Positions 1-43,455 of a stretch of 43,455 bases of DNA are shown here, one piece after another. The position numbers were made by a program, and so were the translations under genes. Position 1 is the first letter of the stretch. Each line of letters opens with the position of its first letter. This DNA comes from Actinomyces urogenitalis DSM 15434 (lineage in GTDB: Bacteria; Actinomycetota; Actinomycetes; Actinomycetales; Actinomycetaceae), in NCBI RefSeq assembly GCF_000159035.1, contig NZ_DS999574.1:1197431-1240885 (forward strand), given 5' to 3'. The notes under the pieces were generated by a model. It saw only the letters and a program-made list of their open reading frames with translations, had not been told where the DNA came from and made no database searches.

Positions 1-3
1 ATA

Positions 4-34
4 AAGTGATACAACGGGGTTTAAGTGATACAAC
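4..34. repeat. Pair of 12-bp direct repeats at the left edge
   Basis: The 12-mer AAGTGATACAAC occurs at 4-15 and again at 23-34, a period of 19 bp. The first copy is followed by GGGG and the second by CCCC. This AT-richer stretch differs from the surrounding sequence. Closely spaced repeats like this occur at the ends of some insertion sequences, but no transposase gene or terminal inverted repeat is visible in the window. The assignment to a mobile-element end is therefore only a possibility. Confidence 0.4.
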
Positions 35-215
35 CCCTGAGGTGAGGTTTCCAAGGTGGGATCACGAGCATGGCCTCCCCATCATTCACTCTCTCCCACG
101 AGCTCATGCACGGGTGCGAGCTTCACGGCGTGCCCGCCGGTCATCTACCCAGGTGCGCTGACATGAGGACGGGCGAGCAGACCGCGAATCACCCTGCCGG
201 GAGTGAGCGGGCGCG

Positions 216-250
216 AAACCTGCAACCCGGTGCGGGCCAAAACCTGCAAC
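216..250. repeat. Pair of 11-bp direct repeats next to the tRNA-Pro 3' end
   Basis: The 11-mer AAACCTGCAAC occurs at 216-226 and 240-250 (period 24 bp), just beyond the 3' end of the minus-strand tRNA-Pro. Apart from these repeats and the pair at 4-34, I see no gene in 1-261. The small open frame at 70-270 has no ribosome binding site and no recognisable protein features. The 3' flank of a tRNA is a common integration site, so this may be a decayed element boundary, which is inference only. Confidence 0.4.
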
Positions 251-261
251 ACTCCCAGCGG

Positions 262-335
262 TCGGGGTAGCGGGATTTGAACCCACGATCTCCTGCTCCC
301 AAAGCAGGCGCGCTACCAAGCTGCGCTATACCCCG
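262..335 (-). tRNA. tRNA-Pro (anticodon UGG)
   Basis: Read on the minus strand, a complete cloverleaf can be folded. The acceptor stem CGGGGTA (335-329) pairs with TACCCCG (269-263), with discriminator A at 262. The anticodon stem CCTGC/GCAGG closes the loop TTTGGGA, giving anticodon TGG. The T-loop GGTTCAAATCC is canonical. The C1:G72 pair is typical of bacterial tRNA-Pro. The CCA end is not encoded. Its position just upstream of tig is a familiar actinobacterial arrangement. Confidence 0.96.
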
Positions 336-369
336 TGGCTCAACCGCGGCGAGGCGGACGAGCACCGGC

Positions 370-398
370 AGTGTACCTGAGGCGGGGCGTGGGCCCAA
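370..398 (-). promoter_or_regulatory. Promoter of tRNA-Pro
   Basis: On the minus strand, a -35 element TTGGGC (398-393) and a -10 element TACACT (375-370) are separated by 17 bp. Transcription would begin near 363, about 28 nt before the mature tRNA 5' end. Confidence 0.55.
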
Positions 399-444
399 TC
401 CGGCCGGCGAGCGCGGCTGCTTGGGAAGCGGGAGAGGACCGCCG

Positions 445-450
445 TAGCGT
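445..450 (+). promoter_or_regulatory. -10 element of a leaderless promoter
   Basis: TAGCGT ends exactly 6 nt before the ATG at 457, and there is no Shine-Dalgarno sequence. Transcription is therefore expected to start at or next to the start codon. Confidence 0.5.
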
Positions 451-456
451 GCTCCT

Positions 457-747
457 ATGCCGTCCTACCGCACCATCCTCACCATCGGCGCCCTCGCTCC
501 TGGCCGTGCCCCGCTCGACGTCGAGCGCGCCGCACGGGACGCCGTCGAGGCCACTACGATCCTGGAGGCCTTCCAGATCGACGTCGTGCGCGGCGAGCCT
601 CGCGTCACCGTTCGCTTCACTGGGGCGGACGACCGCGAGGCTCGCGCCGTCCATGACCGCACCACCGCCGCGGTCCGCCAGGTGGCCAGCACGCCGCGGG
701 CGGTGCTGGCCAAGGTGGTCTCCGGTCGCAGCGTCCCGCTGGCCTAG
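457..747 (+). CDS. Small conserved-looking hypothetical protein (96 aa)
   Basis: I do not recognise the family. The 96-residue product is soluble, with no signal peptide or membrane segment. It has a predicted beta-alpha-beta flavour: a beta-rich start (SYRTILTIGAL), a helix around residues 20-37, a strand pair around 38-55 with DVVRGEPRVTVRF, and a basic C-terminal helix. The ATG at 457 is preceded by TAGCGT plus 6 nt and no ribosome binding site, which fits leaderless expression. Codon use is the GC3-rich pattern of its neighbours, which supports a real gene. It stands alone between the tRNA-Pro and tig units. The function cannot be inferred from context. Confidence 0.7.
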   Translation: MPSYRTILTIGALAPGRAPLDVERAARDAVEATTILEAFQIDVVRGEPRVTVRFTGADDREARAVHDRTTAAVRQVASTPRAVLAKVVSGRSVPLA

Positions 748-790
748 GCCTGTGCCCAGACTCATTTGGGGCCAGAGGCCATCTGTGCCC

Positions 791-796
791 TAAGAT
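791..796 (+). promoter_or_regulatory. Possible -10 element for tig
   Basis: TAAGAT lies in the gap between the small gene and tig. A weak TTGGGG at 766-771 is 19 bp upstream. A start near 803 would give a 5' leader of about 70 nt before the GTG at 875. This is a weak call. Confidence 0.35.
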
Positions 797-874
797 GACA
801 CAGATTGACGCCACCGGCGTCCGCCGGGAGGAACGTCCGCCCTGGCGTACCACTAGCACCTACCCGGAGCACCC

Positions 875-2239
875 GTGAAGAGCACTGTCGAGAACCTTGA
901 CCCCGCGCGCATCAAGCTGACCGTGGAGGTCCCCTACGAGGAGCTCAAGCCCAGCCTCGACGCCGCGTACAAGCAGATCGGTTCTCAGATCCAGGTTCCC
1001 GGCTTCCGCCGCGGCCACGTCCCCAACCGCGTCATCGACCAGCGTGTGGGCCGTGGCTCGGTCATCCAGGAGGCCGTCAACAACAAGCTGAGCGACTTCT
1101 ACCGCGAGGCGATGACCGAGGCTGGCCGCGTCCCGATGCTCCAGCCCGAGATCGAGATCACTGAGCTGCCCAACGTCACTGGTGAGCAGGGTGGCCAGCT
1201 GGTCTTCACCGCTGAGGTCACCGTTCGCCCCGAGATCGAGATCCCGGAGCTGAGCGAGATCGAGGTCACCGTTGACTCCGTCGCCGTCACCGACGAGGAC
1301 GTGGACACCGAGCTGGACAACCTGCGCGCCCGTTTCGGCTCGCTGAAGTCCGTCAAGCGCAAGGCCAAGACCGGCGACTTCGTTACCATCGACCTCAAGG
1401 CCGTCATCGACGGCGAAGAGGTTGACTCCGCCTCCGGCGTCTCCTACGAGATCGGCAAGGGCAACATGCTCAAGGGTCTGGACACCGCTCTGCGCGGCCT
1501 GAAGACCGGCGAGTCCGCGACCTTCACCACCCAGCTGGCCGGCGGCCCGCACGAGGGCGAGGAGGCTGAGGTCACCGTGACCGCCGAGGCCGTCAAGCAG
1601 CGCGAGCTGCCCGAGGCTGACGACGACTTCGCCCAGATGGCCTCCGAGTTCGACACCATCGAGGAGCTGCGTGAGGACCTGCGCAAGCAGGCCGGCGAGC
1701 GCAAGGCCGGGGACCAGGCGGTCGCCGCCCGCGACGCCCTGCTGGAGCAGCTGCGCGAGAAGATCGAGTTTGAGCTGCCCGATGGCCTGGTCGACAACGA
1801 GATCGCCCAGCACCTGCAGGCTGAGGGCAAGGCCGCTGACGACCCGCACGCGGACGAGATCCGTGAGGACATCACCACCGGCGTGCGCGACCAGATCATC
1901 CTGGACGTCCTGGCTGAGAAGCTCCAGGTGGGTGTCACCCAGGACGAGCTCATCGAGTTCCTCATCCAGACCGCCCAGCAGTACGGCATGGAGCCCGGCC
2001 AGTTCATGCAGGGCGCTCAGCAGGCTGGCCAGATCCCGGCCTTCGTCTCCGAGATCGCCCGCAACAAGTCCCTCGCCATGGGCCTGCGCCAGGTCAGCGT
2101 CAAGGACTCGGACGGCAAGGACGTGGACCTGACCGAGTTCATCGGCTCCGACGAGCTCGACGCCCAGAACCTGGTCAGCCAGGTCGCCGAGGCTGCCGCT
2201 GAGGACGAGGACAAGGCTGAGGAGAACGAGGAGGCCTGA
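875..2239 (+). CDS. tig: Trigger factor, ribosome-associated chaperone and prolyl isomerase
   Basis: Trigger factor binds at the ribosomal exit tunnel, shields nascent chains and catalyses prolyl cis-trans isomerisation. The 454-residue length is normal. The N-terminal ribosome-binding domain (about 1-145) carries the signature [12 protein letters not shown] near residue 44. The FKBP-type isomerase domain follows at about 160-245 ([14 protein letters not shown] and following). The helical C-terminal substrate-binding arms fill the rest, ending in a very acidic tail ([15 protein letters not shown]). The GTG start has GGAG at 866-869 with 5-nt spacing. A strong hairpin terminator follows directly. 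Placement ahead of clpP1-clpP2-clpX is the standard actinobacterial folding and proteolysis cluster. Confidence 0.97.
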
Positions 2240-2260
2240 GCCTCACTCCGTCTCTGACAC

Positions 2261-2308
2261 TGACGACGGCGGTGCGTCACCCACGTGGGGAACGCACCGC
2301 CGTCGTCG
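2261..2308 (+). terminator. Hairpin terminator after tig
   Basis: A perfect 15-bp stem (2262-2276 with 2293-2307), extendable by one T:A pair on the loop side, closes a loop of about 14-16 nt. There is no U-tract, as is usual in high-GC actinobacteria. Confidence 0.8.
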
Positions 2309-2392
2309 TGATCAGCCTGCTCGGTTCCCGCGATTGGTGGGCCGTGAGCGAAAAGAGCGGTGGGCCGGGCATGGAGGGCCGCCGCCCCGCGT

Positions 2393-2398
2393 TAGCGT
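2393..2398 (+). promoter_or_regulatory. Likely -10 element for clpP1
   Basis: TAGCGT, the same hexamer found before several other genes here, would start transcription near 2405, 20-25 nt before the GTG of clpP1. The -35 region is not recognisable. Confidence 0.4.
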
Positions 2399-2426
2399 TG
2401 GCATCAACGACCACGAGAGGACTGAC

Positions 2427-3044
2427 GTGAGCGAGCACATCGCGCCCATGGCTGCCGACTCCCACGGCGGCGGACTCGGCCTGACCGACTCCATCTACAA
2501 CCGGCTCCTCAAGGAGCGCATCATCTGGCTCGGTTCTGAGGTGCGCGACGACAACGCCAACGCCATCTGCGCCCAGATGCTGCTGCTGGCTGCCGAGGAC
2601 CCGGAGCGGGACATCTACCTGTACATCAACAGCCCCGGTGGCTCCGTGACGGCAGGCATGGCCATCTACGACACGATGCAGCTCATCCAGCCTGACGTCG
2701 TGACCGTGGCTACCGGCATGGCTGCCTCGATGGGGCAGCACCTGCTGTCTGCCGGCGCCAAGGGCAAGCGCTACATCACCCCCCACGCCCGCGTGCTCAT
2801 GCACCAGCCCTCCGGCGGTGCGGGCGGCTCGGCCACGGATATCCGCATCAACGCTGACCTCATCATCAAGATGAAGCACGAGCTGGCCGAGATCACGGCG
2901 GACAACACCGGTCACACGGTGGAGGAGATCATTGCCGACTCCGACCGTGACCACTGGTTCTCCGCCCAGGAGGCCCTGGAGTACGGCTTCGTCGACCACA
3001 TCATCTCCTCCTCGCGCGAGATCCAGCAGAACGGAGAGAACTGA
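2427..3044 (+). CDS. clpP1: ATP-dependent Clp protease proteolytic subunit 1
   Basis: This is a serine peptidase of the S14 family. It forms a mixed ClpP1P2 barrel that degrades proteins fed by ClpX or ClpC. The catalytic triad is visible: Ser in GMAASMGQ, His in LMHQPSGG and Asp in SDRDHW. The substrate-strand motif YINSPGGSV is also present. I chose the GTG at 2427 (205 aa) because GAGAGG lies 6 nt upstream. The longer open frame from 2334 adds residues unlike any ClpP and runs into the leader. clpP2 begins 1 nt after the stop codon, so the two subunits are translationally coupled. Confidence 0.95.
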
Positions 3045-3045
3045 C

Positions 3046-3741
3046 ATGACAAGCTCTCGCCCCTACTTTGACGCCATGGCGCGCCAGATGCAGGTCGGCG
3101 GCGTCAACCCGGCCGCCCTGCCCGCAGCCCGTTACGTCATGCCTCAGTTCGAGGAGCGCACGGCCTACGGCTTCAAGCGTCAGGACGCCTACTCCAAGCT
3201 GTTCGAGGACCGCATCGTCTTCCTCGGTGTACAGGTGGATGACGCCTCCGCTGACGACGTCATGGCCCAGCTCCTTGTCCTGGAGTCCCAGGACCCCGAC
3301 GGCCTGATCACCATGTACATCAACAGCCCCGGTGGTTCCTTCACCGCCCTGACGGCGATCTACGACACGATGCAGTACATCAAGCCGCAGATCCAGACCG
3401 TGTGCCTGGGCCAGGCCGCCTCGGCGGCAGCGGTGCTGCTGGCAGCCGGAAGCGAGGGCAAGCGCCTGGCGCTGCCCAACGCCCGCATCCTTATCCACCA
3501 GCCGGCGATGGAGGGCATGCAGGGACAGGCCTCAGACATCGAGATCGTGGCCAACGAGCTGGACCGCATGCGCACCTGGCTGGAGGAGACCCTGGCCGCG
3601 CACACCGGCCAGAGCGTGGACAAGGTCCACGCGGACCTGGAGCGGGACAAGATCCTGACCGCTCAGGCTGCCCTGGAGTACGGCCTGGTGGACCAGGTCC
3701 TCTCCTCGCGCAAGACTCCGCGCTCGCCCCACTCGGCCTGA
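3046..3741 (+). CDS. clpP2: ATP-dependent Clp protease proteolytic subunit 2
   Basis: This is the second ClpP paralogue, 231 residues. In actinobacteria ClpP1 and ClpP2 form two different heptameric rings of one active peptidase. The triad is Ser in [11 protein letters not shown], His in ILIHQPAM and Asp in LERDKIL. The N-terminal extension of about 30 residues before [10 protein letters not shown] resembles the processed propeptide of actinobacterial ClpP2. The ATG at 3046 lies directly after the clpP1 stop, with GGAGAG at 3033-3038. A hairpin separates it from clpX, so clpX probably has its own promoter or depends on read-through. Confidence 0.95.
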
Positions 3742-3758
3742 ACGCAGTCAACCGTGGC

Positions 3759-3805
3759 CGCCGGGGCCCGACGACGCATCTGCCTTGCGCCGTCGGGCCC
3801 CGGCG
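3759..3805 (+). terminator. Hairpin terminator after clpP2
   Basis: A perfect 15-bp GC stem (3759-3773 with 3791-3805) has a 17-nt loop. It lies in the 148-bp gap between clpP2 and clpX. Confidence 0.75.
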
Positions 3806-3889
3806 CGTCCTGGTGAAAGGCCAGGCCGGGCACCGTAGGCTGAGGAAGAGCCCGCCGCTGGCGGGTTTGAGGAACCGGGAGGAAACCAG

Positions 3890-5182
3890 GTGGCACGAAG
3901 CGCTGAGAGCGTCGACCTTCTCAAGTGCTCCTTCTGTGGCAAGAGCCAGAAGCAGGTCAAGAAGCTCATCGCGGGCCCTGGGGTCTATATCTGCGACGAG
4001 TGCATTGAGCTGTGCAACGAGATCGTCGACGAGGAGCTGGCCGAGTCCGGAGCGGGAGTCCCGCTCGAGCTGCCCAAGCCCCAGGAGATCTTCGACTTCC
4101 TCAACGAGTACGTCATCGGCCAGGAAGCCGCCAAGCGCGCCATGAGTGTGGCCGTGTACAACCACTACAAGCGCGTCCAGGTGCGTGAACGCGCCGTGGC
4201 TGAGGGCGACGGCCTGGAGCTGGGCAAGTCCAACATCCTGCTGCTCGGGCCCACCGGAACCGGCAAGACCCACCTGGCTCGCACCCTGGCGCGGCTGCTT
4301 GATGTCCCCTTCGCCATCGTGGACGCCACGGCCCTGACGGAGGCCGGCTACGTGGGCGAGGACGTGGAGAACATCCTCCTCAAGCTCATCCAGGCCGCTG
4401 ACGGCGACGTCAAGCGCGCGGAGAAGGGCATCATCTACATCGACGAGATCGACAAGATCGGCCGCAAGGCCGAGAACCCCTCGATCACCCGTGACGTCTC
4501 CGGCGAGGGCGTGCAGCAGGCCCTGCTCAAGATCATTGAGGGAACCACCGCCTCGGTCCCCCCGGGTGGCGGGCGCAAGCACCCCCACCAGGAGTTCCTG
4601 GAGATCGACACCACCAATATCCTCTTCATCGCGGCGGGCGCTTTCGCGGGCATCGAGGACATCGTGCGTCAGCGCCAGCGCAAGGAGTCCGGGGCGACGA
4701 CGCTCGGCTTCGGAGGCACGCTGAGCGAGGAGACCCAGGACGTCTTCACCACCAAGGTGCGCCCGGAGGACCTGCACAAGTTCGGCCTCATCCCCGAGTT
4801 CATCGGGCGCTTGCCGGTGATCGCCACGGTCCAGGACCTGGGGGTCAAGGAGCTCGTGCGCGTGATGACCGAGCCCAAGAACGCCCTGGTCTCCCAGTAC
4901 GAGTACCTCTTCAGCCTCGACGGCGTCGAGCTGGTGATGACTGACGAGGCTATCGAGGCAGTGGCTGAGATGGCGCTGGCGCGCAAGACCGGTGCCCGTG
5001 GGTTGACCTCGATCGTCGAGGAGGTCCTGGGAGACGCGATGTTCGAGGTGCCCTCGATGCCGGAGGTGGGGCGAGTCGTCGTCGACGCCGATGCTGTGCG
5101 CGGCACCGCCAAGCCACGCTACGAGGCGGGATCGGGCACGCTGAGCGCGACCAGCCGCAGTGGGCGGAGCCGGACAGCATGA
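3890..5182 (+). CDS. clpX: ATP-dependent Clp protease ATP-binding subunit ClpX
   Basis: ClpX is the hexameric AAA+ unfoldase that recognises tagged substrates and feeds them to ClpP. The 430-residue protein has the N-terminal zinc-binding domain (C13, C16, C35, C38), Walker A GPTGTGKT at 120-127, the pore loop GYVG at 153-156 and Walker B IIYIDEID at 181-188. Sensor and arginine-finger regions follow ([14 protein letters not shown]). The start is GTG at 3890 with GGGAGG at 3878-3882 and about 7-nt spacing. Its stop codon overlaps the start of the chorismate mutase gene in ATGA, which links the two in one transcript. Confidence 0.97.
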
Positions 5183-5547
5183 GCGGGGCGCCAGGACCTC
5201 GCACCGAGGCCGTCGAGGCTGCTCAGCCAGGCGTCCCCGCAGAGCTGGCAGGCTACCGGGCCACGATTGACAACCTGGACGCGGCGCTGGTCCACCTGCT
5301 GGCGGAGCGCTTTCGCTGCACCCAGCAGGTCGGGATGCTCAAGGCCCGGCTGAACCTGCCGCCCTCGGACCCCGGCCGTGAGGAGCGCCAGGTGACTCGG
5401 CTGCGTGCCCTGGCCGAGGACTCAGGACTGGACCCCGTCTTCGCGGAGAAGTTCTTCGCCTTCATCGTCGAGGAAGTCATCCGCCACCACGAGGCAATTC
5501 GTACCGAGCAGGCCGGCGAGCACACGGCTGGGCGGGCGGGCGCCTGA
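5179..5547 (+). CDS. Chorismate mutase (AroQ class)
   Basis: This enzyme converts chorismate to prephenate, the first committed step toward phenylalanine and tyrosine. The 122-residue all-helical protein carries the AroQ pattern R27[18 protein letters not shown]46, then K55 and the acidic-basic loop DPGREER at 64-70. The C-terminal helix ends in [13 protein letters not shown]27, R44 and K55 occupy the expected active-site spacing. A divergent C-terminal helix, with His where E. coli has Gln, is common in high-GC Gram-positives. The first 20 residues are a disordered, Pro/Ala-rich lead. The ATG overlaps the clpX stop by 4 nt. A metabolic gene coupled to clpX has no obvious functional logic. 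Confidence 0.88.
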
Positions 5548-5550
5548 GCC

Positions 5551-5604
5551 CAGCCGGCGCCCTGAGACGTCTGCCGGCCGTCTGCCGGCGCCGCCTCAGG
5601 GCTG
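5551..5604. terminator. Possible bidirectional terminator
   Basis: The gap between the convergent chorismate mutase and acyl-CoA synthetase genes holds nested inverted repeats: CGGCGCC (5555-5561) with GGCGCCG (5587-5593), and AGACG (5565-5569) with CGTCT (5579-5583). The fold is imperfect, so the confidence is moderate to low. Confidence 0.4.
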
Positions 5605-5612
5605 GCATCGCC

Positions 5613-7541
5613 TCAGGACTGCGGACGCGCCGGAACCTTGGAGTACAGCGCGTCGATCTCCTCGGCGTAGCGCGCGATCGTCTCGGCGCGCCGGACCTTG
5701 AGGGACGGGGTCAACAGCCCGTTGGCGATCGTGAAGTCAGTGGGCAGCACGGTGAAGGTGCGGATCGACTCCGCCCGCGAGACGGCCTCGTTGGCGCGGG
5801 TGACCGCGCGCTCCAGCGCGGCGCGCACACGCGGGTCCTGGGAGGCCGCCACCGGGTCCATGTCCTCCATGCCGTGGCTGGAGAGCCACAGGGGCAGCAT
5901 CTCGGCGTCCAGGGTCACCAGCGCACCGATGCACGGGCGGTTGTCACCCACCACGAGGACTTGGCTGACCAGCGGGTGACCGCGCAGACGGTCCTCCAGA
6001 ACCGCGGGGGCCACGTTCTTGCCTCCGGCGGTGACGATGAGCTCCTTCTTGCGGCCCGTGATGCGCAGGAACCCGCCCTCGTCAAAGGACCCGATGTCCC
6101 CGGTGCGCAGCCACTGGTGCTCGTGGGAGCCAGCCTGCCCAGCCTCCTCCTCGTGGGCGCCGTCGGCAATGAAGCACTCCTGGGTGGCGTCGGGGTTGTT
6201 GTGGTAGCCACGGAAGACCCCGATGCCGCGCACCAGGATCTCGCCGTCGTCAGCCAGCCGGATCGAGGTCCCGGGAAGCGGCAGGCCGACGCTGCCGATC
6301 CGGGTCGCGCTGGGCAGGTTGACCGAGCAGGGGGCTGCGGTCTCGGTCAGGCCGTAGCCCTCCAGAACGGTCACGCCGGCGCCACGGTAGAAGTGGCCGA
6401 GCCGCTCGCCCAGCGGCCCGCCGCCGGAGATGACGTGGGTGACCCGGCCGCCCAGGAGCGAGCGCAGCGTGGAGAAGACCAGCTTGTCAAAGGTCGCGCG
6501 CTGAGCCCGCAGTGTCCGGGAGGGCCCGGCTGGCGTGTCCAGGGCACGGGAGTAGGCGATGGCGGTCTTGGCCGCCAGACGGAAGACCTTCTGCTTGGCC
6601 CCTGTGGCCCGGGCGTCCGCGGCGTTGTAGATCTTCTCGAAGACGCGGGGCACTGCCAGCACAAAGGTGGGCCGGAACAGCCCCAGGTCGGTGACGAGGT
6701 TCTTCACGTCAGGGGAGTGCCCCACCACGCCGTGCTCCGAGCACACGATCGCGATCTCGACGAAGCGCGCGAGCACGTGGGCCAGGGGCAGGAAGAGCAG
6801 CGTGCGTACCTCAGTGCCGCCCAGGACCTCGGGCACGTAGTGGCAGGTGTTCAGTGCGAGGTAGACCAGGTTGCCGTGGGTGAGCTCAGCGCCCTTGGGC
6901 CGTCCGGTGGTGCCCGAGGTGTAGACGATGGTGGCCAGGCTCTGGCTGGTCAGCACGGCGGTGCGATCGTCCAGGACCGACTTGTCAGTGTCCTTGCCGG
7001 CGCCAATGAGCTCGGTGACGGCCTCCTTGGCCAGGCAGAAGACCTTGAGGTCGGCCAGCGCAGGGTCCTGCGCCTGGAGGGAGGTGACTACGGCCTCCAT
7101 AGCCTCGTCCTCGACGACGATGAGACGCACTGAAGCGTCGGTGAGGATCCAGGAGGTCTGCTCGGCCGAGGAGGTCTCGTAGACCGGCACCGCGACGCAG
7201 CCCGCCTCCCAGATGGCGAAGTCCAGCAGCGTCCACTCATAGGAGGTGTGGGCCATGATGGCCACGGCGTCCCCGGCCTGGAGCCCCTGAGCGACCAGGC
7301 CTGCCGCCACCTCGCGCACATGGGCCCGGAAGGACCTGGCCGGCATGTCCCGCCAGCGCCCGCCGACGGAGGACTTGCGGGCGATGAGGGCACCCTCGGG
7401 ATTACGGCGCACCCGCTCGGCCAGCGCCCAGGGAGTGGTCATTCCGGCGTGGACAGGAGCGGCCAGGGCGGTGGAGTACTCGCGGGCGGTGGTGGTCTGG
7501 GCGGGGCCGTGGGAAGCGGGGGAGGAGGCGTCATGGCTCAT
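5613..7541 (-). CDS. Long-chain fatty-acid--CoA ligase, paralogue 1
   Basis: This is an ANL-superfamily AMP-forming synthetase of the long-chain (FadD15-like) type. It activates fatty acids to acyl-adenylates and then acyl-CoA. The P-loop motif YTSGTTGRPKG is followed by ELTHGN. The GYGLTET core motif and the C-terminal hinge region TGDIGS...ITGRKKELIVTAGGKNVAP are all present. The product is 642 aa from the ATG at 7541, with no membrane segment. I prefer 7541 over the GTG at 7559 because CACACT lies exactly 6 nt upstream, as in other leaderless genes here. It is the second of two tandem paralogues but is separated from the first by a hairpin. The specific lipid substrate is not evident. Confidence 0.9.
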   Translation of the reverse strand: MSHDASSPASHGPAQTTTAREYSTALAAPVHAGMTTPWALAERVRRNPEGALIARKSSVGGRWRDMPARSFRAHVREVAAGLVAQGLQAGDAVAIMAHTSYEWTLLDFAIWEAGCVAVPVYETSSAEQTSWILTDASVRLIVVEDEAMEAVVTSLQAQDPALADLKVFCLAKEAVTELIGAGKDTDKSVLDDRTAVLTSQSLATIVYTSGTTGRPKGAELTHGNLVYLALNTCHYVPEVLGGTEVRTLLFLPLAHVLARFVEIAIVCSEHGVVGHSPDVKNLVTDLGLFRPTFVLAVPRVFEKIYNAADARATGAKQKVFRLAAKTAIAYSRALDTPAGPSRTLRAQRATFDKLVFSTLRSLLGGRVTHVISGGGPLGERLGHFYRGAGVTVLEGYGLTETAAPCSVNLPSATRIGSVGLPLPGTSIRLADDGEILVRGIGVFRGYHNNPDATQECFIADGAHEEEAGQAGSHEHQWLRTGDIGSFDEGGFLRITGRKKELIVTAGGKNVAPAVLEDRLRGHPLVSQVLVVGDNRPCIGALVTLDAEMLPLWLSSHGMEDMDPVAASQDPRVRAALERAVTRANEAVSRAESIRTFTVLPTDFTIANGLLTPSLKVRRAETIARYAEEIDALYSKVPARPQS

Positions 7542-7547
7542 AGAGCC

Positions 7548-7553
7548 AGTGTG
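7548..7553 (-). promoter_or_regulatory. -10 element of a leaderless promoter (acyl-CoA ligase 1)
   Basis: Read on the minus strand, CACACT is followed by 6 nt and the ATG at 7541. No ribosome binding site is present. Confidence 0.4.
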
Positions 7554-7620
7554 ACGCACGTGGGGGCCTGACGCTCCTCGTGGCAGCGTCAGTGTCCGGG
7601 CCGCGTGCTTGTGGAAACCA

Positions 7621-7669
7621 CAGGACGACAGCCGGGCTCACCACGGTGGCAAGCCCCGCCGTCGTCCTG
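7621..7669 (-). terminator. Hairpin terminator after acyl-CoA ligase 2
   Basis: A long, slightly imperfect stem spans this stretch. The outer nine pairs, CAGGACGAC (7621-7629) with GTCGTCCTG (7661-7669), are perfect, and further pairs lie inside. It sits 41 bp past the stop codon of the upstream minus-strand gene and separates the two synthetase paralogues. Confidence 0.65.
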
Positions 7670-7709
7670 GCATCAGGGCGTGGCCAGGCACCCGGCCGCG
7701 GCGGCCAGC

Positions 7710-9617
7710 TCAGTCCTGCGGGCCCTTCTTGGTCGTGGAGTAGATGTCCGCCACGACGTCGGCGTAGACCTTCATCACCGCCGCGCGCTTGACCTTGAGC
7801 GAAGGCGTGAGCAGCCCGTTGGCCTCGGTGAAGTCCGTGGTCAGCACCCGGTAGGTGCGGATGGACTCCGCACGCGAGACCGCCCGGTTGGTCCGGGCGA
7901 CGGCGCGGTCCAGCGCCGCCAGGATCTCCGGGTTGGTCGAGGCCTCAACCACGTCCATCTCCGGCAGGCCGTGGTTCCTCAGCCACTGCGGCAGCATCTC
8001 GGCGTCCAGGGTGATGAGGGCGGAGATGAAGGGCTCGCCGTCACCCACCACGAGGACCTGGCTGACCAAGGGGTGGCCGCGCAGACGGTCCTCCAGGATC
8101 GAGGGCGCCACGTTCTTGCCCCCGGCGGTGACGATGAGCTCCTTGCGCCGGCCCGTGATCCGCACCCAGCCGTCGGCGTCGATCGAGCCGATGTCCCCGG
8201 TGCGGAACCAGCCGTCGGAGGTGAAGACCTCGGCGTCGGCGGGGTTGTTGTGGTAGCGCGGGAAGACGGACAGGCCTCGCACCTGCAGCTCGCCGTCGTC
8301 GGCCACACGGATGTGCATGCCCGGCACAGGCGGCCCGACGGTGCCGATCTTGTTACGGATGTCAAGGTTGACGGTGGCCGGGCCGATGGTCTCGGTCAGG
8401 CCGTAGCCCTCGAGGACGACCAGGCCGATGCCGCGGTAGAAGTGGCCCAGGCGCTCACCCAGCGGGCCTCCGCCCGAGATCGCGTAGCGGGCATTGGGCC
8501 CCAGCAGCGCCCGCAGCTGGCGGTAGACCAGGCGATCGGCCAGTGTGTGGGCGGCCTTGAGAGCCGGCGAGGGACCTGCCTCGGTGTCCAGGGCCCGGGA
8601 GTAGGAGACTGCGACCTTCGCCGCCCAGCGGAAGGTCTTGAGCTTGGCGCCCGAGCCGGCCTTGGCGTCAGCGGCGTTGTAGATCTTCTCCAGCACGCGC
8701 GGGACCGCGAGCACGTAGGTGGGGGCGAAGGCCTGGAGGTCAGGCAGCAAGGTCTTGGCGTCTGGGGTGTGGCCGAGCACGCCCTGGCCACCGATGGCCA
8801 GCAGCTGGAGGAAACGCGCGTAGGCGTGGGCCAGGGGGAGGAAGAGCAGGAGCCGGCTGTCCGGGCTGAACAGCAGGTCCGGGATCCACCGCACACCGTT
8901 CCATGCCAGGCCGGCGCAGTTGGTGTGGGTCAGCTCCACCCCCTTGGGACGGCCGGTGGTGCCAGAGGTGTAGATGATGGAGTACAGGTCGTCTCCGCGC
9001 AGAGCGGCGGTGCGGGCCTCCACCTCCTCGCGCGGTACGCTGGCCCCGGCGACGGTGAGCTCGGTCAAGGCATCGTGGTCCAGGGATAGGATCTCGGCTA
9101 CTGGCGCCTGCGGGTCGGCTGCGCGGCGGGCCGCGACGGCCTGACGCACGATCTCGGCCAGGGCGACGGACTCGGTGATGACTAGACGCAGGCCCGCGTC
9201 AGCCAGGATCCACTCGATCTGCTCGGCAGAGTCGGTCTCGTAGATCGGCACGGAGACGAGGCCGGCACGAGCGATCGCCATGTCCAGCAGCGTCCACTCA
9301 TACGAGGTGTGCGCCATGAGCCCCACCGTCTGGCCCGGCTCCAGGCCCCGAGCCACCAGACCCGCGGCCACGCGCGCCACCTCCTCACCGAAGCTGCGGG
9401 CGCTGACCGCAACCCAGGTGTTGCCCAGGGGCGACTTGCGTTCGATCAGGGTGGCCTCGGGCAGGCGCTCGATGCGGTCAGCCAGGAGCCAGGGAACGGT
9501 CCAGGTTGGCTCAGGAGTCTTGACGAGCGGAGAGATCGCGACGCCGTCGACCACCGATGGAGAACCGGCGATGGAAGGAGTGGCTTGTGACTCAGTCTGC
9601 TGGGTACGTGAACTCAC
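7710..9617 (-). CDS. Long-chain fatty-acid--CoA ligase, paralogue 2
   Basis: This is a second AMP-forming acyl-CoA synthetase (635 aa), clearly homologous to its neighbour over the whole length. Identical blocks include AHTSYEWTLLD, YTSGTTGRPKG, GPLGERLGHFYRG, EGYGLTET, TGRRKELIVTAGGKNVAP and the C-terminal ANGLLTPSLKV. Loop and N-terminal sequences differ, so this is an older tandem duplication and not a recent copy. The start is GTG at 9617. GATAAT ends 6 nt upstream and there is no ribosome binding site, so the mRNA is probably leaderless. The two enzymes may differ in chain length preference, which the sequence alone cannot show. Confidence 0.9.
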   Translation of the reverse strand: MSSRTQQTESQATPSIAGSPSVVDGVAISPLVKTPEPTWTVPWLLADRIERLPEATLIERKSPLGNTWVAVSARSFGEEVARVAAGLVARGLEPGQTVGLMAHTSYEWTLLDMAIARAGLVSVPIYETDSAEQIEWILADAGLRLVITESVALAEIVRQAVAARRAADPQAPVAEILSLDHDALTELTVAGASVPREEVEARTAALRGDDLYSIIYTSGTTGRPKGVELTHTNCAGLAWNGVRWIPDLLFSPDSRLLLFLPLAHAYARFLQLLAIGGQGVLGHTPDAKTLLPDLQAFAPTYVLAVPRVLEKIYNAADAKAGSGAKLKTFRWAAKVAVSYSRALDTEAGPSPALKAAHTLADRLVYRQLRALLGPNARYAISGGGPLGERLGHFYRGIGLVVLEGYGLTETIGPATVNLDIRNKIGTVGPPVPGMHIRVADDGELQVRGLSVFPRYHNNPADAEVFTSDGWFRTGDIGSIDADGWVRITGRRKELIVTAGGKNVAPSILEDRLRGHPLVSQVLVVGDGEPFISALITLDAEMLPQWLRNHGLPEMDVVEASTNPEILAALDRAVARTNRAVSRAESIRTYRVLTTDFTEANGLLTPSLKVKRAAVMKVYADVVADIYSTTKKGPQD

Positions 9618-9623
9618 CGCGGC

Positions 9624-9629
9624 ATTATC
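9624..9629 (-). promoter_or_regulatory. -10 element of a leaderless promoter (acyl-CoA ligase 2)
   Basis: GATAAT (minus strand, 9629-9624) is a 5/6 match to TATAAT and lies 6 nt before the GTG start. It is the best-matching leaderless -10 in the window. Confidence 0.6.
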
Positions 9630-9754
9630 TCAGGCTGGCCCGCACGGCGCCGCCGTGACGAGCCACAGATCGACCACGCTCGGCCCTGAGGATTTCCTCA
9701 AAAGCCTTGGGGTATCTGGTCTGACGGGACGTAGGTCGGGGAAACGGCCTGTGA

Positions 9755-9760
9755 TAGCGT
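9755..9760 (+). promoter_or_regulatory. Likely -10 element for the lipoprotein gene
   Basis: TAGCGT, within TGATAGCGT, would start transcription near 9767. That leaves a leader of about 70 nt with a normal ribosome binding site before the ATG at 9837. Confidence 0.4.
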
Positions 9761-9836
9761 CAGCGAGTCGGTGCTGGTGGCTGCGCTCTGCCGGTGGCCG
9801 ACCTTCCCCATCCTGACATCCCCCGAAGGACCGCGC

Positions 9837-10976
9837 ATGCGTACACGTCCTGTGATCGCCGTCGTCGCTATGGCTGCTCTGGCAGTGGCTGGAGCACTGA
9901 GCGCCTGCTCCTCCAAGGAGCCAGTGGCGGTCACTGCGCTCACGCCGTCAGCCTCCGCCAGCGCCGAGCCGAGCGTCAACCCGGTCTTTGTCAAGGCTGC
10001 CAAGGTCTATCGGCAGGTCCTGGCTGATCCGGCTCCATACCTTGGGCTCGATGCGGGCGTGAGCGCGCAGGAGGTCACCTACACCCTCGACCCGCTCGGG
10101 GACGCCTCCACGCCTCGCCTGGTCCTGCAGGCGATGAACCTGGGGCAGGGCCAGGAGACGATCGGCGTCCTGCGTTTCATCAGCGTCCAGCCAGAGGGAG
10201 ACGACGTCACGGTCCTGGACGCCGACTACTCCGTCGGCGTGGCCAGTGCCGGGGGCTTTCGGGGGCAGGTGGCTCGTTCCTCCCAGGGCAAGGGTTTGAT
10301 CTACACCTGGTGGCTCTCGGGCACCGGTGAGGGATCGGTGACCCGGATCACGGCGGGCGCGACCGGGTTCACGCAGGAGCAGCTGTGTGAGGGACAAGTT
10401 GTGCAGGTCTCTTGCCTGCCCGACGGCGAGCAGGGCGAGGAGATCTCCTGGACCGACGCCTCGGACACGAGTCTGCTTGACGCTCTGGAGTCCGGGACGT
10501 GGGACCCGACAGCCTCCGCCTCGCCGGCTAGTGACCAGGGATCGGTCGGTCAGGGCACGCCACTCGGGCAGGGAGGAAAGCTGACCAAGGACCGGCCTGC
10601 TGCCACCAGCCCCAACGGGGACCCGGTCTACACCGGCACTGTGCACATGACTGACTACGACGGAGTGCTCGCCCTGCAGGGGCAGCAGGATCCGAATCCC
10701 GGGTCAGGCCAGTACACCCCTGGACCCTATGCGCTGCTGGTCCTGGACCAGCCGCAGGAGGTCACAGCGACCAACGGCGACGGGCAGGGAACGTCCTCGC
10801 GCACCGCCTCCATGGTGCTGCTGGGCTACGCGGAGCAGGCCTCGGCGTGGAGCCAGTACGACGGCCAGCGAATCTCGGTGTCTCACCCCGCCGCTCAGAC
10901 CTTCTGGCCCTCGGACACCTCCCTGCCTCTGGGAGAGCCGCGTCTGAACGGCGCCGCGACGCTCCTGTCACGCTAA
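9837..10976 (+). CDS. Secreted lipoprotein of unknown function (379 aa)
   Basis: I do not recognise the family. The product begins with a typical lipoprotein signal: RTRP, a hydrophobic stretch of about 17 residues (VIAVVAMAALAVAGA) and the lipobox LSAC, with the modified Cys near residue 25. A Ser/Ala/Pro-rich linker follows (TALTPSASASAEPS). The mature part has no membrane segment. A second low-complexity, Gly/Gln-rich stretch lies around residues 225-275, possibly separating two extracellular domains. The ATG at 9837 has GAAGGA 6 nt upstream, so I reject the longer frame from 9771. It stands alone, transcribed divergently from the acyl-CoA ligases. Confidence 0.8.
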   Translation: MRTRPVIAVVAMAALAVAGALSACSSKEPVAVTALTPSASASAEPSVNPVFVKAAKVYRQVLADPAPYLGLDAGVSAQEVTYTLDPLGDASTPRLVLQAMNLGQGQETIGVLRFISVQPEGDDVTVLDADYSVGVASAGGFRGQVARSSQGKGLIYTWWLSGTGEGSVTRITAGATGFTQEQLCEGQVVQVSCLPDGEQGEEISWTDASDTSLLDALESGTWDPTASASPASDQGSVGQGTPLGQGGKLTKDRPAATSPNGDPVYTGTVHMTDYDGVLALQGQQDPNPGSGQYTPGPYALLVLDQPQEVTATNGDGQGTSSRTASMVLLGYAEQASAWSQYDGQRISVSHPAAQTFWPSDTSLPLGEPRLNGAATLLSR

Positions 10977-11095
10977 GGACCACGGCTGCGACGACGTCGG
11001 CCTGGGGACACCTGGGTAGGCTGAGCCGCAGTCCGGGGCTGAGCGTGATGCCAGCCCGCCTCGCGCCAGTGGGCGCCAAGCCAAGGAGAGCAGAT

Positions 11096-11401
11096 ATGGC
11101 CCTGACCAAGAAGCAGGTCAAGCAGCTGCGGTCGCTGGGACACCACCTCGATCCGCAGGTCATGATCGGCAAGAACGGGCTGACTCCAGGACTGGTGGCC
11201 CAGGCCGAGGCCACGATTGACCAGCGTGAGCTCATCAAGTGCTCGGTCCTGGAGTCCAGTCCCGTGGAGGCCAAGGAGGCGGCTGGTGCGCTGGCCGGAG
11301 AGCTGGAGGCGGAGGTCGTCCAGGTCATCGGCGGCCGTTTCATCCTCTACCGGCGCACGCGCCGTGACGACGTCAAGCCCCTGGAGCTTGTGCGGGACTG
11401 A
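11096..11401 (+). CDS. yhbY: YhbY-type RNA-binding protein (CRM domain)
   Basis: This is a single CRS1/YhbY (CRM) domain protein of 101 aa. The family binds pre-50S particles and takes part in ribosome assembly. The signature is seen in LTKKQVKQLRSLGHHLDP, the GKNGLT loop that corresponds to the RNA-binding turn, the helix GLVAQAEATIDQRELIKCSV and the terminal strand VVQVIGGRFILYRR. The ATG at 11096 has AAGGAGAG at 11083-11090. The longer frame starting at 10847 overlaps the lipoprotein gene and is not credible. It faces the DNA glycosylase gene across a 350-bp gap. Confidence 0.92.
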   Translation: MALTKKQVKQLRSLGHHLDPQVMIGKNGLTPGLVAQAEATIDQRELIKCSVLESSPVEAKEAAGALAGELEAEVVQVIGGRFILYRRTRRDDVKPLELVRD

Positions 11402-11532
11402 GCGCTGAGGGCGCGGGGCGTCCAGGGCTGTCGCTTCAGTGACCGGGGCCGCTGCATCGTGGTCTGAAAGGTGCCTTGTCGCCGTCGTCGGGGTGGCTGG
11501 GGCGTGCTTTGCTGACTGGACCGGCGTTCTGC

Positions 11533-11577
11533 TGATTGGTGCGTACTTGCCAGGCTCTGGCAGGCACGCACCAATCA
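11533..11577. terminator. Very strong 21-bp hairpin after yhbY
   Basis: The arms 11533-11553 and 11557-11577 pair over 21 positions, with one A-C mismatch and one G-U wobble, around a 3-nt loop. It lies between convergent genes and could end transcription from either side. The arms also carry two copies of the 13-nt motif described in the next entry, so it may be part of a repeat element and not a plain terminator. Confidence 0.6.
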
Positions 11578-11693
11578 ACAGGGCACGTAGCAATCGACAA
11601 CCGTGCGTCTCAAAGCAGGATCCGCTGCCTGCACGGGCCGCCGGCAGACACGCCACAGTCACCGATGCACGCAGCAATCGGGAACCTGCGTCT
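11534..11693. repeat. Cluster of four copies of a 13-nt motif in a gene-free gap
   Basis: The gap 11402-11751 contains no credible gene. In it the motif GYACGYASCAATC occurs at 11534-11546 (reversed), 11564-11576, 11583-11595 and 11667-11679. The last two copies belong to longer near-identical units of 27-28 nt (11583-11610 and 11667-11693) that share GCACGYAGCAATC, then AACC and TGCGTCT. Each unit has short complementary ends (GCACG and CGTGC, or ACGCA and TGCGT). I know of no family with this pattern. It could be a small mobile repeat, a protein-binding array or a structured RNA. Confidence 0.6.
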
Positions 11694-11751
11694 GACTGGC
11701 GGTTCGCCGTGTGCTCCTACACGTGCAGTGTCGATGCCGCGGACGGGTCTC

Positions 11752-12447
11752 CTACCGGGGGAGCGTGGCGCGTACCTGCCGCAGGAGGTCCTTGGTCTCG
11801 GGCGGAATCCGCGTCGCGTCCAGGCACTTGGCGATCGCCTTGCGGCGTACCGAGACTGAGAGTCGGCCAGCCAGCTCCTCCTGGGTCAGCCACGGCAGTG
11901 CGGTGCCCGGCTGCTTGGTCACGGCAGTGGCCAGGTACCAGGCGACCATCATCTCCAGGTAGTACTCCTGCGACGTCACTGATGCCACCAGCTCCACGAG
12001 CTCGGGGCGAAAGGCCTCACCCAGGAAGAACTCCATGAGGACACCGATACCGAAGCGACGGGTGTACAGGTGCTCGGCCGCGATCCACCGCCGGGCGGCG
12101 GCCTCCAGCGTCGGCAGGTCACGGCGCAGGGGCTTGGCGCTCATCGAATCGCACACGGCCCAGTTGTCGATGTAAGGCAGGAAGGCCTCGGCGCCGTCGA
12201 GAAACTGCTGGGGGTCCTTGGACTGGCTAAGCAGCAGGCCGTGGAGCATGTTCTCGTCAAAGAGCCGGTGAGGCAGGGTCTGGAGGAACTCGGCGACCTC
12301 CCCGGGACGCTCCCGCCAGGACTCCTTGGCGTAGGCGCGCAGCGCGGGCACGCGCGCCCCCATGATCGTGTCGGGGTCGATATGCGGCACCAGACGGGCG
12401 ACGAAGTCGGCGTTGCCGGGGTCCGCGAGGTGGGCCACGCTCAGCAT
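11752..12447 (-). CDS. DNA alkylation repair protein (AlkD-like HEAT-repeat glycosylase)
   Basis: This family excises alkylated bases (3-methyladenine and 7-methylguanine type lesions) using a superhelix of HEAT-like repeats. The 231-residue protein shows the conserved central block YIDNWAVCDSMSAKPLRRD and the helix pair RFGIGVLMEFFL. An expected tryptophan- and tyrosine-rich groove follows (EYYLEMMVAWYLAT). The C-terminus has VRRKAIAKCLDATRIPPE. The long open frame continuing to 12765 is a shadow: the true ATG at 12447 is preceded by CACAAT plus 6 nt and no ribosome binding site, so a leaderless mRNA is likely. It is a single-gene unit divergent from valS. Confidence 0.88.
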   Translation of the reverse strand: MLSVAHLADPGNADFVARLVPHIDPDTIMGARVPALRAYAKESWRERPGEVAEFLQTLPHRLFDENMLHGLLLSQSKDPQQFLDGAEAFLPYIDNWAVCDSMSAKPLRRDLPTLEAAARRWIAAEHLYTRRFGIGVLMEFFLGEAFRPELVELVASVTSQEYYLEMMVAWYLATAVTKQPGTALPWLTQEELAGRLSVSVRRKAIAKCLDATRIPPETKDLLRQVRATLPR

Positions 12448-12453
12448 GGCTCT

Positions 12454-12459
12454 ATTGTG
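12454..12459 (-). promoter_or_regulatory. -10 element of a leaderless promoter (AlkD-like gene)
   Basis: CACAAT (minus strand) is followed by 6 nt and the ATG at 12447. No Shine-Dalgarno sequence is present. Confidence 0.45.
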
Positions 12460-12640
12460 CCTGGTCCATGGCGCGAGCACGCCGTTGGTCGGGGAGGAGG
12501 GCACGTCGACAGATGACGTCGGTGCGCCATGCCAGGTCGCCTGGATGCTCGTGGCGCGGGGCGACGTCGTAGCCCACCTCACAGGGCGGGAGCGCCGCCC
12601 GCTTGGGGCTCTCCCTGGTGACCATGACAGAATCAGGGCC

Positions 12641-15454
12641 ATGTCTGGAACTGAGCCCTCTCCGCGGATCCTCCCCTCCGAGCTCCACAGCCCCCGAGTC
12701 CCCAGCAAGGTCAGCGCCGACGGTCTGGAGGCCGCCTGGGGCAAGCGCTGGGAGGAGGACGGCACCTACGCCTTCGACCGCTCCGCCGAGCGTCATGAGG
12801 TCTACTCCATCGACACCCCGCCGCCCACGGTCTCCGGCTCCCTGCACGTGGGCCACGTCTTCTCCTACACCCACACTGACACCGTCGCTCGTTACCAGCG
12901 CATGCGCGGCATGTCCGTCTTCTACCCCATGGGCTGGGATGACAACGGCTTGCCCACCGAGCGCCGCGTGCAGAACTACTTCGGCGTGCGCTGCGACCCG
13001 TCCCTGCCCTACGACCCCGACTTCGTCCCCCCGCACGCCGGTGGCGAGGGCAAGTCCATCAAGGCTGCCGACCAGGTGCCGATCTCGCGACGTAACTTCG
13101 TCGAGCTGTGCGAGCGCCTGACTGTTGAGGACGAGGCTCAGTTCGAGGCACTGTGGCGTCACCTTGGCCTGTCGGTTGACTGGAAGCAGAACTACCAGAC
13201 CATCGGCGTGCGGGCCCGCAAGGTGGCTCAGGCCGCCTTCCTGCGCAACCTCGCTCGTGGCGAGGCCTACCAGGCCGCGGCCCCTGGCCTGTGGGACGTG
13301 ACCTTCCAGACCGCCGTCGCCCAGGCTGAGCTCGAGTCGCGCGAGTACCCGGGTTTCTACCACCGCCTGGCCTTCCACGTCGTCGACCCTGCCGCGGCCC
13401 AGGCCGCCAAGGACGCCGGCGCCCCCATCGAGGAGGGCCCGGCCGGTACCGCGGACATCTGCATCGAGACCACGAGACCCGAGCTCCTGCCGGCCTGCGT
13501 GGCCCTCATCGCCCACCCTGACGACGAGCGCTTCAAGCCTCTGTTCGGTACCACCGTCGCCTCCCCGGTCTTCGGCGTCGAGGTCCCCGTCCTGCCCCAC
13601 CCTGAGGCGGAGATGGACAAGGGCGCCGGCATCGCCATGTGCTGTACCTTCGGTGACACCACGGACATCGACTGGTGGCGTGACCTCGACCTGCCCCTGC
13701 GCGCGATCCTGCGTAAGGACGGTCGCCTGGAGACCGAGACCCCCGAGTGGATCACCGACGCCCACGGCCGCGAGGTCTATGAGGCGATGGCTGGCAAGAC
13801 CACCTTCTCCGCTCGCAAGGTCCTGGTTGATGAGCTGACGGCGACCGGCGAGATGCGCGGCGAGCCCACCAAGACGGTGCGTCAGACCAACTTCTTCGAG
13901 AAGGGCGACAAGCCCCTGGAGATCGTCACCTCTCGCCAGTGGTACATCCGCAACGGTGGCAAGGCCTGGACCAACCCGGCCACCGGTAAGGACCTGAACG
14001 CTGAGCTGCTGGAGCGCGGCGCGGAGCTCGACTTCCACCCCGACTTCATGCGGGTGCGTTACGAGAACTGGGTCAAGGGGCTGAACAACGACTGGCTGAT
14101 CTCCCGCCAGCGCTTCTTCGGCGTCCCCTTCCCGCTGTGGTACAAGGTCGGCGCCGACGGCGAGGTCGACTACGACGCGATCATCACCCCTGAGGAGTCC
14201 GCCCTGCCAGTGGACCCGTCCTCTGACCCGGCTCCCGGCTACACCGAGGACCAGCGTGGGGTGCCCGGCGGCTTCGTCGGTGAGCTCGACATCATGGACA
14301 CCTGGGCCACCTCCTCCCTGTCCCCGCAGCTGGTCTCGGGCTGGCTGGAGGACGAGGACCTCTTCGCTCGTGTCTACCCCATGGACCTGCGCCCGCAGGG
14401 CCAGGACATCATCCGTACCTGGCTGTTCTCCTCCGTGGTGCGTGCTGACCTGGAGTTCGGCGCTCTGCCCTGGAAGCACGCTGGCATCTCCGGGTGGATC
14501 CTGGACTCTGACCACAAGAAGATGTCCAAGTCCAAGGGCAATGTGGTCACGCCCATGGGTCTGCTGGACAAGTACGGTTCGGACGCCGTGCGCTACTGGG
14601 CTGCTTCGGCCCGCCTGGGACTGGACCCGGCCTTCGAGGAGGCCCAGATCAAGGTTGGCCGCCGCCTGGCAATCAAGGTCCTCAACGCCTCCAAGTTCGC
14701 TCTGTCGATGGGCGTGCCGTGGGACGCTGACGAGGCGACGCTGGCTGCCGTGCCAGCCCCGAGCCTGGACGTGACCAAGGTGACCGAGCCGATTGACCGG
14801 GCGGTGCTGGCCGCGCTGGCTGGCGTCGTCGACACCGCGACGGCTGCCTTCGACCGCTACGAGCACGCTCGCGCGCTGGAGGCGACGGAGTCCTTCTTCT
14901 GGACCTTCTGCGACGACTACATCGAGCTGGTCAAGGACCGCGCCAACGACTTCGAGGGCACGCACGATGCCGCTGCGGTGGCCTCGGCCCGCACCACCCT
15001 CGCTATTGCGGTGGACACCTTTGTGCGCCTGTTCGCTCCCTTCCTGCCCTTCGTCACCGAGGAGGTGTGGTCCTGGTACCGCACCGGTTCGGTGCACCGC
15101 GCTGCCTGGCCCACCGCCGAGGGGCTGCGGGCGGGCGCCGGCGAGGCGGACGCCGAGCTCGTGGTGCATGCTGGTGTAGCGCTTGCGGCGCTGCGCAAGG
15201 TGAAGTCGGAGGCCAAGGTCAGTCAGAAGACGCCGATCCTCTCGGCGAGCCTGACCGTGGCTCCGGAGCTGGTCGCGGCGGTGGAGGCCGTGCGCGCTGA
15301 CCTGCTGGAGGCCGCCAAGGTCACCGGTACCTTCGAGGTCGCGGCTGGCGCGCCGTCGGCCGCCGGGACGACGGCGGAGGGGGACGAGGCCGTCCAGGCG
15401 GCTCCCGTAACGGTCACTGCCGTCGAGCTGGGGGAGCCTCCGGCCAAGCGCTGA
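12641..15454 (+). CDS. valS: Valine--tRNA ligase
   Basis: This is a class I aminoacyl-tRNA synthetase that charges tRNA-Val and edits mischarged threonine. The 937-residue protein has the HIGH motif as HVGH (69-72) in PPPTVSGSLHVGHV and KMSKS at 627-631. The editing (CP1) domain lies between them, with TTRPELLPACVALIAHPDD, and the anticodon-binding domain and a short C-terminal region follow. MGWDDNGLPTERRVQN is typical of the archaeal-like, type 2 ValS that many actinobacteria carry. The ATG at 12641 is preceded by CAGAAT and 7 nt, without a convincing ribosome binding site. I reject the upstream frame from 12362, which overlaps the divergent gene. A 1007-residue open frame on the opposite strand is a GC-bias shadow. 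Confidence 0.96.
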   Translation: MSGTEPSPRILPSELHSPRVPSKVSADGLEAAWGKRWEEDGTYAFDRSAERHEVYSIDTPPPTVSGSLHVGHVFSYTHTDTVARYQRMRGMSVFYPMGWDDNGLPTERRVQNYFGVRCDPSLPYDPDFVPPHAGGEGKSIKAADQVPISRRNFVELCERLTVEDEAQFEALWRHLGLSVDWKQNYQTIGVRARKVAQAAFLRNLARGEAYQAAAPGLWDVTFQTAVAQAELESREYPGFYHRLAFHVVDPAAAQAAKDAGAPIEEGPAGTADICIETTRPELLPACVALIAHPDDERFKPLFGTTVASPVFGVEVPVLPHPEAEMDKGAGIAMCCTFGDTTDIDWWRDLDLPLRAILRKDGRLETETPEWITDAHGREVYEAMAGKTTFSARKVLVDELTATGEMRGEPTKTVRQTNFFEKGDKPLEIVTSRQWYIRNGGKAWTNPATGKDLNAELLERGAELDFHPDFMRVRYENWVKGLNNDWLISRQRFFGVPFPLWYKVGADGEVDYDAIITPEESALPVDPSSDPAPGYTEDQRGVPGGFVGELDIMDTWATSSLSPQLVSGWLEDEDLFARVYPMDLRPQGQDIIRTWLFSSVVRADLEFGALPWKHAGISGWILDSDHKKMSKSKGNVVTPMGLLDKYGSDAVRYWAASARLGLDPAFEEAQIKVGRRLAIKVLNASKFALSMGVPWDADEATLAAVPAPSLDVTKVTEPIDRAVLAALAGVVDTATAAFDRYEHARALEATESFFWTFCDDYIELVKDRANDFEGTHDAAAVASARTTLAIAVDTFVRLFAPFLPFVTEEVWSWYRTGSVHRAAWPTAEGLRAGAGEADAELVVHAGVALAALRKVKSEAKVSQKTPILSASLTVAPELVAAVEAVRADLLEAAKVTGTFEVAAGAPSAAGTTAEGDEAVQAAPVTVTAVELGEPPAKR

Positions 15455-15478
15455 GCTCCACGTTCTGCGTGACATGAC

Positions 15479-15526
15479 GCCACGGGACGGTCCACCGGGA
15501 GAGAATCCGGCGAACCGCCCCGTGGC
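15479..15526. terminator. Bidirectional terminator between valS and the sugar operon
   Basis: The arms 15479-15491 and 15514-15526 form 12 of 13 pairs, with one A-C mismatch. The loop contains a smaller CCGG/CCGG repeat. It serves convergent transcription units: valS on plus and the oxidoreductase operon on minus. Confidence 0.65.
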
Positions 15527-15538
15527 TTCTGCCTGTGA

Positions 15539-16609
15539 CTAGGAGGCTGAGGACACGACCTGCATGGTCGCGCAGTCGACCACACCTCCTTGGTATGCAG
15601 CCGAGATCAGGGCGGCCTCGACGATCGTCGCGGTGCGGGTCCCTGCAGCACCGTCAGGCACGGGGGCGTGCCCGTCGCGGATCCCGCGCTTGAACGCGTC
15701 GATCATCTTGGCGTCGAGGTTCTCACCGAATCCGAGGAAGAGCGCGCGCCTGCCCTCATCGGTCATGCCAGACAGCCCGTGGCCGAACGGCGCGATGTGC
15801 GCGAGCGTCGTGGTTGTCAGCACGTCAAGCGTGAGGCCGCCCCACACAGGTGCCTGGGAGGGCTGGCTCCACGAGCAGTCGATGCTCAGGCTCAGTCCGT
15901 TGGCGTACTCGACCTGAACCAGGCCCGCCGTCTCGGCATCGACGCCGGGGACGGCGCGGTGGAGAATCTGGTTGGAGACCGCGCGGACCCGGACAGGCTC
16001 GGACTCAAACAGCGCGTCGGCCAAGTCGGCGACGTGGACGGTGTGGTCCACGAGTGCTCCACCGCCTGCGAGCCTGGGATCAGTGAACCAACGACGGTCA
16101 CCAACTGGGATCTTGCCGTTATTGGTCCCGCTCAGGGCGACGACGCTGCCAAGCTCGTTGCGCCTGATGGCGGTGGCCAGGTCCTGGAACTCGGCCGCGA
16201 AGCGTACCGGGTAGGCAACCATGAGGAAGACCCCGGCGTCGGCAGCCAGGGCGGTGTAACGCTGAGCCTCGGCGCGGGTTACCGCGAGCGGTTTCTCGCA
16301 CAGCATGGGGACACCGGCCGCTGCGGCCATCTCGATGAGCTCACCGTGGCGGGTGTTCTCGGAGCAGATGATGACTCCGTCGGGTTTCCAGGCGAAGAGC
16401 TCCTCATAGGTGTCGACGTAGCTGACTCCCAGGTGATCGGCTAGTGCCCGGCCGCGCAGCTGCCCGGGTTCAGTGGCAGAGGTCTGTGCACCATCCGGGT
16501 CGGCACACAGTAGCGTGACGTCTGGCATGGAGGCCAGCAGCGTGGCATATCCAGCAGCATGGACATGAGCGAAGGAAGCGACAGCAATCTTGAGTTGACG
16601 CGGCATCAT
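15539..16609 (-). CDS. Gfo/Idh/MocA family oxidoreductase, last gene of the operon
   Basis: This belongs to the family of NAD(P)-dependent sugar and polyol dehydrogenases. The 356-residue protein has an N-terminal Rossmann domain and a C-terminal alpha/beta domain. The catalytic Lys lies in CEKPLA (E105, K106, P107), and the catalytic His region is GGGALVDHTVHVADL at about 182-196 (D188, H189, H192). The usual GxGxxG loop is replaced by VASFAHVHAAG, as in a subset of the family, so cofactor binding may differ. Its start at 16609 overlaps the stop of the preceding gene by 4 nt (ATGA), so the two are translationally coupled. The substrate is unknown, probably the ligand of the adjoining ABC importer or a product of it. 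Confidence 0.88.
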   Translation of the reverse strand: MMPRQLKIAVASFAHVHAAGYATLLASMPDVTLLCADPDGAQTSATEPGQLRGRALADHLGVSYVDTYEELFAWKPDGVIICSENTRHGELIEMAAAAGVPMLCEKPLAVTRAEAQRYTALAADAGVFLMVAYPVRFAAEFQDLATAIRRNELGSVVALSGTNNGKIPVGDRRWFTDPRLAGGGALVDHTVHVADLADALFESEPVRVRAVSNQILHRAVPGVDAETAGLVQVEYANGLSLSIDCSWSQPSQAPVWGGLTLDVLTTTTLAHIAPFGHGLSGMTDEGRRALFLGFGENLDAKMIDAFKRGIRDGHAPVPDGAAGTRTATIVEAALISAAYQGGVVDCATMQVVSSAS

Positions 16610-17634
16610 GCCACCTCCAGGTTGTGGCAGGTCACGGGGCTGTTGGTCTGGATAGAACGTGCCACCGCCTGGGCAAGGCGGATCGCCGCGATTCCATCGA
16701 TGGCGCTCACGACTGGTTCATGGTCGTGGTGCGCACGGGTGGCCAGGAAGTCCTCGATCTCGGCGGTGTACGGAGAAGGGCTTGAGGACGAGGGGATCGT
16801 GGTAGCCCCGTCGCTGCCGCCGTTGGTGGAGATGGGCAGGTCGTGGGCGGAGGCGTAGCTGAGCTTGCCGGTGGTGCCTGCCAGGGAGAACTCCGTGGTG
16901 AACCGCATTCCCGGCGGTCCCCAGATCGCTTGAACCTGACTGACTGCGCCGGAAGAGTGTGTCAGGGTGCAGTCAAGCATCTCGATGGGCAGATCGCCCT
17001 CGCCCTGAGCGTGGGCCAGGGTGGCGTAGACCGTGTCGACCGGTCCGGCAATCCACAGGGCTTGATCCAGGTCATGGATGGCGAGGTCCATGACAAGGCC
17101 ACCTGAACGTTCCTCATCAGCAAACCACGAGGACCAGCTCGGGTAAGAACCAGCCCGACGGAACCTGCAGACGGCCAGCTGCCCGATCTCACCACGCTCG
17201 ACCGCCTTCTTGGCCTGCACGTAGGCCGGGAAGAATCGCACCACGTGTGCGGGATAGAGCGTGCGGTGACATGAATGAGCGAGGGACGCGATCTCTTCAG
17301 CCTGGTCTAGCGTGCGCGCCAACGGCTTCTCGCACAGGACATCGAGTCCTGCCTCCAACGCCTGTCGAGCGAGCTCTGCGTGGGTGTCCGTGGGTGTACA
17401 GATATCAACGGCCTCCACACTCTCAAGCATCTCAGGCAGTTGCGAGCAGACCTGGATCGGTACGTGCCGTCCTCCGGTCAGACCAGGATTGCGCTCCTGC
17501 ATCTGCTCCAGCTCACGGGCGAACTCCTCGGCACCCTGAAGCGAGTACAGGTAGATCGCTTGGGCGTGGGCGAGCCAGCCCGGCGCATGGGCACGGGCGA
17601 TACCGCCTGTGCCAATGATTCCAAGAGAGATCAC
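16606..17634 (-). CDS. Gfo/Idh/MocA family oxidoreductase, fifth gene of the operon
   Basis: This is a canonical family member of 342 aa. The dinucleotide loop GIIGTGGIA (G5, G8, G10) begins the Rossmann domain, CEKPLA carries the catalytic Lys (103), and GGLVMDLAIHDLDQALW holds the substrate-domain His. It has not diverged in the Rossmann loop, unlike the next gene. The start is GTG at 17634 with GAAAGG about 9 nt upstream. Only 5 nt separate it from the permease stop, and it overlaps the last gene by 4 nt. Two different oxidoreductases side by side suggest consecutive oxidation and reduction steps on one sugar skeleton, such as a keto-intermediate route, which is inference. Confidence 0.9.
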   Translation of the reverse strand: MISLGIIGTGGIARAHAPGWLAHAQAIYLYSLQGAEEFARELEQMQERNPGLTGGRHVPIQVCSQLPEMLESVEAVDICTPTDTHAELARQALEAGLDVLCEKPLARTLDQAEEIASLAHSCHRTLYPAHVVRFFPAYVQAKKAVERGEIGQLAVCRFRRAGSYPSWSSWFADEERSGGLVMDLAIHDLDQALWIAGPVDTVYATLAHAQGEGDLPIEMLDCTLTHSSGAVSQVQAIWGPPGMRFTTEFSLAGTTGKLSYASAHDLPISTNGGSDGATTIPSSSSPSPYTAEIEDFLATRAHHDHEPVVSAIDGIAAIRLAQAVARSIQTNSPVTCHNLEVA

Positions 17635-17639
17635 GAGAA

Positions 17640-18503
17640 TTAACCTTTCATTCCAGAGAAGGCGAGTCCCTCGACGACGCGCTTTTGCAGCAGGAGGAAC
17701 AGAATGAGAACGGGTGCCATGGCCATTACCGAGGCCGCCATCATGACCGAGTAGTCGACCTCGGTCCGGCCGGCCAGCGTGGCAATTCCAGCGCTCAGTG
17801 GCATCGAGGTCTCACGAGTAGTGACAACTAAAGGCCACAGCAGGTCATTCCAGGACCAGAGGACGGTGGTAATGGCAACTGCGGACAGGCCGGGGCGGGC
17901 CAGAGGCAGCATGACCTTCCAGAAGGTCTGGAAGGGGGAAGCCCCGTCCAGACGTGCTGACTCTTCCAGCTCACGCGGCAGTGACATGAAGGACTGACGC
18001 ATCAGGAAGGTACCGAAGGCAGAGAAGATACCCGGCAGTGCTACGCCCCAGGGGGTCTCCAGCAGATGGAGGTCCTGGATGATCTGGTACTGCGGGATCA
18101 GGTAGACCTGGCCTGGCACCATGAGGATGGCCAAGATGAGGGCAAGGATGGCTCCCTTAAAGGGAAACCGCAGACGGGCGAAGGCATAACCGGCCAACGA
18201 GCACAGGATAAGTTGGCCGAGGGTACGGATCACTGTGATCAGGACGGACACTCCGAGCTGGTTGAGGAAAGGTAGCTTGGTAAAGACGTCCACGTAGTTG
18301 TGCCACTGCGGCGTCTCCGGGAAGAACCGGACCGGAACCGCTTGGATCTCAAAGTTGGTGGAGATCGACATGATCAATTGCCAAATAAAGGGAAAGACCA
18401 TGACGATCGAGGCCAGACACAGTGCGATATGAGCCCAGGTGTCATTGCGCTTGACCCTGCGGGTGGGAGTCAATGCGCCCTTCTTGAGTGGCAGATTAGG
18501 CAA
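17640..18503 (-). CDS. ABC sugar transporter permease, MalG/UgpE type
   Basis: This is an inner-membrane permease of a CUT1-class carbohydrate importer, 287 aa. Six transmembrane helices can be traced, starting at IALCLASIVMVFPFIW. The EAA loop that docks the ATPase is EESARLDGASPFQTFWKVMLP at about 190-210. The C-terminus VVEGLAFSGMKG is typical of MalG homologues. The start appears to be a rare TTG at 18503 inside the end of the preceding permease gene (8-nt overlap), because no ATG or GTG lies at a sensible place. Its partner is the next gene upstream. The operon has no ABC ATPase, so a shared MsmK-like ATPase elsewhere is likely. Confidence 0.92.
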   Translation of the reverse strand: MPNLPLKKGALTPTRRVKRNDTWAHIALCLASIVMVFPFIWQLIMSISTNFEIQAVPVRFFPETPQWHNYVDVFTKLPFLNQLGVSVLITVIRTLGQLILCSLAGYAFARLRFPFKGAILALILAILMVPGQVYLIPQYQIIQDLHLLETPWGVALPGIFSAFGTFLMRQSFMSLPRELEESARLDGASPFQTFWKVMLPLARPGLSAVAITTVLWSWNDLLWPLVVTTRETSMPLSAGIATLAGRTEVDYSVMMAASVMAMAPVLILFLLLQKRVVEGLAFSGMKG

Positions 18504-19425
18504 GATACTGCACCCACTTCTTCTGTAGCTTGAACTGGAGCGCGGTCAGGATTCCAACGACGAGCAGGATGGCCATCGCGATCGCCGCGGCATACCCCTT
18601 GTGGTTGACCATGAAGGCCTCGTTGTAGAAGAGGTAGACAAAGGTGCGGGTATGGGGCATAGCGGGATTGTTTGAGCCCATCATGGCGAAGAGAAGGTCG
18701 AAGACCTGGAACCCGTTGATTGCCTGAATAACCGTGAGGAAGAAGATAGATGGAGTGAGGAGTGGGACGGTAATGGAACGGAACTGGCGCCAGTGGGAGG
18801 CGCCATCGATCGAGGCTGCCTCGTAGAGCTCGGAGGGAATTGCCTGCAGACCAGCTGACAGGATGATCATGTTGAATCCAATGGAAGACCACATCCCTAC
18901 GATTGACACTGCCACGATGGCAAAACCGGGTGTGGAGGTCCAGTAGGGCGGATCAGAGATACCAATGCTCCGTAGGGCCTGATTGATAATTCCGAAGTCC
19001 CCATTAAACATCAGACGCCATACCAGTGCGATTGCTGTAGGCATTGCGATGTAAGGCATGAAGAAAGCAATCCGATAGAGCTTGGCGAAGCGCAGCCCTG
19101 GCCTGGAGATCAGCGACGCAAATATCACTGCGATCGGGATCCCCAGCATGAGGACCACGGTGTAGGTCAGGGTGTTGACAGTGGCGTTGCCAAAGGCGGA
19201 GTCGGTCGCCAGCTTCTCGTAGTTAGCCAGTCCGACGAATTTGGAAGAGGTGCCAAAGACATTGGGCTGGGTGAAAGAGGAATAGAAGTTCTTCAGGATC
19301 GGGTAGAGGTAGAACACCGCCACGCCGGCGAGGACCGGAAGCACGAATAGCGCTCCGGTCCTCGCCTCAGCGAGGTGGATCCGACCGCGCGGCCTGGTCC
19401 TGGTCCGCTCGGGAGATCGCTGCAT
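18496..19425 (-). CDS. ABC sugar transporter permease, MalF/UgpA type
   Basis: This is the second membrane subunit of the importer, 309 aa, with six transmembrane helices beginning at GALFVLPVLAGVAVFYLYP. The EAA loop is YEAASIDGASHWRQFRSITV at about 205-224. The basic N-terminus (RSPERTRTRPRGR) is cytoplasmic. The ATG at 19425 lies 4 nt past the stop of the binding-protein gene, and the ribosome binding site (GGAG) sits inside the end of that gene. Codon use here is less GC-rich than in the housekeeping genes around it (frequent ATT, AAA and GAA), as across the whole operon. Confidence 0.92.
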   Translation of the reverse strand: MQRSPERTRTRPRGRIHLAEARTGALFVLPVLAGVAVFYLYPILKNFYSSFTQPNVFGTSSKFVGLANYEKLATDSAFGNATVNTLTYTVVLMLGIPIAVIFASLISRPGLRFAKLYRIAFFMPYIAMPTAIALVWRLMFNGDFGIINQALRSIGISDPPYWTSTPGFAIVAVSIVGMWSSIGFNMIILSAGLQAIPSELYEAASIDGASHWRQFRSITVPLLTPSIFFLTVIQAINGFQVFDLLFAMMGSNNPAMPHTRTFVYLFYNEAFMVNHKGYAAAIAMAILLVVGILTALQFKLQKKWVQYLA

Positions 19426-19429
19426 GGGG

Positions 19430-20704
19430 TTACTCCGACTGCAGCGCTTCGTTCATCTTGGCGGCGAGCTCCTTACAGACCTCAGACACGTCCCGCTTGC
19501 CAGAGAAGGCCTCAGGCAGGAGCTGCTCCTCGAAGTCGTTCCACACCTGGGTGTTCCTGGATACCGGGTAGGGCACGGCATAGTCAGTGGCCGCTTCAGC
19601 AAATGCCTTCATGTTCCACTGAGGCTGGGAGTCTTGGAAGGTCTCCTGTGTGCCGTTGAAGGCGGGGTTGGCGATGCCTAGTTCAGCTTCCCTCAGATGC
19701 TGCTCCTTCTGTGCCAGGAAGGAGACGAAAGCCTTGGCGGCCGCCTTGTTCTCTGAGCCAGCTGCCACGACCGTGGTCAGACCGTGGATGACCGAGGCGC
19801 GCTGCTCGCCCTTGGGCAGGGGCGCGATGTCCACGTGGTCCTTGTTCGGCAGTTTCTCGGCGAACTCGGAGACGATCCAGGTTCCGGACCAGGTCATGGC
19901 TGCCTTCTCGGACTCGAACATGACGTTGGGCTTGGTATCCGCCATCGCTTCCAGGGACGGGCTGGCGCCTGAGGCGATGAGCTCTTTCCAGAACTCGATC
20001 CCCTTGATCGACGCATCGTGGTCGTAGCCGGACTTGCCATCCTCAATGATGAAGCCGCCTGCTTGATGGACGGTGTTGTACCAGCCCTCCTGTCCTCCAG
20101 CCAGGCCGGTGGCAACGCCGTAGACACCGTCGTCCTTCAGAGCAGTCGAGATGGTGTTCGCCGTCGTTGTGAAGTCCTCCCAGGTCCAGTCCTCCTGGGG
20201 GTAGGCCACCCCAGCGGCATCGAAGAGCTTCTTGTTATAGAACACAGCGACGGTGTCGTAGTCCTTGGGGACGCCGTAGTGCTTGTCCTCTACCGTGTAG
20301 AGGTCCACCAACGCCTGCGGGTAGTTGTCCCATGAGACATCAGCCAGGTCGTCCAGGGGTTCCAGCATTCCGTTGGATGCGTAAAGCTCGATATGCGGAC
20401 CATTCATCCAGAACAGATCTGGGAGATTGTCCCCCTCGGCCTGGGTCTGCAGCTTGGTCCAGTACTGTGCATAGGGCGTGATCGAGGTTGTAATGCTGAC
20501 CTCGGGGTGGAGTTTGACGAACTCTGCGATGTGCTGGTCGATGGCCACCTTCTGGTTCTGGTCCCAAAAGGAGAAGGTTAGGTTGCCCGTGATCTTGCCG
20601 TCAGAGCCGCCCGAGTCCTCGCCTCCTCCACAGGCAGCCAGGGTGAGGGCGACTCCGGTTGCCAGGCCGCTGGCCAGTGCGGTGCGACGGGAGATGGTGC
20701 GCAT
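19430..20704 (-). CDS. Extracellular sugar-binding lipoprotein of the ABC importer
   Basis: This is a periplasmic-type solute-binding protein of the maltose/oligosaccharide cluster, 424 aa, anchored to the membrane as a lipoprotein. The signal has a twin-arginine-like start (ISRRTALASG) and the lipobox LAAC with Cys 25, followed by a GGGEDSGGSDG linker. Recognisable family blocks are FSFWDQNQ, PDLFWMNGPHIELYA, YGVPKDYDTVAVFYNKKLFDAAG and AAMTWSGTW. The aromatic residues in these blocks line the sugar site in relatives. The ATG at 20704 has AAGGAG with good spacing. The gap to the ROK-oxidoreductase gene is 42 nt. Which sugar is bound cannot be read from the sequence. Confidence 0.93.
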   Translation of the reverse strand: MRTISRRTALASGLATGVALTLAACGGGEDSGGSDGKITGNLTFSFWDQNQKVAIDQHIAEFVKLHPEVSITTSITPYAQYWTKLQTQAEGDNLPDLFWMNGPHIELYASNGMLEPLDDLADVSWDNYPQALVDLYTVEDKHYGVPKDYDTVAVFYNKKLFDAAGVAYPQEDWTWEDFTTTANTISTALKDDGVYGVATGLAGGQEGWYNTVHQAGGFIIEDGKSGYDHDASIKGIEFWKELIASGASPSLEAMADTKPNVMFESEKAAMTWSGTWIVSEFAEKLPNKDHVDIAPLPKGEQRASVIHGLTTVVAAGSENKAAAKAFVSFLAQKEQHLREAELGIANPAFNGTQETFQDSQPQWNMKAFAEAATDYAVPYPVSRNTQVWNDFEEQLLPEAFSGKRDVSEVCKELAAKMNEALQSE

Positions 20705-20746
20705 GGTGAACTCCTTTGTTCTGTGATGAGGTCGTGGGCAGGAGGC

Positions 20747-23080
20747 TCACGACTGCTTGCGCTGGTTGTTGTTGAAGTAGTTGATGAGGTCGTCAGGGAG
20801 GGGTGGAATCTGCTCGGGGCGCGACCCGTGGCGTAGGGAATCGGTGGCCTGAATGCCTGCAGCGACGGCGTACCAGGCGCCTAACGGTGAGGTATCCGTC
20901 GGCGCTCCATCGCGCACGAATCGGATGAATTCGGTGACCGTGAGGACATCAGCATCGCTATGGCCGCCGGCATCTCCCAGGATGGGGAAGGAAGTGTCCC
21001 CGTCAGGGGAGTAGTCCGAGCGCGAAGCCCATAGCCGGATGAGCCCGCCCTCGCCGTCGCCGAAGTTCTCGATCCGGCCCTCGGTGCCGATCACGGTGTA
21101 GTTGCGCCAGTAGTCGGGTGTGTAGTGGCACTGCTGGTAGGAGGCGTAGACGCCGGACTCCATACGCATCAGCATCATCGACAGGTCTTCGACGTCGATG
21201 GTCGGGTTGAGCCGCTCCTGGGCGAGAGGAGGCCAGTGGCTGGTGGCGAACCAGTCGCTCATCAGCTCATCAGAGTTGTCCGCCCTGCTGGCGACCTGGT
21301 CGTAGAGGGTCAGGCCTCCCATAGCCACTACCTCGTTTGTGTGAGAGTCGGCGAGCCAGTGCATGACATCGATATCGTGGGCGGCCTTCTGCAGCAGCAG
21401 ACCACCGACGTGACTTCGTTCGGCGTGCCAGTCCTTGAAGTAGTAGTCCCCGCCGTGGCCGACGAAGTGGCGGCACCATATGGCCTTGACCTCGCCGATA
21501 CGGCCGGAGCGGATGATGTCACGCATGGACCGCACGACGTTCATGTGCCGCATGTTGTGTCCGACGTACAGACCTGTGCCTGTGCGATAGGCGGTCTGGA
21601 GGATCCGGGTGGCTCCCTCGAGATCGATGGCTAGTGGCTTTTCCAGGTAGACCGGGATACCTGCTTCGAGCAGGTCGCAGGTGACCGAGGCGTGGGTGTC
21701 GTCAGGGGAGGTGACAAAGGCAATGTCGATGCCGGTCTTGACGAGTTCTTCGACGCTGCTGGTGACCGATAGCGAGTCCGGATCGCGTCGAAGGCGCTCA
21801 CGCACGCGCTCACGCACGAGTGGGTGGGGATCACACACTGCGGTGATGTGCGCGTTGTTCTCTGGGCGTTCGCATGCTAGGGCAAAACGTGAGCGCGCGC
21901 CGACGCCAACGATGCCTGCGCGTAAGGTCTCTGGCTTGCTGGACGATTGGAACAGGTTCATGACACTGTGAGATCCCTTCATAGAGGCTGCCGTGATGCT
22001 GGCGGTACCGGTGAGATGTACAGGGGTCGGAGAAAGGACTCCGGTCAGGACAGTGCCTGCTGCTGCCAGCGCCGTGTGGATAGCGCCGATGACAGAACCG
22101 GCTCCCTCCAGCTCCGCTAGCTCTAGGCGGATTCGTGAGCCGTTCTTGTCCTGGAGATCGTCTAGGCGCTGGATGACTTGGAGGATGGCGTCTCGCATAT
22201 GGGCGTTGGAGGCGGAGAGCACGACGATGTCTGGATCGAGGACTGCCGAGACCGTGGCGATGGCCAAGGCCGTACGCGACATCCACTCCTCATCTGGCTC
22301 GTCGCCGGTGCGTAGATCGATGAGCTCGGAGATCTCTCCAGCTTTCCAACGACGTCCGCGGTGGACCTGGCCGTCGAGGATGAGCCCCGTGCGGGGCCCC
22401 CGGGTGAACTGGACCAGAAACAGGCACGAGTCTGCTTCAACCCGGTGTTCTTGGTATCGCAACGTGTACTCGCCGAAGGCGGCCATATTGATGTCGTTCT
22501 CGACTATGACCTGTACGCCCAGAGCCTGGGCCAGGCGTTCGGCAAGAGGAAAACCGGACCACACCGGGACAAAGTCAGAAGCGACGATGGAGCCGTCTGG
22601 GTCGACGACGCCGGTTGCTGAGACGCCTACCGCTAGTAGTCGCCCTGAGTCCTGCTGGGCCTGGGCAGCCTCGTGGATGAACGAGCTCAGCTGAGACAGG
22701 CGGCGGTCGGCATTGTCGGTGTCCAGGGTGTACTGGTGGGCGAGGAGAACCTCTCCTCGCAGGTTGACCACAACCAGGAGCATTGAGGTGGCTAGTAGGT
22801 CGACGCCGATGATGATTCCTGCATCTGGGCGGATGCGCCAAGAGGTTGCGGGCCGTCCTACCCCCTGGTCGCTGAGTGAGGCTTCTTCAGCAAGGCTGTT
22901 AGCGCACAGCTCGTCAAGGGTGGCGGTGACAGTCGGGCGGGAGTATCCGGTCTCCTGAGCGAGGAGCGAGACTGTCGTTGTCTGGTGGCGCCGTAGTGCT
23001 GCCAGGACGGCGTCGACCCTGGTGCAGTGTCCGTCCGTACGCGGACGAATTCGCTGATCTGAGGAGGTGCGAGTGCTCAT
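20747..23080 (-). CDS. ROK-family transcription factor fused to a Gfo/Idh/MocA oxidoreductase (777 aa)
   Basis: Two complete modules lie in one uninterrupted frame. Residues 1-85 are a winged helix typical of ROK repressors (QETGYSRPTVTATLDEL). Residues 88-350 are a ROK domain with the ATP-binding loop GVDLLATS (92-99) and ENDIN with D196, but without the usual His and CxCGxxGCxE zinc motif: the region reads KAGEISELIDLRTGDEP. Residues 374-777 are a full Gfo/Idh/MocA enzyme with GIVGVGARS (389-397), E480-K481-P482 and GGLLLQKAAHDIDVMHW (H568, D571). The start is ATG at 23080 with AAAGGG 7 nt upstream. M374 (at 21961) is preceded by AAGGG and could act as an internal start. As first gene of the operon, the protein could both control it and work in its pathway, which is inference. 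Confidence 0.9.
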   Translation of the reverse strand: MSTRTSSDQRIRPRTDGHCTRVDAVLAALRRHQTTTVSLLAQETGYSRPTVTATLDELCANSLAEEASLSDQGVGRPATSWRIRPDAGIIIGVDLLATSMLLVVVNLRGEVLLAHQYTLDTDNADRRLSQLSSFIHEAAQAQQDSGRLLAVGVSATGVVDPDGSIVASDFVPVWSGFPLAERLAQALGVQVIVENDINMAAFGEYTLRYQEHRVEADSCLFLVQFTRGPRTGLILDGQVHRGRRWKAGEISELIDLRTGDEPDEEWMSRTALAIATVSAVLDPDIVVLSASNAHMRDAILQVIQRLDDLQDKNGSRIRLELAELEGAGSVIGAIHTALAAAGTVLTGVLSPTPVHLTGTASITAASMKGSHSVMNLFQSSSKPETLRAGIVGVGARSRFALACERPENNAHITAVCDPHPLVRERVRERLRRDPDSLSVTSSVEELVKTGIDIAFVTSPDDTHASVTCDLLEAGIPVYLEKPLAIDLEGATRILQTAYRTGTGLYVGHNMRHMNVVRSMRDIIRSGRIGEVKAIWCRHFVGHGGDYYFKDWHAERSHVGGLLLQKAAHDIDVMHWLADSHTNEVVAMGGLTLYDQVASRADNSDELMSDWFATSHWPPLAQERLNPTIDVEDLSMMLMRMESGVYASYQQCHYTPDYWRNYTVIGTEGRIENFGDGEGGLIRLWASRSDYSPDGDTSFPILGDAGGHSDADVLTVTEFIRFVRDGAPTDTSPLGAWYAVAAGIQATDSLRHGSRPEQIPPLPDDLINYFNNNQRKQS

Positions 23081-23102
23081 CTTTGAGCCCTTTCTTGTGG
23101 CG

Positions 23103-23124
23103 TGACGTCAGTGGTCCGCACCAC
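23103..23124. promoter_or_regulatory. Candidate operator of the ROK-oxidoreductase operon
   Basis: Two palindromes lie side by side: TGACGTCA (23103-23110) and GTGGTCCGCACCAC (23111-23124, arms GTGGT and ACCAC). They fall just downstream of the predicted transcription start of the operon, a usual position for a repressor site. Binding by the ROK fusion protein is inferred. Confidence 0.4.
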
Positions 23125-23140
23125 ATCTTTAATGAAAGGG

Positions 23141-23168
23141 AGTTTAGCAAGCTGTCTGCATAATGCAA
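23141..23168 (-). promoter_or_regulatory. Promoter of the sugar operon
   Basis: On the minus strand, TTGCAT (-35, 23168-23163) and TAAACT (-10, 23146-23141) are separated by 16 bp. Transcription would start near 23134, leaving a leader of about 54 nt that carries the candidate operator. Confidence 0.5.
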
Positions 23169-23223
23169 GTGGGAACGACGATAGAGAAACGGGCTGGGTG
23201 GGCCACTGCGATGTGGCGTTCTG

Positions 23224-23256
23224 AACCGGGGGCTAGACAGTGCGTAGCCCCCGGTT
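23224..23256 (-). terminator. Hairpin terminator after proC
   Basis: A perfect 12-bp stem (23224-23235 with 23245-23256) has a 9-nt loop and lies about 50 nt past the proC stop on the same strand. It isolates proC from the sugar operon promoter. Confidence 0.75.
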
Positions 23257-23304
23257 GCACACAGGAAACCCCGGTCTTGATGCGGTCTTGATGCGGGTGG
23301 AGGG

Positions 23305-24156
23305 CTAGGCCCCGAGCTCCCGGTCCCGGGCCACGGTGGCACGGAAGGCCTCAATGACTGCGCAGGAGAAGCCTGCCTGCTCCATCGCGACCACCCCGGC
23401 CACAGTGGTCCCGCCTGGCGAGCACACGGCGTCAACGAGGTCGGCGGGCGTCCGCCCTGCCTCGCCGCGCTCGCGCCGCTCCGCCTCCGCCTGGACCGTG
23501 CGGGCTGAGCCCGCCACCGCTTGCGCGACGATCTCGACAGCCTGGGCCTTGGGGATCCCACCCAGCACGCCGGCACGTGCCAGGGCGTCAATAAAGGTGA
23601 AGACGAAGGCGGGGGAGGAGCCAGCCAGCCCGATAAAGGCGGAGAAGTCCTTCTCCGCAAGCACCACTGTGCGTCCGACGGCCGCCATGAGCTCCTCGAC
23701 GATGTCCAGATCCTCCTGGCCGGCTGCGCTCCCGGCCGCCAGCGCCGTCATGGACTCGCCCACCGCTGCCGCCATATTCGGCATCGCTCGCACCACGCGG
23801 GTGCCCGCGGGCAGCATCGCCTCCAGCTTCTCCAGGCTCAGTCCCGCCGCGATGGAGACCACGAGGGGCTTGCTCGCTGCGAGCTCCTGACTGAGCTCTT
23901 CCAGGACTCCGGGGATCACATGCGGCTTGACGGCCAGGACGACGACGTCCGACTCCTGGACCAGCGCGCTGGCCTGCGCCACGAGCTCAGCGCCGGTCTG
24001 CTGCGCCAACCGGGCCGCCGAGCCGTGGGCAGAGGTCACCAGGACTCGGTGGCCCGCCCCGCCCTTGTCAGCGCGGCGGGTCAGGCCTGCTGCCACCGCC
24101 CCACGCACGATCGCGCCCGCCATGTTGCCCGCACCGATGAAGCCAAAAGTCGTCAT
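23305..24156 (-). CDS. proC: Pyrroline-5-carboxylate reductase
   Basis: ProC reduces pyrroline-5-carboxylate to proline with NAD(P)H in the last step of proline synthesis. The 283-residue protein starts with the dinucleotide motif GFIGAGNMAGAI. It contains VLAVKPHVIPGVLEEL and the C-terminal family signature around GSSPAFVFTFIDALARAGVLGG through DAVCSPGGTTVAG. The ATG at 24156 is preceded by TAGCCT plus 6 nt and no ribosome binding site, consistent with a leaderless mRNA. It is divergent from an ornithine cyclodeaminase gene, so two alternative proline-forming enzymes sit next to each other. Confidence 0.95.
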   Translation of the reverse strand: MTTFGFIGAGNMAGAIVRGAVAAGLTRRADKGGAGHRVLVTSAHGSAARLAQQTGAELVAQASALVQESDVVVLAVKPHVIPGVLEELSQELAASKPLVVSIAAGLSLEKLEAMLPAGTRVVRAMPNMAAAVGESMTALAAGSAAGQEDLDIVEELMAAVGRTVVLAEKDFSAFIGLAGSSPAFVFTFIDALARAGVLGGIPKAQAVEIVAQAVAGSARTVQAEAERRERGEAGRTPADLVDAVCSPGGTTVAGVVAMEQAGFSCAVIEAFRATVARDRELGA

Positions 24157-24162
24157 GCGGCC

Positions 24163-24168
24163 AGGCTA
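24163..24168 (-). promoter_or_regulatory. -10 element of a leaderless promoter (proC)
   Basis: TAGCCT (minus strand) lies 6 nt upstream of the ATG at 24156, and there is no Shine-Dalgarno sequence. Confidence 0.5.
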
Positions 24169-24191
24169 GTAGATCAGCTCCGTCAAAGACG

Positions 24192-24220
24192 TTGCCTGCT
24201 TGGTCACCGGCCCGTACAGT
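24192..24220 (+). promoter_or_regulatory. Promoter of the ornithine cyclodeaminase gene
   Basis: TTGCCT (24192-24197) and TACAGT (24215-24220) are spaced 17 bp apart. Transcription would start near 24227, with a leader of about 68 nt that includes AAGGAG. Confidence 0.5.
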
Positions 24221-24294
24221 CGAGATGACGGTCAGCTCGTCGGTGCCAACGAGGGCGAGGGCGACAGCGGTGACCGTGGCTCCAAGGAGTAACG

Positions 24295-25311
24295 ATGCGA
24301 TTCGTCGACGTTCCCCACATGGTTCGTTGGATGAGGCAGACCGGGCCGCAGACCTTGCTGGCCGGCATGATCGAAGCGATGGAGAAGGACTTCAGGCGGT
24401 GGGACAGCTTTGAGCTTCGTCCGCGTGTGGCCTCGCACTCCGAGATCGGCGTCATCGAGCTCATGCCCACCAGCGACGGGCAGACCTACGCCTTCAAGTT
24501 CGTCAACGGCCACCCTTCCAACCCCGCTCGGGGATATCAGACGGTCACCGCCTTCGGCGTCCTGGCTGACGTCCACAATGGCTACCCGCGGCTGCTGGCG
24601 GAGATGACTCTGCTCACCGCCCTGCGTACCGCAGCAACCTCTGGGATGGTCACCCGCCTGCTGGCCCGGCAGGACTCGCGCCACCTGGCCCTCATCGGTG
24701 CCGGCTCGCAGTCGGAGTTCCAGGTGCTGGCCAACCGGGCCGTGCGGCCGATCGAGCGGGTGAGCGTCTACGACGTCGACCCGGCGGCCAGCCAGAAGCT
24801 GCGCCGCAACCTCGCCGCCTACGACATCGAGGTCGAGATCGCCGACTCGGCTTCCCAGGCCGTGGCCGGGGCGGACATCATCACCACCTGTACCGCGGAC
24901 AAGCGCAACGCTCAGGTCCTGTCCCGCCACGACATCCGCCCCGGCGTCCACCTCAACGCCATCGGGGGCGACTGCCCGGGCAAGACCGAGCTCGACCCCG
25001 GCATCTTGGACATGGGCCCGGTCTTCACCGAGTACACCCCGCAGACCCGGATCGAGGGGGAGATCCAGGCCAAGCCGGCGCACTACCCGGTCACCGAGCT
25101 GTGGGAGGTGCTGGCAGGCGCTCAGCCAGGGCGCACGAGCGCCGAGCAGGTCACGGTCTACGACGGCGTCGGCTTCGCGGTCGAGGACTTCACGGGCCTG
25201 GTCTTCCTGGAGGACTGCCTCAAGCAGCAGGGAGGAGAGCGCTTCTACGAGGAGATCGACCTCGTCGCCGCGCCCAGCGACCCCAAGGACCTGTTCGGGA
25301 TGCTGAACTGA
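24295..25311 (+). CDS. Ornithine cyclodeaminase family protein
   Basis: This is a member of the ornithine cyclodeaminase/mu-crystallin family, 338 aa. The classical reaction converts ornithine to proline and ammonia with bound NAD+. The substrate-site segment YAFKFVNGHPSNPARGYQTV is followed by the Rossmann loop LIGAGSQSEFQ, the adenine-binding VYDVDP and NAIGGDCPGKTEL, with the catalytic-type Asp in the last block. The ATG at 24295 has AAGGAGT 4 nt upstream. Related enzymes act on alanine, lysine or arginine derivatives, so ornithine is the best but not the only candidate. The divergent proC next door supports a proline role. Confidence 0.88.
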   Translation: MRFVDVPHMVRWMRQTGPQTLLAGMIEAMEKDFRRWDSFELRPRVASHSEIGVIELMPTSDGQTYAFKFVNGHPSNPARGYQTVTAFGVLADVHNGYPRLLAEMTLLTALRTAATSGMVTRLLARQDSRHLALIGAGSQSEFQVLANRAVRPIERVSVYDVDPAASQKLRRNLAAYDIEVEIADSASQAVAGADIITTCTADKRNAQVLSRHDIRPGVHLNAIGGDCPGKTELDPGILDMGPVFTEYTPQTRIEGEIQAKPAHYPVTELWEVLAGAQPGRTSAEQVTVYDGVGFAVEDFTGLVFLEDCLKQQGGERFYEEIDLVAAPSDPKDLFGMLN

Positions 25312-25345
25312 GATACCAGGGACGACGGCGGGGCATGCTGCCCGG

Positions 25346-26851
25346 TCAGCCCAGCACCGCCCATCCGCACGGCGGCAGGACGACGCCGTCGCGCTCGGCG
25401 CGCGGGGCGGGTGCCTGACGGTCCGTGGCCAGGACCGTGTGCGCGCCGCGGGTGGGCAGCCAGGCCTCGTGCTCCTCCAGGGACAAGGCCAGGACCACCG
25501 AGGTCGGTGAGGTGCCGGCATCCTGACCTCCCGGCTCCTTGGCTCTGGGGGCCAGCCTGAGGCTGAGGAGCCGGTTGTCCAGGTGCACGGTGGTGACCTC
25601 GGCGTCATGGAGCCAGGACAGGCGACGGCGCAGCGCGATGAGCTGGCGGTAGAGGTCCTCAACCTCAGCCCCTGGGCGCTGGCCGGTGGGCAGGGCTGGC
25701 TGACGTGACCAGGGCTCGGCCGGCAGCGCAGGGCGCACCGCGTCGTCGCCTCCCAGCCTCTCCTCCTTGACCCCCTCGAGCCCTTCCTCGTCCCCGTAGT
25801 AGATAACGGGCGTGCCAGGCAGCGTCATGAGCAGGGCGACGGCGTGGGCGAGCCGGCGCGCCCCACCGGGACGGCAGCCCAGTGCGCTGGCGATGCGCGT
25901 GGTGTCGTGGTTGCCGAGGAAGGTGACCGGCACGAAGACGGGCAGGAGGTGGGCGTGGCGGCCCAGGCACCAGTCGAGCTCGTAGAAGTTCTCCTCAGCC
26001 AGGCCGTGCCAGACCGCTTGCCACAGCTCGTACTGGGTAACCGAGTCCATGCCGGAGTCCGTGACCACCTGGGCGTAGTCGCCGTGGATCACCTCGCCGA
26101 AGACATACACCTCAGGAAAGCGCGAGCGCAGTCGGGGCAGGACCTGGGTCCAGAAGGCTGGCGGGACGGCGTAGGCAGCGTCCAGCCGCCACCCGTCCAC
26201 CCCAAGAGCGCACCAGTGCTCCATCACCTCGCTGACCATCTCCACCACGTCAGGGCTGGTGTGGTCCAGCTCGGGCAGCCATTCCTGCCCCTCGAAGCGA
26301 GCGTAGTCACTGGGGGCGGCGCCCGGCGCCCAGCTCCCCTCAGGCCAGGAAAGCCGGTACATCCCTGCCTCGGGCGAGCGTGGGCCGCTCTGAGCCAGAC
26401 CGGCGAAGGAAGGGTGCTCGATCCCGGTGTGGTTGAAGACGCCGTCGAGGACCACCCTGATGCCGCGCGCATGGGCCTGGTCGATGAGGACTTTCAGGTC
26501 CTCGTTGGTGCCCAGCCTGGGGTCGACGTGGTAGTAGTCAACCGTGTCGTAGCCGTGGGACATGGAGTGGAAGACCGGCCCGAGCAGCAGGACATTGGCG
26601 CCCAGGGTGATGAGGTGGTCCAGCCAGGGCACGAGCCGCGCCAGGCGGTGCTCATCGGCCACCAACCCGGCCGGCGAGTCAGGGTCCTGCGGGTCTCCAG
26701 GCGGACACAGCGGCTCGGCGCCGACGGCGCCCAGCGGGTAGACGTGCCAGGCGATGGCGTGCCGGACCCAGCCGGGTTCCTGCCTGGAGTGGCCCGGAGC
26801 CGCAGTGGCGGTACCCGGCAGTGCAGATGGCGCGGCGTCGTCGACGTGCAT
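25346..26851 (-). CDS. GH13-family alpha-amylase-like glycosidase
   Basis: This is a cytoplasmic (no signal peptide) glycoside hydrolase of family 13, 501 aa. All four signature regions are present: DGVFNH, GWRLDAAYA with nucleophile D224, FGEVIHGD with acid/base E253, and FLGNHDT with D316. It lacks an N-terminal carbohydrate-binding domain. The closest overall flavour is a neopullulanase or maltodextrin-degrading enzyme (YDTVDYYHVDPRLGTNEDLKVLI). It would act on imported maltodextrin or glycogen fragments. The ATG at 26851 is preceded by TAGCGT plus 6 nt and no ribosome binding site. The promoter interleaves with that of the divergent SDR gene. Confidence 0.9.
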   Translation of the reverse strand: MHVDDAAPSALPGTATAAPGHSRQEPGWVRHAIAWHVYPLGAVGAEPLCPPGDPQDPDSPAGLVADEHRLARLVPWLDHLITLGANVLLLGPVFHSMSHGYDTVDYYHVDPRLGTNEDLKVLIDQAHARGIRVVLDGVFNHTGIEHPSFAGLAQSGPRSPEAGMYRLSWPEGSWAPGAAPSDYARFEGQEWLPELDHTSPDVVEMVSEVMEHWCALGVDGWRLDAAYAVPPAFWTQVLPRLRSRFPEVYVFGEVIHGDYAQVVTDSGMDSVTQYELWQAVWHGLAEENFYELDWCLGRHAHLLPVFVPVTFLGNHDTTRIASALGCRPGGARRLAHAVALLMTLPGTPVIYYGDEEGLEGVKEERLGGDDAVRPALPAEPWSRQPALPTGQRPGAEVEDLYRQLIALRRRLSWLHDAEVTTVHLDNRLLSLRLAPRAKEPGGQDAGTSPTSVVLALSLEEHEAWLPTRGAHTVLATDRQAPAPRAERDGVVLPPCGWAVLG

Positions 26852-26857
26852 GGCCTC

Positions 26858-26892
26858 ACGCTATCGCGCAGGGGCGGCGCGGTGGGGAGAAT
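26858..26892. promoter_or_regulatory. Interleaved divergent leaderless promoters (amylase / SDR)
   Basis: The minus-strand -10 TAGCGT (26863-26858) lies 6 nt before the amylase ATG at 26851. The plus-strand -10 GAGAAT (26887-26892) lies 6 nt before the SDR ATG at 26899. Only 23 bp separate the two hexamers, so the -35 region of each promoter overlaps the -10 region of the other. Confidence 0.5.
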
Positions 26893-26898
26893 GCTCCT

Positions 26899-27663
26899 AT
26901 GACTACCACCTCCACCGCCCCCGTCCGCCGCGCCGTCGTCACCGGAGCCTCCACCGGGATCGGAGCAGCCACCGTCCGTCTCCTGCGCCGTCACGGTTGG
27001 GAGGTGGTCGCCACCGCTCGGCGGGCTGAGCGCCTCCAGGCACTGGCTGACGAGACCGGCTGCGGCTGGGTGGCAGCGGACCTGCAGGAGCCCGACGACG
27101 TCGCTCGCCTGGCACGCGAGGTGCTGGCGGGCGGCCCGGTTGACGCCGTCGTCAACAACGCCGGTGGCGCCCTGGGGACGGACTCGGTGGCTGACGGGAA
27201 GGCAGGGGAGTGGGCCGCGATGTACGAGCGCAACGTGCTCGGCGCGCTCGCGGTGACTCAGGCCTTCCTGCCCGGTCTGCGTGAGCGTGGAGGGGATGTG
27301 CTGTTCCTGACCTCGACCGCTGCCCATGACACCTACCCGGGAGGCGCCGGCTACGTCGCGGCCAAGCACGCCGAGCGCATCATCGCCAACACCCTGCGTC
27401 TGGAGCTGGTGGGGGAGCCGGTGCGCGTCATCGAGGTTGCTCCGGGCATGGTGGCGACCGAGGAGTTCTCCCTTAACCGCTTCCATGGTGACCGGGCCAG
27501 GGCGGAGGCGGTCTATGCCGGTGTCCAGGCGCCGCTGAGTGCCGAGGACGTGGCTGAGTGCGTGGTGTGGACCCTGGAGCGACCGGCCCACGTCAACATT
27601 GACTCCCTCATCGTCCGGCCGCGAGCGCAGGCTTCCAACACCGTCGTCGCGCGGACACTGTGA
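26899..27663 (+). CDS. Short-chain dehydrogenase/reductase (SDR)
   Basis: This is a classical SDR, 254 aa, with the NAD(P)-binding motif TGASTGIG (residues 15-22), NNAG, the active-site Ser in LTSTAAHD and YVAAKH (Tyr-x-x-x-Lys). The Arg residues after the glycine loop (TARRAERL) suggest NADP preference. It resembles the YdfG-like group that oxidises serine, 3-hydroxy acids or related small alcohols, but the substrate is not certain. I chose the ATG at 26899 because GAGAAT ends 6 nt upstream. The longer frame begins inside the divergent amylase gene. It appears to be a monocistronic unit. Confidence 0.9.
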   Translation: MTTTSTAPVRRAVVTGASTGIGAATVRLLRRHGWEVVATARRAERLQALADETGCGWVAADLQEPDDVARLAREVLAGGPVDAVVNNAGGALGTDSVADGKAGEWAAMYERNVLGALAVTQAFLPGLRERGGDVLFLTSTAAHDTYPGGAGYVAAKHAERIIANTLRLELVGEPVRVIEVAPGMVATEEFSLNRFHGDRARAEAVYAGVQAPLSAEDVAECVVWTLERPAHVNIDSLIVRPRAQASNTVVARTL

Positions 27664-27727
27664 GCCCATCAGGGTCACAGAAAGGTCATAAGAACTAGTC
27701 AGAAGGCAATGAGGGGACGCTCGTAGT

Positions 27728-27770
27728 CTCGGGGGTAACTCCACAGGAGTGGAGGGGATCCCGAGAGGAG
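27728..27770 (+). promoter_or_regulatory. Leader hairpin reaching into the ribosome binding site
   Basis: CTCGGG (27728-27733) pairs with CCCGAG (27760-27765), and CTCCAC (27739-27744) pairs with GTGGAG (27749-27754), around the loop AGGA. The outer arm ends inside the ribosome binding site GAGGAG (27765-27770) of the next gene, so the fold could hinder translation. Confidence 0.45.
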
Positions 27771-27774
27771 ACTC

Positions 27775-28440
27775 ATGAGCGGCCACGACGAGCCCACCGG
27801 CAGCCTTCCGGCGCACGATGACGCATCCCCGCAAGGCAGTGCTGTCCAGCATCAGCAGGTGACGGCCATGCTGCCCACGGCTGGGGAACCGAAGCAGCCC
27901 GAGGGTGGCGAGCAGGCGCCGACGCTGCAGCGCGATGGCGCGTCCTCCCACCTCACCCCTGCTCAGCCTGTGGCTGGCGCCGATGGCCTGCTCGGTCTGG
28001 TGGCCGCTGAGGCGGCGGCTGCTCGGAAACCGTGGTACCGCCGTCTGTCGGTGCGCGTGGCCGCCAGCGTCGCGGTGGTTGCAGCCTCCTTCGGACTGGG
28101 CTGGGGTACCCATGCCCTGGTGGGCTCTGACGGGGCGCCGGAGCAGGGCTCGTTTGCCGGACCGGGTGGCCAGGGCGGACCTGGTGGCGGCGGCCAGGGT
28201 GGCCCTGGTGGCATGGGCGGCCAGGGGCCCGGAGCCTCGGGGCAGCAGGGGCAGGACGGATCTGGACAGGCAGGGCGGACCACGCCTGACTCGGGCTCGC
28301 AGGGCTCTGACTCGCAGGACTCGGGCGATGAGGGTGGATCATCAGGTGGCAGCGGAGTCCTTCAGGATGAGGGCTTTGGCTCCACCTCCGACTCTGCGGC
28401 CGGGACCGGGATCGTGGGGACCGGCCAGGACGTTGTCTGA
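27775..28440 (+). CDS. Glycine-rich single-pass membrane protein of unknown function
   Basis: I do not recognise the family. The 221-residue protein has a polar N-terminal region of about 80 residues, a basic patch (RKPWYRRLSVR) and one transmembrane helix at about 95-115 (VAASVAVVAASFGLGWGTHAL). The outer C-terminal half is low-complexity: repeated GGxGGPGG, then GQQGQDGSGQ, then Ser/Asp/Gly repeats. By the positive-inside rule the N-terminus is cytoplasmic and the glycine-rich tail is outside. Proteins of this shape can be cell-wall-spanning anchors or remnants of anti-sigma-like membrane proteins, but nothing here decides it. The ATG at 27775 has GAGGAG 4 nt upstream. The gene is followed at 117 bp by a broken trehalose locus. 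Confidence 0.75.
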   Translation: MSGHDEPTGSLPAHDDASPQGSAVQHQQVTAMLPTAGEPKQPEGGEQAPTLQRDGASSHLTPAQPVAGADGLLGLVAAEAAAARKPWYRRLSVRVAASVAVVAASFGLGWGTHALVGSDGAPEQGSFAGPGGQGGPGGGGQGGPGGMGGQGPGASGQQGQDGSGQAGRTTPDSGSQGSDSQDSGDEGGSSGGSGVLQDEGFGSTSDSAAGTGIVGTGQDVV

Positions 28441-28556
28441 GTCAGCCTGATCCTGCCTACGCCTACCTGAGCCGAGCTGGCGGGGCTTGCGCAACCGTCG
28501 TCAACGGTGCGTACTCAATCACACGCTGAGTCCAGATTGCGTAAGTGAGGAGTGGC

Positions 28557-30233
28557 ATGAGAGCCCAGCACGGCTTCCACGACGCCGTCGTCTACCAGGT
28601 CTACCCCAAGTCCTACCGGGACACCGACGGCGACGGCGTCGGGGACCTGCGAGGGGTGATCGAGAAGGTCCCCTATATCGCCTCCCTCGGGGTGGACTAC
28701 GTCTGGCTCAACTCCTTCTACCCCTCACCGGGGCGGGACAACGGCTATGACATCGCCGACTACCGGGCCATCGACCCGGCCATGGGTGCGATGGAGGACT
28801 TTGACGCTCTGACCCAGGCGCTGGCGGCGCACGGCATCAGCCCTATGCTCGACATGGTCCTCAACCACGTCTCCACCCAGCACGCCTGGTTCCAGGCCGC
28901 GCTTGCAGGCCACCAGCGCTACCGCGACTACTTCTACATCCGTCCCGCCAAGGCTGACGGCTCGCTGCCCACTAACTGGGTGAGCAAGTTCGGTGGACCG
29001 GCACGGGCTCCCTTCGGGCCGGTGGATCAGGACGGGCGTCCGATGTCCGGGGAGTACGGTTTCTCCAGCCTCATCGGTGTCATCACCGGCTCCATGATCC
29101 CGGTCATCGGCGTCTTGGCGGCCTCCGGCATCCTCAAGGGCATCCTGGCCCTGCTCACCCAGCTCGACGTGGTGGACTCCGGGACCCCGACCTACACCTT
29201 CATCGACGCCATGAGCTCGTCGATGTTCTACTTCCTGCCCATCATCATCGGCTTCACCGCGGCCCGCCGCCTGGGGGCGGACCCCATCATCGTGGCGATC
29301 ATCGGTGGGGTGCTGACCTATCCCAGCGTCGTGGCCATGTCCAACCCGGCCACCGAGGGCCACACCGTCACCGCTCAGATCGGACGTACCGTCTTCAACT
29401 CTGACTTCTTCGGCCTGCCCGTGGCGCTGCCGGAGGGCAACGCCTACGCCTACTCCATCTTCCCGATCATCGTGGCAGCCTGGCTGGCCTCGCGCATCGA
29501 GCCCTGGCTGAAGAAGGTCATCCCCGCCGTCGTGCGATCGATCTTTGCCCCGCTGCTGGAGATCTTCATCGTCTCCGCCCTCGTGCTCGTGGTCTTCGGC
29601 CCGATCGTCATGACGATCTCGGGAGCCATCGCCTCTGGCATGACCTGGGTGCTCTCCCTGTCCTAGCCAGTGGCGGGCTTCGTCATCGGTGGCCTGTACC
29701 AGTGCCTGGTCATCTTCGGCCTGCACTGGGCCGTCATCCCTATCATCTCCCAGCAGATCGCAGACCCGGGATACTCGCCGCTCAACGCCATCGTCTCGGT
29801 GTCCATGATCGCCCAGGGCGGTGGGGCGCTGGCGATCTGGATCAATGCCAAGAACGTACGGGTCAAGCGCCTGGCAGGACCTGCCACGATCTCGGCGATG
29901 TGCGGGGTGACCGAGCCGGCCATGTACGGCCTCAACCTCAAGTACGGCCGGGTCTTCATCACCGCCTCGATCGGTGAAGCCGTGGGCGGCCTGCTCACTG
30001 GGCTCTTCGACGTCAACATGTGGGGCTTCATCGGCGCCTTCGTCGGCTTCCCCTCCTTCGTCAACCCCGAGGGGCTTAACTCCTCCTTCACCGGCTTCTG
30101 GATCGCCTCGGTGGTCACTCTGGTCGTGTCCTTCGTGTGCACGTACTTCTTCGGTTTCAAGGAATCGGACTTCGAGACGGAGAAGAAGGTGGAGAAGGTA
30201 CGCCTGGGTAACCGCGAGCCCGTGGCGCGCTAG
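28557..30233 (+). pseudogene. Chimeric remnant: trehalose-6-phosphate hydrolase N-terminus joined to PTS EIIC
   Basis: Residues 1-155 match the start of a TreC-like GH13 enzyme (VVYQVYPKSYRDTDGDGVGDL, NGYDIADY, LDMVLNHVS, NWVSKFGGPA). The frame then runs straight into a PTS glucose-type EIIC domain (FSSLIGVITGSMIPVIGVLA and following), which suits a trehalose permease. The GH13 nucleophile and acid/base, and the EIIB domain with its phosphorylated Cys, are missing. A TAG at 29664-29666 then interrupts the EIIC. The same frame continues to 30233 with good EIIC sequence (GGLYQCLVIFGLHW, VTEPAMYG). The start has GAGGAG at 28547-28552. An internal deletion followed by a nonsense mutation explains it best. 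A genome assembly error at the junction is an alternative. Confidence 0.85.
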
Positions 30234-30299
30234 GGCAGTGTGGCGAGGTTGACGCTCCTGGTGTGCCGCCCAGGCTGGTGCCTGCCAGGCCCGCCCGGA

Positions 30300-30305
30300 T
30301 ACACT
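30300..30305 (+). promoter_or_regulatory. Possible -10 element of the ileS leader
   Basis: TACACT lies 67 nt past the remnant EIIC gene and just before the T-box leader. The -35 region is weak. Transcription would begin near 30312. Confidence 0.35.
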
Positions 30306-30584
30306 CGGCGCCAATCAGGCACTGACCCGGCCGCAGCCTCACGGCCTGCGGGTATCACCGGCGAGCCTCCCGGAAGAACGGGCCGACGACGTCGCGCACG
30401 CGCCGCCGTCAGCCTCACTAGACCCGGGCGGGTGAGGCCCGTACAGCCTCCCAAGGAGCGGTCGCGCCTCGTGCGCGGCAAGCGAGGTGGTACCGCGGTA
30501 CCGCCCGCCCTCGGCCTGCCAGGGCACGAGGGAGGTGCGGCGTCGTCCTCGTGAGACACGGTTGTTCACGAGCACGACGCGAGG
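30306..30584 (+). promoter_or_regulatory. T-box riboswitch controlling ileS
   Basis: The gene-free 357 bp before ileS holds the T-box sequence GGTGGTACCGCGG at 30486-30498. Its TGGT (30488-30491) would pair with the ACCA end of uncharged tRNA-Ile, which has discriminator A. Upstream are blocks typical of actinobacterial ileS leaders (TATCACCGGCGAGCC at 30353-30367, then GGAAGAACG and TAGACCCGGGCGGGT). Candidate Ile specifier codons are ATC at 30314-30316 and at 30354-30356, and I cannot decide between them. CGAGG (30483-30487) with CCTCG (30509-30513) would form the base of the antisequestrator. A hairpin (30541-30554 with 30566-30579) ends directly before the ribosome binding site GAGG (30581-30584). 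There is no U-tract, so control is probably translational. Confidence 0.85.
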
Positions 30585-30590
30585 CACCCC

Positions 30591-33500
30591 ATGGCTGACG
30601 CCCAGGCCACCACCCACACCGGCCAGTCCTTCCACCCGGCCGCCTACCCCCTGCACCGCGACGGGGCCGGCGTGTCCCCCTCGCCCTCCTTCCCGCAGAT
30701 GGAGGAGGAGGTCCTGGCCTACTGGAAGCAGGACGGCACCTTCAAGGAGTCGGTTGACTTCCGTCCCGCCTACGACGACAACGGCCACTCCAACGAGTTT
30801 GTCTTCTACGACGGCCCGCCCTTCGCCAACGGCCTGCCCCACTACGGTCACCTGCTGACCGGCTACGTCAAGGACGCCGTCGGCCGTTTCCAGACCCAGA
30901 TGGGCAAGCGCGTGGAGCGCCGCTTCGGCTGGGACACCCACGGCCTGCCCGCCGAGCTGGAGGCCCAGCGCGAGCTCGGCATCGACGACGTCTCCGAGAT
31001 CACCCGCCCCGGCGGCATCGGCATCAAGGCCTTCAACGAGGCCTGCCGCTCCTCGGTGCTGCGCTACACCCATGAGTGGGAGGGCTACGTCACCCGCCAG
31101 GCGCGCTGGGTCGACTTCGACAACGACTACAAGACGCTCAACCCCGACTACATGGAGTCGGTCATCTGGGCCTTCAAGACCCTGTATGACAAGGGCCTGG
31201 CCTACCAGGGCTACCGCGTCCTGCCCTACTGCTGGCACGACCGCACGCCGCTGAGCAACCACGAGCTCAAGATGGATGACGACGTCTACCAGGACCGTCA
31301 GGACAACACGGTCACGGTGGGCCTGCGCCTGGAGGAGCCGCTGCGTGAGGGCGCCACCACCCCCGAGCTGGCCCTGATCTGGACGACGACGCCGTGGACC
31401 CTGCCCTCCAACGAGGCCGTGGCCGCTGGCCCCGACATCGACTACGTCATCGTCCACGTTCCCGAGGACCTCGACTCCCCGGTTGCCGGAGCGGACGTGG
31501 TCCTCGGCGAGGCTCGCCTGGGCGCCTACGCCAAGGAGCTGGGCGAGGAGCCCGAGATCCTCGCACGCCTGAAGGGCAGGGAGCTGGTGGGGCGGCGCTA
31601 CCACCCGATCTTCGACTACTACGACGACGCCGGGCACCGTGCCGAGGGCGCGGCCCCCGGCCCCAAGGGCTGGACCATCATCTCCGGCGACTACGTCACC
31701 ACCGAGGACGGTACCGGCCTGGTCCACATCGCTCCGGCTTTCGGTGAGGATGACATGTTCGTGTGCCAGGAGGCCGGGATCGCTCCCGTCCTGCCGGTGG
31801 ACGACGGCGGCTGCTTCACCTCCGAGGTCCATGACTACCAGGGCCTGCAGGTCTTCGAGGCCAACAAGCCGATCACGGTGGACCTGCGTGACGCCTCGGG
31901 CCCCATGGCCCGGCGTGAGGAGGCCAAGCGTGCCGTCCTGGTCCAGCAGAAGAGCTACGTCCACAGCTACCCGCACTGCTGGCGCTGCCGTAAGCCGCTG
32001 ATCTATAAGGCCGTGTCCTCCTGGTTCGTGGCCGTGACCAAGTTCCGTGACCGTATGATCGAGCTCAACCAGCAGATCACCTGGACCCCGTCCCACATCA
32101 AGGACGGTATCTTCGGCAACTGGCTGGCGGGTGCGCGCGACTGGTCGATCTCGCGCAACCGGTTCTGGGGCGCCCCGATCCCCGTGTGGGAGTCCGACGA
32201 CCCGGCCTACCCGCGGCGCGACGTCTACGGCTCCTTCGCTGAGCTCGAGCGCGACTTCGGCGTCAAGGTCACCGACCTGCACCGCCCCGCCATCGACGAG
32301 CTGGTGCGTCCCAACCCGGACGACCCGACCGGCAAGTCGATGATGCGCCGTATCCCCGACGTCATGGACTGCTGGTTCGAGTCCGGCTCGATGCCCTACG
32401 CCCAGGTGCATTACCCCTTCGAGAACGTCGAGTGGTTCGAGTCCCACAACCCCGGGGACTTCATCGTGGAGTACATCGGCCAGACCCGCGGCTGGTTCTA
32501 CCTCCTCCACGTGCTGGCTACCGCCTTGTTCGACCGTCCTGCCTTCACCTCCGTGGTCTCCCACGGCATCCTGCTGGGTGAGGACGGGCAGAAGATGAGC
32601 AAGTCCCTGCGCAACTACCCGGACGTCAACATGGTCTTCGACCGCGACGGTGCCGACGCGATGCGCTGGTTCCTGCTGTCCAGTCCGGTGGTGCGCGGAG
32701 GCAACCTCTCCGTGACGGACCAGGCCATCCGTGACACCGTGCGTCAGGTTCTCCTGCCGCTGTGGAACACCTGGTACTTCTTCACCCTCTACGCCGGCAA
32801 GGTCAATGGCGGCCAGGGGTACGTCAGTGACGGCCTGGACCTGACGGACCCCTCCCTGTTTGGCCCGCGCGGAAGCCTGGCGGTCATGGACCGCTACGTC
32901 CTGGCCCGCGTCAAGGACCTGGCGGACACGGTGCGCACCCAGATGAGCGCCTACGACGTCACCGGTGCCACCGCCAGCGTGCGTGAGTTCATCGACGTGC
33001 TGACCAACTGGTACCTGCGCACCTCCCGCTCGCGCTTCTCCGACGCCGAGGAGCAGGTGTGGCGCCCGGCCTTCGACACTCTGGCCACCGTGCTGCGGGT
33101 GCTCACCGAGGTCATGGCGCCGCTGGCTCCGCTGGTGAGCGAGGAGATCTGGCGTGGACTGACCGGCGGGCGCTCGGTGCACCTGACCGACTGGCCCGTC
33201 CTGCCCGCCCACGTGGCCGACCAGGCGCTGGTCACTGCCATGGACGAGGCCCGTGACGCGGTCTCGGCGGCGCTGAGCCTGCGCAAGGCGGAGAAGCTGC
33301 GCGTGCGTCAGCCGCTGCGCACGCTGACCATCGCCACCTCGGACCCGGCGGGTCTGGCTCCCTTCCGCTCGCTGATCGCCGAGGAGGTCAACGTCAAGGA
33401 GGTGCGCATCCTGGACGCGGCCGACGCCGGCTACCACGTGGAGCAGGTGCTCACCCTCAACCCGCGTGCCTTCGCCCCTGAGGTCCGCAAGCTCACCTCT

Positions 33501-33953
33501 AAGCTCTTCGCCGCCGTCAAGGCAGGGGAGTGGACGCTGACCGAGGACGGGGACGTGCGTTTTGACGCCGTCGTCCTGGACAGCGCCGCGGTGGTGCTGG
33601 AGGCCGAGGACTCAGCCTTCACCCTGACCAACCGGATCGACGTCGAGGACGAGTCCCTGTCTGCCACGATGCTGGCCTCGGGCGCCTTCATCGTGCTCGA
33701 CACCGCCCTGGACGAGCAGCTGGAGGCCGAGGGCTGGGCGCGTGACCTCATCCGCCTGGTCCAGGACGAGCGCAAGGCCGCCGACCTGGAGATCGGCGCT
33801 CCGGCCCGCCTGACCCTCACGGTCCCGGCGGACAAGGACGCCTGGACAGGAGCCCACCTCGACCTCATCAAGGCTGAGACCAGCTGCGTGGCGATCGACC
33901 TCGTCACCGGCCCGGAGGGCAGCCAGCCCAGCGCCGAGGTCGCCACGGCCTGA
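30591..33953 (+). CDS. ileS: Isoleucine--tRNA ligase
   Basis: This is a class I synthetase that charges tRNA-Ile and edits valine, 1120 aa, the long type 2 form. The HIGH motif is HYGH (84-87) in [16 protein letters not shown], and KMSKS is at 668-672. The CP1 editing domain carries [17 protein letters not shown]. The C-terminal anticodon-binding region and its type-2 extension follow. [11 protein letters not shown] gives a partial zinc-binding pattern. The ATG at 30591 follows GAGG at 30581-30584. Expression is expected to rise when tRNA-Ile is uncharged, through the T-box leader. The 1032-residue frame on the opposite strand is a shadow. Confidence 0.97.
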
Positions 33954-33967
33954 GACCTGCTGAGCGC

Positions 33968-34008
33968 GACGGCGCCGCCACCCCCTGTGTGAAGGTGGCG
34001 GCGCCGTC
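33968..34008. terminator. Terminator between ileS and the HAD gene
   Basis: A perfect 15-bp GC stem (33968-33982 with 33994-34008) has an 11-nt loop and lies between convergent genes. A run of ten G follows at 34013-34022. Confidence 0.8.
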
Positions 34009-34012
34009 TCGT

Positions 34013-34022
34013 GGGGGGGGGG
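34013..34022. repeat. Run of ten G between ileS and the HAD gene
   Basis: This tract of ten consecutive G lies directly after the shared terminator stem and 8 bp before the HAD stop codon. It may be a slippage-prone site or mark a sequencing length uncertainty. Confidence 0.7.
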
Positions 34023-34030
34023 AGACCCCG

Positions 34031-34843
34031 TCAGTCCCCGGCCTCGATGTGGGCGATGAGGTCGCCGATACCGTCGTGGATGGCGAAGGGACGGAAGGGG
34101 AAGAGCGAGACCTGTTCACGCGAGGTCGAGCCGGACAGGACCAGGTAGGTGCGCAGACCCGCCTCGACGCCGGCGCGCACGTCGGTGTCCATCCGGTCAC
34201 CGACCATCGCGGCCGTGGTGGAGTGGGCGCCGATGGCGTTCAGACCCGCGCGGATCATGACGGGGTTCGGCTTGCCCACGAAGTAGGGCGAGCGGCCGGT
34301 GGCGGCCTTGATCATCGCTGCCACGCTCCCGGTGGCCGGCAGCGTGCCCTCGTCAGAGGGGCCGGTGACATCAGGGTTGGTGGCGATGAACTTGGCGCCC
34401 TTCTCGATGAGCCGGATCGCGTGGGTGAGCGCGTTGAAGGAGTAGTTGCGGGTCTCGCCCAGCACCACGTACTCCGGGTCCTGGTCCGTCATGATGTAGC
34501 CCGCGTTGTGCAGGGCGGTGGTCAGGCCGGCCTCACCGATGACGAAGGCGGACGAACGGGGCGACTGCTGGGACAGGAAGGCCGCCGTGGCGTTGGCCGA
34601 GGTCCAGATCCGGTCCTCGGGGATCTCCAGGCCCGAGCGCTCCAGGCGCGCGGACAAGTCACGGTTGGTGAAGATCGAGTTGTTGGTCAGCACCAGGAAG
34701 GGCAGATCCCTCTCCTTCAGCGCGTCGAGGAACTCCTGGGCCCCGGGAAGGGCGCGGTGCTCGCGCACGAGCACGCCGTCCATGTCGCTCAGCCACGCGC
34801 CGACGGGAGGAAGCTCGGTGAGGGGAGCGGTGCTGGTGTCCAT
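34031..34843 (-). CDS. HAD-family phosphatase, NagD-like
   Basis: This is a haloacid dehalogenase superfamily hydrolase of the IIA (NagD/phosphoglycolate phosphatase-like) group, 270 aa. Motif I is DMDG with nucleophile D20 and acid/base D22. Motif II is VLTNNS and motif III is the Lys in VGKPNP. Motif IV is MVGDRMDTD. The cap domain between motifs II and III is of the C2 type. Relatives dephosphorylate nucleotides, glycerol phosphate or phosphoglycolate, and the substrate here is unknown. The ATG at 34843 has AAGGAG upstream. It is a single-gene unit convergent with ileS and divergent from folC. Confidence 0.9.
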   Translation of the reverse strand: MDTSTAPLTELPPVGAWLSDMDGVLVREHRALPGAQEFLDALKERDLPFLVLTNNSIFTNRDLSARLERSGLEIPEDRIWTSANATAAFLSQQSPRSSAFVIGEAGLTTALHNAGYIMTDQDPEYVVLGETRNYSFNALTHAIRLIEKGAKFIATNPDVTGPSDEGTLPATGSVAAMIKAATGRSPYFVGKPNPVMIRAGLNAIGAHSTTAAMVGDRMDTDVRAGVEAGLRTYLVLSGSTSREQVSLFPFRPFAIHDGIGDLIAHIEAGD

Positions 34844-35061
34844 GGGTGACTCCTTTGCCTGTGACGGCCCGCAGGGGCGGTACCTGTTGCCTGCGCCTCG
34901 CCACGGCGACGCGGCGCACTGTCTATATATATCGGATCATACGGACTGCCCCGCCCGGCCGCCCATGCTGGGCAGGGGCGTCAGGCCTCCAGCGTGACCC
35001 CTCTCGCATCGGTCTCACCGTGAGCGGACGGCTGCGTGAGCACCGCGCGGTCAGCGGTGGC

Positions 35062-35067
35062 TAGGCT
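35062..35067 (+). promoter_or_regulatory. Likely -10 element for folC
   Basis: TAGGCT would start transcription near 35074. This gives a short leader of about 28 nt that contains GGGGAG (35090-35095) before the ATG at 35102. Confidence 0.4.
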
Positions 35068-35101
35068 GGCCCAGGTCCGCACACGAGCAGGGGAGCGCAG
35101 C

Positions 35102-37033
35102 ATGTCCACCACGCACGACGACGTCACCGGCCAGCACCCGGGAGCCGCCTTCGGTATCCCTGAGGGCGCCGAGGGCGAGGAGGTCGTCGACGCCGTCTTC
35201 GGCGATGCCCGGCCCAGTGAGGGCCTGGAGGCCCTGCGCGCGGAGCTCGCCGCCCAGGCCGAGGGGTGCATCGCCGGCATCGAGGGCATTGATCCCGCGC
35301 TGATGCCCTACCTGGAGGCCGCGCAGGAGGAGGACTCGCTGGTAGGCCCGGACGGGTCCCTGACCCTGGCGCAGGTGCGTGAGGCCGGTATCTCGCAGGC
35401 CGAGCGTGAGGCGGCACAGGAGGAAGAGGACCTGCAGGCCCTGCGTGAGCTGGTGGCTCACAACATGCTGGGTTCGACGGGCTCCGGCGACCTGGACCAG
35501 CTCGACGCCCTGCTCGCTGAGGTCGACGAGGACGACAGCGACGACTGGGACCAGTGGGAGCCGGTCCTGCCGCAGGCGGATGATCCCACCGACCTGGGTG
35601 AGGAGCTGGCCAGCGAGATCGAGCAGCACCAGGCCGATCTGCGCGCAGCCGCCCACGGCGTCGAGGTCTCGGCGCGTATGCGCCAGGTTGAGGCCGAGAT
35701 CCTCTCTCGCGCCCCTGAGCACAAGGTCCAGCCCTCCCTGGAGCGTGTCGAGGCGGTCCTCGACATCATCGGCCACCCCGAACGCACCTACACGGTCGTC
35801 CACATCACCGGCACCAACGGCAAGACCTCGACGGCGCGGATGACCGAGCGGCTGCTGGCGGCCACGGGGATGCGCACCGGCCGGTTCACCAGCCCGCACC
35901 TGGCCACCATCCGCGAGCGCATCAGCCTGGACGGTGAGCCCATCAGCGAGGAGGGCTTCATCGCCGCCTGGGAGGACGTGGCCCCCTACGTCGCCATGGT
36001 GGATGAGCGCTCGCAGGCGAGCGGCGGCCCGAGGATGTCCTTCTTCGAGGTCCTGACCGTCATGGCCTTCGCGGCCTTCGCCGACTACCCGGTGGACGTC
36101 GCGGTGATCGAGGTCGGCATGGGCGGTACCTGGGACTCGACCAACGTCGTCGACTCCGCCGTCGAGGTCATCACGCCCATCGGCCGTGACCACCAGGCCT
36201 GGCTGGGGGACACGATCGAGCAGATCGCCTCCAACAAGGCCGGCATCATCAAGGATGGCGCCACCCTCATCACCTCCACCCAGCCTCGCCAGGCCCAGGA
36301 GGTCATCGCTGAGGCCGCTGCGGCCCACGCCGTGGTGTGGCGCCGCGAGCTGGGGACGCAGGAAGACCCGGACGCCACGGACGCCGGAGTGCTGCAGGTG
36401 GTGGACCGCACGCTGGCTGTGGGGGGACAGATGGTCACTCTCAAGACGGCGGCAGCTACCTACGAGGACGTCTTCATCCCCCTGCACGGGCAGTACCAGG
36501 CTCATAACGCCCTGCTCGCCCTGGCCGCGGCGGAGGCGGTCTTCGCCGGGCGGGCTCTGCCGGCCCGGGTGGTCCAGGACGGGTTCGCTGCGGCGACCTC
36601 GCCCGGGCGCCTGGAGGTGCTGCGCTCCTCGCCGACCGTGATCGTGGACGCCGGGCACAACCCGCACGGCGTGTCCGCCTTGGTCCCGGCCGTGCAGGAG
36701 GCCTTCGGCTTCCAGCACCTGGTGGCCGTGGTCGGGGCGATGGCGGACAAGGACGTCGAGGGGATCCTCTCCGTCCTGGAGCCGGCTACGGACGCCGTGG
36801 TCGTTGTCCCCATGGACTCTCCGCGGGCCATGGAGGTCGAGGACCTGGCCGCCGTGGCGCGGGAGGTCTACGGCGAGGACCGTGTCATCGTGGCCGAGGA
36901 CCTGGGTTCCGGCGTCGAGCAGGCCGTGGCGCTGTCCGAGGGCTTTGACGCTCCGATGACGGCCTCAGGCGTGCTCATCGTCGGGTCCGTCGTCCTGGCG
37001 GCTGAGGCCAGGGCGCTGTTCCACCGCGCCTGA
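35102..37033 (+). CDS. folC: Folylpolyglutamate/dihydrofolate synthase with a long acidic N-terminal extension
   Basis: FolC adds glutamates to folates and, in many bacteria, makes dihydrofolate from dihydropteroate. The catalytic core begins near residue 192. It has the P-loop HITGTNGKTS (234-243), the folate loop SPHLATIRERI, Mg-site IEVGMGGTWDSTNVV, and the C-terminal domain motifs TSPGRLEVL and DAGHNPHG. The protein is 643 aa, versus about 430-490 for the family. The first 190 residues are an extra, strongly acidic and probably partly helical region (AEREAAQEEEDLQALREL, EVDEDDSDDWDQWEP) of unknown role. The ATG at 35102 has GGGGAG 6 nt upstream. The extension is in the same frame and codon style, so it appears translated. 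Confidence 0.93.
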   Translation: MSTTHDDVTGQHPGAAFGIPEGAEGEEVVDAVFGDARPSEGLEALRAELAAQAEGCIAGIEGIDPALMPYLEAAQEEDSLVGPDGSLTLAQVREAGISQAEREAAQEEEDLQALRELVAHNMLGSTGSGDLDQLDALLAEVDEDDSDDWDQWEPVLPQADDPTDLGEELASEIEQHQADLRAAAHGVEVSARMRQVEAEILSRAPEHKVQPSLERVEAVLDIIGHPERTYTVVHITGTNGKTSTARMTERLLAATGMRTGRFTSPHLATIRERISLDGEPISEEGFIAAWEDVAPYVAMVDERSQASGGPRMSFFEVLTVMAFAAFADYPVDVAVIEVGMGGTWDSTNVVDSAVEVITPIGRDHQAWLGDTIEQIASNKAGIIKDGATLITSTQPRQAQEVIAEAAAAHAVVWRRELGTQEDPDATDAGVLQVVDRTLAVGGQMVTLKTAAATYEDVFIPLHGQYQAHNALLALAAAEAVFAGRALPARVVQDGFAAATSPGRLEVLRSSPTVIVDAGHNPHGVSALVPAVQEAFGFQHLVAVVGAMADKDVEGILSVLEPATDAVVVVPMDSPRAMEVEDLAAVAREVYGEDRVIVAEDLGSGVEQAVALSEGFDAPMTASGVLIVGSVVLAAEARALFHRA

Positions 37034-37045
37034 GACGGGTGTGGG

Positions 37046-37081
37046 CTCCCAGACCTCGCCACAGGTGGAATGGCGTGGGAG
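37046..37081 (+). terminator. Possible terminator after folC
   Basis: CTCCCA (37046-37051) pairs with TGGGAG (37076-37081), and CGCCA (37057-37061) pairs with TGGCG (37071-37075). One side has a 5-nt bulge and the loop is 9 nt. Confidence 0.45.
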
Positions 37082-37145
37082 ACTTAAACAAGCATACGGG
37101 TGGTGCGCGTGAGTGCGCATGAGACGAACTGAAGAAGGAGATGGC

Positions 37146-37808
37146 ATGAGCCTCGACGCCGAGTGGGCGATCCAGTGGGTACGACGCAGCGCCGTCGTGG
37201 TGCAGGAGCACCGCGACGCCCTGACCGCCCTGGACACAGCGATCGGCGACGGCGACCACGGCGCGAACCTGGAGCGTGGGTACAACGCTGCCGTGGCGCG
37301 ACTGGACGAGGTCGCGGCTGCGGGGCAGGCTCCCACGACGGCTGGGGAGGTGCTCCAGCTGGTGGCGACCTCGCTCATCACCACGGTGGGCGGTGCCGCC
37401 GGGCCGCTGCTGGGCACGGCCATGCTGCGGGCCTCCCACACGGTCGACGGCGCGCAGGTCGATGGTGCGCAGGTGGCGCAGATGCTCCAGGAGGCAGCTG
37501 ACGCCGTGAGGCTGCGGGGACGGGCCGAGGCCGGGGACAAGACGATGCTGGACGTCTGGCAGCCCGCTGCGGCTGCGGCGCGTCAGGCCGCCGATCGCGG
37601 CGAGGGCCCGGTCGAGGTCCTCCAGGCTGCGGCCACGGCGGCGCACGAGGGCGCGCAGGAGACCTTGCCCCTCAAGGCGCGCAAGGGACGTGCCTCCTTC
37701 CTGGGGGAGCGCTCGCGTGGGCACCTGGACCCCGGAGCCTGCTCGACGGCGCTGCTCATCCAGGCTGCCGCGGACACCGCGCTGGCCGCCGTGGACCAGG
37801 AGAGCTGA
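37146..37808 (+). CDS. dhaL: Dihydroxyacetone kinase subunit L-like protein (orphan DhaL)
   Basis: DhaL is the ADP/ATP-binding subunit of dihydroxyacetone kinase, which phosphorylates dihydroxyacetone together with DhaK. The 220-residue protein shows the Mg-nucleotide site IGDGDHG (33-39), GGAAGPLLG, GDKTMLD and the terminal KGRASFLGERSRGHLDPGA, all hallmarks of DhaL. No dhaK or dhaM lies in the window, so it is either an orphan or works with subunits encoded elsewhere. The ATG at 37146 has GAAGGAG at 37134-37140. The frame from 37113 adds 11 residues without a ribosome binding site. The gene stands between folC and ndk as its own unit. Confidence 0.9.
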   Translation: MSLDAEWAIQWVRRSAVVVQEHRDALTALDTAIGDGDHGANLERGYNAAVARLDEVAAAGQAPTTAGEVLQLVATSLITTVGGAAGPLLGTAMLRASHTVDGAQVDGAQVAQMLQEAADAVRLRGRAEAGDKTMLDVWQPAAAAARQAADRGEGPVEVLQAAATAAHEGAQETLPLKARKGRASFLGERSRGHLDPGACSTALLIQAAADTALAAVDQES

Positions 37809-37830
37809 CCCTCGCTGAGGGACGCGAGGG
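37809..37830 (+). terminator. Possible terminator after dhaL
   Basis: CCCTCGC (37809-37815) pairs with GCGAGGG (37824-37830) across an 8-nt loop, directly after the stop codon. Confidence 0.5.
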
Positions 37831-37856
37831 TGCTACCGGGAGCTGGCTGCCTCGTG

Positions 37857-37862
37857 TAGCGT
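37857..37862 (+). promoter_or_regulatory. Likely -10 element for ndk
   Basis: TAGCGT, the recurring actinobacterial-type -10 of this window, would start transcription near 37869, about 70 nt before the ATG. No clear -35 is visible. Confidence 0.4.
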
Positions 37863-37940
37863 GCAGCACGACCTCGCCCCTCCTGGCCTGTCCGGGCCAT
37901 GGTGGAGCGGGAGATACGTACCGTCTACCGAAGGAGTGCC

Positions 37941-38375
37941 ATGGCTGAGGCCCCGGGCCGCATCCTCATCCTTATCAAGCCTGACGCCGTCCAGCGTCAC
38001 CTCACCGGGGAGATCCTGCGCCGTATCGACGCCAAGGGGTATGACCTCATCGCGCTGCGCCGTGAGATCGCCACGCCTGAGATCCTCCAGCGCCACTACG
38101 CCGAGCACGTGGACAAGCCCTTCTACCCCTCGATCGTGGAGTACATGACCTCCGGTCCGCTCGTGGCGGTGGTAGCTCGCGGGCACCGTGTGGTGGAGGG
38201 GCTGCGTTCCTTGATCGGCCCGACCGACCCGACGACGGCGCCTCCTGGCACGATCCGCGGGGACCTGGGGCGTGACTGGGGCACGGACGCCATCGAGAAC
38301 CTCATCCACGGCTCGGACTCGGATGAGTCAGCCGAGCGCGAGATCGCGATCTGGTTCCCCGAGCTGGCTGAGTGA
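37941..38375 (+). CDS. ndk: Nucleoside diphosphate kinase
   Basis: Ndk transfers the gamma phosphate between nucleoside di- and triphosphates through a phospho-histidine. The 144-residue protein begins with ILIKPDAVQRHLTGEIL and has HVDKPFYPSIVEYMTSGP. The active site is LIHGSDS with His 123. The loop before it, GDLGRDWGTDAIEN, is slightly longer and more divergent than the common GRNVIHGSD form, which may affect oligomer contacts. The ATG at 37941 has AAGGAG at 37931-37936, so I reject the longer frame from 37899. Confidence 0.96.
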   Translation: MAEAPGRILILIKPDAVQRHLTGEILRRIDAKGYDLIALRREIATPEILQRHYAEHVDKPFYPSIVEYMTSGPLVAVVARGHRVVEGLRSLIGPTDPTTAPPGTIRGDLGRDWGTDAIENLIHGSDSDESAEREIAIWFPELAE

Positions 38376-38381
38376 GGCATC

Positions 38382-38426
38382 CCGGCGGTACTGGGACGGC
38401 CCACATGCGCTGACCAGCACCGCCGG
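38382..38426. terminator. Bidirectional terminator between ndk and the ABC exporter
   Basis: CCGGCGGT (38382-38389) pairs with ACCGCCGG (38419-38426), followed inside by CTGG (38391-38394) with CCAG (38414-38417). It lies in the 69-bp gap between convergent genes. Confidence 0.6.
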
Positions 38427-38444
38427 CTGCGCGATGACGCAGGA

Positions 38445-39734
38445 TCAGGCGGCCCGGCGTCCCAGCACCTCCTTGAGCGGGACCCTGGCGCCCATGCGGG
38501 TCACAGCCCGGGTGTAGACGCGAGCGGCCAGGCGCACCAGCAGGGGCAGGACTGCCAGCGCGATCGCCAGCGCGATCGCCTGCTCACCCCAGTCGGAGTA
38601 CCCGAAGGTCAGGCGTGCCGGCATGAGGAAGGCGGAGAAGGGCGGGATGTAGGCCAGAACCCGCCACACCACCGACTGGGGACTGCCCATGGCCATGACG
38701 AAGGAGAGCATGTAGGGCACCATCGCCAGCATCATGATCGGCATGGTCACGTTGCCCATGTCCTCCTGACGGCTGACCAGGGCGCCTGCGGCCCCGAAGA
38801 GGATCGCGAAGGTCGCGAAACCGACGACCATCCACACCAGCATGACCGCCACCACCGAGTCCAGACGCAGGTCCGTGTTCGGCAGGACGTCCATGACGGC
38901 AGCGGTCGCGGCGGCCACGACGGCGATAAGCGCGTAGGAGGAGATGACGGCCAGACCCGTCCCGATCACCTTGCCGGCCAGCAGGGAGGTCGGGCGCACG
39001 CAGGCCAGGAGGATCTCCACGATCCGGCTTGACTTCTCCTCCACCACGCCCATGGCGATGACCTGGCCTCCACCCATGATGACGATGAAGAGCAGGATGT
39101 TGACGATCATGAGGGTCGTGTAGCGCACCCCGGCGTCCGCTCGGTCGCTCGACGGCGGGTCCAGGACCGTCACGCTCGGAGCTGCCTCAGCCACCGCCTG
39201 GCTCACCGCCGCGGGGTCCCCACCCAGGGCAGCGACCTGGTCGGCCAGCGCGCGCTGCTGGATGAGGGCGCTCAGCGCTGCCACCACACCCTGGTCCGCC
39301 TTCTCCTGGACCATCAGCTCGGGCTGGTCGGCAGCGAGGTCCAGGACCATGTCGACGTGCCCGGCCTGGTCCGCACTGTCCTCGCCCAGCGTGGTGGCCG
39401 GGTCCTGGCCCGTCAGGTCCACGATCTCGACGGGCCGGCCAGAGGAGGTCGTGAGCTCAGAGCCGGCGGCGTCAGTGAGGGCCTGGACCGCAGTGGCGCT
39501 GCTCCCGGTCACACCCAGCCGGTAGGGCTCGTCCTGTCCGCCGGAGAAGTAGCCGTAGGCGACGATGCCGGCCACGACCAGCACCATCATGATGATCTGG
39601 GAGATGACGGCTGACTTCTTCAGTAATTGGGTGTGCAGCTCGCGCCCGGCCACGAGCCGGATCTCGGCCCAGGCGGACATGGAGGCGTCGGGTGTGGCGC
39701 CGGAGGGACGGGTAGTCGTGCTCGTGGTCGTCAT
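38445..39734 (-). CDS. ABC-2 type exporter permease (NatB-like)
   Basis: This is a membrane subunit of an ABC exporter, 429 aa. One transmembrane helix near residue 50 (ISQIIMMVLVVAGIVAYGYF) is followed by an external domain of about 150 residues. Five to six clustered helices then begin at TTLMIVNILLFIVIMGGG. The conserved cytoplasmic segment VVEEKSSRIVEILLACVRPTSLLAGKVIG is the hallmark of NatB-type ABC-2 permeases, which export sodium or drugs in relatives. The ATG at 39734 overlaps the ATPase stop in ATGA. The longer frame up to 40064 only reads through the ATPase gene on the wrong frame. The substrate is unknown. Confidence 0.9.
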   Translation of the reverse strand: MTTTSTTTRPSGATPDASMSAWAEIRLVAGRELHTQLLKKSAVISQIIMMVLVVAGIVAYGYFSGGQDEPYRLGVTGSSATAVQALTDAAGSELTTSSGRPVEIVDLTGQDPATTLGEDSADQAGHVDMVLDLAADQPELMVQEKADQGVVAALSALIQQRALADQVAALGGDPAAVSQAVAEAAPSVTVLDPPSSDRADAGVRYTTLMIVNILLFIVIMGGGQVIAMGVVEEKSSRIVEILLACVRPTSLLAGKVIGTGLAVISSYALIAVVAAATAAVMDVLPNTDLRLDSVVAVMLVWMVVGFATFAILFGAAGALVSRQEDMGNVTMPIMMLAMVPYMLSFVMAMGSPQSVVWRVLAYIPPFSAFLMPARLTFGYSDWGEQAIALAIALAVLPLLVRLAARVYTRAVTRMGARVPLKEVLGRRAA

Positions 39735-40648
39735 CGTGTGGTCTCCTCGGTGCGGGGCGGGTTCTCGCCGTCGACAGCCGGTGCGGTGAGTGCCTCGCGG
39801 AAGATCTCGGTCAACGGCTTGCGCACCGGTCCCAGCTCGCGCACGGTGCCGAGGGGCCTGGCAGCCGTCAGCAGCTCCTGCTCGTCCTGGCCGGACGCTG
39901 TGACGATGAGGCGGCCATGGGAGTCCCGGCTGACCTCGACCTGCGGCAGACCGGCCAGAGCGGGGGAGAGGGGGCTCGGTGCCGTCTGGCTGGTGGCAGC
40001 CAGCTCCTCGATCGTGCCGGCGGCAACCAGCTGGCCGGAGCGGATGATGACGATCCGGTCGCACAGGCGCTCAACGACGTCGAGCTGGTGAGAGGAGAAG
40101 AGCGTGGGGATACCGGCCTCAGCCCGCTCACGCAGGACCTGGCTCATGACGTCCACGGCCACCGGGTCCAGGCCGGAGAAGGGCTCGTCCAGGATGAGCA
40201 GGGCCGGGTCAGCCACGAGGGCCGCGGCCAGCTGGACACGCTGCTGGTTACCGAGTGAGAGCTTCTGGACCTCGTCGCCGCGGCGGGCCTGGATGCCCAG
40301 GCGCTCGGTCCACTCCAGCGCGGCCTCCTGCGCACGGGCCTTGCTCACGCCGTGGAGCCGGGCCAGGTAGGTCAGCTGGGCCTCGACCTTCATCTTGGGA
40401 TACAGGCCGCGTTCCTCCGGCATGTAACCGATACGGCGGCGCAGGCCGGCGTCCACCGGCTGCCCGTCCCAGGTCACGGTTCCTGAGTCGGCCTCCAGCA
40501 CCCCCATCGCGATGCGCATCGTGGTCGACTTGCCGGCGCCGTTGGCCCCGACGAAGCCGACCAGCTCGTCGTCGCCAACATGGAAGGACAGCTCGTTCAG
40601 CGCCTGCAGGGAGCCGAAGCGTTTGGACAGGCGAGAAATCTGGAGCAC
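39731..40648 (-). CDS. ABC exporter ATP-binding protein
   Basis: This is the ATPase partner of the permease, 305 aa. Motifs in order are Walker A GANGAGKST, the Q-loop region RRRIGYMPEERGLYPKM, the signature LSLGNQQ (a variant of LSGGQ common in this subgroup), Walker B LLILDEPFSGLDP and the H-loop FSSHQLD. A C-terminal regulatory tail of about 80 residues follows. The GTG at 40648 has CAGGAGG 5 nt upstream, so I start there and not at 40924, where the sequence is unlike any ATPase. A palindrome around its likely -10 suggests a dedicated repressor. Confidence 0.92.
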   Translation of the reverse strand: MLQISRLSKRFGSLQALNELSFHVGDDELVGFVGANGAGKSTTMRIAMGVLEADSGTVTWDGQPVDAGLRRRIGYMPEERGLYPKMKVEAQLTYLARLHGVSKARAQEAALEWTERLGIQARRGDEVQKLSLGNQQRVQLAAALVADPALLILDEPFSGLDPVAVDVMSQVLRERAEAGIPTLFSSHQLDVVERLCDRIVIIRSGQLVAAGTIEELAATSQTAPSPLSPALAGLPQVEVSRDSHGRLIVTASGQDEQELLTAARPLGTVRELGPVRKPLTEIFREALTAPAVDGENPPRTEETTR

Positions 40649-40662
40649 AGGGCCTCCTGGTG

Positions 40663-40691
40663 TCGGTCGTGAGACCGAGACTAACGACCGA
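40663..40691. promoter_or_regulatory. Candidate operator over the ABC exporter promoter
   Basis: An 8-bp inverted repeat, TCGGTCGT (40663-40670) and ACGACCGA (40684-40691), flanks a 13-nt centre that contains the minus-strand -10-like TAGTCT (40683-40678). A repressor bound here would block the promoter of the exporter pair. Confidence 0.45.
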
Positions 40692-40713
40692 TCTGCGCAC
40701 CGGCCTCCTCCTC

Positions 40714-40722
40714 GGGGGGGGG
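40714..40722. repeat. Run of nine G in a divergent promoter region
   Basis: Nine consecutive G lie between the ABC ATPase gene (minus) and the alpha/beta hydrolase gene (plus), upstream of both. Such tracts can change length by slippage. Confidence 0.7.
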
Positions 40723-40763
40723 AGTGGTGACACAGTCCTCCTCGAGAAGGAGGAGAGGGACCG

Positions 40764-42122
40764 GTGAGCACCTCCCGGGAGGGAACCGAGGCGCTCATGC
40801 CTCTGGGTAGGGTGTCGTGCGTGTCCCACGCCTCTGACCACCGGCCACCTGGCAGGCCTGCGGCCACCTGCCTGCTGCTCGCGGTGGCCGGCTTCGCCGC
40901 CCTGGCGTCCCTGGCCGAGCTCATCGAGGTCCCGGGCCTGTCCTACAGCCTCATGCTGGGCCCCTGGGGAGTCGACTGGCTCGCCCTGCTGGCCGTCCTC
41001 GTCCTCGTGGCCCTCGCCGCCCGGCGCCGGCGCCCGGGACGAGCCCGCAGCCTCGCCGTCCTCCTACTCACCCTCGCCCTGGTGATCACGGCAGGTGTGG
41101 GCTGGCGGCAGGTGGACTTCGCCCGGTCCCAGGGCGTGAGGCTGGACCTGTGGGCACTGACCGGGATCGGGCAGAGCGGCTCACAGCCTGACGTTCAGCC
41201 GGTGGTCCTCGACGACACCGACACCGGACAGCTCCTCCAGGCCGGGGTGTGGCTGCCACGTGACGGCCGTGGCGGGGTCCTGGGCGCCGGCAGCACCGGC
41301 GCGCCGGCGAGCTCAGGCAGGTCGGCGCGCTCAGACAGTCCGGTCGGCGTCGTCGTCCTTCTCCACGGTGGCGGGTGGTCCAACGGCAACCGCCTCAACC
41401 CCATGACCCGTGGCCAGGCCGCCTGGTTCGCCTCTCAGGGCTACCTGGCCATTGCCCTGGACTATCCCTTGTCCACCCCTGACCTTGCCACCTGGCAGCT
41501 GGCCGAGTCCCGAGTGGCGTGCGGCCTGGCCTGGGTGGCGAGCCACGCCGAGGGCTACGGTGGCGACGCGCGGCACCTGGCGCTCGTAGGAGACTCAGCC
41601 GGAGGCAACCTGGCTCTGGAGATCACCTACCGTCAGGCCCTGGGGCAGCTGGATCCGGTGGATGAGGAGTGCGGCAGCGAGGTCCCCCAGATCGACGCGG
41701 TCTCGACCACCTATCCGATCGCGGACCCGGTTGGCTTCCACGACAACCCCGACCTGGTCATGGCCCCCTTTGTCTCCGAGCGCGCTCGCCGCTACACCAG
41801 TGGTACACCGGGCCAGGTGCCCGAGCGCTACGAGGCGATCGACCCGCGCCGCAAGCTGGCTCTCCTGGCGCAGCGAGGGATGGGGCCGAGCCTGCCACCG
41901 ACGCTCATCGTCCACGGGGCGCGTGACCACGTGGTCCCCGTGGACGGGACGCGCAGCCTCGACGCCGCCCTGGAAGAGGCCGGTGCGCCCCACACCACGC
42001 TGATCGCGCCCCTGACCGACCACGTCTTCGACCTCAATCCCGGTTCGGCCCTCTCCCAGACCTGGCGCCACCTCACCCTCGATCTGCTCACGCAGGCTGC
42101 GGTGCTCCCCGCCGAGAGGTAG
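40764..42122 (+). CDS. Membrane-anchored alpha/beta hydrolase
   Basis: This is an esterase/lipase-type alpha/beta hydrolase, about 452 aa. The N-terminal part has three probable transmembrane segments (AATCLLLAVAGFAALASLAEL, WLALLAVLVLVALAA, LAVLLLTLALVITAGVGW). A linker and a catalytic domain follow. The oxyanion motif is HGGGWSNGN (H201), and the nucleophile is in GDSAGGN (S278). The acid is near HGARDHVVPVDG and the His lies in LTDHVFDL. Two starts compete. One is GTG at 40764 with AAGGAGG 10 nt upstream. The other is GTG at 40821, 7 nt after TAGGGT, which would be leaderless and 19 residues shorter. The substrate is unknown; relatives cleave small esters or lipids. Confidence 0.85.
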   Translation: MSTSREGTEALMPLGRVSCVSHASDHRPPGRPAATCLLLAVAGFAALASLAELIEVPGLSYSLMLGPWGVDWLALLAVLVLVALAARRRRPGRARSLAVLLLTLALVITAGVGWRQVDFARSQGVRLDLWALTGIGQSGSQPDVQPVVLDDTDTGQLLQAGVWLPRDGRGGVLGAGSTGAPASSGRSARSDSPVGVVVLLHGGGWSNGNRLNPMTRGQAAWFASQGYLAIALDYPLSTPDLATWQLAESRVACGLAWVASHAEGYGGDARHLALVGDSAGGNLALEITYRQALGQLDPVDEECGSEVPQIDAVSTTYPIADPVGFHDNPDLVMAPFVSERARRYTSGTPGQVPERYEAIDPRRKLALLAQRGMGPSLPPTLIVHGARDHVVPVDGTRSLDAALEEAGAPHTTLIAPLTDHVFDLNPGSALSQTWRHLTLDLLTQAAVLPAER

Positions 42123-42148
42123 CCGCCCCGAGGCGCCCTCCCGCCCGG

Positions 42149-42154
42149 TATCGT
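42149..42154 (+). promoter_or_regulatory. -10 element of a leaderless promoter (smc)
   Basis: TATCGT is followed by the 6 nt GGGGGC and the GTG start of smc. The GGGGG could also act as a weak ribosome binding site in a longer transcript. Confidence 0.4.
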
Positions 42155-42160
42155 GGGGGC

Positions 42161-43455
42161 GTGCACCTCAAGACGTTGACGATCAAGGGATTCAAGTCCT
42201 TCGCCTCGTCAACCACGCTGCGTCTGGAGCCGGGGATCACCGCGGTGGTCGGGCCCAACGGCTCAGGCAAGTCCAACGTCGTAGACGCGCTGACCTGGGT
42301 GATGGGGGAACAGGGAGTCAAGAACCTGCGTGGCGGCTCCATGGCGGACGTCATCTTTGCCGGCGCCGGATCGCGCCCGGCGCTGGGACGCGCCGAGGTG
42401 AGCCTGACCATCGACAACTCTGACGGCGTGCTTCCTATCGACTACACCGAGGTCACCGTCACCCGCACGCTCTTTCGCGGTGGCGGCTCGGAGTACCAGA
42501 TCAACGGCACGCCGTGCCGCCTGCTCGACGTCCAGGAGCTGCTCTCGGACACGGGCCTGGGCCGCCAGATGCACGTCATCGTCGGGCAGGGACGGCTTGA
42601 CGCCGTCCTACAGGCCACCCCGGAGGAGCGCCGTGGCTTCATCGAGGAGGCCGCTGGCGTCCTCAAGCACCGGCGCCGCAAGGAGCGCGCCCTGCGCAAG
42701 CTCGACTCGATGGCCGCCGACCTGGCCCGCCTGACTGACCTGACCGCTGAGTTGCGCCGTCAGCTCGGCCCGCTGGCCCGCCAGGCGGCCGTGGCCCGTC
42801 GGGCTCGCACCATCCAGGTTGAGGTCCGCGACGCCACGGCCCGCCTGCTCGCCGATGAAGTGGTCCAGGCCCAGGCGCTGCTGGAGGCAGGCGATGAGGA
42901 CCAGGCGGCGTTGGCGCGTCGGCGCAGCGAGGCTGAGGAAGCCGAGCGCGTGGCCCGGGCCCGCCTGGCTGAGCTCGCGGGAGCCGAGGCCACCTCGGGC
43001 CAGCGGCTGAGCCGTGCCACGGCCACCTGGGAGGAGCTGACGGCGGCGGCCCAGTCCTTCTCCGCCCTGGCCGACGTCGCCGCCGAGCGCGTGCGTGGCC
43101 TGGCCTCCGCCCCACCGGCCTCCTTCGGCACCGATCCGGAGGAGCTTGAACGCCGTGCGCGGGCGGCTGCCGAGGCGGAGACCGAGCTCGCTGACGCCGT
43201 CGAGGCCGCTCGCACGGCACTGTCACGGGCCACGGAGCAGCGAGGAGATGCTGAGCGCGAGGAGGCGGCGAGCGCGCAGGCGGTTGAGGCACTGGCACGC
43301 CGCCAGGCTGACCGACGCGAGAAGCTGGCCCGTGCCGGAGGAGCGGTTGCCTCGGCGCGCTCGCGGCACGAGGCTGCGCTCACAGCGCGTGAGCAGGCCC
43401 GCACCGCCCTGGCCCAGGCCGTGGACCGTGAGCAGGCCGCACAGGCTGCCCTGGA
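42161..43455 (+). CDS. smc: Chromosome segregation protein SMC (5' part, runs off the window)
   Basis: SMC forms the condensin ring that compacts and segregates the chromosome. The visible 431 residues include the N-terminal ATPase lobe: HLKTLTIKGFKSFA, the P-loop GPNGSGKSN (31-39), VMGEQGVKNLRGG, the signature-linked IVGQGRLDAVLQATPEERR and EEAAGVLKHRRRK. The first Ala/Arg/Glu-rich coiled-coil arm follows from about residue 165. The hinge, the second arm and the C-terminal Walker B lobe lie beyond the right edge. The start is GTG at 42161, 38 bp after the hydrolase gene, with TATCGT 6 nt upstream. No stop codon occurs in this frame to the end of the window. Confidence 0.95.
   Translation, partial: MHLKTLTIKGFKSFASSTTLRLEPGITAVVGPNGSGKSNVVDALTWVMGEQGVKNLRGGSMADVIFAGAGSRPALGRAEVSLTIDNSDGVLPIDYTEVTVTRTLFRGGGSEYQINGTPCRLLDVQELLSDTGLGRQMHVIVGQGRLDAVLQATPEERRGFIEEAAGVLKHRRRKERALRKLDSMAADLARLTDLTAELRRQLGPLARQAAVARRARTIQVEVRDATARLLADEVVQAQALLEAGDEDQAALARRRSEAEEAERVARARLAELAGAEATSGQRLSRATATWEELTAAAQSFSALADVAAERVRGLASAPPASFGTDPEELERRARAAAEAETELADAVEAARTALSRATEQRGDAEREEAASAQAVEALARRQADRREKLARAGGAVASARSRHEAALTAREQARTALAQAVDREQAAQAAL

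Follow-up and report, generated by a model that had tools for sequence, protein, structure and literature searches.

Positions 20747 to 23080 on the minus strand of the window (the whole 43,455-nucleotide stretch of Actinomyces urogenitalis DSM 15434 DNA analysed here) hold one gene that joins a regulator to an enzyme. As read from its sequence and structural model, the protein consists of a winged helix and a ROK-derived domain that lacks two ROK motifs, followed, after a short flexible linker, by a Gfo/Idh/MocA domain that keeps its conserved sites. Sequence comparison also showed that ROK and Gfo/Idh/MocA (Gfo) proteins of these types are partner families, which were fused in several lineages and are mostly found ahead of an importer. 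In the group of fusions from Actinomycetaceae and Propionibacteriaceae (clade A), the linker sequences strongly suggest that this region still acts as a translation start, as it does in overlapping two-gene relatives. We therefore propose, with moderate confidence, that the gene is a self-regulating regulator-enzyme, in which one mRNA would give both the full-length protein and the free enzyme and the operon would respond to the substrate of its own enzyme.

Architecture of the fused protein

The frame starts with the ATG at 23080, ends with the stop codon that closes at 20747, and runs through 777 codons without interruption. An earlier note on this DNA had claimed a single frame; that part held, and the strand (minus) was what the note had missed. 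The AlphaFold2 model of the protein has a mean pLDDT of 91.3 and a pTM of 0.61, and pLDDT falls below 50 only at residues 1-10 and at residues 375-381, which correspond to the linker. Pfam matches, the model and the structural matches agree on the presence of a winged helix, a ROK domain and a full-length oxidoreductase in one protein, as the note had described. A sequencing artefact or a missed stop codon was ruled out because many independent assemblies show the same open frame, some of them consisting of one or two contigs (G007, G027 and G034). The note had also considered that close relatives might all carry two separate genes, with a stop or frameshift overlooked in this one; instead, close relatives keep the single frame, though some relatives do have two genes. 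A description of a ROK-Gfo fusion was not found among the matches listed from the open-licence PMC literature, which does not cover subscription papers.

The winged helix, a feature of ROK repressors, occupies residues 16-82 (22835..23035, minus strand). Its Pfam match, MarR_2 at residues 25-65, is below the cut-off of the model (E 3.8e-5, 24.2 bits against 27 bits), and the assignment also takes into account the helices at residues 16-60 and the wing strands in the model, as well as the columns R48 P49 T50 and R76 P77 A78, which do not vary among the 34 aligned fused rows. The ROK-derived domain follows at residues 91-346 (22043..22810, minus strand). The Pfam ROK match scores 72.3 bits (cut-off 22.9) at residues 91-250 and spans positions 2-155 of the 294-position profile, or about half of it, and the ROK half of the model matches MecR2 (4ija) with a Z score of 30.6 over residues 20-359. 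The domain retains N195, D196, E204 and E249; the GRPA and ND motifs are kept, and N195 D196, which include the Asp of the active-site loop, show no variation across the 34 aligned fused rows.

Two signature motifs are missing. At the aligned site of the ExGH histidine, all 34 fused ROKs have AGE(V/I/L) with no His after it, and the four matches of the ExGH pattern in fused ROKs are all elsewhere in the sequence. The zinc motif CxCGxxGCx(E/D) was found in 0 of the 34 fused ROKs and in 0 of 11 other ROK rows. The eight ROKs encoded next to a separate Gfo gene likewise have no His at the ExGH site and no zinc motif, while ExGH is present in seven, and the zinc motif in six, of eight ROKs from elsewhere in the source genome. 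Both motifs are on the list given in the portion of PMC5458393 that was available, where the kinase FnNanK is another protein without the ROK zinc motif. Because the ExGH His and the zinc motif are missing, we classified the domain as ROK-derived and not as a canonical ROK repressor; the claim of a ROK domain in the earlier note was right as to the fold and had overlooked the loss of these two motifs. The pocket of the ROK half may have kept the ability to bind a ligand, since N195, D196 and E249 persist.

The Gfo/Idh/MocA domain comprises residues 386-777 (20750..21925, minus strand). Three Pfam models match above their curated cut-offs: GFO_IDH_MocA (69.7 bits, residues 386-508), GFO_IDH_MocA_C3 (74.4 bits, residues 516-671) and GFO_IDH_MocA_C (53.3 bits). 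The family features, namely the Rossmann GxGxxR, EKP and HD motifs, are all present, which bears out their description as intact in the earlier note, and they are kept in fused relatives: the 34 aligned fused rows all have G392, G394, R396, E480, K481, P482, H568, D569 and H707, and Q564 and K565 are kept as well. In an alignment of 49 Gfo domains, selected from the available fused, split and solo ones, the same active-site columns are all invariant except G392, which is conserved in more than 90% of the rows. In Gfo/Idh/MocA dehydrogenases, the catalytic His is generally preceded, at a distance of four residues, by an Asp. This Asp was not present in the fused rows or in the 49 Gfo rows, where Gln564 is invariant instead, and for this reason the enzyme half was not classified as a plain dehydrogenase.

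The presence of Gln564 also bears on the kind of reaction that may be catalysed. The enzyme half could be an NAD-dependent glycoside hydrolase that uses transient oxidation at C3 (of the GH188/GH109 type) and not a net dehydrogenase, a tentative reading that is compatible with the explanation that we prefer. In a Foldseek search, the six best matches were structures of NAD-dependent sulfoquinovosidases, one of which (8qc2) has E-K-x-x-H where the fused Gfo domains have Q-K-x-x-H. In the part of PMC10755693 at hand, the sugar contacts of ArSqgA are Lys107, His193, Glu189 and His321; Lys107 and His193, which are both placed at the C3-OH, correspond to K481 and H568 of the fused Gfo, and Gln564 replaces the Glu. 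The invariant H707, which sits in G-H-x-D-A-D, is available for comparison with His321, but the sequence alignments did not place it there: the five sequence-profile alignments to PDB entries that were shown either stop before H707 or exclude SqgA, so that neither His321 nor His404 could be matched to it. The structural Z scores are also tied between SqgA (34.5), levoglucosan dehydrogenase (34.5) and 1,5-AF reductase (34.4), with identities of 18-24% to these structures in the structural alignments. An oxidoreductive glycosidase is nonetheless a live option because of the sulfoquinovosidase matches, the matching Lys and His, the Gln in place of Glu, and the invariant and unaligned H707. No substrate was pointed to by the NCBIfam matches of the Gfo half, which are far below the equivalog cut-offs, or by the neighbour genes, which differ between clades.

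Distribution of the fusion and history of the partner genes

An intact full-length frame, with no stop codon, was found in 6 of 49 genomes of the genus and in 9 of 213 genomes of the family, the source genome included in both counts; the other five proteins of the genus are 57-66% identical to the one in the window. Of 394 sampled genomes of the class, 33 had a match at E 1e-60 or better. Stretches were read from six of these genomes: G318, G366 and G475 carry the fusion, which together with the source genome made four known fusions, and no ROK was seen in the stretches read from G572, G594 and G438. The G475 gene is the same as that of locus L062; a TGA was flagged in its match, yet its 779-codon frame is open. 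The best 80 named loci comprised 28 with an intact fusion, one with a fusion cut by the contig end (L095, where the contig starts inside the ROK), three with broken fusions (L064, L073 and L085), seven with ROK and Gfo as two adjacent genes (L082, L094, L101, L106, L107, L109 and L131) and 41 with a Gfo gene to which no ROK is joined.

After removal of repeats of the same gene, 36 distinct intact fusions were counted across several actinobacterial groups, so the domain pair that the note had singled out is conserved, and the possibility that it is unique to the source genome was discarded. The fusion is thus more than the oddity of one genome. Twenty-seven of the 36 belong to clade A and nine to group B, which includes Microbacterium, Krasilnikoviella, Isoptericola and others. 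The taxa that carry the fusion include Actinomyces, Cutibacterium, Acidipropionibacterium, Tessaracoccus, Arachnia, Microbacterium, Promicromonosporaceae and others.

The ROK tree (59 rows) was built, like the linker tests described below, after the upstream open-frame extensions of L060, L071 and L100 had been trimmed by eye. In this tree the 27 fused A, nine fused B, eight split and one broken sequences fall in one subfamily (support 100/99), which also takes in three ROKs found near a solo Gfo (L086, L088 and L093). Paralogues from the source genome, of which 8 of the 12 other ROK matches were included, lie outside this subfamily, as do ROKs encoded some kilobases away from a solo Gfo (L089, L098 and L117). 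Grouping the fused, split and broken ROK rows alone was not rejected (p-AU 0.409). Clade A is a single group in the ROK tree (100/100), with the broken L073 within it, and group B splits in two, its Microbacterium group being sister to the split pair L101 (100/99). The Gfo tree (109 rows) agrees: clade A is again a single group of 33 rows (SH-aLRT 91, not starred) in which a few losses are seen, with group B placed elsewhere. The simplest reading of these phylogenies would be about three fusions; alternatively, there may have been one older fusion followed by several splits.

The split pairs indicate how close the two genes can be. The ROK and Gfo genes overlap by a few bases in five of the eight pairs (L082, L043, L094, L107 and L109), in which Gfo starts within the last ROK codons behind a Shine-Dalgarno (SD)-like stretch, and a gap separates them in L101, L106 and L131. 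One small change would then suffice to join overlapping genes, and the fusion could be a tether without coupling, in which a stop codon was lost and the halves keep independent jobs with no allosteric meaning. The domain arrangement, which looks loose (a pTM of 0.61 next to the high pLDDT, and a disordered linker), would be in keeping with such a tether. Two observations make this rather doubtful: the join persists across two families in clade A and occurs in other clades too, and the absence of the ExGH His at its site and of the zinc motif extends to the split ROKs, so that the partner regulator was already unusual.

A candidate translation start in the linker

The linker of the fused gene contains an in-frame ATG (Met374, 21959..21961, minus strand) preceded by a candidate internal SD sequence, AAGGGA (21974..21979, minus strand), located 12 nt before it. 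Initiation at this ATG, which is followed by the residues that are disordered in the model (375-381), would give a second product, a free-standing Gfo enzyme of 404 amino acids (20747..21961, minus strand). The column of Met374 is ATG in 21, TTG in three and no start codon in three of the 27 clade-A genes; 24 of the 27 linkers have an SD-like stretch and an in-frame ATG or TTG. The usual linker peptide in clade A is K-G-x-H-x-x-M, encoded as AAAGGA-N12-ATG. Codon choice within this peptide is skewed in favour of ribosome binding. Gly369 is GGA in 18 of 24 genes, a higher share than in any other of the 49 Gly columns (next, 36%), and for Lys368, which is AAA in 15 of 18, the AAA share is likewise the highest among eight Lys columns (next, 25%); the P values of these column tests overstate independence, since the rows are related. 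In L031 the residues are different (NRRHTTL), yet AGGAGG precedes a TTG.

Anti-SD energies were consistent with these observations. The mean over the 24 start-bearing genes was -9.49 kcal/mol, compared with -6.68 kcal/mol for synonymous resamples, and 0 of 300 sets were as low, the energy and column tests having been applied to the linker after the motif had been seen. Among the 23-64 in-frame ATG, GTG and TTG codons of each gene, the site ranked first to sixth, and first in eight, in 23 start-bearing members (L065 left out), a ranking somewhat biased towards the site, since it uses the top-scoring codon within the final 35 residues. Single genes are often not unusual because the KG peptide is itself prone to resemble an SD sequence; in L030, 64% of the synonymous resamples were equally strong, no better than chance. 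In a general scan for synonymous conservation with five-codon windows, the linker was outside the top 15 of 716.

A different role for the SD-like stretch would leave a single product. SD-like stretches can pause ribosomes, and the one in the linker sits at a domain boundary, where it could slow elongation without serving as a start site; L070, in which the start codon is lost (CTC) and a weak anti-SD energy of -6.2 kcal/mol is kept, tied with the start-bearing L030, would fit this. We regard this as unlikely. Of the four Leu codons found in the start column, three are TTG, a codon with a background share of 7.3%; in split relatives, Gfo begins at the same kind of site; and L072 and L100 have neither the start codon nor the SD sequence (-1.8 and -2.5 kcal/mol), a joint loss that is a small sample because these two are sisters and L070 keeps its -6.2 kcal/mol. 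L064 and L073 have a broken ROK part together with an intact internal site and enzyme frame, a pattern that separate production of the enzyme would predict. Since the SD-like stretch and the start codon are kept in clade-A linkers, a clade-A gene probably makes two products, the full-length regulator-enzyme and the free enzyme. The earlier note had overlooked this conserved site and had not considered a free enzyme initiated within the gene. In group B, scored with L133 left out, L099 has a strong internal site, L083 and L096 have weaker ones, and no convincing internal start was found in most members (L077, L080, L103, L119 and L134).

Operon context, proposed mechanism and known systems

Five genes on the minus strand follow the fusion: those for the solute-binding protein of an ABC importer (19430..20704, SBP_bac_1), its two permeases (18496..19425 and 17640..18503, both BPD_transp_1) and, farther downstream, a free-standing Gfo/Idh/MocA gene identified by Pfam (16606..17634) and a second Gfo-type gene (15539..16609) whose matches to NCBIfam Gfo-type models are all below the equivalog cut-offs. 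The earlier note was therefore correct in placing the fusion at the head of an operon for an importer and two more dehydrogenases. Among the 21 named clade-A loci with an intact fusion, 17 (all except L057, L070, L072 and L100) have related genes for the solute-binding protein and both permeases downstream of it, and two more Gfo genes follow in Promicromonosporaceae (L077, L080 and L119). The downstream position is taken instead by an Opp-type importer in L083 (Microbacterium) and by a GH4 gene in L103. In Cutibacterium avidum, the permease genes are followed by genes matching threonine dehydrogenase and glycine C-acetyltransferase, and the fused Gfo is therefore the only sugar-type enzyme seen at the locus.

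It is quite improbable that the Gfo half is a pure sensor similar to Gal80, a non-catalytic relative of the Gfo/Idh/MocA enzymes, which would bind NAD and a ligand with catalysis lost: the further Gfo genes in the window and in Promicromonosporaceae could catalyse in its place, but E480 K481 P482, Q564 K565, H568 D569 and H707 are identical in fused and free-standing enzymes, a sensor without catalytic activity is unlikely given that the catalytic columns do not vary among fused, split and solo Gfo domains, and C. avidum shows no other sugar-type enzyme at its locus.

The region upstream of the gene (23127..23169, minus strand) was read by eye as a candidate promoter and operator, and related palindromes occur upstream of relatives. 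It contains CTTGCATTATGCAG (23169-23156), a -10-like TAAACT (23146-23141) and CTTTCATTAAAG (23138-23127), all on the minus strand. Palindromes of the CTTnCGnAAG type are present upstream of many relatives. Nineteen of 42 upstream regions contain the consensus CTTNCGNAAG with no more than one mismatch (mean 2.2 and maximum 6 in 100 shuffles) and 7 of the 42 contain it exactly (shuffles, mean 0.1 and maximum 2), in a set that omits L043, L086 and L088; it is a lead for the operator only, because the regions used for the count are also those from which it had been chosen by eye. The candidate sites of the window itself fit CTTNCGNAAG poorly.

In the self-regulating regulator-enzyme that we propose, one mRNA would be translated into the full-length protein and, from the internal start, into the free enzyme. 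The ROK half would bind the palindromes at its own promoter and repress the operon, and the enzyme half would act on an imported glycoside or sugar with bound NAD. Repression would be relieved by the occupied or empty state of the enzyme, or by assembly with free enzyme subunits, and the operon would in this way respond to the substrate of its own enzyme. The enzyme half, we infer, is the sensor. This idea, already put forward in the note, gains no more than indirect support from the loss of two signature motifs in the ROK half, from the preservation in the enzyme half of columns that do not vary in free-standing relatives, and from the partnership of two genes that seem to have become fused repeatedly. 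A more specific and speculative version is that mixed oligomers of the long and short products make the substrate or NAD state the operator switch. The gene would then encode a trigger enzyme in cis, equipped with an internal start of its own, that arose repeatedly within Actinomycetota, so that the amount and the occupancy of the enzyme are both read at the promoter.

If this proposal is true, a new pairing, ROK with Gfo/Idh/MocA, joins regulator-enzyme fusions such as PutA and MocR. The relatives would form a natural series from separate genes to overlapping genes, to a fusion with an internal start and to a fusion without one, and the series would show a gene pair becoming a fusion while keeping its second product. 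The genera that carry the fusion include human-associated species (Cutibacterium and Actinomyces), and the idea of a fused sensor would be directly testable in culturable strains.

Several known systems share parts of this arrangement. In MocR/GabR regulators the aminotransferase-like domain is the sensor, and PutA is not known to give a second product by internal initiation. The fusion would work like PutA or MocR, judging by analogy, and belongs to neither family. Trifunctional PutA, in what was available of PMC5293562, also has DNA-binding and dehydrogenase domains on one polypeptide and represses its own regulon; it combines a ribbon-helix-helix with a flavoenzyme, whereas repression and sensing by the fusion are only predicted. 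MocR/GabR proteins, according to the section of PMC6677901 consulted, likewise combine a winged helix and an enzyme fold in a single chain, but the fusion carries a sugar oxidoreductase with its conserved sites kept and a ROK domain in between. The ROK repressors (XylR/MecR2, NagC and Mlc) share the winged helix and the ROK fold, with MecR2 matching at Z 30.6; unlike them, the fusion is without the ExGH His and the zinc motif and has a whole enzyme at its C-terminus. SqgA (GH188), levoglucosan dehydrogenase and 1,5-AF reductase have the same fold and the EKP and HD motifs, and differ in their low identity (18-24%) and in that the enzyme of the fusion is joined to a regulator. Cas11b and VirF, as presented in excerpts of PMC11899642 and PMC5101355, respectively, are cases in which one gene gives two proteins in a shared frame, VirF by means of a leaderless mRNA; in contrast to both, the predicted short product of the fusion is a complete metabolic enzyme, to which the long one adds its own regulator.

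Disrupted and second copies of the fusion

Disruption of the ROK part was observed in three of the fused genes compared with that of the window, those at loci L064, L073 and L085. The lesion is an early in-frame stop in L064 and a frameshift in L073, and the enzyme frame is unbroken in both genes; in L085, the ROK and enzyme parts are both disrupted. Two other loci, L072 and L100, are divergent second copies of the fusion, found in genomes that also carry L070 and L069. Both copies lack the candidate internal start in the linker, and no importer of the window type was seen downstream of them on the same strand.

ROK genes near solo Gfo genes

ROK genes of the subfamily that includes the fused and split forms are also located near Gfo genes that have no ROK joined to them (L086, L088 and L093), on the opposite strand in L086 and L093. 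The ROK–Gfo partnership may therefore be wider than adjacent pairs.

Further genes in the window and downstream of other fusions

Profile searches of the window identified a plus-strand frame (28545-29663) in which the initial third of an alpha-amylase domain (1-136 of 446 profile positions) is fused to the beginning of a PTS EIIC domain (3-187 of 319). The remaining EIIC (199-317) lies in the next frame (29670-30230, plus strand). The region 28545-30230 has the appearance of a sugar PTS locus that has undergone rearrangement or decay.

Among the relatives, L083 has an Opp-type ABC operon (10376-15802) after its fusion, encoding BPD_transp_1, two ABC_tran proteins with oligo_HPY, and SBP_bac_5; the genes in L099 resemble this operon in size and order. 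Downstream of the fusion in L103 there is a GH4 glycosidase gene (10458-11813); GH4 is a further NAD-dependent glycosidase family (PMC10755693).
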